64,000 nt of DNA from Alphaproteobacteria bacterium (GTDB lineage: Bacteria; Pseudomonadota; Alphaproteobacteria; UBA8366; Aestuariispiraceae): contig JANSXE010000012.1 in assembly GCA_024743195.1 (NCBI GenBank), positions 62,001 to 126,000 of the forward strand. Reading direction: 5' to 3'. This document shows, piece by piece, positions 1 through 64,000 of the stretch (its first letter is position 1; each line of letters opens with the position of its first letter). Under the pieces are notes generated by a model that did not search any database, was not told where the DNA came from, and saw only the letters and a list, made by a program, of their open reading frames with translations. The translations under genes and the position numbers were made by a program.

Positions 1-2
1 CG

Positions 3-110
3 GACGACCAGGACCGCCGCTCGGTCAACATCCAGCGCACGGTCAAGGGCTCCGTCTTCCTCTCCGACTTCGCCGACCTCGTCGTCGACAGCGGCCGCCG
101 GGCTGGTTGA
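3..110 (+). CDS. C-terminal end of an unknown protein (partial, 5' end outside window)
   Basis: Reading the third frame from base 3 gives 35 residues ending in ...DFADLVVDSGRRAG followed by TGA at 108-110. The codon choice is GC-rich like the core genes, and the frame stops immediately before the AT-rich repeat cluster, so this is probably the true end of a chromosomal gene whose start lies left of the window. The fragment is too short to assign to a family. It could also be an unused frame. Confidence 0.4.
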   Translation, partial: DDQDRRSVNIQRTVKGSVFLSDFADLVVDSGRRAG

Positions 111-140
111 TCGGGGTCGGTCCGTTCGTCTTCATTTTTC

Positions 141-433
141 GGGGACACAATACTTTTCATTTTTCGGGTACACAATACTTTTTGTTTTCGGGGACACAAT
201 ACTTTTTGCGTATTCGTCTTTATTCGCATTTTTCGGGGACACAATACTTTTTGCGTATTCGTCTTTATTCGGGGACACAATACTTCGTCTTTATTCGGGG
301 ACACAATACTTTTTTCGTATTCGGGGACACAGTACTAATTATCCGGGTCGGAGCACTCAGAGAAAAAAGTATTGTGTCCCCGAAAAACACCGAAAAAAAG
401 TATTGTGTCCCCGGAAAAAAACATTGTGTCCCC
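141..433. repeat. Cluster of ten GGGGACACAATACTTTTT-type repeats, seven direct then three inverted
   Basis: Copies of GGGGACACAATACTTTTT begin near 141, 166 (GGGT variant), 190, 235, 271, 297 and 323 (variant ending AGTACT). The reverse complement occurs at 364-381, 395-412 and 415-433. A 36 bp unit made of the motif plus GCGTATTCGTCTTTATTC is duplicated exactly at 190-225 and 235-270. The stretch is strikingly AT-rich against its surroundings. The opposing orientations meet around 340-360, so a transcript could fold into alternative long hairpins. No credible gene is present; the frames crossing it give only repetitive peptides. From memory, similar ACACAAT motifs lie beside Y1/IS200-like (REP-associated) transposase genes in other genomes, but no such gene is visible here. 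Confidence 0.9.
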
Positions 434-485
434 GGAAAAGAAGCAGGCGCCGGTGCGGGCGGTCCGCGCCGGCCGGGATGGCCGC

Positions 486-935
486 TCAGCCGGTCGAGTC
501 CGTCGCGTCTTCGGGGAAGATCAGGGCGCCGTCGGGCGCGATCGACACGAAGGGGTTGTAGGCCGCTTCCCAGAGGAAGCCGTCGGGATCGGCGAAGTAG
601 CCGGAGTAGCCGCCCCAGAAGACCTCTTGCGCCGGTTTCACAATCACGGCGCCGGCGCGCTGCGCCTGGTCCAAGACCCGATCCACCTCTTCCTTGGACC
701 GGGTGCAGTAGGCGAGGCTGAAGCCCCGGAAGGACGAGCGGTCGGCCGCCACGCAGGCGTCTTCGGCCAATGCGTCGTGCGGGTAGAGCGCGAGCGCGAT
801 CCCGTTCAGGCGCAGGAACAGGATGCTCTCTGTGCTGGACGGCGCCTTGGGCCATCCGAGGCCCCCGACATAGAACGTCTCCGCCCGTTTCAGGTCGCGA
901 ACGCCCAGCGTGACGATGCTCAACCGCGGCTCCAA
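486..935 (-). CDS. VOC family (glyoxalase/bleomycin-resistance fold) protein
   Basis: This 149-residue protein has the single vicinal-oxygen-chelate module expected of small glyoxalase-like proteins: an N-terminal strand SIVTLGVRDLKRAETFY and a C-terminal GYFADPDGFLWE, the usual motif carrying the second half of the metal site. The substrate is unknown; members include lactoylglutathione lyases, dioxygenases and drug-binding proteins. The start is taken as TTG because AGAGGAGG lies 7 nt upstream (about 943-950), a near-perfect ribosome binding site with no ATG nearby. It stands alone downstream of the yej operon on the same strand, about 40 nt after yejF, so weak cotranscription is possible. 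Confidence 0.85.
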   Translation of the reverse strand: MEPRLSIVTLGVRDLKRAETFYVGGLGWPKAPSSTESILFLRLNGIALALYPHDALAEDACVAADRSSFRGFSLAYCTRSKEEVDRVLDQAQRAGAVIVKPAQEVFWGGYSGYFADPDGFLWEAAYNPFVSIAPDGALIFPEDATDSTG

Positions 936-978
936 GGCTCGCCTCCTCTTTCTACCGGGTCCCGGCCAGTCGTCGGCC

Positions 979-2628
979 TCACACCCCGACGACGCCGCCT
1001 TCCACCGCTTCGAGGTCGAAGGCGGCGGCCATCAGGGCCTTGGTGTAGTCGGCCTGGGGGCTGTCGAAGATGCGCGCCGCCGGGCCGGCCTCGACCACCT
1101 TGCCGTCCTTCAGCACCAGCACCTCGTCGGCCATGGCGCGCACGACCTTGAGATCGTGGCTGATGAAGAGATAGGCGAGCTTGTGGCGCGCCTGCAGATC
1201 GCGCAGCAGATCGACGATCTGCGCCTGCACCGACATGTCGAGCGCGCTCGTCGGCTCGTCCAGCACGACGAAGCGGGGCTTGAGCACCATCGCGCGCGCG
1301 ATCGCGATGCGCTGGCGCTGCCCGCCGGAGAATTCGTGCGGGTAGCGGTGGCGCGAGGCCGGGTCGATCTGCACCTCCTCCAGCGCTTCGACCACCAGAC
1401 GGTCGCGCTCGGCGAAGTCGCCCTGGCCGTGCACCACCAGCCCCTCCGCCACGATTTCGGCGACCGAGAGGCGCGGGCTGAGGCTGCCATAGGGGTCCTG
1501 GAAGACGACCTGCATGCGCCGGCGCAGCGCGCGCAGCCGGCGCCCGTCGAGCCGGTCGATCGCCTCCCCGTCGAAGGCGACGCCGCCTTCCGAGTGGATC
1601 AGGCGCAACAGCGCCATGGCGAGCGTCGTCTTGCCGGAGCCGCTCTCCCCCACCACGCCCAGCGTCTGCCCCTCGCGGATGGCGAGCGAGACGCCGTCGA
1701 CCGCCTTGATGTGGTCGACGGTCCGGCGCAGCACGCCCTTTTTGATGGGGAACCAGACCTTCACCCCCTCGCCCTGCATGACCATCGGCGCGTCGGGCGC
1801 GGGCGGGGTCTTGCGGCCCTTGGGCTGGGCGGCCAGCAGCTTCCGGGTGTAGGGGTGCTGCGGCGCGTCGAACAGCGCCCGGGTCTCGCCCTGCTCGACG
1901 ATCTCGCCGTTCTGCATCACGCAGGTGCGCCCCGCCATGCGGCGGACGATCCCCAGATCGTGGGTGATGAACAGGATCGCCATGCCGAAGCGCCGCTGCA
2001 GATCCTTCAAGAGCTTCAGGATCTGCGCCTGGATGGTGACGTCGAGCGCCGTCGTCGGCTCGTCCGCGATCAGGATGTCCGGATCGTTGGCGAGCGCCAT
2101 GGCGATCATCACCCGCTGGCGCTGCCCGCCGGACAACTCGTGCGGATAGGCGTTGAGCCGGCTTTCCGGATTGCGGATGCCGACCAGGTCGAGCAGTTCG
2201 AGGATGCGCGGGCGGGCCTCGTCCCGGCTCATCCCCTTGTGGATCAGGAGCGCCTCGCCGACCTGCTTTTCGATCGTGTGCAGCGGGTTGAGGCTGGTCA
2301 TCGGCTCCTGGAAGATCATGGCGATCTGATTGCCGCGGACCTTGCGCATCGCGTCCTCGGAGGCGCCGACCAATTCCTCGCCCCGATAGCGGATCGAACT
2401 GTCGGCGTCGTGCGCCGCGATCGGATAGGGCAGGAGCTGCAGGATCGAGAGCGCGGTCACCGACTTGCCGGAGCCGCTCTCGCCCACCAGCGCCACCGTC
2501 TCGCCGCGCTTCAGGTCGAAGGAGACCCGGCGCACGGCGGACACGGACTCGCCCTCCTCCGTCCGGAAGGCGACGGAGAGGGTCTTCACCTGCAGCAGCG
2601 GTCCGTCGCTTTCGGGTGAGTCGCTCAT
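979..2628 (-). CDS. yejF: Peptide ABC transporter, duplicated ATP-binding protein YejF
   Basis: The 549-residue protein has two fused ABC ATPase domains. The first has Walker [10 protein letters not shown] near residue 50, signature LSGGQRQRV and Walker [14 protein letters not shown]. The second has GESGSGKTT near residue 330, FSGGQRQRI and [12 protein letters not shown]. Both carry the oligopeptide-type C-terminal extension after the H-loop (FITHD, FISHD). It should power the YejB/YejE channel for uptake of periplasmic peptides; in enteric bacteria the homologous system imports microcin C and contributes to peptide tolerance. It is the last gene of yejABEF, starting 13 nt after the yejE stop. 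All catalytic motifs look intact. Confidence 0.95.
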
Positions 2629-2641
2629 GAGGCGTCCTGTC

Positions 2642-3748
2642 CTACACCATGGTCTTGCGCGGGTCGAACGCGTCGCGCGCCGCCTCGCCGATGAAGATCA
2701 GCAGCGTCAGCATGCCGCCGATCACGAAAAAGCCGGTGAGGCCGAGCCACGGGGCCTGCAGGTTCTCCTTGCCCTGCTTCAGCAGTTCGCCCAGAGAGGC
2801 CGATCCCGGCGGCAGCCCGAAGCCGATGAAGTCGAGCGCCGTCAGCGTCGTCACCGACCCCGTCGCGATGAAGGGCAGGAAGGTGATGGTCGCCACCATC
2901 GCGTTGGGCAGCACATGGCGCACCATGATGACCGCGTCGGAGACGCCGAGCGCCTTGGCGGCGCGCACATAATCGAAATTGCGCGCGCGCAGGGTCTCCG
3001 CCCGCACGAGGCCCACCAGCGTCGGCCAACTGAATAGCAGCATCAGCCCCAACAGCCACCAGAAGTTCGGCTGCACGATGGAGGCGAGGATGATCAGCAT
3101 GAACAGCTCCGGCAGGCCGTTCCAGACCTCGATCGCGCGCTGGCCGATCAGGTCGGTCAGCCCCCCGAAATAGCCCTGCATCAGCCCGATCATCACCCCG
3201 ACGACGGAGCTGAAGAGCGTCAGCGCCAGCCCGAACAGCACCGAGATGCGGAAGCCGTAGATCGTCCGCGCGACCACGTCGCGCGCCTGATCGTCGGTGC
3301 CGAGCCAATGGGTCGCGTCCGGCGGCGTCGGCGCCGGGGCGTTCAGATTGTAGGAGGGGTTGCGGTAGCTGTAGGGGATCAGGGGCCAGACCATCCAGCC
3401 CTTCTCCTCGATCAGCGCCTGCACCTCCGGGTCGGTGTAGACCGCCTCGGTCTCGAAGAAGCCGCCATATTCGGTCTCGGCGACGGCCTCGACGACCGGG
3501 AAGAAGAGGCGGCCGTCATACTGCACGATCAAGGGCTTGTCGTTGGCGATGAACTCCGCGAACAGCGAGAGTGCGAACAGGATCACGAAGATCCACAAGG
3601 ACCAGTAGCCGCGCCGGTTCTTCTTGAAGCGCTCGATCCGCCGGCGGGTCAGCGGCGTGATGCGCAGGCCGAGGAAGCGGTCCGGGCGGATCGGCGTCCC
3701 GGCGGCGTGAGGGGGCGCGGTCCGGCTGTCGGAGGCGGGGACGGACAT
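2642..3748 (-). CDS. yejE: Peptide ABC transporter permease YejE
   Basis: A 368-residue inner-membrane permease of the DppC/OppC type. It has an N-terminal cytoplasmic segment, a first membrane helix near residues 50-70, a periplasmic loop containing the THWLGTDDQARDV motif typical of this family, and then a core of about five helices. The ATPase-coupling EAA loop reads EtLrArnfdYVrAAkAlGVSD near residues 250-270. It pairs with YejB to form the transmembrane channel. It lies 4 nt after the yejB stop and just before yejF, so it is clearly cotranscribed. Length matches the E. coli family member with its long N-terminus. Confidence 0.95.
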   Translation of the reverse strand: MSVPASDSRTAPPHAAGTPIRPDRFLGLRITPLTRRRIERFKKNRRGYWSLWIFVILFALSLFAEFIANDKPLIVQYDGRLFFPVVEAVAETEYGGFFETEAVYTDPEVQALIEEKGWMVWPLIPYSYRNPSYNLNAPAPTPPDATHWLGTDDQARDVVARTIYGFRISVLFGLALTLFSSVVGVMIGLMQGYFGGLTDLIGQRAIEVWNGLPELFMLIILASIVQPNFWWLLGLMLLFSWPTLVGLVRAETLRARNFDYVRAAKALGVSDAVIMVRHVLPNAMVATITFLPFIATGSVTTLTALDFIGFGLPPGSASLGELLKQGKENLQAPWLGLTGFFVIGGMLTLLIFIGEAARDAFDPRKTMV

Positions 3749-3752
3749 AGCC

Positions 3753-4865
3753 TCAGCCCTCCCGCCGCTCGAAGTCGATGCGGGGATCGACGAAGGTGTA
3801 GGTGATGTCGCTCACGAGATTGAGCAGCAGTCCGATCAGCGTGAAGATGTAGAGGGTCGCGAACATCACCGGATAGTCCCGGTTGAGCGCCGCTTCGAAG
3901 CCGAGCAGCCCGAGCCCGTCGAGCGAGAAGATCACCTCGATCAAGAGCGCGCCGGTGAACAGCACCCGGATGAAGGCGCTGGGGAAGCCGGCGATCACGA
4001 TCAGCATGGCGTTGCGGAAGACGTGGCCGTAGAGCACCCGGTTCTGCGCCAGCCCCTTGGCGCGCGCGGTGATCACGTACTGCTTGTTGATCTCCTCCAG
4101 GAAGCTGTTCTTGGTCAGCATGGTGAGCGCCGTGAACATGCCCACCATCATGGCGAAGAGCGGCAGCGCCAGATGCCAGAAATAGTCCAGGATGCGCATC
4201 GGCCAGCTCAGCTCGTGCCAATTGTCCGACACCAAGCCGCGCAGCGGGAACCAGTCGAGATAGCTGCCGCCCGCGAACAGCACGATCAGCAGCACCGCGA
4301 ACAGGAAGTTCGGGATGGCGTAGCCGACGATCAGCACGCCCGAGGTCCAGACGTCGAACGGCTCGCCGTCGCTCACCGCCTTGCGGATGCCGAGCGGGAT
4401 CGAGACCAGATAGGTCAGGATCGTCGTCCACAGCCCGAGCGAGATCGAGACCGGCATCTTGTCGATCACCAGTTGGATGACGCTGCGGTCCTGGAAATAG
4501 CTCTCCCCGAAATCGAAGGTCAGATAGGAGCCCAGCATGTCGAAATAGCGCACATGCAGCGGCTGGTCGAAGCCGAACTCGCGCTCCAGCTCGGCGATGA
4601 ACTCCGGGTCCAGGCCGCGGCTGCCGCGGGTGTCGCCGCTGCGCTCGCCGCCGTTCGGGCCCGCCCCCTGGCCCGCAACCGGGGCGACGTCGCCCGCCTG
4701 GCCCGAGACGCGGCTGAGCGCGCCCGCCGCCTCGCCCTTCAGCTCCGCGATCAGCCGGTCGATCGGCCCGCCGGGCGCGGTCTGGATGATGGCGAAATTG
4801 ATCGTCAGAATGGCGAGCAGCGTCGGGATGATCAGCAGCAGACGCCGGACGATGTAGGCGAGCAT
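3753..4865 (-). CDS. yejB: Peptide ABC transporter permease YejB
   Basis: A 370-residue DppB/OppB-type permease. The first helix [20 protein letters not shown] is followed by the family's APGGP motif. A long low-complexity periplasmic loop (about residues 45-90, rich in G, A and S) ends in [18 protein letters not shown], an arrangement also found in E. coli YejB, so it is not an insertion specific to this organism. The EAA-type coupling loop [20 protein letters not shown] lies near residue 245. It forms the channel with YejE. The gene follows yejA by about 60 nt. Confidence 0.95.
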
Positions 4866-4925
4866 CTTGGGCCCCGATCCTTCCGCCTGTCCTGTGCCGC
4901 CGCGCCGACGCCGCTCGACGTCGGA

Positions 4926-6794
4926 TCAGTCCCCGCGCGTCAGCGCCGCGTCCCTGTCGGCGTCGATCCACCAGACGTCGGTCGAGACGCCCATCATCGG
5001 AATCTCCTCCGGCACGCCGAAGCGGTCCCAATAGGCGATCCGGTCCGTCTCGATATGATACATCGGGATCATATAGAAGCCCCAGAGCAGCGCACGGTCC
5101 AGCGCGCGGGTGCGCGCCACCAGCGTCTCGCGATCCGGCGAGGCGATCAAGGCCTCGATCAACCTGTCGATCGCGGGATCGCTGATCCCGGCGATGTTGC
5201 GGCTGCCCGGGCGTTCGGCGGCTTCGGAGCCCCAATACTCGCGCTGCTCGTTGCCGGGGCTGTGCGACTGGCCCCAGCCGCCGACCACGACGTCGAAATC
5301 GTAGCTTTCCAGCCGGTTCTCGTACTGGGCGTCGTCGACCACGCGGATCTCCACCTCGCCGCCGAGCCGCTCGACCGAGCGCTCCAGCGACTGGGTGTGC
5401 GGCACGAACAGTTCCGAGCGCAGCAGGATCTCGAAGGCGAAGGGCGCGCCGGTTTCGGCGTTCACAAGCTTGCGGTCGCGCACCTCCCAGCCCGCCTGCT
5501 TCAGAAGCGCGAGCGCGCTGCGCAGATTGCCGCGGTTGCCGCCGCTGCCGTCGGTCGCGGGCGGGACGTAGTCTTCCGTGAAGACCCGCGGCGGAAGCTG
5601 GGCGCGCAGCGGCTCCAGAACCTCCAACTCCGCAGGCCCCGGGGTCCCGTCGGCCTCCAGCACGGAATTGTCGAAGAAGCTGTCGGTGCGCACATAGGCG
5701 TCGTACATGATGGTCTTGTTGACCCACTCGAAATCCCAGAGATAGGTCAGCGCCTCGCGCACCAGCGGGTCCTGGAACAGGGGCCGGCGCAGATTGAAGA
5801 CATAGGCCTGCATCGGCGAGACGCGGCCATGCTCGAACTCGCGCTTGATCAGCCGCCCGTCGCGCACCGCCGGCGTGTCGTAGGCGGTCGCCCAGAAGCG
5901 CGCCGAATTCTCGGAGCGCAAATCCAGATCGCCGGCTTTCAAGGCCTCCAGCGCCACGATGGGATCGCGGAAATACTGGATCACGCGGCGGTCGAAATTG
6001 TCGTGGCCGCGATTGACCGGCAGGTCGGCGCCCCAATAGTCCTCGACCCGCTCCAACGTGATCGACTTGCCGGCGTCGACCCGCCCGATGCGATAGGGGC
6101 CGGAGCCGAGCGGCGGCTCCAACGTGGTCGATTCGAAGTCGCGCTCCGCCCAGTAGTGCTTCGGCAGGACGGGAACCTGCCCCAGGATCACCGGCATCTC
6201 GCGGTTGAGGCCGGGCGCCAGGCGGAACTGCACCGTCAGATCGTCGAGCGCGACGACCTCCTCCACCGAGCGGTAATAGTAGCGATAGAAGGGCCGGCCG
6301 CTCTCCTTCAGCGTCTGGAAGCTCCAGACCACGTCGTCGGCGCGCACCGGCTCGCCGTCGTGGAAGCGGGCTTCCTCGCGCAGACCGAAGGTGATGACGC
6401 GCTCGTCCTCCGAGACCGACAGCCATTCGGCCAGCAGACCGTACTCGCTGTTCGGCTCGTCCAGCGACTGCTTCATCAGCGTATCGTAGATCGAGCCCGA
6501 TCCGGAGGCCGGAGAGCCCTTGATGATGAAGGGGTTGAGGCTGTCGAAGGTGCCGAGCGCGAGCTGCGTCACCGTCCCGCCCTTCGGCGCGTCCGGATTG
6601 ACGTAGTCGAAATGGGTGAAGTCCGGGCCGTATTTCAGGTCGCCGTGGATGGCGAAGCCGTGGCTGCGTTCGCCCGGCGCGACGCTCTCCGCGGCGGCGG
6701 CCGGTCCGGCCCCGAGTCCCCCTAGTCCGGCGCCCGCCGCCCAGGCGATCATGAAGGCGGCGGCGGCCGGCGCGAATGCGCGGCGTGTCGGCAT
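4926..6794 (-). CDS. yejA: Periplasmic peptide-binding protein YejA (SBP_bac_5 family)
   Basis: The ATG at 6794 is chosen because GGGAG sits 5 nt upstream; an in-frame start 36 nt earlier lacks one. The 622-residue product begins MPTRRAFAPAAAAFMIAW and has an alanine-rich signal peptide ending near PAAAAES. The mature protein is a cluster C extracellular solute-binding protein: DLKYGPDFTHFDYVNPDAPKGG is the YejA signature, and FNLRRPLFQDPLVREALTY is the conserved strand of oligopeptide binders. It captures peptides and delivers them to YejBE. It is the first gene of the operon, so its upstream region, 6795-6978, should hold the yej promoter. Confidence 0.94.
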   Translation of the reverse strand: MPTRRAFAPAAAAFMIAWAAGAGLGGLGAGPAAAAESVAPGERSHGFAIHGDLKYGPDFTHFDYVNPDAPKGGTVTQLALGTFDSLNPFIIKGSPASGSGSIYDTLMKQSLDEPNSEYGLLAEWLSVSEDERVITFGLREEARFHDGEPVRADDVVWSFQTLKESGRPFYRYYYRSVEEVVALDDLTVQFRLAPGLNREMPVILGQVPVLPKHYWAERDFESTTLEPPLGSGPYRIGRVDAGKSITLERVEDYWGADLPVNRGHDNFDRRVIQYFRDPIVALEALKAGDLDLRSENSARFWATAYDTPAVRDGRLIKREFEHGRVSPMQAYVFNLRRPLFQDPLVREALTYLWDFEWVNKTIMYDAYVRTDSFFDNSVLEADGTPGPAELEVLEPLRAQLPPRVFTEDYVPPATDGSGGNRGNLRSALALLKQAGWEVRDRKLVNAETGAPFAFEILLRSELFVPHTQSLERSVERLGGEVEIRVVDDAQYENRLESYDFDVVVGGWGQSHSPGNEQREYWGSEAAERPGSRNIAGISDPAIDRLIEALIASPDRETLVARTRALDRALLWGFYMIPMYHIETDRIAYWDRFGVPEEIPMMGVSTDVWWIDADRDAALTRGD

Positions 6795-6978
6795 AACGTC
6801 TCCCGTTTCGATCCGGCGGGCGGCCGCCATAGGCGGCGCCTGCGGGAAGCCCCTGACGCGCCGGTCGCCCTTGTCGCGGATGGGGGGCCGGCGTCTTCAC
6901 GCTGGCAAGAAGATGGGCGCTCAGCGCCCGCGGCTCAAGGGCGATCGCGTCGACCGCGCCGGCCGGGCGCGGTCCAGG

Positions 6979-7767
6979 TCAGCCGCGTTCCAGAAGCCCG
7001 CGCGCCGCGACGTTCAGGGCCGGCGTGGCGGCCGCGACCAGCGTTCCGTCCGAGCGGATCGTCAGCGGCTCGCCGCGCCAATCGCTGACCGCGCCGCCCG
7101 CGCCCTCGACGATCGGCGCCAGCGCGCAGAAGTCGTAGGGCTGCAACGCCGCTTCGACCACCAGGTCCGCCCAGCCGCAGGCCAGCAGCCCGTAGGCGTA
7201 GCAGTCCCCGCCGAAGCGGGTGCGGCGCACGGCGCCGGCCAGCCGGTCGAAATCCGCCCGGCGGTCGATCGCCTCGAACATGGAGGGGTGGGTGGCGTAA
7301 AGCGTGGCGCGCTCCGGCGCCTCGCAGCCGCTGGTGCGCGCCGCCGCGCCCTGGAAGGTCGTCGGCCGGCCGGCGGCGCCGACCCAGCGTTCCTCCAGGA
7401 TCGGCTGATCGATGATTCCGACGATCGGGACGCCGTCGCGGCAGGCGGCGATCAGGGTTCCGAAAATCGGCATTCCGGTGATGAAGGCCTGGGTGCCGTC
7501 GATCGGGTCCAGCACCCACACGATGTCGGCGTCGGCGCGCACCGCGCCATGCTCTTCGCCGATGATCCCGTGCTCGGGAAAGTGCGCCTCGATGAGGGCG
7601 CGCATCTCCGTCTCGATCTCCCGGTCGGCGATGGTGACGGGGCTCTCGTCGGCCTTCTCGATGATGTCGAGCGGTTGGCGGAAATAGCGCTTCGCGACGG
7701 GCCGCGCCGCATCCGCCAGCGCATGCGCCAGATCGACCAGACGCTGCGGAGCGGCCTCGTCAGTCAT
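6979..7767 (-). CDS. hisN: Inositol-monophosphatase-fold phosphatase, probably histidinol-phosphatase HisN
   Basis: The 262-residue protein has the metal-binding motifs of the inositol monophosphatase superfamily: GEEHG near residue 71, the central WVLDPIDGTQAF near residue 85, and the C-terminal CALAPIVEGAGGAVSDWRG. The T-Q-A-F variant of the DGT motif and the overall length resemble the HisN type used by alphaproteobacteria for the penultimate step of histidine synthesis (histidinol phosphate to histidinol). Family members also act on inositol phosphate or PAP, so the substrate is inferred. No other his gene is nearby. It is separated from yejA by about 185 nt and from the cytochrome gene by 30 nt. 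Confidence 0.78.
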   Translation of the reverse strand: MTDEAAPQRLVDLAHALADAARPVAKRYFRQPLDIIEKADESPVTIADREIETEMRALIEAHFPEHGIIGEEHGAVRADADIVWVLDPIDGTQAFITGMPIFGTLIAACRDGVPIVGIIDQPILEERWVGAAGRPTTFQGAAARTSGCEAPERATLYATHPSMFEAIDRRADFDRLAGAVRRTRFGGDCYAYGLLACGWADLVVEAALQPYDFCALAPIVEGAGGAVSDWRGEPLTIRSDGTLVAAATPALNVAARGLLERG

Positions 7768-7797
7768 CGCGGAACGCCGACGCGTCGGTGGGCGTCG

Positions 7798-8352
7798 TCA
7801 CTCGCCCGGAAGCGGCGGCGGATTGCTGGTCATCTGGCGCATGTAGGCGATCAGATCCGCGCGGTCCTGCGTGTCCTTCAGGCCGTTGTAGGACATCTTC
7901 GTGCCCGGGGCCCAGCCCTTCGGATCGTACAGGAACTCGTTCAGCGCCTCATAGGTCCAGACGCCCTCGATTTCCTCCAGCGCGCCGGAGTAGTTGAAGC
8001 CGTCATGTCCGGCGATGTCCATGCCGACGGTGTCGAACAGCACCGGGCCGACCTTGTTGGCGCCGCCCTGCTCGAAGACGTGGCAACCGATGCACTTGCG
8101 CGCGACGCGCTCGCCGGCGGCCGGGTCGGCCGAGGCGAGCAGCGGCAGGATGTCCTCCGGACCGACGGGTTCGGCCGGCGCGTCGTCGGCCGTGGCCATC
8201 GCCGTCTCGCCGGTGGCGATGGTGAAGGCGGGCTGCTCCAACTGCTCGGGAGCGTACAAAATGCCGGAGAGGCTGCCGATCACCATGGCGCCCAACCCCG
8301 CGGTCAGCACCGCACCCGCAACCTTGTTCCAGAACAGCGCGTCTTTCGCCAT
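7798..8352 (-). CDS. cycM: Membrane-anchored class I cytochrome c (CycM type)
   Basis: This 184-residue protein has an uncleaved N-terminal membrane anchor (WNKVAGAVLTAGLGAMVIGSL), an alanine- and proline-rich linker, and a c-type domain with haem-binding CIGCH near residue 97. The axial methionine lies in PGTKMSYNGL near residue 154, and the domain ends LIAYMRQM. Length and arrangement match the membrane-bound cytochrome c552 CycM of rhizobia, which passes electrons from the bc1 complex to cytochrome oxidase. It acts on the periplasmic face of the inner membrane. It is divergent from kdsB; the shared region is 8353-8585. The stop lies 30 nt before hisN, so cotranscription with hisN is possible. 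Confidence 0.85.
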   Translation of the reverse strand: MAKDALFWNKVAGAVLTAGLGAMVIGSLSGILYAPEQLEQPAFTIATGETAMATADDAPAEPVGPEDILPLLASADPAAGERVARKCIGCHVFEQGGANKVGPVLFDTVGMDIAGHDGFNYSGALEEIEGVWTYEALNEFLYDPKGWAPGTKMSYNGLKDTQDRADLIAYMRQMTSNPPPLPGE

Positions 8353-8585
8353 CGACCCGTCCCCGTTTCTTCAACGCCTCGCCGCCGGCTCCCGGCGGCG
8401 GCCTAGAGGCTGGAATTCGCGCGACAATTCACCATTCCGCGCGGGCTTGCGTATATCCCGTCGCTGCGGGTTAATCAACGCCCGCCTGCCCGCTTTCGCA
8501 GGGGCCCGGCTCGGGCTTATGGTCGCAGCCCGCGCCGTCCGCCGCCTTACCCGGATTTGAGGCCGAGACTTGGGAGATCGCCTCC

Positions 8586-9326
8586 ATGCAGCCCGTCATC
8601 GTGATTCCCGCGCGCCTGGGATCCACCCGCCTGCCCGAGAAGGTGCTGGCCGACATCGCCGGCGCGCCGATGATCGTCCAGGTGCTGCGGCGCGCGCTGG
8701 AGTCCGGCGTCGGCCCCGTGCTCGTCGCCGCGGGCGAGGCGGCGATCGTCGACGCCGTCAGGGCGGCCGGCGGGGAGGCGGTGCTGACCGACCCCGATCT
8801 GCCGTCCGGCTCCGACCGCATCCACGCGGCGCTTGAGGCGTGGGACCCCGACCGGCGGTACGACGTGGTCGTGAATGTGCAGGGCGACCTGCCGACGCTC
8901 GACCCCGCGCTGATCCGGGCGGCGCTCGCCCCGCTGGCGGCGGACGACGCCGTCGACATCGCCACCATCGCGGCCGAGATCGTCCGCGAGGAGGAGCGCG
9001 ACAACCCGAATGTCGTGAAAGCGGTCGCGCCGCTCACCCCCGAGCGCCGGATCGCGCGCGCTCTCACCTTCACCCGGGCGACGGCGCCCTGGGGAGACGG
9101 GCCGCTCTACCACCATATCGGGCTCTACGCCTATCGGCGCGCGGCGCTCGACCGCTTCGTGGCGCTGCCGCCGGGCGTGCTGGAGCGGCGCGAGAAGCTG
9201 GAGCAGCTCCGCGCGCTGGAGGCGGGAATGCGCATCGATGTGGCGCTGGTCGACGCGGTCCCGCTCGGCGTCGACGCCCCCGACGATCTGGAGCGCGCCC
9301 GCGCCTTGCTCGCCGCCCGACCCTAA
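8586..9326 (+). CDS. kdsB: 3-deoxy-manno-octulosonate cytidylyltransferase
   Basis: The 246-residue enzyme activates Kdo as CMP-Kdo for lipid A core synthesis, which implies an LPS-bearing outer membrane. It opens with [21 protein letters not shown], the nucleotide-binding signature of the family, followed by [12 protein letters not shown] and [16 protein letters not shown] (usually QGDEP; here DLP). The C-terminal half has [19 protein letters not shown], also diagnostic. Length equals the usual 245-255. A GGGAG lies 11 nt before the ATG. The replacement of the conserved glutamate in QGDEP by leucine is unusual and could affect metal coordination; the rest of the fold looks normal. Confidence 0.93.
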
Positions 9327-9378
9327 GCGCCGCGCCTCGATCGAACGCCCTTGCCGTCCGTCGCCGAATCACGGCCTT

Positions 9379-9960
9379 ATGGGGTCGGTCATGCGACGAG
9401 GGGATGGGGAGCGGCCGGTCGTGCCGAGGCGCCCAGAGACGAATCCGAAACGCTCCACGCGGAGCGCCGCGGCGGCGGCGCTCGCCGCGTTGCTGTTCGC
9501 CGCCGGCTGCACCACGACGGGCCTTGGCGGCGCGCCGCAGCAGCGCGCCCCGGCCGGCGGCTCGCCCATCATGAATCCGGACGGCACGGGCGAGTTGGAG
9601 GTCGAGGCCGAGATGCCGCCCGACATGATGCGTCTGCCCTCTCTGCCGGTGCCGCCGGGCGCAGAGGTGCTGCTGGGCGACACGGTCATCATCGGCGACG
9701 ACGACGCCTGGACCGGCCAGGTCGTGATGACGACCGGCAGTTACTCGCTTGTCCAGGTGGTGGAGTTCATGCGCCGGCAGATGCCCAACTACGGCTGGCG
9801 CGAGACGGCCGTCGTGCGCTCCAAGCGCACCTCGCTCACCTATGTGCTGGACCAGCGCTTCGCGACCGTGCGCATCATGCCCGTGCAAGGCGGCGCGGAG
9901 ATCGACATCGTGGTCGCTCCGTTCAGCCGTCAGACCGGCGCGCCGAGCCCGACGGGCTGA
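9379..9960 (+). CDS. Small predicted outer-membrane lipoprotein of unknown function
   Basis: The product of about 193 residues (or 189 from the second ATG at 9391) has a basic N-terminus and a hydrophobic segment ending in the lipobox LLFAAGC, so it should be cleaved and lipidated at that cysteine. The mature part has a flexible proline- and glycine-rich linker and then a compact domain from about residue 85: GSYSLVQVVEFMRRQMPNYGWRE followed by a strand-rich tail. This resembles the small helix-strand domains of uncharacterised alphaproteobacterial lipoproteins that pair with cell-envelope genes. No family name is recognised. It follows kdsB by 52 nt on the same strand. A hairpin overlaps its stop codon. 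Confidence 0.75.
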   Translation: MGSVMRRGDGERPVVPRRPETNPKRSTRSAAAAALAALLFAAGCTTTGLGGAPQQRAPAGGSPIMNPDGTGELEVEAEMPPDMMRLPSLPVPPGAEVLLGDTVIIGDDDAWTGQVVMTTGSYSLVQVVEFMRRQMPNYGWRETAVVRSKRTSLTYVLDQRFATVRIMPVQGGAEIDIVVAPFSRQTGAPSPTG

Positions 9961-9969
9961 GAGCCCGTC
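9951..9969 (+). terminator. Hairpin at the end of the lipoprotein gene
   Basis: GACGGGCT at 9951-9958 pairs perfectly with AGCCCGTC at 9962-9969 around a 3-nt loop containing the stop codon. There is no T-run after it, so it may stall or protect the transcript rather than act as a classical terminator. It lies between convergent genes. Confidence 0.45.
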
Positions 9970-10072
9970 CCGAGACGCGCCGGCCCCAGACGCGTCGGCC
10001 CGAGACGCGTCAGGCGGCGAGGGCCCCTGCCCCCGCCGCCCGCGCGCTCGGACGTGAACGCAGCGGCCGTCG

Positions 10073-10678
10073 TCAGCCCTCGATCATCCGCTCGAATTCG
10101 ATCTCCAGAAAGATCGGGATCTCCGTTCCAATCGGACCGGCGCCGTAGGTCATGCCGTAGTCGGTGCGGTCGAGCGCGATCTCACCGGACAGGCCGACGA
10201 TCTCCTTCGAGGTCTGCATCGGGTGTTGCGCCAGCTTGTTGATGGTCACCGGAATCGTGATCTCGCGCGTGACGCCGAGCATGGTGAAATCGCCGGTGAC
10301 ATCCGCGGTCATGTCGCCCGTGGGCTCGACCGCCGTGCTGGTGAAGGTGATGGTGGGAAACTCCGCCACATTGAAGAAATCCGGGCTGCGCAGATGGTCG
10401 TCGCGCTTCTTCAGGTTCGTGTCGATCGTGGCGGCCTGGATGACGAAGGCGACGGAGCTGTTCGCCGGGTTCTCCCGGTCGAGCACCAGGGTCCCGTCCA
10501 TCGCGTTGAAGCGGCCCCAGGTCTTCGAGAAGCCGAGATGGTCGACCCAGAAGACGACGTCGGCGTGCGTCTTGTCGAGCGTGAATTCGTCGGCGGCGAG
10601 CGCCGGTTGAGCGGCCAGTGCGGCGAGGCCGGCGGCGCCGAAGAGCGCGCCGGCCAGGGTGCGGCGAATGAAGGACAT
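10073..10678 (-). CDS. yceI: YceI-like periplasmic lipocalin-fold protein
   Basis: The 201-residue protein starts at the ATG at 10678 with a clear signal peptide (MSFIRRTLAGALFGAAGLAAL...ALAADE). The mature protein DEFTLDKTHADVVFWVDHLGFSKTWG through GDFTMLGVTREITIPV and LDRTDYGMTY is the full YceI beta-barrel, which binds an isoprenoid (ubiquinone-like) chain in structurally known members. It is the last gene of a b561-YceI-YceI operon, 68 nt after the second YceI gene. A role in periplasmic quinone handling or in stress and redox balance is inferred from the family and from the cytochrome b561 partner. Confidence 0.9.
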   Translation of the reverse strand: MSFIRRTLAGALFGAAGLAALAAQPALAADEFTLDKTHADVVFWVDHLGFSKTWGRFNAMDGTLVLDRENPANSSVAFVIQAATIDTNLKKRDDHLRSPDFFNVAEFPTITFTSTAVEPTGDMTADVTGDFTMLGVTREITIPVTINKLAQHPMQTSKEIVGLSGEIALDRTDYGMTYGAGPIGTEIPIFLEIEFERMIEG

Positions 10679-10746
10679 GGTGGAAGCCTCCTCTGTTGCT
10701 GTTCGCGACGGGACGGATAGGGGATGACGGCGCGTCCGGGCCCCGT

Positions 10747-11337
10747 TCATTGCCGGACGGCGGTGATGTCGATGGCGATCTCGACCCGGTTGGCGACGAG
10801 GGAGGTGTCCTCCCAGTCGCCCTGGCCGACGCCGTAATCCAATCGGTCGATGGCGAGCCCGCCTTGCGCGCGCGCGGTCGCGCCCGCCCCCTCGCCCTCG
10901 ATCACGAGCGTGAAGGGCAACGTCGCCGGCTTGGAGACGCCGCGCAGCGTCAGCGTTCCGGGCGCAGCGTAGGCGTTCTCTCCCTCGCCGCGCTCGAACC
11001 GGTCGGCGACGAAGGTCGCGCTCGGATGGTCGGCGACGTTGAACAGCGCCGCCGACTTGATCGTAGCGTCGCGATCGGCGCTGTCGGTGGTCGCGCTCGC
11101 CATGACGATCTCCACCGTGACCGAGCCGGCCTCGGGCTTTTCGGGATCGAAGCGGATGGCGGCCTCGAACTCCTCGAACCGGCCCTCGATCGGGCTGCCG
11201 GATTGGGTCGCGGTGAAGGTCAGCGCGCTCTCGGCCGGCTGCATCGCCCACTCCGGCGCCTCGGCCAAGGCGGGCGTGGCGGCGGCGGCGGCGATCAGCA
11301 GGGCGACGAGACGGCTCAGCGGTCGGATCAGGGGCAT
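10747..11337 (-). CDS. Second YceI-family periplasmic protein
   Basis: A 196-residue YceI paralogue with its own signal peptide (MPLIRPLSRLVALLIAAAAATPALAEA). It keeps the family's core elements (ESALTFTATQSGSPIEGRF, ALFNVADHPSATF, GTLTLRGVSKPATLPF, LDRLDYGVGQGDWEDTS). It is more divergent from the classical type than its downstream neighbour: the GSPIEGRFEEF strand is typical of the subgroup that accompanies cytochrome b561. It lies 7 nt after the b561 gene, so the three genes form one transcript. Confidence 0.9.
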   Translation of the reverse strand: MPLIRPLSRLVALLIAAAAATPALAEAPEWAMQPAESALTFTATQSGSPIEGRFEEFEAAIRFDPEKPEAGSVTVEIVMASATTDSADRDATIKSAALFNVADHPSATFVADRFERGEGENAYAAPGTLTLRGVSKPATLPFTLVIEGEGAGATARAQGGLAIDRLDYGVGQGDWEDTSLVANRVEIAIDITAVRQ

Positions 11338-11344
11338 GGGTCTG

Positions 11345-11899
11345 TCAGGCTCCCGGCAGCATGCGTTTCAGGATGTCGTTGCGCAGCAGGAAATGGTGGC
11401 GCAGGGCCGCCGCCACGTGCAGGGCGACGAGCCCGGCGAGCGCCCACTGCCCCCACCAATGCACCGCGCCGGCGACGCTCTTCAGGGTCTCGTTCGGCCC
11501 GGTCGGGCTGGGCAGGTTGAACAGGCCGAAGATCGTGGTCGGAAACTCGGACGCGAGCGCGAGCGCGAGCCCCGAGAGCGGCTGAAGGAAGATCAGCAGA
11601 TAGAGCAGATGATGGCTCGCGGCCGCCGCCTTGCGCTCCCAGGCGGGATGGTCGTCTGGAATCGCCGGCGCCGGATGCGTCGCCCGCCACAGCAGGCGCA
11701 GCACCGCAAGCGCCAGCGCGAGAAGGCCCAGCGACTTGTGCAGGTTGAACAGCTCGATCGTGCTGGGAACCGGCGGCTGCTCGAGCATGTAGAGCGCGAG
11801 CGCGAAATTGCCGACGATCAGCGCCGCCATGCTCCAATGCAGCGCCTGCGCGACCCCGTCATAGCGCCGCACGGGCGCGTGGCTGTCGGACCTGGTCAT
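11345..11899 (-). CDS. Cytochrome b561 (di-haem inner-membrane protein)
   Basis: The 184-residue protein has four predicted membrane helices with histidines in the expected places: ALHWSMAALIVGNF near residue 20, NLHKSLGLLALALAVLRL near residue 53, VHWWGQWALAGLVALHVAAALRHH near residues 145-170. These would hold two b haems. It begins RRYDGVAQALHW, the standard start of bacterial b561 (E. coli CybB/YceJ). It probably passes electrons from the quinol pool to a periplasmic acceptor; the two YceI genes directly downstream make a quinone-binding partner likely, as in the E. coli yceJ-yceI pair. Confidence 0.9.
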   Translation of the reverse strand: MTRSDSHAPVRRYDGVAQALHWSMAALIVGNFALALYMLEQPPVPSTIELFNLHKSLGLLALALAVLRLLWRATHPAPAIPDDHPAWERKAAAASHHLLYLLIFLQPLSGLALALASEFPTTIFGLFNLPSPTGPNETLKSVAGAVHWWGQWALAGLVALHVAAALRHHFLLRNDILKRMLPGA

Positions 11900-12046
11900 C
11901 GCGCGTCTCTCCCCACCGGATCTCTTCCCATCGGGCGTCGATCTCTCGCCTGGGGATTATGGTCCGCAACGGGATGCGTTCAAGTTGTCGCTCCGCAACA
12001 GACTGTTGCCCGACGCCGACCGATCGGCGCCGGAGAGGGCGGCGCG

Positions 12047-12988
12047 TCACCCCGTATAGGGCGCTCCACCCACGGCGAAGGCGTAGGCGACGGCCGCGGC
12101 CGCCGACGCCGCAGCGATCGCGTGCGCGACGACGGCGCGCCGGGTCCCGCCGGCCGCGCCGGTCAGGCGCTCGGCCAGATCGTCCGCCAACGCCGCCGGC
12201 GCCAGCAGCGCCGCGGCCAGCGGGGCCCCCGCCGTGAACAGCAGCAGGATCGCGGCGCCGGCGGCGGTCCCCGTGACCGCCGCCGCCCGGAACGGCGCCC
12301 CGACCAAGGCCGCGCCCAACGCCGTCCCCAAGCCCCCCGCGCCTGCGCCGAGCCCGCCTGCGCCCAGCCCGCCTGCGCCCACCCCGCCTGCGCCGAGCCC
12401 GCCCGCGGCGAGAACGCCGAGCGGTCCGGCGAGGGCGCCGACCGCCAGCCCGCCCATCAGCTGTCCCATCTTCAGGCTGGCGCCGAAGACCGCCAACCCG
12501 GCCAGCCCCAGCGCCAGGATCGCCGTCAGCCCCGGCAGCGAACGGCCGTCCGCCCGGCCCAGACCGTAGGCCAGCACGCCGCCGGCGACGAGCGCCGCCG
12601 CCAACCGGGCGAGCCCGTCGAGGCTCACCGTCATCAGGAAGGGCCAGCCGATCCACAGGACCGGCGCCAGCGCCGCGATCGGCAGGATCGCGCGCGGCTC
12701 CAGGCGCCCGCGTTGCAGCATCGCCGACGCGATCAGCGGGAAGGCCAGCGTCGCCAGCACCAGCTTGTCGACGCCCGCCGGCTGGACCAGCCTGGGCGCG
12801 CCGCCGAGCGCCCAGGCGATGGCCGCCAGCCCGGCGCCCACCCCGAGGCCCGCCGCCAGCGAAGCCTGCGGCCGCCCGCCGAGCGCGCGCGCCGCCGCCG
12901 CGACAGCGAGCGCGGCCACCGCGGGAATCAGCAGCGTCTGCCCCACCGGGCCGAGAAAGCCTCCGAACGGTCCCGCCAACCCCTCCAT
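12047..12988 (-). CDS. Polytopic membrane protein with a Gly/Ala tandem-repeat segment, unknown function
   Basis: The ATG at 12988 has AAGGAGGG 5 nt upstream, so it is preferred over an in-frame start 54 nt earlier. The product (313 residues) is almost entirely hydrophobic, with eight to ten predicted helices rich in alanine, glycine and leucine. Near residues 200-225 it carries GAGGLGAGGVGAGG-type repeats encoded by imperfect 15 bp repeats at about 12334-12415. No transporter or enzyme motif is seen and I do not recognise the family. The neighbouring genes give no functional hint. The frame is supported by the strong ribosome binding site, the helix pattern and the length. Confidence 0.7.
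   Translation of the reverse strand: MEGLAGPFGGFLGPVGQTLLIPAVAALAVAAAARALGGRPQASLAAGLGVGAGLAAIAWALGGAPRLVQPAGVDKLVLATLAFPLIASAMLQRGRLEPRAILPIAALAPVLWIGWPFLMTVSLDGLARLAAALVAGGVLAYGLGRADGRSLPGLTAILALGLAGLAVFGASLKMGQLMGGLAVGALAGPLGVLAAGGLGAGGVGAGGLGAGGLGAGAGGLGTALGAALVGAPFRAAAVTGTAAGAAILLLFTAGAPLAAALLAPAALADDLAERLTGAAGGTRRAVVAHAIAAASAAAAVAYAFAVGGAPYTG
12334..12415. repeat. In-frame GC-rich 15 bp tandem repeats inside the membrane protein gene
   Basis: Imperfect repeats of the type GCCTGCGCCCAGCCC occur about five times in a row and encode alternating GAGGL and GAGGV units. The repeat length is a multiple of three, so slippage would change loop length without breaking the frame. Confidence 0.6.
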
Positions 12989-13113
12989 CCAGCCCTCCTT
13001 CGCTTGGCGCCGGCCGCATGCGACAGCGCGTCCGGTCGCCAAACTGTCACAGTCGGTTGCTATGACAAGCCCGAAGACGCAGGCGAGCGGTCCGACAGGG
13101 ACGGGAAAGCGAT

Positions 13114-13410
13114 ATGGCGAGCTACACCGCCCGCATGATGGATGCGGTGACCGGCGGCGAAGGACGCTACGACTTCGAGGGGCCGGACGAGCTGTTGGCG
13201 CGCACGCCGGTGCGCGTGGTGCGCGCCTTCATGGAGCATGTCGACCGCGACCTGTTCCCGCGCGTGCATATCGACTACGAGCTGAACGCCGCCTACAACG
13301 ACCGCACCCGGCGCGTCGTGACCGCCATGGGGACCCTGATCCACGACGACGATCCGCCGACGCCGTTCCTGGTGATGATCGGCCCGAAGGAGCCGCCCAA
13401 CGGCGGCTGA
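13114..13410 (+). CDS. Small conserved-looking protein of unknown function (98 aa)
   Basis: The 98-residue soluble protein begins MASYTARMMDAVTGGEGRYDFEGPDELLARTPVRVVRAFMEHV and ends in a proline-rich tail. It has no signal peptide or membrane helix; the pattern suggests a helix, then a strand-turn-strand segment (VHIDYELNAAYNDRTRRVVTAMGTLI). The amino acid use is balanced and the frame spans most of the gap before the next gene, which supports a real gene. It is divergent from the membrane protein gene to the left and in the same direction as the Mpo1-like gene, 57 nt downstream. No family is recognised. Confidence 0.65.
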   Translation: MASYTARMMDAVTGGEGRYDFEGPDELLARTPVRVVRAFMEHVDRDLFPRVHIDYELNAAYNDRTRRVVTAMGTLIHDDDPPTPFLVMIGPKEPPNGG

Positions 13411-13467
13411 CGGGTCCGGCGCGCGGGCGCCTTGGCGGCGCCGGCGCGCGCCCCCACATTGTCTTGC

Positions 13468-13881
13468 ATGACCGACGACGGCCCGCGCATCGCGCGCTAT
13501 GCGGACTTCTGGCCCTATTATCTGCGGGAGCACAGCCGGCCCGGCGCCCGCGCCTTGCACTATGTCGGCACGGCGGCGGCGCTCGGCTGTCTCGCGGCGG
13601 CCGCCGCGCTCGGCGACTGGCGCCTCCTGCCGGCGGCGCTGGTCGCGGGCTATGGCCCCGCCTGGACGGCGCATCTGCTGATCGAGCGCAACCGCCCGGC
13701 GACCTTCCGCTATCCGCTCTGGTCGCTCCTCAGCGACTTCCGCATGTTCTTCCTCTGGCTCGCCGGCCGGCTGGGCCCGGAGTTGGAGCGCGCAGGCGTC
13801 GGCCGCGACCGCGGCGACACCGGGCGCCAAGCCTCGACGGAAAGAAGCGTTGACCGAAATCATGGGCCGGGTCGCTTCTAG
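13468..13881 (+). CDS. DUF962/Mpo1-like membrane protein
   Basis: A 137-residue protein with [23 protein letters not shown] near the N-terminus, two or three hydrophobic helices, and [34 protein letters not shown]. The HxxxRxxHxxG and NxPxTFxxPxxSLxxDFxMF patterns are diagnostic of DUF962, whose yeast member Mpo1 is an Fe(II)-dependent 2-hydroxy fatty acid dioxygenase. The bacterial role is unproven. The start is the ATG at 13468; an earlier in-frame start lacks a ribosome binding site. The last 25 residues are polar and atypical, and the stop codon abuts a perfect palindrome. Confidence 0.85.
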
Positions 13882-13903
13882 AGCCTGATGATATCATCAG
13901 GCT
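13882..13903. repeat. Perfect 22 bp palindrome between genes
   Basis: AGCCTGATGAT is followed directly by its exact reverse complement ATCATCAGGCT. The flanks extend the symmetry (CTAG on the left, GTAG on the right). It follows the Mpo1-like stop codon immediately. It could be the remnant of a dispersed alphaproteobacterial palindrome that begins TCTAGAGC, a dimeric-regulator operator, or a zero-loop hairpin acting as a transcript end. It has no T-run. Confidence 0.7.
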
Positions 13904-14003
13904 GTAGCCTCCATACGGCGCAGAATGCTCGCGATCGGTGAGCGGCGCCGGCCGCCGCAACTGAGCGGCGGCGGCGCGAAGTCAACAGACGGGAGCGATC
14001 ACG

Positions 14004-14291
14004 ATGAGTATGAAAGACGCCTACACCCAGAAGCTTCGTGCGCAGTTCGACGAATGGAACGCCGAGATCGAACGACTGAAAGCGAAGGCCGACGCAGCCA
14101 ATGCGGACGCCAAGATCGAGTATTACGAACAGATCGATTCGTTGCGCAAGGAACAACTGGCGGCCCAAGAGAAGCTGAGCGAGCTTCAGGGCGCCAGCGA
14201 GACGGCCTGGGAGGACTTGAAGGCGGGCGTCGAAAGCGCGTGGGACAGCTTGGAGCACGCGGTCAAGAAGGCCGCCTCTCGTTTCGACTGA
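14004..14291 (+). CDS. Small coiled-coil protein
   Basis: This 95-residue acidic and lysine-rich protein is almost wholly helical. Residues 1-60 show heptad-like spacing of hydrophobics (LRAQFDEWNAEIERLKAKADAANADAKIEYYEQIDSLR), followed by LSELQGASETAWEDLKAGVESAWDSLEHAVKKAASRF. This matches a widespread group of small bacterial coiled-coil proteins of unknown role with an amphipathic apolipoprotein-like tail. A GGGAG lies about 8 nt before the ATG. It has its own intergenic region on both sides, so it is probably transcribed alone; a stress-related function is only a guess from similar proteins. Confidence 0.8.
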   Translation: MSMKDAYTQKLRAQFDEWNAEIERLKAKADAANADAKIEYYEQIDSLRKEQLAAQEKLSELQGASETAWEDLKAGVESAWDSLEHAVKKAASRFD

Positions 14292-14533
14292 TCACGCCGG
14301 ACCGCGTTCGAGCGCCGAGGCGTCGGCCGGTCCACGCCGGGGCGCGCCCCTTGCGGGCGCTCCGGCGCGACGCGCTCTCTTGCGAGTCGGCTCCAGACGC
14401 TCGGCGTCGGACCGCGCCGCCTTTCCCGATCCGGCGTCCGGAGAATTTTTCCCGCAGGGCGCCAATCGCCGCTCCATATTCTATCCCATCGACTTTGGGG
14501 GCGCGTTGCCCGACGGCGGATGGAGAACGGATC

Positions 14534-15172
14534 GTGGCGAATGACAGCTTCGCGGATGGGCGCGACGGCGTGCTGTTTTCCGATGCGGTGAAGGCCGAGC
14601 AGGAGCGTCTCGGCTCCCGCGCCGCCTATGCGAAGAAGGCCGCGCGGGGGCGCTGGCCCGCCGCAGAGATCGACGACGCGCTGGCCGCCTTCCTGGCCGA
14701 GCGGGACAGCTTCTATCTCGCGAGCGCCGACGGCGCGGGCCGGCCCTATGTCCAGCATCGCGGCGGCCCGAAAGGCTTCCTGAAGCCGATCGACGGCGCG
14801 CGCATCGCCTTCGCCGACTTCGCCGGCAACCGGCAATACATCACGCTCGGCCATCTGGCGGAGAACGATCGCGTCGCGTTGATCCTGGTCGACTACCCCA
14901 ACCGGCGGCGGGTCAAGATCTGGGGCCGCGCCCGGGCCGTCGGCCCGGAGGAGGACCCCGATCTGGTCGCCGCGCTGGCCGACCCCGCCTATGGCGCGCC
15001 GGTCGAGCGCGCGCTGGTCGTCACGCTCGAGGCTTGGGACGCCAACTGCCCTCAGCACATCCGCCCGCGCTACGACGAAGCCGACGTGCGCGCCGCGACC
15101 GAGACGCTGCGTCGGCGGATCGCAGAGTTGGAGGCGGAGAACGCCGCCTTGCGCGCGCGGCTCGACGCGTGA
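14534..15172 (+). CDS. Pyridoxamine-5'-phosphate-oxidase-fold (FMN-binding) protein
   Basis: The start is GTG at 14534, preceded by GGAGAACGG; no ATG is well placed. The 212-residue protein has a PNPOx-like split barrel: FLAERDSFYLASADGAGRPYVQHRGGPKGFLKPID, then IAFADFAGNRQYITLGHLAENDRVALILVDY and RRVKIWGRARAV. This arrangement is typical of pyridoxamine 5'-phosphate oxidase family proteins that bind FMN or F420 and reduce small molecules. The C-terminal 40 residues form a helix (TLRRRIAELEAENAALRARL) that looks like a short leucine-zipper coiled coil, suggesting dimerisation. The substrate is unknown. Confidence 0.85.
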   Translation: MANDSFADGRDGVLFSDAVKAEQERLGSRAAYAKKAARGRWPAAEIDDALAAFLAERDSFYLASADGAGRPYVQHRGGPKGFLKPIDGARIAFADFAGNRQYITLGHLAENDRVALILVDYPNRRRVKIWGRARAVGPEEDPDLVAALADPAYGAPVERALVVTLEAWDANCPQHIRPRYDEADVRAATETLRRRIAELEAENAALRARLDA

Positions 15173-15188
15173 GCGCGGCCCGTGCGGG

Positions 15189-15617
15189 TCAGACGATCGC
15201 CACCAGCTCGACGTCGAAGGTTAGGTCTTCGCCGGCCAGCGGATGGTTGGCGTCGACGGTGACGGTGCTGTCCGCCACCTCGGTGATGGTCAGCAGCAGC
15301 GGCTGGCCGCCGGGCGACTGCGCCTGGAGCTGCAGGCCCACCTGCGGCTCGACCTCCTGCGGCAGGACGGCGCGCTCGATCTCCTGCACCATGTCGTCGC
15401 GGCGCTCGCCATAGGCGTCGCCGGCGGGCAGCTTGACCGTGTTGGTCCCGCCGGGCTCCAGCCCGACGACCGCCTGCTCCACGCCGGGCAGCACCTCGCC
15501 GCCGCCGATCGTGAATTCGATCGGATCGCGCTCGCGGGAGCTGTCGAACACGCTGCCGTCATCCAGGCGTCCGGTGTAGTGAACCTTGACCGTATCGCCG
15601 TCCTTCGCTGCGCCCAT
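15189..15617 (-). CDS. FKBP-type peptidyl-prolyl isomerase, SlyD-like
   Basis: The ATG at 15617 has AGAGAGG 6 nt upstream. The 142-residue protein begins MGAAKDGDTVKVHYTGRLDDGSVFDSSRERDPIEF and includes GGGEVLPGVEQAVVGLEPG, the FKBP core. The inserted-flap segment (residues 70-120) places it with SlyD and FkpA-like cytoplasmic isomerases that couple prolyl isomerisation to chaperone activity. The metal-binding histidine-rich tail of E. coli SlyD is absent. The gene is convergent with the PNPOx-fold gene (17 nt apart) and divergent from serA. Confidence 0.92.
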   Translation of the reverse strand: MGAAKDGDTVKVHYTGRLDDGSVFDSSRERDPIEFTIGGGEVLPGVEQAVVGLEPGGTNTVKLPAGDAYGERRDDMVQEIERAVLPQEVEPQVGLQLQAQSPGGQPLLLTITEVADSTVTVDANHPLAGEDLTFDVELVAIV

Positions 15618-15839
15618 CGCGCACCTCTCTTTCCTGGAAAAAGTCGTTCTCTTAGGCTCCGAAGGAAGCCTAACAGCCGCGCCGGTCCGGGAAAAGGCGG
15701 GTTCGCGGAAAAAAATCCGATTCGTTCTCATTGCCGCGCGCCCGACCCGCACGCGCCGCCGCACGGCTGGACATTGCCGGTCCGGCATGGAACAAGCGGC
15801 GCCGTCGACGCCCCCTTCCCAACCGATCCGCCAGGACCC

Positions 15840-17090
15840 ATGCGCAAGATCGCCAATCCCTCCGTCCCGAAGCACGAGTTGAAGGTTTTATTGCTGGAGG
15901 GGATTGCGGACACCGCCAGCGCCCAGCTCGCGCTCAACGGCTACCGCAATGTCGAGCGGCTGAAGACCGCGCTGGACGAAGAGGCGCTGATCGAGCGCCT
16001 GCAGGAGGTGCGCTTCCTCGGCGTGCGCTCGCGCACGCGGATCACCGCGCGGGTTCTGGACGCCTGCCCGCGCCTCGCCGCGATCGGCTGTTTTTCGGTC
16101 GGGGTCAATCAGGTGGATCTCGATGCGGCGCATCGCCTCGGCGTCCCGGTCTTCAACGCCCCCTTCTCCAACACCCGAAGCGTCGCGGAACTGACCATGG
16201 CCGAGATCGTGATGCTGATGCGCCGGACCTTCCCGCGCGCCCAGGCCGCGCACGAAGGGCGCTGGGAGAAGAGCGCCGCCGGCAGCTTCGAGGTGCGCGG
16301 CAAGGTGCTTGGCGTCGTCGGCTACGGCAATATCGGCAGCCAGCTCGCCGTGCTGGCCGAGGCGATGGGCATGCGGGTCGTCTATTACGACCTGACCGAC
16401 AAGCTGCGCCACGGCAACACGGAGCCGACGGAGAGCCTGGAGGCGTTGCTCGCCGCCGCGGACGTGGTCAGCCTGCACGTGCCCGAGACGCCGGAAACGC
16501 GCGCCATGATCGGCGCGCGCGAGATCGCGGCGATGAAGCCGGGGGCCTATCTCATCAACAACGCCCGCGGCACCGTTGTGGACATCGATGCGCTGGCCGA
16601 CGCGCTGAAGTCCGGCCATCTGGCCGGCGCGGCGATCGACGTCTTCCCGAAGGAGCCCGGGGCCAATACCGAGACCTTCGAAAGCCCGCTGCGCGGCCTC
16701 GACAACGTGATCCTGACGCCGCATGTCGGCGGCTCCACCGAGGAGGCGCAGGAGCGCATCGGCGAGGAGGTGGCGCGCAAGATCGTCGAGTATTCCGATG
16801 TCGGCTCGACCGTCGGCGCGGTCAATTTCCCGCAGGTGCAACTGCCGAAGCAGCCGACCGGCACCCGCTTCATCCAGGTGCAGCGCAACCTGCCGGGCGA
16901 GCTCGGCCGGCTGAACGAGCTGTTCGCGAAGAACGACCTCAACATCTCCGGCCAGTACTATCAGACCCAGGGCGAAATCGGCTATGTGGTGCTGGACAGC
17001 GAGCGCGACGTGGCGCCCCAGGCGGCCGACGAGATCGTCCGCCAGGTCCGCGCCCTCGACGGCACGATCCGCGCGCGGGTGCTCCTGTAG
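15840..17090 (+). CDS. serA: D-3-phosphoglycerate dehydrogenase
   Basis: The 416-residue enzyme oxidises 3-phosphoglycerate to 3-phosphohydroxypyruvate, the first step of serine synthesis. It has the D-isomer-specific dehydrogenase fold with the Rossmann motif VLGVVGYGNIGSQLAVLAEAMGM near residue 160, catalytic Arg in NNARGTVVDIDAL near residue 240, Glu in AIDVFPKEP and His in ILTPHVGGSTEEAQE near residue 292. A C-terminal ACT domain (about residues 340-416) begins RFIQVQRNLPGELGRLNELF; it normally binds serine for feedback inhibition. Length and domain order match the short E. coli type rather than the long type with an extra domain. Confidence 0.95.
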   Translation: MRKIANPSVPKHELKVLLLEGIADTASAQLALNGYRNVERLKTALDEEALIERLQEVRFLGVRSRTRITARVLDACPRLAAIGCFSVGVNQVDLDAAHRLGVPVFNAPFSNTRSVAELTMAEIVMLMRRTFPRAQAAHEGRWEKSAAGSFEVRGKVLGVVGYGNIGSQLAVLAEAMGMRVVYYDLTDKLRHGNTEPTESLEALLAAADVVSLHVPETPETRAMIGAREIAAMKPGAYLINNARGTVVDIDALADALKSGHLAGAAIDVFPKEPGANTETFESPLRGLDNVILTPHVGGSTEEAQERIGEEVARKIVEYSDVGSTVGAVNFPQVQLPKQPTGTRFIQVQRNLPGELGRLNELFAKNDLNISGQYYQTQGEIGYVVLDSERDVAPQAADEIVRQVRALDGTIRARVLL

Positions 17091-17122
17091 CGATAGACCG
17101 CGGACGACGAGGAGGATAGGCG

Positions 17123-18103
17123 ATGCAGACGCGTTGGTTGGGTCGCACGGGCGTTCAGGTCTCGCAGCTCTGTTTCGGGACCATGTCCTTCGGCGGCGAT
17201 GCGGACGCGGCCGAGTCGGGGCGGCTCTATGCGGCCGCGCGCGAGGCCGGGATCAATTTCTTCGACTGCGCGGACGTCTATAACGGCGGCGCGGCGGAGG
17301 AGATCCTGGGCCGGCTGATCGCGCCCGAGCGCGACGCCATCGTGCTGACCAGCAAGCTCGCCATGCCGGTGGGGAAGGACGCGGATCTGAACGCGCGCGG
17401 CCTCAACCGCCGCCACATCGCCCACGCGGTCGAGGCGAGCCTGAAGCGCCTGGCGACCGACCGGCTGGACGTGCTGTTCGTGCATCGCTGGGACGCCAAT
17501 ACGCCGCTTGAGGAAAGCCTGCGCGCGCTGGACCTGCTGGTGCGCGACGGCAAGGTCCTCTATCTCGGGGTCAGCAACTACGCGGCCTGGCAGATCGCCA
17601 AGGCGCTGGGGATCCAGGATCGCAACGGCTGGCCGCGTTTCGACGTGATCCAGCCGATGTACAATCTGGTCAAGCGCCAGGCGGAGGTGGAGATCTTCCC
17701 CCTCGCCCAGGCCGAGGGGCTGGGCGTCATCAGCTACGGGCCGAACGGCGGCGGGTTGCTGACCGGCAAGTACCGACGCGGGGAGAAGCCCGAGGGCGTG
17801 CGCCTGACCGCCAACACGGAATACGCCAAGCGCTACGACGAGGCCTGGTACTACGAGGCGGCGGAGGCCTTCACGGCGCTGGCCGACGCGCGCGGCGTGC
17901 ATCCGGTCTCGCTCGCCGTCGCCTGGGCCGGGTTCCACCCGGCGGTCACCTGCCCGATCGTCGGCGCGCGGACGGTGGAGCAGCTCGCGCCCTCGCTCGC
18001 CTCGGTCGAGGTGGAGATGACCCGCGACCTCTGGGACGAGATCGCCGCCCTGTCGCGCACCCCGCCGCCCGCCACGGACCGGCTGGAGGAGCAGCGCGGC
18101 TGA
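17123..18103 (+). CDS. Aldo/keto reductase
   Basis: The 326-residue protein is a TIM-barrel NADP(H)-dependent oxidoreductase with catalytic Asp, Tyr, Lys and His in FFDCADVYNGGAAEEILG (near residue 50), VLTSKLAM and DVLFVHRWD. The substrate is not evident; the family includes reductases for sugars, aldehydes and general detoxification. A GGAGGA 7 nt upstream supports the ATG at 17123, 32 nt after serA, so the two may be cotranscribed. The C-terminal signature PIVGARTVEQLAPSLASVEVE is typical of the YghZ/Tas-like branch. Confidence 0.93.
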   Translation: MQTRWLGRTGVQVSQLCFGTMSFGGDADAAESGRLYAAAREAGINFFDCADVYNGGAAEEILGRLIAPERDAIVLTSKLAMPVGKDADLNARGLNRRHIAHAVEASLKRLATDRLDVLFVHRWDANTPLEESLRALDLLVRDGKVLYLGVSNYAAWQIAKALGIQDRNGWPRFDVIQPMYNLVKRQAEVEIFPLAQAEGLGVISYGPNGGGLLTGKYRRGEKPEGVRLTANTEYAKRYDEAWYYEAAEAFTALADARGVHPVSLAVAWAGFHPAVTCPIVGARTVEQLAPSLASVEVEMTRDLWDEIAALSRTPPPATDRLEEQRG

Positions 18104-18124
18104 CGCCCGCAGGCGCGCCCGGTC

Positions 18125-18173
18125 GATCGACGCGCCCGATCCCCGCGCCCGATCGACGCGCCCGATCCCCGCG
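18125..18173. repeat. Short direct repeat (two 23 bp copies, 26 bp period)
   Basis: GATCGACGCGCCCGATCCCCGCG occurs at 18125-18147 and again at 18151-18173, in the gap between the aldo/keto reductase and the next dehydrogenase. It is intergenic and GC-rich; no function is evident. Confidence 0.7.
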
Positions 18174-18256
18174 GTGAAAAAAATCGATTGGCGCCGCCCG
18201 GCCGTCGGCGCGATGCTGCCGGCCGCACCACACCCTGAACGGCGGGAGGGAACGCC

Positions 18257-19228
18257 ATGCGGATCGGATTCATCGGACTCGGCAATGTAGGATCGAAGCT
18301 GGCGGGCTCGCTCGCCCGCAACGGCTTCGACCTGACAGTCCACGACCTCGCCCCGGAGGCGGTCGCGCGCCTGACCGCGCAGGGCGCCAAGGCGGCGGCG
18401 AGCCCGGCCGAGCTGGCCGAGGGCAAGGATCTCGTGATCACCTGCCTGCCCTCCCCCGCCGCCAGCGCGGCGGTGATGGAAGCGCCCGACGGCGTGCTGT
18501 CGACGCTGGCCCCCGGAACCCTCTGGGCGGAGATGAGCACCACCGACGCCGAGGAGGTGAAGCGCCTCGGCGCGCGGGTGGCGGAGGCCGGCGGCCAGCC
18601 GATCGACTGCCCGGTCTCCGGCGGCTGTCACCGGGCGGCGACCGGCAACATCGCGATCTTCGCCGGCTGCGAGCGCGCCGCCTTCGAGCGCGCGCTGCCC
18701 GCGCTCTCCGCCATGGGCCGGCGCATCCTGCACACCGGGGCGCTGGGCAGCGCCTCGGTCCTGAAGGTGGTGACCAACTATCTGGCGACGGCGAACCTGC
18801 TGTCGCTGTGCGAGGCGCTGACGACGACCGAGCGCGCGGGCCTCGACCTCGGCACGGCCTATGAGGCGATCCGCATCTCGTCGGGCAACAGTTTCGTGCA
18901 CGAAACCGAAAGCCAGGTGATCCTGAACGGCAGCCGCGACATCAATTTCACGATGGATCTGGTGCTGAAGGATCTGGGCCTGTTCGAAGGGGTGGCCGCG
19001 CGCGCCGGCGTGCCGCTGGAGATCGCGCCGCTGCTCTCCGCCATCTTCCGCGACGGGGCGGAGCGCTTCGGCCCGCGCGAATGGTCGCCCAACATCATCC
19101 GCCGGCTGGAGGAGGCGACCGGCGCGCGCGTGACCGCGCCCGGCTTCCCGGCGGAGATGGTCGACGACGAGCCCGAGGAGCCCGGCGGCGAGGTGCATCC
19201 ACGCCGCTCGGCCGAAGCCGCGGAGTAG
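18257..19228 (+). CDS. NAD(P)-dependent beta-hydroxyacid dehydrogenase (HIBADH family)
   Basis: The 323-residue protein starts with the dinucleotide-binding motif IGFIGLGNVGSKLAGSLARNGF. It carries the family's substrate-site motif CPVSGGCHRAATGNIAIFAG near residue 118 and the catalytic lysine in SVLKVVTNYLATANLLSLCEAL near residue 173. The family includes 3-hydroxyisobutyrate, tartronate semialdehyde and L-threonate dehydrogenases; the exact substrate is unknown. GGGAGGG before the ATG is a strong ribosome binding site. The last 25 residues are acidic and proline-rich and extend past the usual end. Confidence 0.92.
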   Translation: MRIGFIGLGNVGSKLAGSLARNGFDLTVHDLAPEAVARLTAQGAKAAASPAELAEGKDLVITCLPSPAASAAVMEAPDGVLSTLAPGTLWAEMSTTDAEEVKRLGARVAEAGGQPIDCPVSGGCHRAATGNIAIFAGCERAAFERALPALSAMGRRILHTGALGSASVLKVVTNYLATANLLSLCEALTTTERAGLDLGTAYEAIRISSGNSFVHETESQVILNGSRDINFTMDLVLKDLGLFEGVAARAGVPLEIAPLLSAIFRDGAERFGPREWSPNIIRRLEEATGARVTAPGFPAEMVDDEPEEPGGEVHPRRSAEAAE

Positions 19229-19254
19229 GCGCGGCGGAGCAGGCGCGGCCGGCG

Positions 19255-20661
19255 CTACTGCGCGATGCGGAGGTTGCTGAGTTCGGCGCCGATCTGCTGG
19301 AAGACGTTCGAGAGCTCGGCGTTCGACGGGCTGTCGTAATAGTGGTCGTCGCTGGAGGCGCAGGTGCGGTAGAGGTCGCGGGTCGGCCCGTGGCTCAGTT
19401 GGAAGGTGATGGTGAAGACGATCACGCCTTCGGCCTTCATCGCCGCGCAGGCGGCGGCGAGGCGCGCGTCCACCTCGTCCTCGGCGGCGCCCTTGTTGGT
19501 CGTCCCCAACCGGCCCCAGCCGACCCGGCCGTAGCCGCCATAGTCCGAGCCGTCGGGCCCGCCGCCATTGTGGTCGTAGAACTGGTTGACGCCGTCGGTC
19601 AGCATCACGACCGCCTTGTCCATCAGCGGCTTGTCGTAATCGAAGGGCATGTCGGCCGGCGTGTCGCCGCCCCACAGCCCGCGCCATTTCGGCGACAGGG
19701 TGCGCCAGCCCCAGACCAGCCCCAGATTGCCCATCGTCCCGCCCCGGTGCCAGGGCTGCATGGCCCCGATCGCGGTCTCTATCGTCGGGCGCCAGTCGGT
19801 CAGACCGGTGATCGGCGAGGCGCAGCCGAGATTGGGGCCCGTGCCGTCGTTCTGGGCCGCGTTGCTCTCGTCGATCGGCGGCCAGATATTGTCGACGTCC
19901 GTCGGATAGAAATAGGGCGGCCAGAGCCCGTCGACGGGGGCGTCGTCGGTCTCGTCGCCCGGGGCGGCGCGCGCCTCGACGCAGCCCTTCCAGCTCGTGC
20001 CCGCATAGTCCGCGGGGTCGTAGCCGGTCAGCCAGCCGGAGCGTCCCGCCCCGACATTGACCGCCACCGCATAGGGCACCACGGAGATCCAGAGATTGTC
20101 CACCGTCTGCCGGTCGCCGTAGAGGATCGCGACCAGCTCCATTGCGGCGTCCTTCATCGCCGTGATCTTGCCGCCGGAGCGCATCGAGCCCGTATTGTCC
20201 ATCACCAGCGCCAGCTCGAGCCCCCGCACCGAGCGCTGCACCAGCGTCTCGGCCGAGACCTGCAGCACGTCCTGCCCCAGGACCTGAAGGAAGGTGGTCG
20301 GGATCTCGGCGCTGGCGCTGACCCGGATGGTCTCCTGCGCGGAGTCGATCTGAATGGTCGGGCCGGTGATCGTGGAGGCCATGAAGCCCGGCGGCAGGTT
20401 GGCCGCGAAGAAGGCGGCGACCGTGTCCTCGACCGTGGCGGGGTCGAGATCCTTGCCGCCGGCCAGCGCGGCCGCGTCGAGCGCGTGGACCAGCTGGCTC
20501 TTCAGCGTGTAGCCGCGCATCGCGTCGACCGACAGGCCGATCGCGCCCACCATCGGGATGATCGCCAGCGCGACCAGCGGCGCGGCGGCGCCCCGCCGAC
20601 TGCGCCGGAAGGCGCGCGCCAGACGCGCCGCCGCGCGGAACTTGGCGCCAAGTCTCTGCAT
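19255..20661 (-). CDS. TadG-like pilus-assembly protein with von Willebrand factor A domain
   Basis: The 468-residue protein opens with basic residues and the single hydrophobic helix of Flp/Tad pseudopilins (RRGAAAPLVALAIIPMVGAIGLSVDAMRGY, near residues 22-51). A VWA domain begins near residue 150 with the MIDAS motif VMDNTGSM and continues VVMLTDGVNQFYDHNGGG. The insertion with WPPYFYPTDVDNIWPP is atypically aromatic and is probably an exposed loop. TadG proteins help assemble or anchor Flp pili at the envelope. It is divergent from two TadE-like genes across a 208 nt AT-rich region; no tad ATPase or secretin gene is in the window, so this is a satellite locus. Confidence 0.85.
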   Translation of the reverse strand: MQRLGAKFRAAARLARAFRRSRRGAAAPLVALAIIPMVGAIGLSVDAMRGYTLKSQLVHALDAAALAGGKDLDPATVEDTVAAFFAANLPPGFMASTITGPTIQIDSAQETIRVSASAEIPTTFLQVLGQDVLQVSAETLVQRSVRGLELALVMDNTGSMRSGGKITAMKDAAMELVAILYGDRQTVDNLWISVVPYAVAVNVGAGRSGWLTGYDPADYAGTSWKGCVEARAAPGDETDDAPVDGLWPPYFYPTDVDNIWPPIDESNAAQNDGTGPNLGCASPITGLTDWRPTIETAIGAMQPWHRGGTMGNLGLVWGWRTLSPKWRGLWGGDTPADMPFDYDKPLMDKAVVMLTDGVNQFYDHNGGGPDGSDYGGYGRVGWGRLGTTNKGAAEDEVDARLAAACAAMKAEGVIVFTITFQLSHGPTRDLYRTCASSDDHYYDSPSNAELSNVFQQIGAELSNLRIAQ

Positions 20662-20699
20662 CGCTCCAGGCCCTCCACGGCCCGGGCCATGCTAGGACC

Positions 20700-20830
20700 G
20701 CACCTGTCCAGCCGCCATCATTATCGAATAGAATACTTTTAAAACCTCATTTAATCACGAATTCCGGGGGACTTTTTACTCTCGGTCATTCTATCAATTT
20801 CTATAAAATTTTCCGAAAGACCGACACGAT
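20700..20830. promoter_or_regulatory. AT-rich divergent control region of the Tad-related genes
   Basis: The 208 nt between the divergent TadG-like and TadE-like genes contains a markedly AT-rich core (for example TATCGAATAGAATACTTTTAAAACC near 20723-20747 and TTCTATCAATTTCTATAAAATTTTCC near 20789-20814). It is a natural place for two back-to-back promoters, but I cannot define the -35 and -10 boxes with confidence. Confidence 0.5.
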
Positions 20831-20869
20831 ACTTCTTGCCAGACGTCGTCTCCGGGGCGTCGAGTCCGG

Positions 20870-21487
20870 GTGACAGAGACCGGCGGGGGCGCGGGCGGCG
20901 CGAGGGCGGCGATGCGAGAGTTTGTCAGGGCGTTCGGAACGCGGCGCGACGGAACGGCGAGCCTGGAGTTCGCCTTCGCCGCGCCGATCGTGATCCTGGC
21001 GATCGTCGGGATCCTGGAGATCGCGATGCTGCTGTTCGCCAATGCGGTGGTGGAGGGCGCGGTGCGCTCGGCCGCGCGCTTCGGGTTGACCGGCCAGACC
21101 ACGCCGGGCGTCAGCCGCGAGGACGTGATCGTGCAGAAGATCCGCGACAGCAGTCTGGGCCTGGTCGAGATCGGACCGGAGGATATCGACATCCTGATCT
21201 ATCCCAGCTTCACCGACGTCGGCCGGCCGGAGCCCTTCGACGACGCCAACGGCAATGGGAGCTTCGACGCGGGCGAGCCCTTTTCCGATGTCAACGGCAA
21301 CGGTCAGTGGGACCCGGACATGGGCGCGGCCGGCGCCGGCGGGCCGGGCGAGGTGGTGGTCTATCGGGTGCGCTACGCCTGGCCGATGATGACCGGGCTG
21401 CTGGCGGAGCAGTTCGGGGACCGGGTCGACCTCGGCGCCTCGATCGCCGTGCGCAACGAGCCGTTCGACGCAGCGGGCGGGAGCTGA
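20870..21487 (+). CDS. TadE-like pseudopilin with EF-hand-like loops
   Basis: The start is a GTG at 20870, or the internal ATG at 20912. The 205-residue protein has a basic N-terminus, then GTASLEFAFAAPIVILAIVGILEIAMLLFANAVVEGAVRSAAR (residues 28-70), the TadE motif with the conserved Glu for prepilin-peptidase-type pseudopilins. Unusually, residues 125-136 read DANGNGSFDAGE, a canonical 12-residue calcium-binding EF-hand loop, followed by a second, DVNGNGQWDPDM, at 140-151. Calcium binding by a pilin-like protein is plausible but untested. The gene ends just before the second pseudopilin gene. Confidence 0.85.
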   Translation: MTETGGGAGGARAAMREFVRAFGTRRDGTASLEFAFAAPIVILAIVGILEIAMLLFANAVVEGAVRSAARFGLTGQTTPGVSREDVIVQKIRDSSLGLVEIGPEDIDILIYPSFTDVGRPEPFDDANGNGSFDAGEPFSDVNGNGQWDPDMGAAGAGGPGEVVVYRVRYAWPMMTGLLAEQFGDRVDLGASIAVRNEPFDAAGGS

Positions 21488-21492
21488 GCCCG

Positions 21493-22065
21493 ATGGCGGC
21501 GCACGCGATGCGAGGCCGGCGCGCGCCGCGCCGCCGCTTCCTCACCGACGCGGGCGGCGGGGTTTTGATCGAAACCGCGGTGATCCTGCCGATCCTGGTC
21601 TTCCTGCTGCTCGGCGGCTTCGAGGCCGGGCGCTATTTCCTGATGGGCCAGAAGATGCAGCGCGCGGCGATGACGGTCGCCGACCTCGCCTCGCGCACCG
21701 AAACGCTCACGGCCGGCGACGTGGACGACCTATTCGCCGCCGCGGCGGAGGTGAGCCGCCCCTTCCCCCTGACTGCGGACGGTCGGGTGCTGGTCAGTTC
21801 CATCGTGCGGCCGGCGGCGGGCGGCGACGCGGTCGTCGCCTGGCAACGCTCGGCCGGCGCCGCGTTGACCGCCAGCGCCTATGGCGCGGAGGGGGAGACG
21901 GCGACGGTCCCCGACGCCGACCTGATCAAGGCCGGGCAGTCGATCATCGCGGCCGAGGTGGCGATCGACTATCGGCCGGTCCTGTTCGACCGCTTCCCGG
22001 TTCAGCCGCTCTATGCGCACGCCGCCTTCCGGCCGCGCTTCTCCAAGACCGTCACGTTGGAGTGA
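21493..22065 (+). CDS. Second TadE/TadG-like pseudopilin
   Basis: The 190-residue protein starts at the ATG at 21493, 5 nt after the preceding stop, so translation is probably coupled. A basic N-terminus is followed by GGVLIETAVILPILVFLLLGGFEAGRYFLMGQKMQRAAMTVADLASR (residues 21-68), the TadE helix with its conserved Glu. The remainder is a mostly beta-rich periplasmic domain. It is likely a minor Flp pilus subunit or assembly factor. The last 14 nt overlap the convergent PAS gene. Confidence 0.85.
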   Translation: MAAHAMRGRRAPRRRFLTDAGGGVLIETAVILPILVFLLLGGFEAGRYFLMGQKMQRAAMTVADLASRTETLTAGDVDDLFAAAAEVSRPFPLTADGRVLVSSIVRPAAGGDAVVAWQRSAGAALTASAYGAEGETATVPDADLIKAGQSIIAAEVAIDYRPVLFDRFPVQPLYAHAAFRPRFSKTVTLE

Positions 22066-22606
22066 GAGGAGACGGGAACGGCCCGTCCAGCTCTTCGAGC
22101 GCATGGAGCGGGCGCGCGTAGCACAGGATCATGTCGACCCGCCGCCCGTCCGCGGCGAGCGGCAGCATCACCACCTCCACCGCCGCGGGGGTGCGCGGGG
22201 TCTGCATCGCGACCGGCCCGCGCCACCAGCGTGGGCGTCCGTCGGCGAGGATCGCCTGGAAATCGCGCTCCGCGGCGGAGCCCTCGAAGCCGACATCCGC
22301 CTCGTCCAGCATGCGCCCCGTCAGATCGCGCCCGAAGCGCTCCGCCAACCCGGCCGCATAGAGCCGGCAGCGCAGTCTAGGCGCCGCGTCGGACGCCGCG
22401 CCCGCCGGCGGATCCACGCGCTCCAGCAACCAGATTCCAGGCAGCAGGCCGGGGACCGTCACGGGATCGAAATGCCGGCGCCCCGGCAGCAGATCCGGCG
22501 CCGGGCGCAGGCTCTCCCACAGCGAGACGATCCGGCGCGCCGCCGCGCACAGCGGCGTCTCGGGCCCCAGCAGGGCGCCCGCCTCTTGAAGATCCGCGTT
22601 CCGCAC
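22052..22606 (-). CDS. PAS_5 family protein (PF07310-type)
   Basis: The 184-residue protein has GTG as its start. It contains a PAS-like domain of the alphaproteobacterial PAS_5 type: HFDPVTVPGLLPGIWLLERV, then RLRCRLYAAGLAERFGRDLTGRMLDE and a closing VEVVMLPLAADGRRVDMILCYARPL. The tryptophan-rich core near residue 127 (GRPRWWRGPV) is typical. It has no output domain, so it probably senses a small ligand or redox state for a partner. It overlaps the convergent pseudopilin gene by 14 nt and lies just upstream of the dcm gene on the same strand, 97 nt away. Confidence 0.8.
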   Translation of the reverse strand: MRNADLQEAGALLGPETPLCAAARRIVSLWESLRPAPDLLPGRRHFDPVTVPGLLPGIWLLERVDPPAGAASDAAPRLRCRLYAAGLAERFGRDLTGRMLDEADVGFEGSAAERDFQAILADGRPRWWRGPVAMQTPRTPAAVEVVMLPLAADGRRVDMILCYARPLHALEELDGPFPSPLTPT

Positions 22607-22703
22607 CGGCCATCATCCCAGTCGCCGGACGCCGCCTTCCCGCAAGGCGACTGCGTTTCCATAACGGCACATGTCGTAACAGGAGGTTAACGCCGCCGGG
22701 CGC

Positions 22704-23867
22704 TCACTCGGCCGCGACGGGCAGGGGCGCGGCGTCGGCCAGGGGCTCCAGCAGATGCTGCGCCAGCCAGCGCACGACGGGGACGGCGACGCCGTCGCCG
22801 AACAGGTGCTGGGCGGCCGTTGCGCTCTTCGGGATCGGATAGTCGTCCGGGACGCCCATCAGGCGCGCCGCCTCGCCTCCCGTCAGCAGACGGGAGCGCA
22901 CGCGCTCGCCTTCGACGATCACCACCGTCTGTCGGCTGGAGCCGCCGGCAGGCGTGCGCAGACAGCCGGCGATCCCGTCGCAGCGCAGCTCCGCACGCTG
23001 GATCTTGCCGCCGTGGCCGTCGGGCCGCGTGCGGCGATAGAGCGTGGCGGCGCGCCGGGCGCCGGCCGCCTGCATCGCGTCGAGCCGGGCGCGGCTCGCC
23101 GGCCCCATCAGGTCGATCAGGCGCGCGGTCTGCTCCGGTCGATGCCAAGCCGACACCGCTGGGTCCGGCTCCAGGATCGCCGCCAAGTCCGTGTTGCGCG
23201 GCGGCGGCGCCGGCAGTCGCCACCAGACCCAGCGTCGGCGCAGGGCGTCCGGTAGGGCCTCCTCCGCCCGCGCCAGCGCCGGCGTCGTCCAGAGCGGATC
23301 GGGCGCCGCCGCCGTCAGCCCCTCGATCGCCCCCCTGTCGCGCACCGCGATCACGAACAGCCGCGGCCGCGACTGCGGCAGGAACCGGACCGCATCGATC
23401 ACCAGCGCGCCCACGCGGTAGCCCTGCCCGGACAGGAGGGCGACGAGCGCCTCGAAATCCCGCCCGTCGTGGGAGGTGAGCGCGCCGACCACATTCTCCA
23501 GCGCGATCACGGCCGGGGCCCGCCCCTGGACCGCCGCGCCCTCGATCAGCCGCCAGAAGGAGAAGAAGGTTCCGCTGCGCGCGCCGGCGAGCCCGCGCCG
23601 CGCGCCGGCGAGCGACAGGTCCTGGCAGGGGAACGAGGCCCAGGCCAGCGTCGCGCGGCCCGGCAGGTCCGCAGGCGCGAGGTCGGCGACATCGCCGACG
23701 CGCAGCTCCGGCGCGGCCCCGAAGCGCGCGCGGTAGGCCTGGGCCTTGGCGGCGTCCCACTCGTTCGCCAGCGCGCAGGTCCACCCCTCGCCCAACCCGA
23801 GGCGCGCCATGCCGCCGCCGGCGAAGAATTCGTAGAAGGGGCGCCCCGCGCGCCTCGGCCCGCTCAC
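22704..23867 (-). CDS. dcm: C5-cytosine DNA methyltransferase
   Basis: The start is GTG at 23867, because it overlaps the vsr stop by 4 nt (GTGA), a standard coupling signal; an upstream in-frame start is disfavoured. The 387-residue enzyme has motif I FYEFFAGGGMARLGL, motif IV ASFPCQDLS with the catalytic Cys, motif VI ALENVVGA, motif VIII FLPQSRPRLF and motif X GDGVAVPVVRWLAQHL. The region between VIII and X, which sets sequence specificity, is not assignable. It methylates cytosine at C5; the target site is unknown. No cognate restriction gene is adjacent. Confidence 0.92.
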   Translation of the reverse strand: MSGPRRAGRPFYEFFAGGGMARLGLGEGWTCALANEWDAAKAQAYRARFGAAPELRVGDVADLAPADLPGRATLAWASFPCQDLSLAGARRGLAGARSGTFFSFWRLIEGAAVQGRAPAVIALENVVGALTSHDGRDFEALVALLSGQGYRVGALVIDAVRFLPQSRPRLFVIAVRDRGAIEGLTAAAPDPLWTTPALARAEEALPDALRRRWVWWRLPAPPPRNTDLAAILEPDPAVSAWHRPEQTARLIDLMGPASRARLDAMQAAGARRAATLYRRTRPDGHGGKIQRAELRCDGIAGCLRTPAGGSSRQTVVIVEGERVRSRLLTGGEAARLMGVPDDYPIPKSATAAQHLFGDGVAVPVVRWLAQHLLEPLADAAPLPVAAE

Positions 23868-24274
23868 GGCCCCAGCGCCGCGACGAGCCGTGCGACGGCC
23901 GCGTCGGCGTCGCGCAGTTCGCACTCCCAGACGGTCAGGACCCGCCAGCCCATCGCCTCCAGCGCCTCCCGATTGGCGGCGTCGCGCGCCCGGTTGCGCG
24001 CGATCTTCCCGGCCCAGTAATCGCGATTCGCCGCCGGCCGTCGAGCGCCCCGGGCGCAGGCGTGCCCGTGCCAGAAGCAGCCATGCACGAAGACGACCGT
24101 CCGGCGCCGCGAGAAGACCAGGTCCGGCTTCCCGGGCAGGCGCCTGTCGTGCAGCCGATAGCGATAGCCGAGCGCATGGAGGCGCCGGCGCACCAGCAGC
24201 TCCGGCTTGGTGTCGGCGCTCTTGACCGCCTGCATGGTGCGGCGGCGCTGGGCGGGGGTCAGCGTGTCGGTCAT
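23864..24274 (-). CDS. vsr: Very short patch repair endonuclease
   Basis: The 136-residue protein starts at the ATG at 24274. It begins TPAQRRRTMQAVKSADTKPELLVRRRLHALGYRYRLH and continues DRRLPGKPDLVFSRRRTVVFVHGCFWHGHAC, the signature of Vsr: the Mg-binding Asp in PDLVF and the HGCFWHGH zinc site. The length is close to E. coli Vsr (156). Vsr nicks T:G mismatches created by deamination of 5-methylcytosine at the sites modified by its partner methylase, so it protects against mutation caused by the downstream dcm gene. Confidence 0.94.
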   Translation of the reverse strand: MTDTLTPAQRRRTMQAVKSADTKPELLVRRRLHALGYRYRLHDRRLPGKPDLVFSRRRTVVFVHGCFWHGHACARGARRPAANRDYWAGKIARNRARDAANREALEAMGWRVLTVWECELRDADAAVARLVAALGP

Positions 24275-24430
24275 GGCGCGGTCGAGCTTATCTGCAGGCG
24301 GCGATCGCAGCCAACATGACAATTTCGTGACACCAAGCGATGCGGGCGATCCTGATGGGCCGCACCGTCGTATTGCAGTGCACAAAGGGGAAGGGAGCCG
24401 ACTGAAACCAACTCTCAGGAGACTCCGACA

Positions 24431-24526
24431 ATGGCTGAAATGGCATTTCCGCTCATGAACATGATCATCCTCGGCGCGCCGCTGGCGCTCGCCATTCGTG
24501 AAATGGCCTCCGTGAAGAAGGCCTGA
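24431..24526 (+). CDS. 31-residue hydrophobic peptide
   Basis: An ATG at 24431 with AGGAG at 24417-24421 (9 nt spacing) opens a 31-codon frame ending in TGA. The peptide MAEMAFPLMNMIILGAPLAL... has a single hydrophobic helix and a basic, lysine-ending tail (VKKA), as expected for a small membrane-associated peptide. It is too short for a usual gene caller. The product could be a stress-type small membrane protein. It lies upstream of and divergent from vsr. The good ribosome binding site and amphipathic composition support it, but there is no homology evidence. Confidence 0.55.
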   Translation: MAEMAFPLMNMIILGAPLALAIREMASVKKA

Positions 24527-24652
24527 CGCCCACCCGGTCGGCGCGCCGCGGCTCCCGGGGCCGACTCCGGGGCCGGGGCGCGCCGCCCTCACGCCGCTCA
24601 CGCCTCGAGCCGCCCGCCCCTCAAGCCGCCCGCCCCTCCCGGTCGCCGGCTC

Positions 24653-25183
24653 TCACTCCGCCCAAAAGACCGGATCGTCGATCGCGTCCGCGCACAGCAG
24701 CCGGCCGTCGACGGCCGCCGCCCTCTCCGACAGCCGCAGCACACGCCAGCCCTCTTCGTAGGAGTCGGGGATCGGCTGGGGCGGACGCGGTCCCTCCGGC
24801 AGGGCGCGTCGGAATCCGAACCGCCCGTAATAGGCCGGGTCTCCCAGCACGCAGACCAGATCGACGCCCGCTTCCTGCAGCCGCTCGAGGCCGGCGCGCA
24901 CCAGCGCGCTCCCGACGCCGCGCCCCTGCGCGTCCGGCGCGACGGCCAACGGCGCCAGCAGCGCCGCGCGCAGCGTCGGCGCCCCTTCGATCCGCGCCGC
25001 GGTGAACAGGACGTGGCCGACCGCGTCCCCCTCCTCCTCCGCCAGCAGCGAAAGCGTGGGCGCCGCCGTCGGATCGTCGAGCAGCGCCGCCGTAAGGCGC
25101 GCCTCGTCCGGCTGGCCGAAGGCGGCCTCGTGAACGGCCATAAGGGCGGCGCGGTCGGCTGGCGTCGTCTCTCGAATACGCAT
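24653..25183 (-). CDS. GNAT family N-acetyltransferase (YhbS-like)
   Basis: The ATG at 25183 gives a 176-residue protein: MRIRETTPADRAALMAVHEAAFG, then LAPLAVAPDAQGRGVGSALVRAGLERLQEAG, the acetyl-CoA pyrophosphate loop (Q-x-x-G-x-G/A) near residue 90, and GDPAYYGRFGF near residue 115. The latter is typical of YhbS-type acetyltransferases. The acceptor is unknown. It stands alone between the vsr region and the P-type ATPase gene. Confidence 0.9.
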   Translation of the reverse strand: MRIRETTPADRAALMAVHEAAFGQPDEARLTAALLDDPTAAPTLSLLAEEEGDAVGHVLFTAARIEGAPTLRAALLAPLAVAPDAQGRGVGSALVRAGLERLQEAGVDLVCVLGDPAYYGRFGFRRALPEGPRPPQPIPDSYEEGWRVLRLSERAAAVDGRLLCADAIDDPVFWAE

Positions 25184-25340
25184 GACGACGCCTTTAGGCG
25201 CCGGCCGCCGGCCGGTCAAGCGCGCCGACGGCGAGCCCCCAACCCGGGACCGGACGGGACAACTGGCCGCATGGGCGGGCGCCGCGCGCTCGGATAGCGT
25301 GCCCCCGGGCCTTCGGGCCGGCGATCCGCGTCTGGCGGGC

Positions 25341-25400
25341 CCGTCCGACCGACCGTCCGCCCGCCCGTCCGTCCGTCCGCCCGTCCGCCCGCCCGTCTGC
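25341..25400. repeat. Imperfect CCGN tetranucleotide tract upstream of the P-type ATPase gene
   Basis: Fourteen consecutive four-base units of form CCGT, CCGC or CCGA run from 25341 to about 25396, directly before the ribosome binding site (GGAGA) and ATG at 25411. Because it is tetranucleotide and upstream of the coding frame, length change would alter the leader or promoter spacing rather than the protein. The units are not identical, which lowers the expected slippage rate. Confidence 0.75.
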
Positions 25401-25410
25401 GGAGAAAGTC

Positions 25411-28236
25411 ATGCCGGATTCCCCCTTCGACGCCCCGCCCGCCGGCCCGCACGGGCTTCCGCCCGGGGACGCGACATGGTGCGACAAGCCCGCGGAAGAC
25501 GCCTTCGACGCCTTCGCGGTCGACCCGGCGCAGGGGCTGGAGGCCGCGGAGGCGGCGCGCCGCCTCGCCGCGCACGGCGCGAACCGGCTGCCGGAGGCGA
25601 AGCGGCGCGGGCCGCTGCTGCGCTTCCTGGCGCAGTTCCACAATCTGCTGATCTACGTGCTGCTGGCCGCGGCGGCGGTGACGGCCGTGTTGGGCCATCT
25701 GGTCGACACCGGCGTCATCCTGGCGGTCGTAGTCGTCAACGCGGTCATCGGCTTCGTCCAGGAAGGCAAGGCGGAGGAGGCGTTGGCCGCCATCCGGCGC
25801 ATGCTGGCGCCGCGGGCGGTCGCGCTGCGCGGCGGCCGGCGGGTCGAGCTTGACGCCGAGGCGCTGGTTCCGGGCGACGTGGTGCTGCTGGACTCCGGCG
25901 ACCGCGCGCCGGCGGATCTGAGGCTCTACGAGGTGCGCGGCGGCTTTCGGATGCAGGAGGCCCTGTTGACGGGCGAATCCGCGCCGGTGGAGAAGGCGGT
26001 CGCCCCCGTCCCCGCCGACGCGCCGCTGGGCGACCGGCGCTCGCTCGCCTTCAGCGGCGCGCTGGTCGCGGCCGGGCAGGCCCGCGGCGTCGTCGTCGCG
26101 ACCGGCGCCGACACCGAGATCGGCCGCATCAGCGGCATGATGGCCGCCGTCGAGGGCGTCGACACGCCGCTGATCCGCCAGATGGCGATCTTCGCCAAGT
26201 ACCTGACCGGCTTCATCCTTGTCGTCAGCGCGCTGATCCTGGCGTTCGGCGTCGGGGTCGGCGGCTACGGCTTCGCGGAGCTGTTCATGGCCGTGGTCGG
26301 CCTGTCGGTCGCGGCGATCCCCGAAGGCCTGCCGGCGATCCTGACCGTGACGCTGGCGATCGGCGTCCAGGGCATGGCCCGGCGCAACGCCATCGTGCGC
26401 CGGCTGCCGGCGATCGAAGCCTTGGGCTCGGTCTCCGTCATCTGCTCGGACAAGACCGGCACGCTCACCAAGAACGAGATGACGGTCGCCTCCGTCGCGA
26501 CGGCGCGACGGCTCTTCACCGTCTCCGGCGCCGGCTATGCGCCCCATGGCGGCTTCACCCTCGACGGGACGGACGCCGACCCGGCGAACCACCCGCTGCT
26601 GCGCGCCCTCGCCCGCGCCGCCGCCCTGTGCAACGAAGCGGACTTGATCGAAGACGCGGCCGACGCCGGCGGCCCGGACGCGCCCGCCGACTGGCGCGTC
26701 GTCGGCGACCCGATGGAAGGCGCGCTGCTGACGCTGGCGATGAAGGCCGGCCTCGACCCGACGGGCGAGCGCGCGCGGGCCCCGCGCACGGACGCCATCC
26801 CCTTCGATTCCCAGCACCGCTTCATGGCGAGCCTGCATCACGACCACGAAGGCCGCGGCGCGCTCTACGTCAAGGGCGCGCCGGAGCGGCTGTTGGCCAT
26901 GTGCGACCGTCAGCATGCGGACGGGGCGTCCCCCAGCGGGGCATTCGGCGAGGTTGGGGGCGGCGAGGGGGACGCGCCGCTCGACGCCGTCTATTGGCGC
27001 GAGCGGGCGGAGGCGATCGCGGCGCGCGGCCAGCGCGTGCTGGCGATCGCGACAAAGCCGGCGCCGGCGGAGCAGAGCGCGCTCGCCTTCTCGGACGTGG
27101 AGGGCGGGCTGACCCTGCTCGGCCTCGTCGGCATGATCGACCCGCCGCGGCCGGAGGCGGTCGCCGCCGTGGCCGAGTGTCAGGCGGCGGGGATCGCGGT
27201 CAAGATGATCACCGGCGACCACGCCGGCACGGCGGCCGCAATCGCGCGCGACCTGGGCCTCGCCCGCCCCGCCCCGGTGCTGGAAGGATCGGCGATCGAC
27301 GCGCTGGACGATGCGGCGCTGGCCGAGCGCGCCGTTGCGGTCGACGTCTTCGCGCGCACCAGCCCTGAGCACAAGCTGCGCCTCGTCCAGGCGCTGCAGG
27401 CGTCGGGCGCGGTGGTCGCGATGACCGGCGACGGCGTCAACGACGCCCCGGCCCTGAAGCGCGCCGACATCGGCGTCGCCATGGGCGGCAAGGGCACGGA
27501 GGCCGCCAAGGAGGCGGCCGAGATCGTGCTGGCCGACGACAATTTCGCCAGCATCGCCGCCGCCGTCTCGGCCGGCCGCACGGTCTACGACAATCTGAAG
27601 AAGGCGATCCTGTTCCTGCTGCCGGTCAATGGCGGGGAGTCCCTGAGCCTCGTCGCCGCGATCCTGCTCGGCCTCACCCTGCCGATCACGCCGGTGCAGA
27701 TTCTGTGGGTGAACATGGTGAGCTCGGTCGCGCTCGCCATGACGCTGGCCTTCGAGAAGGCGGAGCCCGGCGTCATGCGCCGCCCGCCGCGGCCGGCGGG
27801 AGAGCCGATCCTCTCCGCCTTCGTGCTGTGGCGGGTCGGCTTCGTCTCTACCCTGTTCTGCGCCGGCATCTTCGGCAAGTTCACGCTGGCCCAGGCCCAG
27901 GGCGCGAGCGTCGAGGAGGCGCGCACCATCGCCGTCAACACGCTGGTGGTGATGGAGATCTTCTATCTCTTCGCGGTGCGTTTCCTGAATGCGCCGTCGA
28001 TCACGCTGAAGGGCGCGCTGGGCACGCGGCCGGTGCTGATCGCGGTCGCGGCGGTCACGGCGCTTCAGTTCCTCTTCACCTACGCGCCCTTCATGGAGGC
28101 CTTCTTCGACACGCGGCCCCTGAGCCTGGTCGAGGGCCTGCAGGTCGTCGCCGTCGGCGCCGCCGTGCTGCTGGTGCTGGAGGCGGAGAAGCGTCTGGTG
28201 CGTACGGTGCGCGCGCGCCGCGCCCCAGCGACGTGA
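25411..28236 (+). CDS. P2-type cation-transporting ATPase
   Basis: This 941-residue protein has the complete P-type ATPase layout: an N-terminal cation-ATPase domain (residues 25-100), TGES in the actuator domain near residue 188, the helix-4 motif AAIPEGLPAILTVTLA near residue 302, phosphorylation site SDKTGTLTKNEM near residue 347, nucleotide-binding segment with KGAPE near 490, and MTGDGVNDAPALKRADIGVAMG near residue 671. The PEGLP motif and the six-helix C-terminal domain place it with calcium/magnesium (SERCA/PMCA-like) or sodium/potassium-like bacterial pumps. The transported ion cannot be assigned from sequence by eye. It is preceded by the CCGN tract. Confidence 0.93.
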   Translation: MPDSPFDAPPAGPHGLPPGDATWCDKPAEDAFDAFAVDPAQGLEAAEAARRLAAHGANRLPEAKRRGPLLRFLAQFHNLLIYVLLAAAAVTAVLGHLVDTGVILAVVVVNAVIGFVQEGKAEEALAAIRRMLAPRAVALRGGRRVELDAEALVPGDVVLLDSGDRAPADLRLYEVRGGFRMQEALLTGESAPVEKAVAPVPADAPLGDRRSLAFSGALVAAGQARGVVVATGADTEIGRISGMMAAVEGVDTPLIRQMAIFAKYLTGFILVVSALILAFGVGVGGYGFAELFMAVVGLSVAAIPEGLPAILTVTLAIGVQGMARRNAIVRRLPAIEALGSVSVICSDKTGTLTKNEMTVASVATARRLFTVSGAGYAPHGGFTLDGTDADPANHPLLRALARAAALCNEADLIEDAADAGGPDAPADWRVVGDPMEGALLTLAMKAGLDPTGERARAPRTDAIPFDSQHRFMASLHHDHEGRGALYVKGAPERLLAMCDRQHADGASPSGAFGEVGGGEGDAPLDAVYWRERAEAIAARGQRVLAIATKPAPAEQSALAFSDVEGGLTLLGLVGMIDPPRPEAVAAVAECQAAGIAVKMITGDHAGTAAAIARDLGLARPAPVLEGSAIDALDDAALAERAVAVDVFARTSPEHKLRLVQALQASGAVVAMTGDGVNDAPALKRADIGVAMGGKGTEAAKEAAEIVLADDNFASIAAAVSAGRTVYDNLKKAILFLLPVNGGESLSLVAAILLGLTLPITPVQILWVNMVSSVALAMTLAFEKAEPGVMRRPPRPAGEPILSAFVLWRVGFVSTLFCAGIFGKFTLAQAQGASVEEARTIAVNTLVVMEIFYLFAVRFLNAPSITLKGALGTRPVLIAVAAVTALQFLFTYAPFMEAFFDTRPLSLVEGLQVVAVGAAVLLVLEAEKRLVRTVRARRAPAT

Positions 28237-28291
28237 CGGATGCGGCGTGACGGGTTTGCGAAGGGTTTCGGGGCGCTGCTAAGCTGCGTCG

Positions 28292-28543
28292 ATGACCGAC
28301 GACGAGAGCCCCGAGGCGCAGATCCGCCGTCTGACCGTGGAGGCGGCGGAGGCCCTGCAGCTCGCCCAGGCCGGCGAGCGGCTCTATCGCGAGATCCTGG
28401 AGAGCGTGAAGACCCGCGCCGGCGGCGGCGGCGCGCCGGACGTGGCCGGCCTCGCGAAGGATCTGAACCGCGCGCTCACCCGATACGCCCCCGCGGCGGC
28501 CGAACTGCGGCGGCGATCGGGCGGCGGCGACGGCGCGGACTGA
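28292..28543 (+). CDS. Small hypothetical protein (83 aa)
   Basis: The 83-residue protein MTDDESPEAQIRRLTVEAAEALQLAQAGERLYREILESVKTRAG... is helical and charged with a glycine-rich tail. The first 60 residues look like two amphipathic helices. It lies 55 nt after the P-type ATPase in the same direction. No family is recognised. Balanced amino acid use and position support it, but the start lacks a strong ribosome binding site. Confidence 0.55.
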   Translation: MTDDESPEAQIRRLTVEAAEALQLAQAGERLYREILESVKTRAGGGGAPDVAGLAKDLNRALTRYAPAAAELRRRSGGGDGAD

Positions 28544-28555
28544 CCGGCCGCGACC

Positions 28556-28590
28556 CAAAAGCTTCCTTTCAACTCAAAGGCTTTTCGCGT
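28556..28590. repeat. Imperfect hairpin in the leader of the glutamate dehydrogenase gene
   Basis: AAAAGCTTCCTTTCAACTCAAAGGCTTTT-like sequence: AAAAGC pairs with GCTTTT and CTTT with AAAG around a small loop. It lies about 75 nt before the gdh ATG, between the small hypothetical gene and gdh. It may be a weak terminator of the upstream unit (T-run present) or a leader element. Confidence 0.4.
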
Positions 28591-28662
28591 TAGGCTCCAG
28601 GCAAAAGGGGCGCGGGCGACGGAACGGGCCCGCAACGCCGCATCTGTGGGGGGAACGGCGCG

Positions 28663-31600
28663 ATGAGCGAGCCGGGCGAGCAGCGCAAGGCGGAGCTGCT
28701 GGACAAGGTTTACGACCTGATCGGGAAGCGCATGCCGGGCGAGAAGGCCCAACGCGCGCGCCTGTTCACCGAACACTATTATCGCCACGTCCCGCCGGAC
28801 GACATCATCGACCGCGAGCCGGAGGATCTCTACGGCGCGGCCCTGTCGATGTGGAGCGTCGGCCAGCAGCGCACGCCGGGCCAACCCAGCATCCGCGTCT
28901 ACAATCCGCGCTTCGAGGAGCATGGCTGGCACTCGACCCATACGGTGATCGAGATCGTCAACGACAACATGCCCTTCCTGGTCGACAGCGTGACCATGGA
29001 GCTGACGCGTCAGGCGCTCAGCGTGCATCTGGTGGTGCATCCGATCTTCGGCGTCGCGCGCGACGCGGACGGCGCCGCGCAGGACTTCCCCAGCCTGACC
29101 GCCGATCCGCACGAGTTGCCGCGCGAGAGCTTCATGCATGTGGAGATCGACGAGCAGTCGAGCCCCAGCGTGCTGCGCGAGATCGAGGACGGCCTGGCCG
29201 CCGCGCTGGCGGACGTGCGCGCGGCGGTGGAGGACTGGCCGGCGATGCGCGACAAGGCGCTGCAGGTGGTCGAGACGCTGAAGACCGCGCCGCCGAAAGG
29301 CGTCGACCCGGCCGACGTCGAGGAGGCGGCCGCCTTCATGCAGTGGCTGCATGACGACCATTTCACCTTCATGGGCTATCGCGAGGTCGCCTTCGAGGGG
29401 ACGGGCAAAAAGGCGCTCTTGTCGATCAAGGCCGACAGCGGGCTCGGCGTGCTGCGCGATCCCGAGCGCGAGGTGTTCGAGGGGCTGCGCCATCTCGGCC
29501 GGATGCCGGCCGAGATCCAGACCGCCATGTTCGACCCCACCCTGGTGCGGCTGACCAAGGCCAACCGGCGCTCCACCGTGCATCGGCGCGTCCATATGGA
29601 CACGATCGCGATCAAGATCTTCGACGCCAAGGGCAAGCCGGTGGGGGAGCGGCTCTTCACCGGGCTCCTCACCTCGGTCGCCTACAATCAGAGCCCGCGC
29701 GAGATCCCGCTGCTGCGCCGCAAGGTCGAGGCGGTGATGGAACGCTCCGGCTTCGAGCGCGGCGGCCATTCGGCCAAGGCGCTGATGCACATCCTGGAGA
29801 GCTATCCGCGCGACGAGCTGTTCCAGATCGGCGTCGATCAGCTGACCGAGATCGCGCTCGGCATCCTGCATCTGCAGGAGCGTCAGCGCATCGCGCTGTT
29901 CCTGCGGCCCGATCCGTTCCAGCGCTACGTCTCGGCGCTGGTCTACGTGCCGCGCGACCGCTTCTCGACCGGTCTGCGCAAGAAGATCGGCGCGATCCTG
30001 GCGGCCGAGCTCGACGGCGCCGTGGTCGCCAACTACACGCACATGTCCGACGAGGCGCTGAGCCGCGTCCAGTTCATCATCAAGACGACGCCGGGCGCGG
30101 TGCCCGAGACCGACCGCAGGGCGCTGGAGGCCAAGCTGCGCGAGGAAACGCGCACCTGGGAGGACCGGCTGCGCCAGGCGATGATCGAGAACCACGGCGA
30201 GGAGCGCGGCCTCGACCTGCTGCGCCGCTACGCCGAAGCCTTCCCGGTCGCCTATCGCGATCAGTTCAGCACCCAGACCGCCGCCTACGACATCGGGCGC
30301 GTCGTGACGGCGCTGGAGACCGGCGAGCTCGGCGTCAGCCTGTACCAGCCGATCGAGACGGAGAAGCACCAGCTTCGGCTCAAGGTCTACCACCCGGGCG
30401 GGCCGATGGTGCTCTCCACCGTCATGCCGATGCTGGAGAATATGGGCCTCAAGGTGCTGGCCGAGCAGCCCTTCGACGTTCGGCCCGCGCGCAACGGACG
30501 CATCGACGCCGCCGACCAGGCGCCGCCGCAGAGCCTCTACATCCACGATTTCGCGTTGGAGACGCACGGCGCGCAGCCGGTCGACTTCCACGCGGTGCGC
30601 GCCGTCTTTCACGACAGCTTCGTGCGGGTCTGGGCCGGCGAAATCGAGGATGACGGCTTCAACCGGCTGGTGCTCAGCGCCGGGCTGGGCTGGCGCGACG
30701 TGGTGGTCCTGCGCGCCTATTCGAAGTATCTGCGCCAGGCCGCGATCCCCTTCAGCCAGGACTATATGGAGGAGACGCTCGCCTCCAACGCCGACATCAC
30801 GCAGAAGATCGCGGAGCTGTTCCGGGTGCGCTTCGACCCGGCCCGGGAGGCGAAGGAGGGGGGGGCGCGCGCCGCGCGCGAGCAGGAAATCACGGCCGAG
30901 ATCGAGAGCGCCCTCAACCACGTCGCAAATCTGGACGAGGACCGGATCATCCGGCGCTTCCTCAACGTGGTGCGGGCGACGCTGCGGACCAACTTCTTCC
31001 AGCCGGGCGAAGACGGCGGCCTGAAGGACGGGATCGCCTTCAAGCTGGCCAGCCGCGAGGTGGACGAGATTCCGCAGCCCGCGCCCTTGCGCGAGATCTT
31101 CGTCTACAGCCCGCGCTTCGAGGCGGTGCATCTGCGCTTCGGGCTGGTGGCGCGCGGCGGCTTGCGCTGGTCGGACCGGCGGGAGGATTTCCGCACCGAG
31201 ATCCTGGGCCTGGTGAAGGCGCAGCAGGTCAAGAACGCGGTCATCGTGCCGGTCGGCTCGAAGGGCGGGTTCGTGCTCAAGCGTCCGCCGCCGCCGGGCG
31301 ACCGCGACGCCTTCCTCGCCGAGGGCGTGGCCTGCTACAAGCAGTTCATCGGCGCGATGCTGGACGTCACCGACAATCTGGTTCAAGGCGCGGTCGAGCC
31401 GCCGGCCGACGTGGTGCGCTGGGACGGGGACGACCCCTATCTCGTGGTCGCCGCCGACAAGGGAACGGCCGCCTTCTCCGACTACGCCAACGCGGTCTCG
31501 CAGAGCTACGGCTTCTGGCTGGGCGACGCCTTCGCGTCGGGCGGCTCGGAGGGCTACGACCACAAGAAGATGGGCATCACCGCGCGCGGAGGCTGGGAGG

Positions 31601-33543
31601 CGGTGAAGCGCCATTTCCGCGAGATGGGCCGCGACACCCAGACCCAGGACTTCACCGTGATCGGCGTCGGCGACATGGGCGGCGACGTGTTCGGCAACGG
31701 CATGCTGCTGTCCGAGCACATCCGGCTGGCGGCCGCCTTCAACCATCTGCACATCTTCCTCGATCCGGAGCCTGACGCGGCCGCAAGCTTCGCCGAGCGC
31801 AAGCGGCTGTTCGAGGCGGTGAAGGGTTGGGACCAGTACGACCCCAAGCTGATCTCCAAGGGCGGCGGCGTCTTCGAGCGCAAGGCGAAGTCGATCGCGC
31901 TCACGCCCGAGATCAAGGCCCGCTTCGCCATCGAGAAGGATCAGGTCACGCCGAACGAGTTGATCCGCGCGATCCTGAAGGCGGAGGCGGACCTTCTGTG
32001 GTTCGGCGGCATCGGCACCTATGTGAAGCACGCCGAAGAGAGCCACGCCGACGTCGGCGACCGCGCCAACGATCCGATCCGGGTGAACGGCGCCGAGCTT
32101 TCGGTGAAAGTGATCGGCGAAGGCGCCAATCTGGGCATCACCCACCGCGGGCGGATCGAGTTCGCAGCCCATGGCGGCCGGATCAACACCGACGCCATCG
32201 ACAATTCCGCCGGCGTCGATTGCTCCGACCATGAAGTCAACATCAAGATCCTGTTGGGCGACGTGGTCGGCCGCGGCGACATGACGGGCAAGCAGCGCAA
32301 CCAGCTGCTCGAGGCGATGACCGACGAGGTCGCGGCGCTCGTGCTGCGCGACAACTACCAGCAGACCCAGTCGATTTCGGTGACCCAGGCGCGCGCGGCG
32401 CAGTCGCTCGACCGGCATCAGCGGCTGATCCGCACCTATGAGCGCAGCGGCGATCTGGACCGCGCGCTCGAATTCCTGCCCGACGACGAGGAGATCGCCG
32501 AGCGCATGCAGAAGAGCCAGGGGCTGAGCCGGCCGGAGCTCGCCGTGCTGCTCGCCTACGCCAAGAACCTGACATACCGCGCGCTTCTGGACTCGGACCT
32601 GCCGGACGATCCGCTACTGGAGGAGGATCTGTTCCGCTATTTTCCGGCGCCGCTGCAGGAGCGCCACGCGGACGCCGTGTGCGGCCATCGGCTGCGGCGC
32701 GAGATCATCGCCACCTCCGTCACCAATTCGATGATCAACCGCACGGGCCCCAGCTTCGTCAACGAGATGCAGCAGCGCACCGGCCGCGGCCCGGCGGAGA
32801 TCGCGCGCGCCTACACGGTGGTGCGCGAGGTGTTCGAGCTGCGCCGGCTGTGGGCCGATATCGAGGCGCTGGACACCAAGGTCACGGCGCAGATGCAGAT
32901 CAAGATGCTGCGCGAGGCCGGCCGCACGGTCGAGCGCATGACCGAGTGGTTCCTGCGCACCGAGGCGCATCCGATCGACGTGAAGGGCGCGATCGACGCC
33001 TTCAAGCCCGGCGTCGCGACGCTGCAGGAGAGCTTCGGCGAAATCCTGTCCGAGCACGCGCGGCGCGACATCGAGGCGCGGATCGAGCGCTTCGGTCAGG
33101 AGGAGGCCGCGCCGCGCGCGCTGGTCGTCGCGATCGCGCAGTTGAAGGTGCTCTCGTCCGCCTGCGACGTGGTGCGCCTCGCCGCCGGCGGGTCGCATCC
33201 GGTGAAGGAGGTGGGGCGCACCTATTCCTGCGTCGGCGCGCGCTTCCGGCTGGATTGGCTGCGCTCGCAGGCCAATCGCATCCCGGCCGACACCCATTGG
33301 CACCGCATGGCGCTGGGCGCGATCATCGACGATCTCTGGGGGCTTCAGGGCGAGCTGACCGCGCGCATCCTGACCGGCGACGCGGTCGGGGAGACGGCCA
33401 TCGCCGACTGGGTCGCCGCCCGCACGGAGGCCGTGGAGCGCGTCGACGCGCTGCTGGGCGAGCTGGAGCGGCTGCCGCAGCTCGACCTCGCCATGCTGGC
33501 CGTCGTCACCCGCGAACTGCGCACGCTGACCGCCAACGGCTGA
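28663..33543 (+). CDS. gdhB: NAD-specific glutamate dehydrogenase, 180 kDa class
   Basis: The 1626-residue protein is the size of the very large NAD-GDH class. The N-terminal region has ACT-like modules (about residues 1-600). The catalytic domain follows, with VPVGSKGGFVLKR near residue 863 (substrate lysine) and DFTVIGVGDMGGDVFGNGMLLS near residue 997 (Rossmann glycine-rich turn), then RLAADLLWFGGIGTYVK-like sequence and a C-terminal helical region. It deaminates glutamate to 2-oxoglutarate and ammonia, using NAD+, in catabolism. The ATG has GGGGGGA upstream. It is immediately followed by acnA, giving a catabolic/TCA pairing on the same strand; an independent promoter for acnA is likely in the 250 nt gap. 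Confidence 0.96.
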   Translation: MSEPGEQRKAELLDKVYDLIGKRMPGEKAQRARLFTEHYYRHVPPDDIIDREPEDLYGAALSMWSVGQQRTPGQPSIRVYNPRFEEHGWHSTHTVIEIVNDNMPFLVDSVTMELTRQALSVHLVVHPIFGVARDADGAAQDFPSLTADPHELPRESFMHVEIDEQSSPSVLREIEDGLAAALADVRAAVEDWPAMRDKALQVVETLKTAPPKGVDPADVEEAAAFMQWLHDDHFTFMGYREVAFEGTGKKALLSIKADSGLGVLRDPEREVFEGLRHLGRMPAEIQTAMFDPTLVRLTKANRRSTVHRRVHMDTIAIKIFDAKGKPVGERLFTGLLTSVAYNQSPREIPLLRRKVEAVMERSGFERGGHSAKALMHILESYPRDELFQIGVDQLTEIALGILHLQERQRIALFLRPDPFQRYVSALVYVPRDRFSTGLRKKIGAILAAELDGAVVANYTHMSDEALSRVQFIIKTTPGAVPETDRRALEAKLREETRTWEDRLRQAMIENHGEERGLDLLRRYAEAFPVAYRDQFSTQTAAYDIGRVVTALETGELGVSLYQPIETEKHQLRLKVYHPGGPMVLSTVMPMLENMGLKVLAEQPFDVRPARNGRIDAADQAPPQSLYIHDFALETHGAQPVDFHAVRAVFHDSFVRVWAGEIEDDGFNRLVLSAGLGWRDVVVLRAYSKYLRQAAIPFSQDYMEETLASNADITQKIAELFRVRFDPAREAKEGGARAAREQEITAEIESALNHVANLDEDRIIRRFLNVVRATLRTNFFQPGEDGGLKDGIAFKLASREVDEIPQPAPLREIFVYSPRFEAVHLRFGLVARGGLRWSDRREDFRTEILGLVKAQQVKNAVIVPVGSKGGFVLKRPPPPGDRDAFLAEGVACYKQFIGAMLDVTDNLVQGAVEPPADVVRWDGDDPYLVVAADKGTAAFSDYANAVSQSYGFWLGDAFASGGSEGYDHKKMGITARGGWEAVKRHFREMGRDTQTQDFTVIGVGDMGGDVFGNGMLLSEHIRLAAAFNHLHIFLDPEPDAAASFAERKRLFEAVKGWDQYDPKLISKGGGVFERKAKSIALTPEIKARFAIEKDQVTPNELIRAILKAEADLLWFGGIGTYVKHAEESHADVGDRANDPIRVNGAELSVKVIGEGANLGITHRGRIEFAAHGGRINTDAIDNSAGVDCSDHEVNIKILLGDVVGRGDMTGKQRNQLLEAMTDEVAALVLRDNYQQTQSISVTQARAAQSLDRHQRLIRTYERSGDLDRALEFLPDDEEIAERMQKSQGLSRPELAVLLAYAKNLTYRALLDSDLPDDPLLEEDLFRYFPAPLQERHADAVCGHRLRREIIATSVTNSMINRTGPSFVNEMQQRTGRGPAEIARAYTVVREVFELRRLWADIEALDTKVTAQMQIKMLREAGRTVERMTEWFLRTEAHPIDVKGAIDAFKPGVATLQESFGEILSEHARRDIEARIERFGQEEAAPRALVVAIAQLKVLSSACDVVRLAAGGSHPVKEVGRTYSCVGARFRLDWLRSQANRIPADTHWHRMALGAIIDDLWGLQGELTARILTGDAVGETAIADWVAARTEAVERVDALLGELERLPQLDLAMLAVVTRELRTLTANG

Positions 33544-33798
33544 CGCCGCGCGCGCGGTATCCGCCCGCGCCGAACGCCGCAGGCGGGGCCGCCACGCGGC
33601 TTTCGCTTGAATGCGCCGGGATTCCTGGCTATGTGCAGCGCAACCGAGAGCGCAAGCGCGTCCGGCGGGGCCGGCGGTCGTCCGACCAGAGGGCCCCGAG
33701 ATCCCCCTTCGGGACGCGCCGCGACCACCGGGGCGGCGCCGCGGCCTTGAACGGGCCGGCGCCCGGCCCCGCCAATGACGAGGGGACGAAAAACCGTC

Positions 33799-36558
<2,760 letters not shown>

Positions 36559-36592
36559 GACCCCGCCCCTTCGCCGGCGCCGCGCAAAAGAA

Positions 36593-36615
36593 GCCTCCCC
36601 CTACATGGGGGAGGC
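36593..36615. terminator. Hairpin 3' of acnA
   Basis: GCCTCCCCC at 36593-36601 pairs exactly with GGGGGAGGC at 36607-36615 around the loop TACAT. There is no clear U-run on the plus strand after it. The minus-strand sequence after the stem is T-rich (TTCTTTTG), so it may work in both directions. It marks the left edge of the AT-rich island. Confidence 0.75.
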
Positions 36616-36713
36616 ATTCGGTTCCCTAGGACATTTGTTCTCTTCCCGCTATATTTGTAGGAGTGAACATTGTTCTGGGGAGCACGTATTTAGTTTTGGG
36701 CTTCAAAATTCAA

Positions 36714-36748
36714 TAATCGGCAGATACAATAATTATCTCCGATGATTA
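36714..36748 (-). terminator. Rho-independent-type terminator of the HEPN operon
   Basis: On the minus strand, TAATCATCGG...AGATA (36748 down) pairs with TATCT...CCGATTA (to 36714), with a 3-nt bulge and a 7-nt loop. It is followed by TGAATTTTGAAG, which gives a short T-run. It lies 50 nt past the last gene's stop codon, as expected for the end of the operon. Confidence 0.6.
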
Positions 36749-36797
36749 AGATAAAAATCCAGGCAGAAATTCACTCGCGCTCCCTTTAAAACCTGAC

Positions 36798-37133
36798 CTA
36801 CCGGCTTCCGACAATGTAGGTGAAGTCTTCAAGCTCCGGATCCGCCGTAACCGCCACCAAACGATCTGCTGCACTTCTCGTGTCAGATACATCAACCGGC
36901 GGAAAGGATGGCAATCCGTTTTCTTCTATTATCCAACCATTTTTCTTAAAAGCGGCAAATAAATTTTCCGACATTTTAATGTGAACACCCCGCTCCAGGC
37001 CACTACATAACCTTTGAAACTCAGCATGCAGAACTTTTAAGTCTTCTTCATTTGGTTGCACGTTGTCCATTGTTCCCATCGTATCAAGAAACTCGGTTGT
37101 CTTAGAAAGATTGGTCGGACGTAAGTCCGTCAC
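36798..37133 (-). CDS. Unrecognised 111-residue protein, third gene of HEPN-DUF5343 operon
   Basis: The start is GTG at 37133, overlapping the HEPN stop as GTGA (4 nt), so translation is coupled. The acidic protein has two probable helices (EEDLKVLHAEFQRLCSGLERGVHI and MSENLFAAFKKNGWIIEE) and a C-terminal segment SFPPVDVSDTRSAADRLVAVTADPELEDFTYIVG. It has no signal peptide, membrane helix, helix-turn-helix or metal motif that I can see. Its position after a putative RNase suggests an antidote, adaptor or effector. It is AT-rich like its neighbours and of foreign composition. No family is recognised. Confidence 0.75.
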   Translation of the reverse strand: MTDLRPTNLSKTTEFLDTMGTMDNVQPNEEDLKVLHAEFQRLCSGLERGVHIKMSENLFAAFKKNGWIIEENGLPSFPPVDVSDTRSAADRLVAVTADPELEDFTYIVGSR

Positions 37134-37711
37134 TCCATTTGCCTAAACCAGTCTCTAAGCCCCAGATGGAGGCGAAGCTCCTCATCGCCCGCTAACGATT
37201 TACAGTGCGCGATTGGGGCGCGAAGGGTGTTGAGAGAAGCTAGAACCTTTTCAACCGCTCGAATGTCGCGGAACATATCGCCGAAAATTGTCCAGTTAGT
37301 CTTAATGATCTCACCGAGTTCCCCGAAATTAGTGTAGTCAATGAGTTCCGCGGATCTTGGTGTAACTCCTGATTGCGTCTCTTTCTTCTGGTTCGACTCG
37401 GCGTTCTTACGTACATTCTCCGGAACTGCCGTCTCCCACCAATCTGCACCGTTCTCTTCTTCAAGCCGCTGCGAAATGATTTCACGGATACTATTTTCAA
37501 GGCAGTAAAAAATCGCGTAGTTCACCGACATTCTGGCGGCTTCTTTGCGCAGCCTCTCGACAAATTGGGGATAATAATTCTGATCTACTTTACTCTCTGA
37601 TTCACGACGATGCCCTAAATCAACGTCATAGGTTCGCTCAATTTTCTGCATCTCCGATTCGATGGAGAGGTTGTTCAGACCGAACAATTTGATTGCTTCT
37701 TCTGGGCGCAT
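37130..37711 (-). CDS. Swt1-type HEPN domain protein (putative RNase)
   Basis: The 193-residue protein has an N-terminal helical region, then FYCLENSIREIISQRLEEENGADWWETAVPENVRK and LIDYTNFGELGEIIKTNWTIFGDMF, the pattern of the Swt1-like HEPN family. Near the C-terminus LNTLRAPIAHC supplies the HEPN catalytic motif, with R164 and H169 (RxxxxH). In most members the residue after the Arg is polar, often Asn; here it is Ala, so activity may be reduced or altered. HEPN proteins commonly act as metal-independent RNases in toxin-antitoxin and phage-defence systems. The start ATG overlaps the upstream stop by 1 nt (TGATG). Confidence 0.85.
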   Translation of the reverse strand: MRPEEAIKLFGLNNLSIESEMQKIERTYDVDLGHRRESESKVDQNYYPQFVERLRKEAARMSVNYAIFYCLENSIREIISQRLEEENGADWWETAVPENVRKNAESNQKKETQSGVTPRSAELIDYTNFGELGEIIKTNWTIFGDMFRDIRAVEKVLASLNTLRAPIAHCKSLAGDEELRLHLGLRDWFRQME

Positions 37712-38355
37712 CAGTTTTTCAATAGGTTCTCGCGGAGTGAACGAAAAATTGCGTTGAAAACATCAGGGTCACTTGTTTCTGGTAAGTTGAGATTGATTGT
37801 ATAGCCGACGCGCAGTTCGACACCCTCCGCGTTTGGCAAGTCTACTCGGCGCTCCCGCTGAATTTCAGTGGACCGGCTCTCCGCAGGTTGCTTTTTCTCT
37901 TCATCTTGAGCTTTGGCATCAACATCTGCCTCAAAGTCGGCGAACTCTTTGAGTGCCATAAAGGTTCCTACGATGGCCTGAGTAGTTCGGTCATCTTTTG
38001 CCGCGCCTGTAACCTCGAGCACCAATCCAGTGAGCTTGTCGCGACTCATTTCGTACACGTATTCATTGCGCTCAAATAATTCGTTAAATGCGTTTCGCAT
38101 TCCTTGCGCAACCGCATAAGCTTGGGTCTCCGAATTGCGAAACTGGTCATAAAGGCCGGTAGGAACTCCATCAGAACCGAGAAAGCCCATTCGCTTCAGT
38201 AACGGTATTATTGCTCGGGAGCTACCACCGCTGTGCCCCAATTTCGTTTCAAGGAAATCCTGAGTAAATCTTTCAGGGCGTCTCGCGTTTTGGATCTTTT
38301 CAAAAATTTTGGGGATTAAGCCCACCGAGACCATGTATGGAAGCTTCGCGGTCAT
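37711..38355 (-). CDS. DUF5343 family protein
   Basis: The 214-residue protein has the features of DUF5343: KIFEKIQNARRPERFTQDFLETKLG, then LLKRMGFLGSDGVPTGLYDQFRNSE, and ALKEFADF. The N-terminal 120 residues look like a winged-helix-type module. A charged linker (residues 145-175) leads to a C-terminal domain reading YTINLNLPETSDPDVFNAIFRSLRENLL, a motif I associate with other DUF5343 proteins. The function is unknown; the family often appears in variable, defence-like neighbourhoods. It is the first gene of the operon with GGGGA about 10 nt before the ATG. The operon promoter should lie in 38356-38420. Confidence 0.85.
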   Translation of the reverse strand: MTAKLPYMVSVGLIPKIFEKIQNARRPERFTQDFLETKLGHSGGSSRAIIPLLKRMGFLGSDGVPTGLYDQFRNSETQAYAVAQGMRNAFNELFERNEYVYEMSRDKLTGLVLEVTGAAKDDRTTQAIVGTFMALKEFADFEADVDAKAQDEEKKQPAESRSTEIQRERRVDLPNAEGVELRVGYTINLNLPETSDPDVFNAIFRSLRENLLKN

Positions 38356-38769
38356 TTAACTAATGTCCCCAATCCGTTTTTACATAGAATGCAGGGCGTT
38401 ATTCGATCGATGGTTAACTAAGCAGCCGACCTGCAGGTGAAGTTGGCAACGTCGAACCGAGTTATTGTTAAAGAACGGCTAAGCACTGAACCAATCATAC
38501 CTATCATGGTCAGCTTATGGCAAGATAAGTGTGGCTGCAAGGATTTGCGATTATAGCGCACATTGCCGTGCTCCATAATTTCCGTAGCAATGCATGTTAT
38601 GGTTTGGCATGCCTGCCAAGAGGCGCTCGGTAGTGCCACCCATTGCTACCTTGAGCACAAGGCAACTTGCGCTGCCCAATTTCTCGGTTTCTCCACGTTA
38701 TAGGTTTGGAGACGAGTGGGGCTCCATTTTGTGATTATGTAATGTATGATCCCATTTCGTTCTAAATAA
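38356..38769. other. AT-rich non-coding stretch upstream of the DUF5343 operon
   Basis: This 414 nt stretch contains short frames on the minus strand but none with a credible ribosome binding site or composition. It probably holds the promoter of the HEPN operon and remnants of earlier insertions. Nothing else is supported. Confidence 0.5.
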
Positions 38770-38781
38770 TTGCATAGTGCA

Positions 38782-38961
38782 ATGACGGATAGAAAGTTTC
38801 TAGAGCAACCGCACACGCTCGTCCACAACGCGCGTATGGATGGGGTGGATGCGTGCTTTATCGTCGGCGTTCTAGAGGATGCACTTATGCGGGCGCGCTT
38901 CGCTCGGCGCTCTGAGATTGAAGAACTGCTGCAGGATATCTTCAATCCGGACTCGCCTTAG
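38782..38961 (+). CDS. Doubtful small ORF in the AT-rich island (59 aa)
   Basis: An ATG at 38782 (or TTG at 38770) opens MTDRKFLEQPHTLVHNARMD...GVLEDALMRARFARRSEIEELLQDIFNP. The composition is protein-like with an acidic helical C-terminus and better than its complement, which is serine-rich. No ribosome binding site is evident. The stop codon overlaps the stop of the minus-strand degenerate frame. It may be the end of a decayed gene from the island's history. Confidence 0.3.
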   Translation: MTDRKFLEQPHTLVHNARMDGVDACFIVGVLEDALMRARFARRSEIEELLQDIFNPDSP

Positions 38962-39179
38962 CCAAGACCCTTGAGTTTCTCGAACAAGCGCGTCCCGTAG
39001 ACTTCCCACGGGGAGTAGAGAATGCTGCTGAGGTCTGGTGCAGTCACCTACCCAGAAGCTGGAACCTCATGGATACCGTGTCGCATCGCCGGAGAGCGCT
39101 TGAGCGGTGTGCGTCGGGCGCGTTTGGCCGTTTCTACGACTTGGTCGGTGCCTGGGACCTTAACGCGCCGAATGGACAT
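38958..39179 (-). pseudogene. Degenerate reading frame with an in-frame TAG
   Basis: On the minus strand the frame from an ATG at 39179 gives MSIRRVKVPGTDQVVETAKR and continues to EVPASG, then a TAG at 39048-39050. Without changing frame it then reads GTG..TAPDLSSILYSPWEVYGTRL to KLKGLG and TAA at 38958-38960. Both halves are protein-like and neither is a shadow of a better frame. The simplest reading is a decayed gene with a nonsense mutation, or two very short genes. It lies between the island operon and pnp. Confidence 0.35.
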
Positions 39180-39240
39180 GGGCTTTGGCTCGGTGCCATC
39201 TTCCAACGTGTCTCGCTCATAGGTGCGCAGTTCAAAGCAA

Positions 39241-39274
39241 AACGCCCGCGCTCCCTCTCGGGGGCGCGGGCGTT
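39241..39274 (-). terminator. Rho-independent terminator of the pnp operon
   Basis: GCGAAACGCCCGCGC on the minus strand pairs with GCGCGGGCGTT: an 11 bp perfect stem (39241-39251 with 39264-39274) around a 12-nt loop. On the minus strand the stem is followed by TTTTGCTTTGAAC, giving a T-run. It lies 40 nt past the pnp stop and ends the long translation-factor transcript; it also marks the right edge of the island. Confidence 0.85.
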
Positions 39275-39313
39275 TCGCGTCCGGATGGGCGCCTCCTTTA
39301 GGAGGCGCGCCGG

Positions 39314-41497
<2,184 letters not shown>

Positions 41498-41894
41498 GCG
41501 TCTTTCGTCTCTTCTTCGTCCGGCGTGCGGCGGCGCTTGCATCGCGCCCCGCCCGCATCCTGTCTCGCCTTCCCCGACGCCCCTCCCCATGAGGCGCGCC
41601 GGTCGGCCTTCGCCGGCTTGAAGCCGGCCGCCGCCGCGAAACCCGGGCGTTTAGGACGTCCCTGCCCGGATCGGTCTAGCCCGCTTGGGCGGCGGGCTGT
41701 TTCGCGGCGCCGCCCGATCTTCGGGCGAAGCGCCTGTCAGTCTGTCGGCCTCCGGCCTTGTCCGATCGGCCGCCCCGCCGCCGGTCGGGAGCAGCGCTCC
41801 CGCATGGCGGCTCCGATCGGCCGGCGCCGACAAATGCGAACGGGGCGCCGGCGACTTTGTGGGTCGCGGGCGCCCCGCCCGAACTCTCGCTCCG
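41498..41894 (-). promoter_or_regulatory. pnp leader region between rpsO and pnp, hairpin-rich
   Basis: This 397 nt gap has several inverted repeats, for example AGCCCGC/GCGGGCT (41678-41684 with 41692-41698), GGGAGC/GCTCCC near 41787-41801, and a repeated CCGATCGGCCG at about 41762 and 41814. In other bacteria the pnp leader forms an RNase III-cleaved hairpin used for autoregulation of pnp; a similar role here is inferred. A pnp promoter is also likely. Confidence 0.5.
41841..41877 (-). terminator. Attenuator or terminator hairpin after rpsO
   Basis: CGGGGCGCC (41841-41849) pairs with GGCGCCCCG (41869-41877), continued by GCGAC/GTCGC inside, around a 7-nt loop. On the minus strand it lies 18 nt past the rpsO stop and is followed by only a moderate T content. 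It may limit read-through into pnp. Confidence 0.6.
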
Positions 41895-42164
41895 TCAGCG
41901 GCGGATGCCGAGGCTTCCGATCAGCTTCCGGTAGCGCTCCTCGTCGCGGCGCCGGATGTAATCCAGCAGGCGACGGCGCTTGCCGACCATCATCAGAAGC
42001 CCGCGGCGCGAATGGCTGTCGTGCTTGTGGGTCTTGAGATGCTCGGTCAGGTTGGTGATCCGCTCCGTCAGGATGGCGACCTGCGCATCCGGGGAGCCCG
42101 TGTTCTTGTCGCCGCCGCCGTACTCTTTGACCAGTTCGGCGGTGCGGTCCTTGGTGATCGACAT
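41895..42164 (-). CDS. rpsO: 30S ribosomal protein S15
   Basis: The 89-residue protein starts [43 protein letters not shown] and continues [35 protein letters not shown], the full S15 sequence pattern. It binds 16S rRNA in the central domain and nucleates the platform. Its expression is translationally autoregulated in other bacteria. It lies between truB and pnp as in E. coli. Exactly the expected 89 residues. Confidence 0.98.
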
Positions 42165-42225
42165 GTCTACGCGTCATCCTCTCTCACGGTATCGGGCCTG
42201 TTTGCTGCGCCGCCGATCCGCGGCC

Positions 42226-43173
42226 TCAGCCGCCTGCGATCAGCACCCGGACGGGTCGGATCTCGCCGCGGGCGTAGCGCGCCAGCGCGACCGCCCGGCC
42301 CCTGTGGAGGGCCACCACCTCATCGTCGTCCGAGAGGTCGGCGATGCGATCGAGATCGATCTTCCGGAGAAGCGAGACCGCTTGGCCGTTTCGCAGCCGA
42401 ACCGCCTCCGCTTCGCTTACGGCCATCGCCGGGATACCGTCCAGCGCGGCCTCGATGGGGAGCAGCCGCTCCGCCAACGCGGCCGGGTTATGCCCCAGTT
42501 GCTCCAGCGCTTCAAGCGAAATCGCCTGGGATTCCGCGAAGCCGGCGACCGCCGTGCGGCGCAATTCCTCGACCATCCCGACGGTCCCCAGCGCGGCGGC
42601 CAGGTCGCGCGCCAGCGCCCGGACATAGGTCCCCTTCCCGCACCGCATCTCCAGCACCGCCCGGGAAGGGTCGGGCGTCTCGATCAGACGCAGGCGCTCG
42701 ACGAAGACCCGGCGCGGCGCGATCTCGACCGCCTCCCCGGCGCGCGCCTTGTCATAGGCCCGCGCGCCGTCGATCTTGATCGCGGAGAAGGCGGGCGGGA
42801 TCTGTTCGATCTCGCCCGTGAAGGCCGAAAGCGCCGCCTTGATCGCCGCCCTGTCGGGCAGCGCGTCGGGCAGCGCATCGGACCGCGCCGTCACCTCCCC
42901 TTCCGGATCGAGCGTATCGGTCGTCACCCCGAAGCGGACGGTGAAGCGGTAGGTCTTGAGCCCCTCCATGACGTACTGGACGGTCTTGGTGGCCTCGCCG
43001 AAGGCGATCGGCAGCAGACCGGTCGCAAAGGGGTCGAGGGTGCCGCCATGCCCCGCCTTGCGCGCGTCGTAGAGCCGCCGCGCGCGGCTGACCGCCTGGG
43101 TCGATCCCAGCCCCGCCGGCTTATCCAGCACCAGCCAGCCGTTGATCGGCCGGCCCTTTTTGCGTTTCGCCAT
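42226..43173 (-). CDS. truB: tRNA pseudouridine(55) synthase
   Basis: The 315-residue enzyme makes pseudouridine 55 in the T-loop of tRNAs. It has the TruB catalytic motif in GHGGTLDPFATGLLPI near residue 43 (the nucleophilic Asp in GTLDPxATG) and VRCGKGTYVRALARDLA-like sequence near residue 185. The C-terminal region (from residue 230) is the alphaproteobacterial type with RNA-binding extension. It lies 13 nt after rbfA and belongs to the infB operon. Confidence 0.97.
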   Translation of the reverse strand: MAKRKKGRPINGWLVLDKPAGLGSTQAVSRARRLYDARKAGHGGTLDPFATGLLPIAFGEATKTVQYVMEGLKTYRFTVRFGVTTDTLDPEGEVTARSDALPDALPDRAAIKAALSAFTGEIEQIPPAFSAIKIDGARAYDKARAGEAVEIAPRRVFVERLRLIETPDPSRAVLEMRCGKGTYVRALARDLAAALGTVGMVEELRRTAVAGFAESQAISLEALEQLGHNPAALAERLLPIEAALDGIPAMAVSEAEAVRLRNGQAVSLLRKIDLDRIADLSDDDEVVALHRGRAVALARYARGEIRPVRVLIAGG

Positions 43174-43186
43174 CGGTCCCGGCCGC

Positions 43187-43642
43187 TCACACGTCGTCGT
43201 GATCGTCTTCGTTGCGGCCCTCGGCGAAGTCGCGCTCCGCCGCCAGATCGCGCGCCACCTCGGGCCGCTGCAGGAGCGCGTCGATCCGCGCCGCCTCGTC
43301 GAAGCTGCGGTCGGTCTTGAAACGCAGCGCCGGCGTGAACTTGAGATGCACCTCGCGGGCGACCTGGGCGCGCAGGAACTTCGCGGCGCGCTGCAGGGCT
43401 TCGCGCACCGCCCGCTCCTGCGCCTCCGCCTCGGCGGCGGTCGCCGCGGCCGAGGCGCCGAGCGGGGTGACGAAACAGTCGGCGTTCTTCAGGTCCGGGC
43501 TGACGCGCACCTCGGAGACCGTGACCGACACGCCGGCCAGCGCCGGGTCCCGCAGCTCGCCGCGCTGCAGCACCTGCGCCAAGGCGTGGCGCAGCGCCTC
43601 GCCGACGCGAAGCTGGCGCTGCGTGGGTTCGCGAGCGGTCAT
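43187..43642 (-). CDS. rbfA: Ribosome-binding factor A
   Basis: The 151-residue protein (154 if a GTG at 43651 is used) begins REPTQRQLRVGEALRHALAQVL and has LVSVTVSEVRVSPDLKNADCFV-like KH fold strands and KFLRAQVAREVHLKFTPALRFKTDRSFDEA, all diagnostic. It helps 30S maturation near helix 1 and cold adaptation. The ATG at 43642 is preferred because GAGAGAG lies about 9 nt before it. It lies 70 nt after infB. The acidic tail EGRNEDDHDDV is variable among alphaproteobacteria. Confidence 0.95.
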   Translation of the reverse strand: MTAREPTQRQLRVGEALRHALAQVLQRGELRDPALAGVSVTVSEVRVSPDLKNADCFVTPLGASAAATAAEAEAQERAVREALQRAAKFLRAQVAREVHLKFTPALRFKTDRSFDEAARIDALLQRPEVARDLAAERDFAEGRNEDDHDDV

Positions 43643-43711
43643 CTTGGTCACTCTCTCGCCGGAAGCGGCCGGGCGGGCGCTCTCACGCGCGCGGGAGGGC
43701 GGACGCGGGCC

Positions 43712-46330
43712 TTACAGCGCGCGCGCCACCTCCTCGATCTCAAAGCATTCGATCATGTCGCCGACCTTGATGTCGTCGTAGTTCTCGAACGCCATGCCGC
43801 ACTCGTAGCCGTGCTGCACCTCGCGCACGTCGTCCTTGAAGCGCTTCAGCGTCTTCAGCGAGCCTTCGTGGATCACCGTGTCGTCGCGCAGCAGGCGCAC
43901 CTTGGCCCCGCGCTTCACCTCGCCCTCGGTCACCATGCAGCCCGCAACCTTGCCGGCCTTGGTGACGGTGAAGACCTCGCGGATCTCGGCGTAGCCCAGG
44001 AACTTCTCGCGTTGCTCCGGCGCCAGCATGCCGCTCAACACCGCCTTCACGTCGTCGATCACGTCGTAGATGATCGAGTAGTAGCGGATGTCGACGCCGT
44101 CGCGCTTGGCCATGTCGCGGGCCTGCGGGTTGGCGCGCACGTTGAAGCCGATGATGACGCCGCCGGTCGAGGCCGCCAGGCTGACGTCGCTTTCGGTGAC
44201 GCCGCCCACGGCGCCGTGCACGACGCGCACCTTGACCTCGTCGGTCGCCAGCTTCTCCAGCGAGGCGGTGATCGCCTCCAGCGAGCCCTGCACGTCGGTC
44301 TTCACGACGACCGGCATCTCGTGCACTTCGCCCGCCTTGATCTGGTCGAACATCGCCTCCAGCGAGCTCTTGCCGGCCCGGCCGGCCAGCGCGAACTGCG
44401 CCTCGCGCTGCTTGCGCTGGCGGTAGTCCGCGATCTCGCGCGCCTTGGCCTCGTCGGCCAGCACGACGAACTCGTCGCCCGCCTGCGGCGTGCCCTGCAG
44501 GCCCAGCACCTCGACCGGAACCGACGGGCCGGCCTCCTCGACCTGACGGCCGCGATCGTCGAGCAGCGCGCGCACGCGGCCCCATTCCGCGCCGGCGACG
44601 AAGATGTCGCCGACCCGCAGGGTGCCGGTCTGCACCAGCACGCTGGCGACCGAGCCGCGGCCCTTCTCGAGCTTCGCCTCGACCACGGCGCCGCGCGCCG
44701 GCCGATCCGGATCGGCCTTGAGCTCGAGCAGCTCGGCCTGCAGCAGGATCGCCTCCTCCAGCTCCTCCAGCCCGATGCGCTTCAGGGCCGAGACGGGCAG
44801 CACCTGCACGTCGCCGCCCATGCTCTCGGGCACCAACTCGTGCTCCAGAAGCTGGTTGGTGGCCTTGGTCGGGTCCGCGCCTTCCTTGTCGATCTTGTTG
44901 ATCGCCACGATGATCGGGACCTCGGCCGCCTTGGCGTGGTTGATCGCCTCGATGGTCTGCGGCTGCAGGCCGTCGTCGGCCGCCACCACCAGGATGACGA
45001 GGTCGGTGACCTGGGCGCCGCGGTTGCGCATCGCGGTGAAGGCCTCATGGCCGGGGGTGTCCAGGAAGGTGATGGTGGCCCCGCCCTTCATATGCACCTG
45101 ATAGGCGCCGATATGCTGGGTGATGCCGCCGGCCTCGCCCGCCGCCACGTCGGTCTCGCGCAGCGCGTCCAAGAGCGAGGTCTTGCCGTGGTCGACATGG
45201 CCCATCACGGTCACGACCGGCGCCCGGGGGGCCTTCGCCTCCTCGTCGCCGACATCCTCGATCAGGCTGTCCTCGACGTCCGCTTCCGAGACGCGCTTGA
45301 CGCGGTGGCCGAACTCCTCGACCACCAGTTCCGCGGTGTCCTGGTCGATGGTCTGATTGACCGTCGCCATGACGCCCATCTTCATCAGCGACTTGATGAC
45401 GTCCGCGCCGCGAACGGCCATGCGGTTCGCCAGATCGCCGACGGTGATCGCCTCCGGCACGGTGACGTCGCGCACGACCTTCTCCCCACGGGCCAGCGCC
45501 TGGCGGTTCTTCTCCCGCTCGCGCTGGCGTTGACGCTGCAGCGCGGCCATGGAGCGGCCGCGGCGCGCTTCGGCGTCGCCGTCCTCGTCCTCGCCGACCT
45601 GATAGATCGAAAGCTTGCCCTGGCGGCGCTTCTCGCCGCCCTTGAGGCGCATGGTCGGGCGCTTCTTCTGCTCGCGCTCGATCAGCTCGTCGGCCTTTTC
45701 CTTGCCCGACTTCTGCTCGGCGGCCTTGGCCGCGGCCTGCACCTGCGCCTCGACGTCGGCCGGGCTCGCCGCCGGCGCTTCTTCCGCCGGGGCTTCGGGC
45801 GCCGCGGCTTCCGCTTCGGCCTCCGCCTGCTGCTCGGCGGCGCGGCGCGCCTCCTCCTCTTCAAGGCGTTTGCGCTCGGCCTCCTCCGCCTCGCGCTGGA
45901 GGCGGCGCTCTTCGGCGCGACGCTCGGCCTCTTCGGCTTCCCGGCGGCGACGCTCCTCCTCGGCCTGGGCCGACTGGATGGCGCGCAGCCGCGCGGCCCG
46001 CTCCTGTTCGCTCAGCCCCTTCAGCGCCGGGCTGGCGGCCCGGTCCGGGGCGGACTCCGTCGGCGCGGCGGGAGAAGCGCTCTTCGCGCCCGGACGCTTC
46101 ATCGGGCCGATGTCGGCCGCCTGCGCGCCGGCGCCGCCGGCGCCGCCGGCGCCGCTCTGGGGCGCGCCGCGCTCGAAGGTGCGCTTGCGCTTCACCTCGA
46201 CCTGCACCGATTTCGAGCGGCCGTGGCTGAAGCTCTGACGCACCTGACCCGCCTCGACGCGCTTGCTGAGCTCCAGCTTGCCCTTGCCGAGGGTGAGTTT
46301 CTTGCCGCCGCTGTCGTTCTCGTTACTCAT
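43712..46330 (-). CDS. infB: Translation initiation factor IF-2
   Basis: The 872-residue GTPase recruits initiator tRNA to the ribosome. The N-terminal 250 residues are an alanine-, arginine- and glutamate-rich coiled region ([20 protein letters not shown]). The IF2_N domain precedes the G domain: [14 protein letters not shown] (G1) near residue 378, [12 protein letters not shown] (G2), [11 protein letters not shown] (G3) and AINKIDK (G4). C-terminal domains (about 550-872) bind the initiator tRNA. The ATG at 46330 overlaps the ylxR stop by 8 nt (ATGAGTAA), so the genes are coupled. Confidence 0.97.
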
Positions 46331-47153
46331 CACTATCCTTCGTCGTCGGTTCGGCCGCCGGCCGGATCGCCGCCGCCGCCGCTCTTGAACCCGCTCTGAA
46401 ACCCTCCAGCCGGCGCGCATCGCGCACCAGCTTCGCCGCCAATCCGCCTGGCGCGAGCGCGCAATGCACCGCGCGCGGGCGCCCGAAGGCGGCGCCGATC
46501 TCCTCGGCGCTCAGCACGGCGACGACCGGAACCGCCGCCTGCTCGCCCTGCGCCTTCTCGCCCTGCGCCTTCTCGCCGTGCGCCTTCTCGCCGACGGCCT
46601 GCGCGGCGCGCGCCGCGGCGATCTTCCGCCGACCGTCCTCCGCCGCGTCGGCGGCCTCCAGCAGCGCGCCCAGAGGACCGCGCTGCACGGCGGCCCGCAC
46701 CTTCTCGAAGCCCGAGACCGCCTCGCCGGCGCGCCGGGCGAGCGAGAGCGTCTCGACGCAGCGCCGGGCCAGCAGCGCCTCGACCCGGTCCGCCAGATCC
46801 TCCGACGGGCGCGCCCGCGCGCGCGCCGCCTTGGCGAACAGGTTGCGGGCGCATGCCGTCTTAATGCTTCCGCGGTCCGCGCTCAACCACATTCCGCGGC
46901 CGGGCAGTTTGCCGGCGAGGTCCGGGACCACCGCGCCGTCCGGCGCGAGCACGAATCGGATCATGGCCGATTGCGGCAGTCGACGCCCGGTGGCGAGGCA
47001 GCGACGCACCGGGCCGTCGGGGGCCGCCGGACCGTCCGACACGCCCTCGGATCCCTCGCGCGCGCGCGCGCAGCGGCGGGCGCGCTGGGGCCCGGAATCC
47101 AGGCTTTCCGAGAAGTCGGCCGGCTCGCTCTCGACTGTCTCCATCGACTCCAT
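46323..47153 (-). CDS. ylxR: YlxR (DUF448) RNA-binding protein with L7Ae-like C-terminal domain
   Basis: The 276-residue protein has a YlxR domain with [24 protein letters not shown] (residues 51-74) and [19 protein letters not shown], which carries the conserved GRGxWL motif. A second domain, from about residue 130, reads [21 protein letters not shown], an L7Ae/L30e-type fold. In between is a repeat-rich linker ([18 protein letters not shown]) coded by 15 bp repeats at about 46540-46593. This YlxR-L7Ae fusion is usual in alphaproteobacteria. It probably acts with NusA and IF-2 in transcription-coupled translation; the gene sits between nusA and infB. Confidence 0.9.
46540..46593. repeat. In-frame 15 bp tandem repeats in the ylxR linker
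   Basis: The sequence CTGCGCCTTCTCGCC, or CTGCGCCTTCTCGCCGTG, repeats three to four times and encodes [10 protein letters not shown] units in a linker between two domains. Length change would be in frame. Confidence 0.7.
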
Positions 47154-47228
47154 CGCCTCCGCCGCGGTTCGATCCGGCGGGGCGACGGCGTCAGCGGCCG
47201 GCGCCCCGTGCGGGGATCGGGCGCGGGC

Positions 47229-48905
47229 TCACGCCTCCCTCTCGGGCGCGGTCGCGGCCGCGTCGGCGCCCGCCTCGGCCTCGATCCGGGTAAGCGTCTC
47301 CTCGTCCGACGCCTCGTCGCCCGGCGCGTCGCCGGGGAGCGGCTCGCCCGCCATTTCGGCGCGCAGGCGCGTCAGATCCTCTTCGGTGATCCAGCCGGCC
47401 GCGAAGCGGGCGTTCATCACCATCTCGGTCGCGCGCTGCTCGTCGAGGTCGAACTCCTTCAGGATTCCGTCCTCGGGGCTGGTCAGCTCGTCGGCGGCGA
47501 GGCCCGCGAAATCCTCCAGCGAGCGCACCTCGTTCTCGCCCAGCGCAACCAGCATGGGCGCGGTGAGGCCCTCCATCTCCGCCAGTTCGTCGGTGACGCC
47601 CAGCTCGCGCCGACGCTCCTCAAGGCGCTTGGCTTCGGCCTCCAGATAGGCGCTGGCGCGCGCGCTCAGCTCCTCGGCGATCTCTTCGTCGAAGCCCTCG
47701 ATGACGGCGAGCTCCTCGAGCGGCACATAGGCCACCTCCTCGACCGAGGTGAAGCCCTCGGTCACCAGCAGGCGCGCGATCACGTCGTCCACGTCGAGCG
47801 CGACCATGAAGGCGTCCGAGCGCTCGTTGAACTCGGCCTGGCGCTTCTCGCTCTCCTGGTCCTCGGTCATGATGTCGATGTTCCAGCCGGTCAGCATGGA
47901 GGCCAACCGCACGTTCTGGCCGCGCCGCCCGATGGCGAGCGACAGCTGGTCGTCGGGCACCACCACCTCAATGGTGTTGGTCTCCTCGTCCATCACGACC
48001 TTGGTGACTTCCGCCGGCGCCAGGGCGTTGACCACGAAGGTCGCGTCCTCCGGCGACCAGGGGATGATGTCGATCTTCTCGCCCTGCAGTTCGGCGACGA
48101 CCGCCTGCACGCGGCTGCCGCGCATGCCGACGCAGGCGCCGATCGGGTCGACGCTGCTGTCGTTGGAGATCACGGCGATCTTCGCGCGGCTGCCGGGATC
48201 GCGGGCGACGCGCCGGATTTCGATCACGCCGTCATAGATTTCCGACACTTCCTGCGCGAACAGGGAGGCCATGAATTCCGGTCGGGTGCGGGAGACGAAG
48301 ATCTGCGGGCCGCGCGGCTCCTCGCGCACATCGTAGATGAAGCAGCGCACCCGGTCGCCGCGCTTGAAGTGCTCGCGCGGGATCACCTCGTCGCGGCGCA
48401 TCATCGCCTCCGCCCGGCCCAGATCGACCGTGACATTGCCGAACTCGACCCGCTTGACGATGCCGTTGACGATCTCGCCGACGCGGTCCTTGTACTCTTC
48501 GAACTGGCGCTGGCGCTCGGCCTCGCGGACCTTCTGGACGATCACCTGCTTGGCGGTCTGGGCGGCGATGCGCCCGAAATCGATCGGCGGCAGCCGGTCG
48601 ACCAGGAACTCGCCGATCTCGGCGTCGGGCTTCTTCTTGCGCGCCTGATCCAGCGTGACCTGGGTGACCTCGTTCTCGAGCTCCTCCGGCGCGACGACCT
48701 CGATGTAGCGGGCCAGCACGATTTCGCCGGTCTTGCGGTCGATCTGCGCACGGATGTCGTGCTCGTGACCGTATTTGGAGCGCCCGGCCTTCTGGATCGC
48801 CTGCTCCATGGCCTCAAGCACCAGCTCGCGCTCGATTGACTTCTCGCGGGCCACCGCATCGGCCACGGCCAGCATGTCGGTGCGGGTGATCGTTACGCCT
48901 TCCAT
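47229..48905 (-). CDS. nusA: Transcription elongation/antitermination factor NusA
   Basis: The 558-residue protein starts at the ATG at 48905 ([28 protein letters not shown]). Domain order: the N-terminal RNAP-binding domain (1-130), S1 (residues 135-205, with [23 protein letters not shown]), KH1 and KH2 (210-345, including [18 protein letters not shown] and [14 protein letters not shown]), and two acidic C-terminal repeats with [24 protein letters not shown] and [15 protein letters not shown]. It binds RNA polymerase and nascent RNA during pausing, termination and antitermination. The operon order rimP-nusA-ylxR-infB is standard. Confidence 0.97.
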
Positions 48906-49002
48906 CGGTTCCGTCTCGCTCTCGTCTGTTACGGGCGGCGCCGGCACGCGGCGGCCCGTCGGTCCAAATCTGTCCGGTCTCGACGTCCGTCCGACCGCGG
49001 GC

Positions 49003-49602
49003 TCACGCCCGGCCGGCCGTTTCCGGCGCGTCGTCCCACATTTCGCTCTCGTCGGCGCCGTCCTCTTCGGCTTCGAGCTCCACGTCCTCCGCGTCATAGA
49101 GGGCGTGCGCTTCCTGCTGGGCGGCCGCCCAGTCGAGCAGCGCGTCGGTCATCACCAGCTTCGCCGTCGCGATCTCGGCGAACGGGATTGCGGCGCGCTC
49201 CCCCGTCTCCAGATCCACCGTCACGTCGCCGCCCTCAAGCCCGACCAGCACGCCGCGATAGCGCTTGCGGCCGTCGATCGGGCGGGCGGTTTCCAGTTTC
49301 GCCTCGAAGCCGGCGAAGCGCTCGAAATCGCGCGGGCGCACCAGCGGCCGGTCGATCCCCGGCGAACTGACCTCAAGCGCATAGGCCCCGGCGATCGGAT
49401 CCTCGACATCGAGGATCGCGGAGACCGCACGGCTGATATCCGCGCAATCCTCGACCGTGATCGGCGCCTCGTCCTTGCGGTCGGCCATGATCTGCAGCGT
49501 CGGGCGCTTGGCGCCGCTGTAGCGCACGCGCACGATGTCGTAGCCCATGTCCTCGACAGCGGGCTCGATCAGGGTGCGGATCTGCTGTTCGACCGCCGCC
49601 AT
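49003..49602 (-). CDS. rimP: Ribosome maturation factor RimP
   Basis: The 199-residue protein begins QIRTLIEPAVEDMGYDIVRVRYSGAK and contains YALEVSSPGIDRPLVRPRDFERFAG, the RimP core. The N-terminal domain helps 30S assembly. The C-terminal Sm-like domain is followed by an acidic tail of about 40 residues (EDVELEAEEDGADESEMWDD), a common alphaproteobacterial feature. GGAGGATCG before the ATG is a strong ribosome binding site. It is the first gene of the translation-factor operon. Confidence 0.95.
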   Translation of the reverse strand: MAAVEQQIRTLIEPAVEDMGYDIVRVRYSGAKRPTLQIMADRKDEAPITVEDCADISRAVSAILDVEDPIAGAYALEVSSPGIDRPLVRPRDFERFAGFEAKLETARPIDGRKRYRGVLVGLEGGDVTVDLETGERAAIPFAEIATAKLVMTDALLDWAAAQQEAHALYDAEDVELEAEEDGADESEMWDDAPETAGRA

Positions 49603-49683
49603 CGATCCTCCGTAGCGTCCTAGTCCGTCCTGCGCCGCACCGCCCGCGCCCTATGGCCCGCGCCCTATGGCCCGCGCCCCATA

Positions 49684-49717
49684 CCGAAAACGAAAAAGGG
49701 CGGGCCGCGGCCCACCC
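49684..49717 (-). terminator. Rho-independent terminator after trmB
   Basis: On the minus strand GGGTGGGCC pairs with GGCCCGCCC (one G-U wobble) around a tiny loop (49698-49717), and a T-run TTTTTCGTTTTCGG follows (to 49684). It ends the metK-trmB transcription unit and separates it from the rimP operon, whose promoter is probably in 49603-49690. Confidence 0.85.
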
Positions 49718-49851
49718 CCGTCACCCGCTATCGACCGCGGAAACAGAAAGTCTCGGTCGTATGTAAGGCGCCCCGCCGGGAAACTCAAGAGCGAAGCGCC
49801 GGTCGGGTCGTTCCGGCTCGTTCCGGGTCGCCCCCCGCCAGGACCGGCGGC

Positions 49852-50589
49852 TCAGGCCGCGCGGCGCCGCCGGAAGCGCAGATAGGTGGGCCGCCCGGCG
49901 AGCGCCTTGCGCTCATAGCGGGTCTGCGGCCAGTCCGGCTCCCGCGCGGCCCAGTCGGACGGCCCCTCGTCGAGCCAGTCGAACGCGTCCCGCGCGCCCT
50001 GCGCAACGGTGAGGTGGAACAGCATCCAGCGCAGATAGCCGGGATGGTCGGTCGCGAGCCGCATCAGCGCCCCGGGCTTGAGGACCCGGGCGAAGGCGGG
50101 GATCGTCTCCGGCCCGACGATGCGCCGCGCCCAGTGGCGCCGTTTCGGCCAGGGATCGGGAAACAGGACGAACAGCCGGTCGACCGAGGCCGGCGGCAAC
50201 GCGTCGAGCAGGAGCCGGGCGTCGTCGGCGAACAGCCGGATGCGCCGGCCCAACGCCGGCTCCCCGTCGATCGCCTGCAGCACCTTCGCGACGCCGTTGA
50301 CGAAAGGCTCGCAGCCGATAAGCCCGACCGCGGGATCCGCCCGCGCCTGAACCAGGAGATGTTCGCCGGCGCCGAAGCCGATCTCGAGCCAGACCTGCTC
50401 GACGGGAGCGTCGAACAGTGCGGCCGGATCGGCGATCGGCGCGTCGGCGGCGACCTGGAGCCGCGGCAGCGTCTCCGCTAGGAGGCGCTGCTGGCTGGCT
50501 TTCAGGCCCTTGCCCTTGCGGCGGCCGAAGAACTTCGACGGCCGGCCGGAGCCGCCGGCCCCGGCCTCATGTCCCTCGTCTCCGGCCAT
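49852..50589 (-). CDS. trmB: tRNA (guanine(46)-N7)-methyltransferase
   Basis: The 245-residue enzyme forms m7G46 in tRNA variable loops using SAM. It has the TrmB motif VWLEIGFGAGEHLLVQA near residue 69, the catalytic/binding Asp in RLFVLFPDPWPKRRHWARRIV near residue 142, and FEWLDE-like and APRPKTRYERKALAG-like sequence near the C-terminus (here DWPQTRYERKALAGRP). The basic N-terminus (FFGRRKGKGLKASQQRLL) is usual. It follows metK by 11 nt. Confidence 0.95.
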   Translation of the reverse strand: MAGDEGHEAGAGGSGRPSKFFGRRKGKGLKASQQRLLAETLPRLQVAADAPIADPAALFDAPVEQVWLEIGFGAGEHLLVQARADPAVGLIGCEPFVNGVAKVLQAIDGEPALGRRIRLFADDARLLLDALPPASVDRLFVLFPDPWPKRRHWARRIVGPETIPAFARVLKPGALMRLATDHPGYLRWMLFHLTVAQGARDAFDWLDEGPSDWAAREPDWPQTRYERKALAGRPTYLRFRRRRAA

Positions 50590-50599
50590 ATGCTGGCGG

Positions 50600-51784
50600 T
50601 CAGGTCAGCGCGGCCTTCAGCGCGTCGACGAGATCGGTGCGCTCCCAGGTGAAGTGGCCTTCGTCGGTCGCCTGCCGGCCGAAATGACCGTAGGCGGCGC
50701 TGGGCGCGTAGATCGGGCGCGAGAGGCTGAGATGCTCGCGGATGCCGCGCGGGGAGAGGTCGATCACCTCGGTGATGGCGCCGATCAGCTTGGCGTTGTC
50801 GACCGTACCCGTGCCGTAGGTGTCGACGAAAATCGACAGCGGCTTGGACACGCCGATCGCGTAGGCGAGCTGGATCGTGCACTTTTCCGCCAGGTCGGCC
50901 GCGACGACGTTCTTCGCCACATAGCGCGCGGCGTAGGCGGCCGAGCGGTCGACCTTCGTCGGATCCTTGCCGGAAAAGGCGCCGCCGCCGTGCGGAGCCA
51001 TGCCGCCATAGGTGTCGACGATGATCTTGCGGCCGGTCAGACCGCAATCGCCGTCCGGGCCGCCGATCACGAAGCGGCCGGTGGGGTTCACGTAGAACTC
51101 GTCCTCCGGGCACATCCACCCCTCGGGCAGCACCTCGAGCACGTGCTCGCGCACGATCTCGCGCACCCGATCCTGCTCCAACGCCTCGTCATGCTGGGTC
51201 GAGACGACGACGGAGGTCGTCTTCACCGGACGGCCGTTCTCGTAGAGCAGGGTCACCTGGCTCTTCGAATCGGGGCCGAGGCCGAGCGACGGATCGCCGT
51301 GGCGCGCTTCGGCGAGGCTCTTCAGGATCCGGTGCGAGAAGTGGATCGGCGCCGGCATCAGCGCATCGGTCTCGCGGCAGGCGTAGCCGAACATGATGCC
51401 CTGGTCGCCCGCACCCTCGTCCTTGTTGCCGGCGGCGTCGACGCCCTGGGCGATGTCGGAGCTCTGCGCATGCAGGAAGACGTCGACCTCGGCCGTCTCC
51501 CAATGAAAGCCGTGCTGCTCGTAGCCGATGTCCTTCACCGCCTTGCGCGCGAGCTGTTCGATCTTGTCGCGATGAACCTCGCCGTCGGTCACCAGCGTGC
51601 CCGGGCCGCGCACCTCGCCGGCGATGACGATGCGGTTGGTGGTGGTCAGCGTCTCGCAGGCGACGCGGGCGTTCTCGTCGGCCCCGAGGAAAAGATCGAC
51701 GACCTCGTCCGAAATCCGGTCGCACACCTTGTCCGGGTGGCCTTCGGAAACCGATTCGCTGGTGAACAGATATGACTGGCTCAT
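50600..51784 (-). CDS. metK: S-adenosylmethionine synthetase
   Basis: The 394-residue enzyme makes SAM from methionine and ATP. It starts [30 protein letters not shown], contains [16 protein letters not shown] near residue 125, and [23 protein letters not shown] near residue 260, all diagnostic. SAM feeds the nearby trmB, dcm and MiaB-type reactions. The 211 nt upstream region, 51785-51995, was examined for known SAM riboswitches; none was recognised. The GCGCGAGGGA before the ATG provides a ribosome binding site. Confidence 0.97.
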
Positions 51785-51995
51785 TGGCGTCCCTCGCGCA
51801 TTATTGGCGTCTGAGTCCGATCGCCCGACCGCCCGTCGGATCGCGCGTCGTCTTCAGGATGTCCGCGGGGGCGGCCCGCGGAGCCATAGATCGTGAACAG
51901 CACCCGTACGGTGGGAGATTTCGAAGCAGCGGTTTCTGGCAAGCTTTCGCCGCCGCGTCAAGCGCAGGACTTAGCCGGACCGTGAAGAGGCGACG

Positions 51996-52619
51996 CTATT
52001 CCGAATCGTCGGCGTGGGCCATGGCCTTGCAGAGATCGAGGATGCGCTTGCGAACGGACACGTCCTTCACCTTGTAGTAGGCGCGAATGAGCTCCAGCGT
52101 CTCGCGCCGCGCCATCGGATCGGCCTCGCGATAGGGCTCGGGCGGGGCGTCGGAGAGGCCGGCGCGCAGGCGGGGGGACTGGCCCGCCACCTCCGGCGGC
52201 ATGTCCTCGTAGAAGAAGGGGATCGGGACGTCGAGCACCCGGCTCAAATCGTACAGCCGGCTCGCCCCGATCCGGTTTGCGCCGCGCTCGTACTTCTGAA
52301 CCTGCTGGAAGGTCAGGCCCAGCAATTCGCCGAGTTTCTCCTGGCTCATCCCCAGGATCGTGCGGCGCAGGCGCACGCGGCCGCCGACATGGATGTCGAT
52401 CGGATTGGGCACGCCCGGCCGCCCGGCGGAGATGCGCGCAGGCGCCGCGGCGGGCGCCGCCGCCCCTGTTTTGGCCGCGGCGCGCTTGGCCTGAGCGCGC
52501 TTAGCCTCCGTCGGGCTCTCTGCGGTCCCTTTGGCGGTCCCTTTGGCGGCCCCTTTGGCGGCCCCTTTGGCGGCGGGGCGCCGCGCCGTCGGGCCCTTGC
52601 CGCTCGCCCGCTTGGCCAT
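51996..52619 (-). CDS. XRE-family helix-turn-helix regulator with a repetitive KGAA/KGTA N-terminus
   Basis: The 207-residue protein starts at the ATG at 52619. The conserved C-terminal 130 residues have an HTH domain: VGGRVRLRRTILGMSQEKLGELLGLTFQQVQKYERGANRIGASRLYDLSRVLDVPIPFF, the usual alphaproteobacterial type found between lnt and metK. The N-terminal 75 residues are a Lys- and Ala-rich low-complexity arm including four 12 bp repeats (52521-52575) coding KGAA and KGTA. Such arms often bind DNA non-specifically. It could regulate metK or the neighbouring lnt. The N-terminal length is variable between species. Confidence 0.85.
   Translation of the reverse strand: MAKRASGKGPTARRPAAKGAAKGAAKGTAKGTAESPTEAKRAQAKRAAAKTGAAAPAAAPARISAGRPGVPNPIDIHVGGRVRLRRTILGMSQEKLGELLGLTFQQVQKYERGANRIGASRLYDLSRVLDVPIPFFYEDMPPEVAGQSPRLRAGLSDAPPEPYREADPMARRETLELIRAYYKVKDVSVRKRILDLCKAMAHADDSE
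52521..52575. repeat. Four 12 bp in-frame repeats in the XRE regulator gene
   Basis: CCCTTTGGCGGT or CCCTTTGGCGGC repeats four times in a row and encodes KGTA/KGAA units. Changes in copy number keep the frame and alter the length of the basic arm. Confidence 0.8.
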
Positions 52620-52706
52620 CGCGTCGCGTCCTTTCCGTTCTGGGGCGGGCCCGATCCGCAGCGCGACCCGCCTTTCCCCAAAGCTAGACATACGCATGTA
52701 TGCCGG

Positions 52707-54335
52707 TCAAGAGTCGCCTTCAACGAAGGGTCGCATCCCGTCCCTTTTGCTACAACGCCTATGGGCCGTCCCGGCGGCCAGCGCGACCGCGGCCAGCAAC
52801 AGCGCGAACGGCGCGTCGCCGAGCCGCGCGTAAGGCGGCGGCCCCGCCAGCGCGGGGGGCAGGCGCATGTCGAACCGGCCGCTCGCCCCCAGCGGCAGGC
52901 GCGCGATCTCCCGGCCCCAGCCGTCGAAGGCGGCCGAGATCCCGGTGTTGGCCGCGCGCACCAGCGGAAGCCCCTGTTCGACCGCGCGCAGACGCGCATG
53001 CTGCAGGTGTTGATAGGGTCCCGCCGTGCGGCCGTACCAGGCGTCGTTCGTCAGATTCAACAGCCAGCCGGGCCGCGGCCCGTCGCGCGCGACGACGCCG
53101 GCCGGAAAGATCGTCTCGTAGCAGATCAGCGGCGAGACAGGCGGCAGGCCGTCGAGCGTCAGCGTTCGCGGCCCGGGGCCCGGCGCATAGTCGGTCGCCC
53201 CCTCTACGACCTTCTGGAAGGGCAGGAAGCGCTTCAAGGGCACGTATTCGCCGAACGGAACCAGATGATGCTTGTCGTAGGTCGCGCGCACCGCGCCCGT
53301 CGGGTCGATCGCGACCAGCGCATTGCGCAGGCTTGGCGGGTCCGCGGTGCGCCGCGGCGCGCCGGTCAGCAGGAGGCCGTCCGGCGGCAGGACCGCCGCG
53401 ATCGCCGCGCGCGCGGGCGCGGTCTCCTCGATGAAGAAGGCGGCGGCGGTCTCCGGCCAGATCACGGTCTCGACCCAGGCCGGCCGCTCGACCAGGCTGA
53501 GCTCGAGATGGCGGTCGAAGTTGCGCCGCGCGTAGCGCCGCGGCCACTTCTCACGCTGCGGGATACCAGCCTGGACAACCCGCAGCCCCGGTCCGTCCGC
53601 CGGTTCCAGCATGGCGGGCGCACCGTCGAGCCGCGCGGCGCCGTAGCCGGCGACAGCGGCCGGGATCAACGCCGCCGCCGCCAGCAGCGCGAGGGCCCGG
53701 CGCGCCGTCCCGCCGTAGCTCGCCGCCGCCGCAAGCGCCGCGGAGACAAGCGCGAGCAGCCCCAGCCCGAAGACGCCGACCAGCGCCGCCCCTTGCGAAA
53801 GCCAGGCGCTCTCCGCCCAGGCGTAGCCCCAGACGTTCCAGGGGAAGCCGGTCAGCAACTGGCCGCGCAGCCAATCCGCGGCCGCGAAGGCCGCGGCCAG
53901 CGCCAGCGCGCGCGGCAGGCCGGCCGCGAGCGTCCGCGCGCCGAGCGCCGCCAGCCCATAATAGACCGCCATCGCCGCCGGCAAGCCGACGGCGGCGAAA
54001 GGCACCATCCACCAGAGCCGATCGGAGAACACCAGCAGGGCGTTCGCGATCCAGTACCAACCGACCGTGAAATAGCCGAAGGCGAACCACCAGCCGGCGC
54101 CGAAGGCGGCGCGTCGCCCCCCGCCGGCATGCGCGTCGGCGCCGTCCAGAACCCGCAGCAGCACCCAGAAGGCGGGGAACAGCGCCGGCCAGACTCCGAC
54201 CGGCGGCAGGGCCAGCGTCGCCCCGGCGCCGGCCAGGACCAGCGCGCCCCGGCGGCGCCAGCCGCCGAGCGCCGTCAGCCGCGCGCCCGCACGGTCGAGC
54301 CGATCGCGCAGCCGATCCAAAGGGCCCGGCCTCAT
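52707..54335 (-). CDS. lnt: Apolipoprotein N-acyltransferase
   Basis: The 542-residue inner-membrane enzyme adds the third acyl chain to lipoproteins. It has about six N-terminal helices (residues 20-210) and a C-terminal nitrilase domain with the catalytic triad: Glu in WPETAAAFF near residue 307, Lys in KHHLVPFGEYVPLKRFL near residue 370, and Cys in SPLICYETIFP near residue 405. The motif RAVEQGLPLVRAANTGISA near residue 470 is standard. It is 12 nt downstream of corC and separated from the HTH gene by 87 nt. Confidence 0.95.
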   Translation of the reverse strand: MRPGPLDRLRDRLDRAGARLTALGGWRRRGALVLAGAGATLALPPVGVWPALFPAFWVLLRVLDGADAHAGGGRRAAFGAGWWFAFGYFTVGWYWIANALLVFSDRLWWMVPFAAVGLPAAMAVYYGLAALGARTLAAGLPRALALAAAFAAADWLRGQLLTGFPWNVWGYAWAESAWLSQGAALVGVFGLGLLALVSAALAAAASYGGTARRALALLAAAALIPAAVAGYGAARLDGAPAMLEPADGPGLRVVQAGIPQREKWPRRYARRNFDRHLELSLVERPAWVETVIWPETAAAFFIEETAPARAAIAAVLPPDGLLLTGAPRRTADPPSLRNALVAIDPTGAVRATYDKHHLVPFGEYVPLKRFLPFQKVVEGATDYAPGPGPRTLTLDGLPPVSPLICYETIFPAGVVARDGPRPGWLLNLTNDAWYGRTAGPYQHLQHARLRAVEQGLPLVRAANTGISAAFDGWGREIARLPLGASGRFDMRLPPALAGPPPYARLGDAPFALLLAAVALAAGTAHRRCSKRDGMRPFVEGDS

Positions 54336-54346
54336 CCTGCGGGCGC

Positions 54347-55318
54347 TCAGGCGTCGTGCAGAAGCGGCGGGTTGCGCAGGCGCAGCCGCTTGATGCGGCG
54401 CGGGTCGGCCTCCAAGACCTCGAACTCGACGCCCGAGGGAGGGTGAACGACCAGTTCGCCGCGCACCGGCACGCGGCCGGCCAGCGTGAAGACGAGCCCG
54501 CCGAGCGTGTCGATGTCCTCCTCGCGCTCCTCCTCGCTCAGGAGCGCGCCCACGCGTTCCTCCAGATCCTCGATCGGCAGCCGCGCGTCGGCGATGTAGG
54601 AGCCGTCGGGCTTGCGTTCGATCTTGGGTCCGGAATCGACGTCGTGCTCGTCCTCGATCTCGCCGACGATCTCTTCGACCAAATCCTCGATCGTCACCAG
54701 CCCGTCGATGCCGCCGTACTCGTCGACTACAAGCGCCATGTGCAGCCGATCCATGCGCATCTGGAGCAGCAGGTCGAGCACGCGCATGCTGGGCGCGACG
54801 AACAGCACCTTGCGCATCACCGTCATCAGGTCGAAGCGCGCCGGCTCCGGATCGACGGTCGCGGCCAGCACGTCCTTGATGTGGACCATGCCGATCACGT
54901 CGTCGAGGCCGTCGCGGTGGATCGGATAGCGCGAATGCGGTTGGCGCGAGGTCAGCCGGATCACCTCGTCGAGCGGCGTGTCGACGGCGACCGAGACGAT
55001 GTCGGCGCGCGGCACCATGACGTCATAGGCCGTCATCTCGCCGATATTCAGGATGTTGTGGATCAGCGCGCGCTCGTCCGGGTCGATCGGCGTCGCCCGG
55101 TCGTCATGCTCTTCGAGCAGTTCCTCGAAGCTGTCGCGCAGATTTGAGTCCCCGTTTCGGCCGAGCAGCGCGCGCAGGAATCCGCGCAGCGCGCCCGGCT
55201 TTCGAGAACTAGGGTCTCCAGCGCCTGTCGAGCCGTTGGGCGCGGCTCCGCCGCCGTTCGAAGGCGCGCCCGGGCCGCCGGAAGCGGCGCCCGGGCCGGT
55301 CGTCGATGCATCAGCCAT
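54347..55318 (-). CDS. corC: CBS-domain protein CorC/HlyC family
   Basis: The ATG at 55318 gives 323 residues, whose first 40 are a Gly-, Ala-, Ser- and Pro-rich disordered tail. Two CBS domains follow (residues 90-210: YDVMVPRADIVSVAVDT and MDRLHMALVVDEYGGIDGLVTIEDLVEEIVGEIEDE), then the CorC/HlyC domain with IDTLGGLVFTLAGRVPVRGE. It is associated with Mg/Co efflux in enteric bacteria and often lies between ybeY and lnt. It lacks the N-terminal DUF21 membrane domain, so it is cytoplasmic. It begins 5 nt after ybeY. Confidence 0.93.
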   Translation of the reverse strand: MADASTTGPGAASGGPGAPSNGGGAAPNGSTGAGDPSSRKPGALRGFLRALLGRNGDSNLRDSFEELLEEHDDRATPIDPDERALIHNILNIGEMTAYDVMVPRADIVSVAVDTPLDEVIRLTSRQPHSRYPIHRDGLDDVIGMVHIKDVLAATVDPEPARFDLMTVMRKVLFVAPSMRVLDLLLQMRMDRLHMALVVDEYGGIDGLVTIEDLVEEIVGEIEDEHDVDSGPKIERKPDGSYIADARLPIEDLEERVGALLSEEEREEDIDTLGGLVFTLAGRVPVRGELVVHPPSGVEFEVLEADPRRIKRLRLRNPPLLHDA

Positions 55319-55323
55319 CGGGG

Positions 55324-55875
55324 TTAAGCGGTCTCCTCCGCATAAGGGTCGGCAATGCCGAATTGCTTCTTCAGGACGGCGCGCTCCCAGGCTTCCATCC
55401 GGGAGGCGTCGTCCTCGGTCTCGTGATCCATACCCATTAAGTGCAGCATACCGTGGACGACAAGATGAGTCGCGTGGTCCCGCGCGGTTTTTCCCTGCGC
55501 TTCGGCCTCGCGCGCCACCGTCTCCCAGGCGAGCGCCATGTCGCCGACGAAGGCCAGCTCCCCCTCCGACGACGCATCGCCGTTCTCGAAGGAGAGCACG
55601 TTGGTCGGCTTGTCGATCCCGCGATAGTCCCGGTTGAGCCGCTGCAGCGTCGCGTCGTCGGCCAGCAGCACGCACACGGCGGCCGGCGGCGGCGCCGTTT
55701 CCGGGCGCGCGTCCCGATGGACGGCGCCATAGGCCGCCTGCGCCGCCCGTCGGGCGACGTCTTCTGCCCAGTCCGGCCAATCCGCGCTGTCGCGCAGGAC
55801 GTCGACCTCAAGCGCGGGGTCGGGCGGCGCCTCGGGGGCGCCGTGTCGGGCCGGCGCGGCGGGGGCGGCGCTCAT
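55324..55875 (-). CDS. ybeY: Endoribonuclease YbeY
   Basis: The 183-residue enzyme has the zinc-binding triad in HATHLVVHGMLHLMGMDHE near residue 136 (HxxxHxxxxxH). It is a single-strand-specific RNase needed for 16S rRNA 3'-end maturation and 70S quality control. The N-terminal alanine- and proline-rich tail is variable. The ATG overlaps the phoH stop by 4 nt (ATGA), so translation is coupled. Confidence 0.96.
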   Translation of the reverse strand: MSAAPAAPARHGAPEAPPDPALEVDVLRDSADWPDWAEDVARRAAQAAYGAVHRDARPETAPPPAAVCVLLADDATLQRLNRDYRGIDKPTNVLSFENGDASSEGELAFVGDMALAWETVAREAEAQGKTARDHATHLVVHGMLHLMGMDHETEDDASRMEAWERAVLKKQFGIADPYAEETA

Positions 55876-56888
55876 GACGCTTTCCCTCCGGCTTGGCCGG
55901 CCGCGGCGTCATAGGCCTCGACGATCTTCGCGACCAGGGGGTGGCGCACCACGTCGCGGGCGTCGAAGCGCACGAAGTCGACGCCGGCCACGCCGCTCAG
56001 CGTATCGACCGCGTCGCGCAGGCCCGACTTCTGACCCGCGGGCAGGTCGATCTGGCTCAGATCGCCGGTCACGATCATCCGGCTGTTCTCGCCGAGTCGG
56101 GTCAGGAACATCTTCATCTGCATGGGCGAGGTGTTCTGCCCCTCGTCCAGCAGCACGAACGCGTTCTTCAGGGTGCGCCCGCGCATGAAGGCGAGCGGCG
56201 CGATCTCGATCTCGCCGGACTCGATCTTCCGCGCCACCTGGTCGGCCGGCAGCGTGTCGTAGAGCGCGTCGTAGATCGGCCGCAGATAGGGGTCGATCTT
56301 CTCCTTCACGTCGCCGGGCAGGAAGCCGAGCCGCTCGCCCGCCTCGACCGCGGGCCGGGTCAGCACGATGCGCTCGACCTGATTGTTCAGATACATCGCG
56401 ACCGCGACGCAGACCGCCAGATAGGTCTTGCCCGTGCCCGCCGGCCCCAGCCCGAACACCAGATCGTTGGTGCGGATCGCCTCGATATAGCGCGACTGGG
56501 TCGGCGTTCGCGGGCTGATCTGGCGCCGGCGGGTGCGGATGATCGGCTCCTGCTCGCCGAACAGGTTGGTCGGCTGACTGGCCATGCGCACGGCGGCGTC
56601 GACGTCGGCGGCGTCGACCGGCTGGCCGCCCTTGAGCCGCTGATAGAGGCGCGAAAGCGCTTGCCGGGCGATGTCGGCGGACTCCTCCGGCCCTTCGATC
56701 GCCAAGCGGTTGCCGCGGTTGATCAGCGAGACGCCGGTCGATTGCTCGATGCGCACGAGATGCTTGTCGTGCTCGCCGAACAGTTCGGGCAGCAGGCGGT
56801 TGTCGTCGAACTGAAGGAAGATCGGCGCGCCGGCGCTTGCGCGGGACCGCCCGGAGGTCGCGGGGGCGGAGGGGGGCGATGCGCTCAA
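55872..56888 (-). CDS. phoH: PhoH family ATPase
   Basis: The start is TTG at 56888, which overlaps the miaB stop as TTGA and has AAAGGAG 7 nt upstream; no ATG is suitable. The 338-residue protein has the PhoH domain with Walker [16 protein letters not shown] near residue 146 and Walker [25 protein letters not shown] near residue 245. It has the KH-like N-terminal module (residues 30-110) usual for YbeZ-type proteins. It is thought to cooperate with YbeY in RNA quality control as the gene order suggests. Confidence 0.95.
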
Positions 56889-58285
56889 GCGACGCTCCTT
56901 TCGGGTTCGGGGGGCGCGGCGGGCGCGCCGAACAGGCTGTGCGCGCGCAGATCGTCGATGCGGCAATCCAGGATGCGGCCGATCAGGCTTTCCGGCCCAT
57001 CGATATGCACCGGCTGCAGATAGGGCGAGCGGCCGACGAGTTGGCCGGGCTTGCGGCCCGGCTTCTCGATCAGCACGGGCAGCACCCGGCCGACGCTCGC
57101 GCGGTTGAAGGCCTCCTGCTGGGCGGCCAGCAATTGCTGCAGCCCGGCGAGGCGCGCATCCATCACGTCCTCGGGAACCTGCGCCTCGGCCAGCGCCGCC
57201 GGGGTGCCCGGCCGCGGCGAATACTTGAAGGAGAAGGCGCCCGCGAAGCCGACCGCATCCACCAGCTTCAGCGTCGCGGCGAACTCCGCGTCCGTTTCGC
57301 CCGGGAAGCCGACGATGAAGTCGCTGGTCAGCGCGATGTCGGGCCGGGCGGCGCGCAGCCTGTCGACAAGCCGCAGATAGTCGGCCGCCGTGTGCTTGCG
57401 GTTCATCGCCTCCAGAATGCGGTCGGAGCCGCTCTGCACCGGCAGATGCAGGTAGGGGGCGAGCGCCGGGACGTCGCGGTGCGCCGCGATCAGCTCGTCG
57501 TCCAGATCGCGCGGGTGACTGGTCGTGTAGCGGATGCGCGCGATTCCGTCGATCTCCGCCAGCGCCCGCGCGAGCCGGCCCAGGCCCCATTCGCGCCCGT
57601 CCGGCCCCTCTCCGTGATAGGCGTTGACGTTCTGGCCGAGCAGCGTGAGTTCGCGCACGCCGCCGGCGGCGAGCCGGCGCGCCTCCGCCAGCACCGAGGC
57701 GACCGGCCGCGAGGCCTCGGCCCCGCGCGTATAGGGCACCACACAGAAGGTGCAGAATTTGTCGCAGCCCTCCTGCACGGTCAGGAACGCGGCCACGCCT
57801 TGCGCGCTGCGCGCCTCCGGCAGGTGATCGAACTTGTCCTCGACCGGGAAGTCGGTGTCGACCAGCCGCGCGCGGCCGGCCGCGCCCTCCGCCCGGTCCA
57901 CCTTGGCCAGCATCTCCGGCAGGCGGTGATAGGTCTGCGGGCCGAACACCATGTCGACCATCGGCGCCCGGCGGAGGATCTCCTCGCCCTCCGCCTGGGC
58001 GACGCAGCCGGCGACGGCGACGACCATGCGCCCGCCCTCGGCCTGCTTCGCCTGCTTGGCGGCGCGCAGGCGGCCCAGGTCGGAATAGACCTTCTCCGCC
58101 GCCTTCTCGCGGATATGGCAGGTGTTGAGGATCACCATGTCGGCCCCATCGGCCGCGTCGACCGGCGCGAATCCCAGCGGCGCGAGCGCATCCGCCATGC
58201 GCTCGCTGTCATAGACGTTCATCTGACAGCCGTAGGTCTTGATGAAAAGCCGCTTCTTTGGAGACCGCTCGCCGTCTCGCGTCAT
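56885..58285 (-). CDS. miaB: tRNA-2-methylthio-N6-dimethylallyladenosine synthase MiaB
   Basis: The 466-residue radical-SAM enzyme adds the methylthio group to i6A37 of tRNA. The N-terminal MTTase domain begins [24 protein letters not shown]. The radical-SAM cluster is in [17 protein letters not shown] near residue 172 (CxxxCxxC). The C-terminal TRAM domain (about residues 405-455) follows. The N-terminal cluster cysteines (Cys 20, Cys near 55 and Cys near 93) are present. The stop overlaps phoH by 4 nt. Confidence 0.97.
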
Positions 58286-58428
58286 CGCCCGCCGCCTCGC
58301 GCTTGGGTTCGCCTGCGGCCGGCCGCGCAGGGGCCCTCACGGCCCGAGGCCTTGGTCGCTCCCGCTTCTTTGCAGTCCGTCCGCGTCAATCGGCCGCTCC
58401 GACACCACAGCACGCGATGAGAGTCAAG

Positions 58429-59319
58429 CTAGTCCGATTTGGCCGCCGCGTGAACCTCCGAGATGACGCCGCCGCCGATCTCTCGCCCCTGGGCGGGCGC
58501 CGCCAGGGCGGGCGGCTCGTCCAACCGGCCGGAGAGCGCGCGCTGCAGACCGTCCTCGACCGCGCGCCAGCAATGGTCGGCGAGCGCCTTGCGGCTGCCG
58601 AAATCGCTGAGCCGCACCGGCTCGTGGAACACCAGATCGATCCCCAGCCGCCCCAGCCCCAGCATGGTCCAGAGATGCGATCCCATCTCCATGTCGCCGT
58701 ACCAGGTGAAGAGCGGCCGGAAGGCGCGCCCCATCGGCATCCCGTCGAGCCGGCTGTAGGCGATCGAGACCGGCTGGATGGCGACCGTGTCGCCTTCATG
58801 CATGTCGGCCTCGTGGCTGCCGGCGCGCGCCGCCTCGAACAGCGAGCTCTTGAAGGGCAGCACGCGCGCGCCGTCGGTGCTGGTGCCTTCCGGGAAGACG
58901 ACCATATGGTCGCCGGCTTCCAGGCGCTGCTTCAGGATCTCGAGCTGCTCGCCGGCGCGGCGCGCGCTGCGCTCGATGAAGACGGTCCGCTGCTGGCGCG
59001 CCAGCCAGCCGAAGACGGGCCAGTCGTTGACCTCCGCCTTCGAGACGAAACAGCAGGGCAGCGCGGTGGAGAGCGCGACGATGTCGAGATAGCTGGCGTG
59101 GTTGGCGACGTACAGCACCGCGCGCTGCGTCACCGGCCGACCGTGCGGGCGCACGTCGATCCCGCAGATCCGCGCCGCCCGGCGGTGCCAGCGGATCGAC
59201 TGCGACGGCGGCACGCCGCGGCCGCGCAGCATGGCGGGCAGATTCGTCAGCGCGACCCAGAAGGTCCAGCCCGCGAGTCCGAGCACGCGCATCAGCGCCA
59301 GGCCCGGAGAGGCGCGCAT
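58429..59319 (-). CDS. olsA: Lyso-ornithine-lipid acyltransferase (OlsA-like)
   Basis: The start is the ATG at 59319 (MRASPGLALM), with GGAGG 6 nt upstream; an ATG 60 nt earlier lacks one and would overlap olsB. The 296-residue protein has an N-terminal membrane helix, the acyltransferase motif NHASYLDIVAL near residue 72 (HxxxxD), and FPEGTSTDGARVLPFKSSLF near residue 140. It should acylate lyso-ornithine lipid to ornithine lipid or act as a PlsC-like enzyme. The olsB partner lies upstream on the same strand, supporting the OlsA reading. Confidence 0.85.
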   Translation of the reverse strand: MRASPGLALMRVLGLAGWTFWVALTNLPAMLRGRGVPPSQSIRWHRRAARICGIDVRPHGRPVTQRAVLYVANHASYLDIVALSTALPCCFVSKAEVNDWPVFGWLARQQRTVFIERSARRAGEQLEILKQRLEAGDHMVVFPEGTSTDGARVLPFKSSLFEAARAGSHEADMHEGDTVAIQPVSIAYSRLDGMPMGRAFRPLFTWYGDMEMGSHLWTMLGLGRLGIDLVFHEPVRLSDFGSRKALADHCWRAVEDGLQRALSGRLDEPPALAAPAQGREIGGGVISEVHAAAKSD

Positions 59320-59353
59320 CGCCGCCTCCGTCCGAGCCCTCTCGGCGTGCGGC

Positions 59354-60268
59354 TCAGCCTTCGCCGGCGCGTCGGGCATAGTGCTTGAAGTAGCGGTCGG
59401 TGACGTGCTGGGTCTCGACCACGATGCAGACGTCGGTGGTGTCGAATTGCGGGTCGACCACGGCGCCGTCGCCGACATAGCCGCCGAGGCGCAGATAGCC
59501 CTTGATCAGCGGCGGCAGGGCGGCGAGCCCCTGTTTGCGGTCGAGCCGGTCCGCGGGGATCCGGTCCATCGAGACGTAACGATCCGGCACCGCCACCGGG
59601 CGCCGCTCCGGCGGCGCCAGATGGTGATGATGGAGATAGCTGAGCGGTAGGGCGAGCTCGTCCACATCCGTTCCGGGGATCGAGGCGCAGCCGAACATCA
59701 AGCCGATGTCGTAGTGGAAGACGTAGGCCGCGATGCCGCGCCACAGAAGCTCCATCACGCGCCGGGTCCGATAATCCGGCGCGACGCAGGAGCGGCCGAG
59801 CTCCAAGAGCTCGCCCGGCGCGTCGTAGAGCGGCGCGATGTCGTATTCGTCGATCGTGTAGAACCGGCCGAACTTCTCCGCCTGCGCCTGACGGAACAGG
59901 CGGTAGGCCCCGACGACGCCGGCGGCGCCGTCGCCCAATGTCAGATCGCAGACCTGCAGGTGGTCGGCGACGGGATCGAACGCGTCGAAATCGCGCTTGC
60001 TGGCGGCCATCTCCGGCGTCGGCTTGGCCGTCATCTCCTCGTAGAAGACGCCATAGCGCAGGCGCTGGGAGGCCGCCAGGTCCTCCGCCGTGCGGGCGAG
60101 CCGAATGGTCAGGTTGCCTTCGGTGAGCTGCGCCAGGTATCCGTCGAGCCGATCGCGGCCCGGCTGCGTCGCAGGGTCCAGATCCGGCGTCGTCTCCGCC
60201 GGGCCGAGCGCGGGGTCCGACCGGGCGCCGGCGGCGTCATCGCGCGAGGTCGAGTGGTTTCGGGTCAC
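59354..60268 (-). CDS. olsB: L-ornithine N-alpha-acyltransferase OlsB
   Basis: The start is probably GTG at 60268 (304 residues); a GTG 51 nt upstream would add residues. The protein has LTIRLARTAEDLAASQRLRYGVFYEEM, then FDAFDPVADHLQVCDL and GELLELGRSCVAPDYRTRRVMELLWRGIAAYV, all OlsB/hemolysin-like acetyltransferase motifs. It transfers a 3-hydroxy fatty acyl chain to the alpha-amino group of ornithine. With olsA it makes ornithine lipids, phosphorus-free membrane lipids used especially under phosphate limitation. The N-terminal 50 residues are a variable, low-conservation tail. Confidence 0.88.
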   Translation of the reverse strand: MTRNHSTSRDDAAGARSDPALGPAETTPDLDPATQPGRDRLDGYLAQLTEGNLTIRLARTAEDLAASQRLRYGVFYEEMTAKPTPEMAASKRDFDAFDPVADHLQVCDLTLGDGAAGVVGAYRLFRQAQAEKFGRFYTIDEYDIAPLYDAPGELLELGRSCVAPDYRTRRVMELLWRGIAAYVFHYDIGLMFGCASIPGTDVDELALPLSYLHHHHLAPPERRPVAVPDRYVSMDRIPADRLDRKQGLAALPPLIKGYLRLGGYVGDGAVVDPQFDTTDVCIVVETQHVTDRYFKHYARRAGEG

Positions 60269-60474
60269 CAGGAGCGCATCCTTCCATCCCGGAATGGCCG
60301 AGCCGTCGGCCGGCCGCACGGCGGCGACGACGACGCATGCGTCGCGGGCGGCGCCGACGGGTCCTCAGGTGCGCTCGCCCGATGCGGCTGTCAAGCGTCC
60401 GCGCCCCTCAGGGCTTCGTCCGCATCCCGTCGGTCCCGGCGGAACCAGCCGGCCCGCGCCGTGCTCGAGCCCGC

Positions 60475-60924
60475 TCAGCCGCCCGACTTGCTCGGCTTCC
60501 CAAGCCGGACGCCGTAGAGTTCCAGCCGGTGGTCGACCAACCGATAGCCCAATTGACGGGCGACCTCCTCCTGGAGCTTCTCGATGGCTTCGTTGGTGAA
60601 TTCGATCACCTCGCCCGAATCGATGTCGATCAGGTGGTCGTGATGCTCTTCCGGCAATTCCTCGTAGCGCGCGCGGCCGTCGCCGAAATCATGTCGGGTC
60701 AGGATGTTCTCATCCTCGAACAGCCGCACCGTGCGGTAGACCGTTGCGATGGAGATTCCGGGATCGACCGCCGTCGCGCGGGCGTGCAGCATCTCGACAT
60801 CGGGATGGTCGTCGCTTTCGGACAGGACGCGCGCGATGACGCGGCGCTGCCCCGTCATCTTCAGGCCCTTCTCGAGGCATAGTTGTTCGATACGGTCCGG
60901 ATCGCGCGCCGGCTTGTCGGTCAT
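60475..60924 (-). CDS. fur: Fur family transcriptional regulator
   Basis: The 149-residue protein starts MTDKPARDPDRIEQLCLEKGLKMTGQRRVIARVL, with the winged-helix DNA-binding part (ISIATVYRTVRLFEDENIL) and the metal-site segment YEELPEEHHDHLIDIDSGEVIEF. The HHDH motif is the regulatory metal site. It could be Fur, Mur (manganese) or Irr in alphaproteobacteria; the missing C-terminal cysteine pair points away from classical Fur zinc-site types. It controls iron or manganese homeostasis. The gene is separate, about 150 nt after olsB. Confidence 0.92.
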   Translation of the reverse strand: MTDKPARDPDRIEQLCLEKGLKMTGQRRVIARVLSESDDHPDVEMLHARATAVDPGISIATVYRTVRLFEDENILTRHDFGDGRARYEELPEEHHDHLIDIDSGEVIEFTNEAIEKLQEEVARQLGYRLVDHRLELYGVRLGKPSKSGG

Positions 60925-61157
60925 CCCTCATCCCCTGCGGCCGTTGTCTTGGGAAACCGGCCGGCCGCGACGCGGAGCCCGGCGAGGGTTCCGCACGTCG
61001 CGCCGACCGCTTGTGGCCGAGCGCCGTTCGCCGGCGCCTCTTCTTTCCGCGTAGCCGCAGTATAAAGACGGCCGGCGCGCACGCCAACCGCATGCGCGCC
61101 GGCGCCGACTTGGGCGTCACCGCTTGCGGCCGATCCGCGGCGGCCGACGCGGAAGAC

Positions 61158-61580
61158 TCACGCCTTGCGGGGGCGGGTCCCGAGCCCGATCTGTTTGGCC
61201 AGCTTCGAGCGCTGCTTCGCGTAGTTCGGCGCGACCATCGGGTAGTCGGCCGGCAAGCCCCAGCGCTCCCGATACTCCTCGGGCGTCATGTCGTAGGCGG
61301 TCTTGAGATGCCGTTTCAGCATCTTCAGCCGCTTCCCGTCCTCGAGACAAATGATGTAGTCCGGCGTGACCGACTTCTTGACCGGCACGGCCGGCGTCGG
61401 CTTGTCCGGCGCCGGCTCCGCGCCTTTGCCGACCTGGGCGAGGGTCTTGTAGACCTGCTCGATCAAGCCCGGCAGATCCGCGGGCGACACCGAGTTGTTG
61501 GAGACGTGAGCCGCCACGATCTCCGAGGTCAGCCCCAGAATCTCGGTCGAGGAGATGTCGTTCTCCGGGGTCTCAGCCAT
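61158..61580 (-). CDS. mucR: MucR/Ros family transcriptional regulator
   Basis: The ATG at 61580 gives 140 residues; a GTG 12 nt earlier is less well supported. The N-terminal region (1-60) is helical and used for oligomerisation in family members. The zinc-finger part has DYIICLEDGKRLKMLKRHLKTAYDMTPEEYRERWGLP, with the conserved cysteine and histidine positions. MucR proteins are H-NS-like repressors that bind AT-rich sites, controlling exopolysaccharide, motility and virulence genes. The upstream region, 61593-62033, contains an AT-rich patch suited to autoregulation. Confidence 0.94.
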   Translation of the reverse strand: MAETPENDISSTEILGLTSEIVAAHVSNNSVSPADLPGLIEQVYKTLAQVGKGAEPAPDKPTPAVPVKKSVTPDYIICLEDGKRLKMLKRHLKTAYDMTPEEYRERWGLPADYPMVAPNYAKQRSKLAKQIGLGTRPRKA

Positions 61581-61592
61581 CGATTCATCCAC

Positions 61593-62033
61593 TTCCTTTT
61601 TCTATCGGACGCCGGGCCTGGCGCGCCGGCCGCCGCGTCGCGCCGACGTCGGGCCCGCAGGTCCCGCACCGGCCGTTTCCGGGCTCCCTGAACGGCGCCG
61701 CGCGCCGCCTTTCGATGGGCCCGCCGGCGCGCGTTTCACCGCATTCGCCGTGAGCCCTTCCGCCGCTTGGGGCGGTTTCGCCGCTTAAAGCCGTTCTGCG
61801 TCGTCCGCCCGACATGCGCCGCCGCGACGGACCGTGCTCTCCTTGCGCCCTGAGGCGCGTCGGACCCGCCGACGCCTGGGCATTTCGTTTTTCTTGCCGG
61901 AGACCCGGCGGCGGCGAATGAAGCCGCCATCGCGTCACTATTCCGCAAGAATCGTCTTTAAACGAGCTTAGCAATCGGGGATTTGGTATGGCAAGTACAA
62001 GAATTCAATACAGAAGAAAAAGAAGCGCGGTCT
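61593..62033. promoter_or_regulatory. mucR upstream region with an AT-rich patch
   Basis: This 441 nt gap is mostly GC-rich but has an AT-rich patch at about 61936-62033 with GAATCGTCTTTAAACGAGC and GAATTCAATACAGAAGAAAAAG. MucR is known to bind AT-rich stretches and repress its own gene, so this patch is a good candidate for autoregulation. No other gene is supported. Confidence 0.55.
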
Positions 62034-62570
62034 TCAGGTATGACCTTCAATCCCGCTACGGGAAAGATCGGTCGAAAAATCGCGCCGCATGATCGCGGCG
62101 TCGACGCGCCGTCCATCGGCGCGGCGGTAGTAGTCGGGCCGACGTCCGACTTCTTTAAAGCCGAGCGCCAAGTAAAGCTGCTGCGCGGCCGGGTTGTCCG
62201 CTCCGACTTCGAGGAAGATCGCGTCCGCGTGCGGCGCGGCGATCGCCAGCACGCCCGCCATCAGCCGCCGCGCGACGCCGGCGCGCCGCGCCGCCGGCGC
62301 CACGCCGATCGCCAGCACCTCCGCCTCGCGCGCGATCACGCGCGCCAGAACGAAGCCGACCGGCGTTGGCTTGTCGTCGGACGCGTCGGTCCCGGCGGCC
62401 GGACGGCAGGCGACAAGGCCCCAGACCCCGGGGCTCGCCATCAGCTCGCGGACGGAGGGCTCGGACCAGGGCTCGTCGAAGGCGGCGGCGTAGAGCGCGG
62501 CGATCAGGCCGAAGGCCTCGGCCCCGACGGGTTGCAGGATCGGCGGCGGACCGGCCGCGCGCGCGCCCAT
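62034..62570 (-). CDS. rimI: Ribosomal-protein-alanine N-acetyltransferase-like GNAT (RimI)
   Basis: The ATG at 62570 gives 178 residues with the GNAT core: AALYAAAFDEPWSEPSVRELMASPGVWGLVA near residue 23, VLAIGVAPAARRAGVARRLMAGVLA near residue 90 (acetyl-CoA loop), and IFLEVGADNPAAQQLYLALGFKEVGRRPDYYRRADGRRVDA near residue 117. The last motif is typical of RimI, which acetylates the N-terminal alanine of S18. It lies 11 nt after tsaB, the usual partner gene. The C-terminal 20 residues are a polar extension. Confidence 0.93.
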   Translation of the reverse strand: MGARAAGPPPILQPVGAEAFGLIAALYAAAFDEPWSEPSVRELMASPGVWGLVACRPAAGTDASDDKPTPVGFVLARVIAREAEVLAIGVAPAARRAGVARRLMAGVLAIAAPHADAIFLEVGADNPAAQQLYLALGFKEVGRRPDYYRRADGRRVDAAIMRRDFSTDLSRSGIEGHT

Positions 62571-62581
62571 GCGGCCGCCGG

Positions 62582-63322
62582 TTACGAGGCCGGGCCGCCG
62601 GGCGGACGCGCGCCGGCCGATGCGGCCGGGAGGCGGGCGTCGGGCGGACGGAGGTAGAGCGGGCTCGGCGGCGGCGGCGGCGTCTCGCCGGCGGCCAGCG
62701 CCTGCGCGAAGCGGGCGGCGGCCAGCCGGCACAACGCCTCGGGCGTCGCGATCGCAGGGCCGCCGGCCGGACTCCAGGCGCGGCCGGCCGCCGCCAAGGC
62801 CGCGCCGGCGCGCTCGGTCGCGTCGCCGGCGATGCGCAACGGCTCCGCGCCCGCGGGCCCGAGCCGGTCGGTCAGCGCCTCGGGCGCGACGGCGAACGGC
62901 GCCGTTGCGGGATCGATCGCCGCGGCCGGCGCCCATCCTTCCGGGAAGAGCGCGCCGTAGAGGTCCGCGCGTTTCGTCTCCACCGCCACGAACAGGGGGC
63001 CGCCGACCGACGGCTGGGCGGCGGCGATCGCCTCCGTGGTCGCGATCCCGATCGCCGGCCGGCCGAGCCCGAGCGCAAGCCCGCGCGCCGCCGCGACGCC
63101 GATGCGGATGCCGGTGAAGCCGCCCGGTCCCACGGCGACCGCGATGCCGTCGAGATCGCCGGGCGCGGCCCCGGCGGCGGCGCAGACGCGCTCGACCATC
63201 GGCAGCAGCGCCTCCGCCTGACCGCGGCGCATCGGCGCCGAGTCCGCCGCCTCCACGGCGCCGTCGCGGCAGAGCGCGGCGGTGCAGGCGTCCATCGCGG
63301 CGTCGAGCGCAAGGATCAGCAT
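62582..63322 (-). CDS. tsaB: tRNA t6A threonylcarbamoyltransferase complex subunit TsaB
   Basis: The 246-residue protein has the ASKHA-type fold: MLILALDAAMDACTAALCRDGAV, then AVGPGGFTGIRIGVAAARGLALGLGRPAIGIATTEAIA near residue 66. It dimerises with TsaD for t6A37 synthesis. The C-terminal half (residues 130-246) is alanine- and proline-rich and variable. It pairs with rimI as usual. Confidence 0.96.
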   Translation of the reverse strand: MLILALDAAMDACTAALCRDGAVEAADSAPMRRGQAEALLPMVERVCAAAGAAPGDLDGIAVAVGPGGFTGIRIGVAAARGLALGLGRPAIGIATTEAIAAAQPSVGGPLFVAVETKRADLYGALFPEGWAPAAAIDPATAPFAVAPEALTDRLGPAGAEPLRIAGDATERAGAALAAAGRAWSPAGGPAIATPEALCRLAAARFAQALAAGETPPPPPSPLYLRPPDARLPAASAGARPPGGPAS

Positions 63323-63356
63323 CGGATCGTCCCCGCCTGCGGTTCGGGCGCCCGGA

Positions 63357-63947
63357 TCAGACGATCCGGCAGAACTCGTCGAAGGCGGGCCGGGGGCTGC
63401 GGGGGTGCAGCACGCTCGGATCGCCGTAGCCGATATTCATCAGGAAGTTCGACTTCCAGGTCGTGTCGGCGAAGAAGGCTGCATCGACCTTGGCGTTGTC
63501 GAAGCCCGACATCGGTCCGCAGTCCAGGCCGAGCGCGCGCAACGCGAGCAGCAGATAGGCGCCCTGCAGCGAGCCGTTGCGGAAGGCGTTGGTCTCCGCA
63601 TGCTGCGGCTTGCCGGCGAACCAACTGCGAGCGTCCGTATGCGGGAAGAGCCGCGGGAGTTCTTCGAAGAATTCGACGTCGTGGGCCACGATGGCGGTCG
63701 CCGGCGCCGCCATGGTCTTGGCCCGGTTGCCCTCCATCAGGCAGGGCTCCAGCTTCTTCTTTTCCGCCTCGGAGCGCACGAAGACAACCCGCATCGGCTG
63801 ACAATTGGCGCTCGTCGGCGCCATCTTGGCCAGATCGTAGGCTCGGCGGAGCAGGTCGTCGGGCACCTCCCGATCGAGCCAGGCGTTGTGGGTGCGGCCC
63901 TCTCGGAACAGGCGGTCGAGGGCGTCGTCGCCGATGGCGTCGCTCAT
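63357..63947 (-). CDS. Malonic-semialdehyde-reductase-like nitroreductase (RutE/HadB)
   Basis: The ATG at 63947 has AGGAG 6 nt upstream, so it is preferred over an earlier start. The 196-residue flavoprotein has [43 protein letters not shown], then [28 protein letters not shown] and [10 protein letters not shown], the RutE/HadB nitroreductase signature. In the Rut pathway the enzyme reduces malonic semialdehyde from uracil breakdown; here no rut genes are adjacent, so the substrate is unsure. Confidence 0.9.
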
Positions 63948-64000
63948 CTCGCTCTCCTCATGGTTATCCACGTCACGGTCTTCAAAGGGTCGGGCCCGCC

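Follow-up and report, generated by a model that had tools for sequence, protein, structure and literature searches.

Repeat cluster between two converging genes

The window, i.e. the whole stretch of 64 kb that was analysed, corresponds to C2:62001-126000 of genome G000, a 4.17-Mb draft of 31 contigs. Within it, two genes converge on a cluster of short repeats (Table 1) which overlaps with no called gene and whose GC content amounts to 0.40, in agreement with the initial annotation which had described an AT-rich, gene-free region. A search for GGGGACANAAT allowing at most one mismatch yields exactly 10 matches in the window, all of them located at 141-433, seven on the plus and three on the minus strand, with the switch of strand falling between 337 and 367. 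As dinucleotide shuffles of the window contain 1.47 such matches on average and 6 at maximum, the proposal that ten copies, seven head-to-tail followed by three inverted, form a cluster too regular for chance has been confirmed. The spacing of the direct repeats is loosely regular (about 24-50 bp). An exact duplication formerly given as 36 bp (190-225 = 235-270) is real but turned out to be part of one comprising 42 bp, both arms of which are contained in an exact array with a 45-bp period spanning 185-271; this direct duplication (185-226 = 230-271) shows local tandem duplication. When folded as RNA, positions 129-440 reach -119.5 kcal/mol compared to -66.0 kcal/mol for shuffles (z = -10.4), which renders the large alternative hairpins envisaged for this region possible. 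With respect to a plasmid origin, the cluster was searched in PLSDB and gave no match.

Table 1. Features of the repeat cluster and its neighbourhood (window coordinates; for "tag" see text).
Feature	Position	Strand	Source
Left neighbour gene, 3' end, stop TGA at 108-110, converging on cluster	1..110	+	
Copy 1, GGGGACACAATACTT, tag atttttc	141..155	+	motif scan
Copy 2, GGGTACACAATACTT, one mismatch	166..180	+	motif scan
First arm of exact 42-bp direct duplication	185..226	+	
Copy 3, GGGGACACAATACTT	190..204	+	motif scan
Second arm of exact 42-bp direct duplication	230..271	+	
Copy 4, GGGGACACAATACTT	235..249	+	motif scan
Copy 5, GGGGACACAATACTT, tag tttattc	271..285	+	motif scan
Copy 6, GGGGACACAATACTT, tag tttattc	297..311	+	motif scan
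Copy 7, GGGGACACAGTACTA, degenerate	323..337	+	motif scan
Central spacer, non-repeated, orientation changes from + to −	338..366	.	
Copy 8, GGGGACACAATACTT, inverted, tag gtttttc	367..381	−	motif scan
Copy 9, GGGGACACAATACTT, inverted	398..412	−	motif scan
Copy 10, GGGGACACAATGTTT, inverted	419..433	−	motif scan
Right neighbour gene, glyoxalase/VOC family (PF00903), converging on cluster	486..935	−	

Distribution of the motif in the genome

The initial annotation had suggested searching the whole genome for the motif and its adjacent genes, and had named uniqueness to this site together with absence near any transposase as evidence against a mobile origin. The motif in fact recurs genome-wide, with 94 exact CGGGGACANAAT sites versus 0 for a reversed-pattern control, and flanks the sole Y1_Tnp gene found. 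The fetched clusters, about 31 in number, comprise 130 GGGGACA cores, 96 of which are full cores; the length of the copies ranges from complete CGGGGACACAATACTTTTTTC down to short ones ending soon after GGGGACA. None of the 32 clusters, as grouped for the analysis of gene context, overlaps with a called gene. They sit in the gaps between called genes, mostly downstream (3') of genes, these contexts being approximate since they derive from a crude codon-usage caller by which some real genes are missed.

This placement bears on the possibility that the arrays are bidirectional transcription terminators or mRNA-stabilising hairpins selected for their RNA structure between converging genes. The convergent neighbours and the strong fold (z = -10.4) of the window cluster would suit such a role, as would the orientation of the 16 sites flanked on either side by a called gene no more than 250 bp away, of which 10 are convergent (P 0.0016 versus one quarter), 6 co-directional and none divergent. 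Most clusters, however, are same-strand arrays incapable of forming a long hairpin, a consensus scan returned 3 terminator-like sites versus 1.3 expected, only one of them inside the array, and convergent placement is, according to PMC3733652, typical of REP repeats generally. As it also leaves the conserved primary sequence and the presence of the motif around a transposase gene unexplained, we regard selection for RNA structure as improbable.

A few further observations concern contig C15. At C15:47750-49070 (L044) two outward-facing motif clusters bound a low-GC island (GC 0.44, much below the neighbouring stretches read) which harbours two open frames. Composite elements carrying cargo between paired clusters were considered for L045, L044, L038 and L046 and rejected, their frames being read by eye as ordinary genes with no transposase remnant seen. 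At L045:4427-4657 (C15:63226-63456) a second dispersed element adjoins a GGGGACA cluster. It consists of about 56 bp (GCCTGATGATATCATTCGGACCCACCTGAGATCGG...) and about 70 bp (...GGCTAGGAGAGGCCGTGCAGGCGATG...) placed around an approximately 15-fold TTTCCGGG tandem; both flanking parts are also encountered, many times over, in the congener G007, and a 20-mer of it that was tested is absent from the window.

A single Y1 transposase gene flanked by the motif

Both the profile search with PF01797 and a protein search find one copy of a Y1_Tnp gene in the genome. It is located at C15:309065-309742 (−) and encodes a protein of 226 aa which scores 52.6 bits against PF01797 (cut-off 23). The motif is present downstream of the gene at 309034 (+) and upstream of it in six minus-strand copies at 309788-309920, such that GGGGACACAATA flanks the gene on both sides in inward-facing orientation. 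Di Nocera et al. 2013 (PMC3733652) give the name TIRYTs to transposases with the terminal inverted repeat (TIR) consensus GGGGWSAS and refer to "TIRtrons". GGGGACAC, facing inward on both sides of the gene, agrees with the GGGGWSAS flanking TIR of a TIRYT of TnpA-Y1 subclass 2.1, and the inward-facing motif on both sides corresponds to the plan of a TIRtron.

The protein contains the motifs NHVH, WQ and YVERNP, and the residues H60-V-H62, W99-Q100 and Y119/N123/P124, which represent the NHVH (HUH), W[EQ] and Y---NP motifs of the Y1_Tnp core in TIRYTs, are invariant in 11 homologues. Its AlphaFold model (pLDDT 86.5) has as its best solved match the E. coli REP-associated tyrosine transposase 4ER8 (Foldseek E 2.3e-07), followed by the transposases of IS608 and ISDra2. 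TIRYTs of subclass 2.1 are further characterised by an HTH-like (DnaA_C/HTH) domain in a C-terminal extension; for the present protein a helical extension is predicted at residues 141-208, and Pfam gives no HTH or DnaA_C match. The score against the NCBIfam model of the REP-associated tyrosine transposase, NF047646, is 67.6 bits and thus below the cut-off of 80. Assignment to IS200/IS605 fails as well, YVERNP being present instead of Y---Q and NF033573 scoring 15.7 bits at a cut-off of 55.

An array of iteron-like binding sites for a regulator, a partition or a replication protein might likewise consist of direct repeats such as those in the window, which follow each other at roughly regular distances (about 24-50 bp). 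The motif, however, occurs in about 31 clusters across the genome with a copy spacing that varies from 11 to 66 bp, these clusters overlap no called gene and lie mostly 3' of genes, and the same motif flanks a transposase, which makes this explanation very improbable.

Homologues of the transposase and their genomes

To extend the comparison, the best 80 of 574 homologue loci, originating from many phyla, were examined. Among these 80, GGGGWSA is present on both sides in inward orientation at 52 loci and in outward orientation at 5, and the copies surrounding them number 189 inward versus 43 outward. The distance between TIRs tracks the distance between the proteins (78 proteins, Mantel r 0.66, 0/2000), a correlation which arises mostly from the split between GGGGACA and GGGGTCA and which is weak within the close clade (r 0.17, 35/2000). 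Homologues of about 64-68% identity from another family of the order are flanked by the close variants GGGGACACAATACTTAATT and GGGGACACTATACTTAATT, while distant ones carry GGGGTCAGGTCTTG; the consensus resulting from the survey is about TAATTCC-GGGGACAC[CA]ATACTTAATTA. Two homologue loci show denser flanking arrays, made up of GGGGACACCCTT direct repeats (L227) and of palindromic-looking GGGGACAGCATGAGATGCTG units (L229).

Among 385 genomes of the class, of which related ones are not independent of each other, a close TIRYT is present in 5 of the 6 genomes with at least 3 exact 15-mers versus 25 of the 379 others (Fisher P 1.2e-5). P for the co-occurrence of motif and enzyme is 0.0013 once G000 and one of two congeners are excluded. 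Most enzyme-carrying genomes of the class are devoid of dispersed copies of the exact 15-mer, and the enzyme is present and the motif absent in G004. Conversely, G053 harbours 6 copies of the 15-mer and the enzyme was not found in this genome, which is 77% complete; in G010, which lacks the enzyme, the shorter CGGGGACACAATA is matched once. In the congener G007 and in 11 of the other 12 genomes of the family neither the long motif nor the enzyme was found. In G398, G268, G321, G164 and G053 the 15-mer forms inverted pairs about 13-48 bp apart, and in these pairs of other genera both copies are often preceded by the same short tag.

A search of the relatives for an empty site corresponding to the window cluster yielded no clean one. 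In G007 (77-78% identity) the left gene is followed by a different IS-like element, and the counterpart of the right flank lies on another contig; the element, situated after the left-gene ortholog on C22 (L072), is bounded by terminal repeats (GCGGCGTCTGCATTTAGG) and contains a transposase-like frame which by eye appears to be of IS5 type. In G001, G002 and G004 the matches to the left gene and to a transporter are separated by about 33-60 bp containing neither the cluster nor the glyoxalase gene. Relatives beyond G007 are too distant to map the exact boundaries of the cluster ends.

Orientation, tags and pairing within the arrays

Throughout the genome, neighbouring copies lie on the same strand in 89 cases and on switched strands in 10. 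Each copy is preceded by an AT-rich tag of 5-6 bp which is common within a cluster and differs between clusters. Accordingly, the seven bases in front of GGGG have an identity of 0.83 between same-strand copies of one cluster, of 0.68 where the copies lie on opposite strands and of 0.51 between clusters, a pattern reached in 0/1000 permutations. Cluster-specific tags would not be expected of copies that had each arrived on their own, so that local duplication offers the simplest explanation, and the tags together with the same-direction arrays point to local amplification after insertion.

The in-place duplication evident from the exact 42-bp repeat and the cluster-specific tags would suit an explanation in which the transposase plays no role and the repeats owe their spread entirely to replication slippage and recombination. 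Slippage, however, cannot carry a motif to about 31 unlinked clusters, nor does it explain why an inward arrangement around TIRYT genes is conserved across many phyla or why motif and enzyme co-occur. We therefore consider it very improbable.

In the TIRs flanking TIRYT genes the tag is complementary to the sequence 3' of the core, scoring 442 versus 394.6 when permuted (z 4.5, 0/2000), most strongly in register -4:16, with the neighbouring registers giving z 0.9 and 0.7. By analogy, such complementarity would be expected of a short stem or of a guide-target pairing like that which occurs in IS200/IS605 (PMC8266576). Self-pairing and cross-pairing between the two ends are equally good and indistinguishable, and in the window, where tags and 3' flank are both T-rich, the two do not pair. 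A hairpin within one unit was discarded for G000, whose single units fold at 0 kcal/mol as DNA; some single units of relatives do fold (GAATTCC...GGAATTC, -6.4 kcal/mol). From the homogeneity of tags within clusters and the complementarity that is strongest in one register it could be envisaged that the AT-rich sequence in front of GGGGACA is the cleavage target of the transposase, selected through pairing (register -4:16) with a guide that directly follows the core on its 3' side, and that repeated cutting of the same site built the tagged arrays in place, driven by the transposase and not by slippage; we consider this rather unlikely.

Interpretation of the window cluster

The cluster is real, not due to chance, and largely explained as the TIR cluster of a TIRYT. 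In the reading we prefer, to which we assign a probability of roughly 0.87, it is a non-autonomous array of TIRs belonging to a TIRYT (TnpA-Y1 subclass 2.1), the HUH/Tyr (Y1) transposase whose single gene lies at another place in the genome, and the repeats are most likely binding sites which this enzyme left behind and multiplied. Its classification as TIRYT/TIR draws support from the features tested, among them that the transposase-flanking repeat is dispersed, singly or in groups, as about 31 clusters and 130 cores. Recognition of the motif by the 226-aa protein we infer from the association of motif and gene. Of the two alternatives raised by the initial annotation, a transposase recognition cluster or a decayed mobile element, the former is the better one, with the motif found genome-wide and around the Y1_Tnp gene. 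The latter is less apt, as no transposase remnant is present in the cluster and its copies are nearly perfect; the cluster looks more like a non-autonomous repeat cluster than like a degraded insertion sequence.

From the sequences we further infer how the repeats may have moved, been cleaved, functioned and become amplified. The enzyme would recognise the motif on single-stranded DNA and cut beside it, and might thereby have transferred repeat units to new sites, by moving or copying them singly or as inverted pairs. Once there, a unit and the AT-rich tag at its 5' side would have been duplicated locally, through the action of the transposase or through replication slippage, and same-direction arrays with cluster-specific tags would have resulted. 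The long inverted array between the converging gene ends could, if transcribed, form a strong hairpin, probably as a side effect and not as its purpose.

Comparison with known systems

TIRYTs constitute a large branch of the Y1 transposases, and the literature consulted does not establish which DNA they target; in G000 a TIRYT gene is linked with over 90 target-like sites that are nearly identical, and the consensus from the homologue survey as well as the covarying register could be tested directly on oligonucleotides. The genome shares with TIRYTs/TIRtrons a single-copy gene for an HUH/Tyr transposase with NHVH, WQ and Y---NP, inward TIRs fitting GGGGWSAS and dispersed TIR copies in clusters. 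It differs in that its arrays are long, mostly head-to-tail and provided with cluster-specific 5' tags, a kind of tagging not found in the available parts of PMC3733652 and PMC6006769. The case fits Di Nocera et al. (PMC3733652), who noted TIR families grouped as dimers or clusters in certain species, and adds a clear dispersed family to the subclass of Quentin et al. 2018 (PMC6006769), who assigned most TIRYTs to TnpA-Y1 subclass 2.1 and did not find REP-like repeats close to them.

IS200/IS605 elements have the HUH/Tyr fold in common with the 226-aa protein, as judged from the matches of IS608 and ISDra2 to the predicted model, but this protein possesses Y---NP instead of Y---Q and a longer C-terminal extension, and G000 lacks multiple identical IS copies. 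MITEs are resembled by the inverted 15-mer pairs in G398, G268, G321, G164 and G053; in the window, in contrast, the ends are multiplied to 7 + 3 copies and a direct target-site duplication was not identified. With the REP, REPIN and BIME sequences of GTAG-type RAYTs the repeats share their short, non-autonomous and intergenic nature, a location mostly 3' of genes, one cognate Y1 transposase and, in some relatives of G000, the inverted pairs. The G000 unit, however, has neither the GTAG foot (GT[AG]G) nor the stable hairpin of a REP and is mostly arranged in direct orientation. The window cluster is thus a REP-like element without the GTAG-tagged hairpin, and the G000 arrays most likely represent a new example of a kind of bacterial repeat which is known but little studied.
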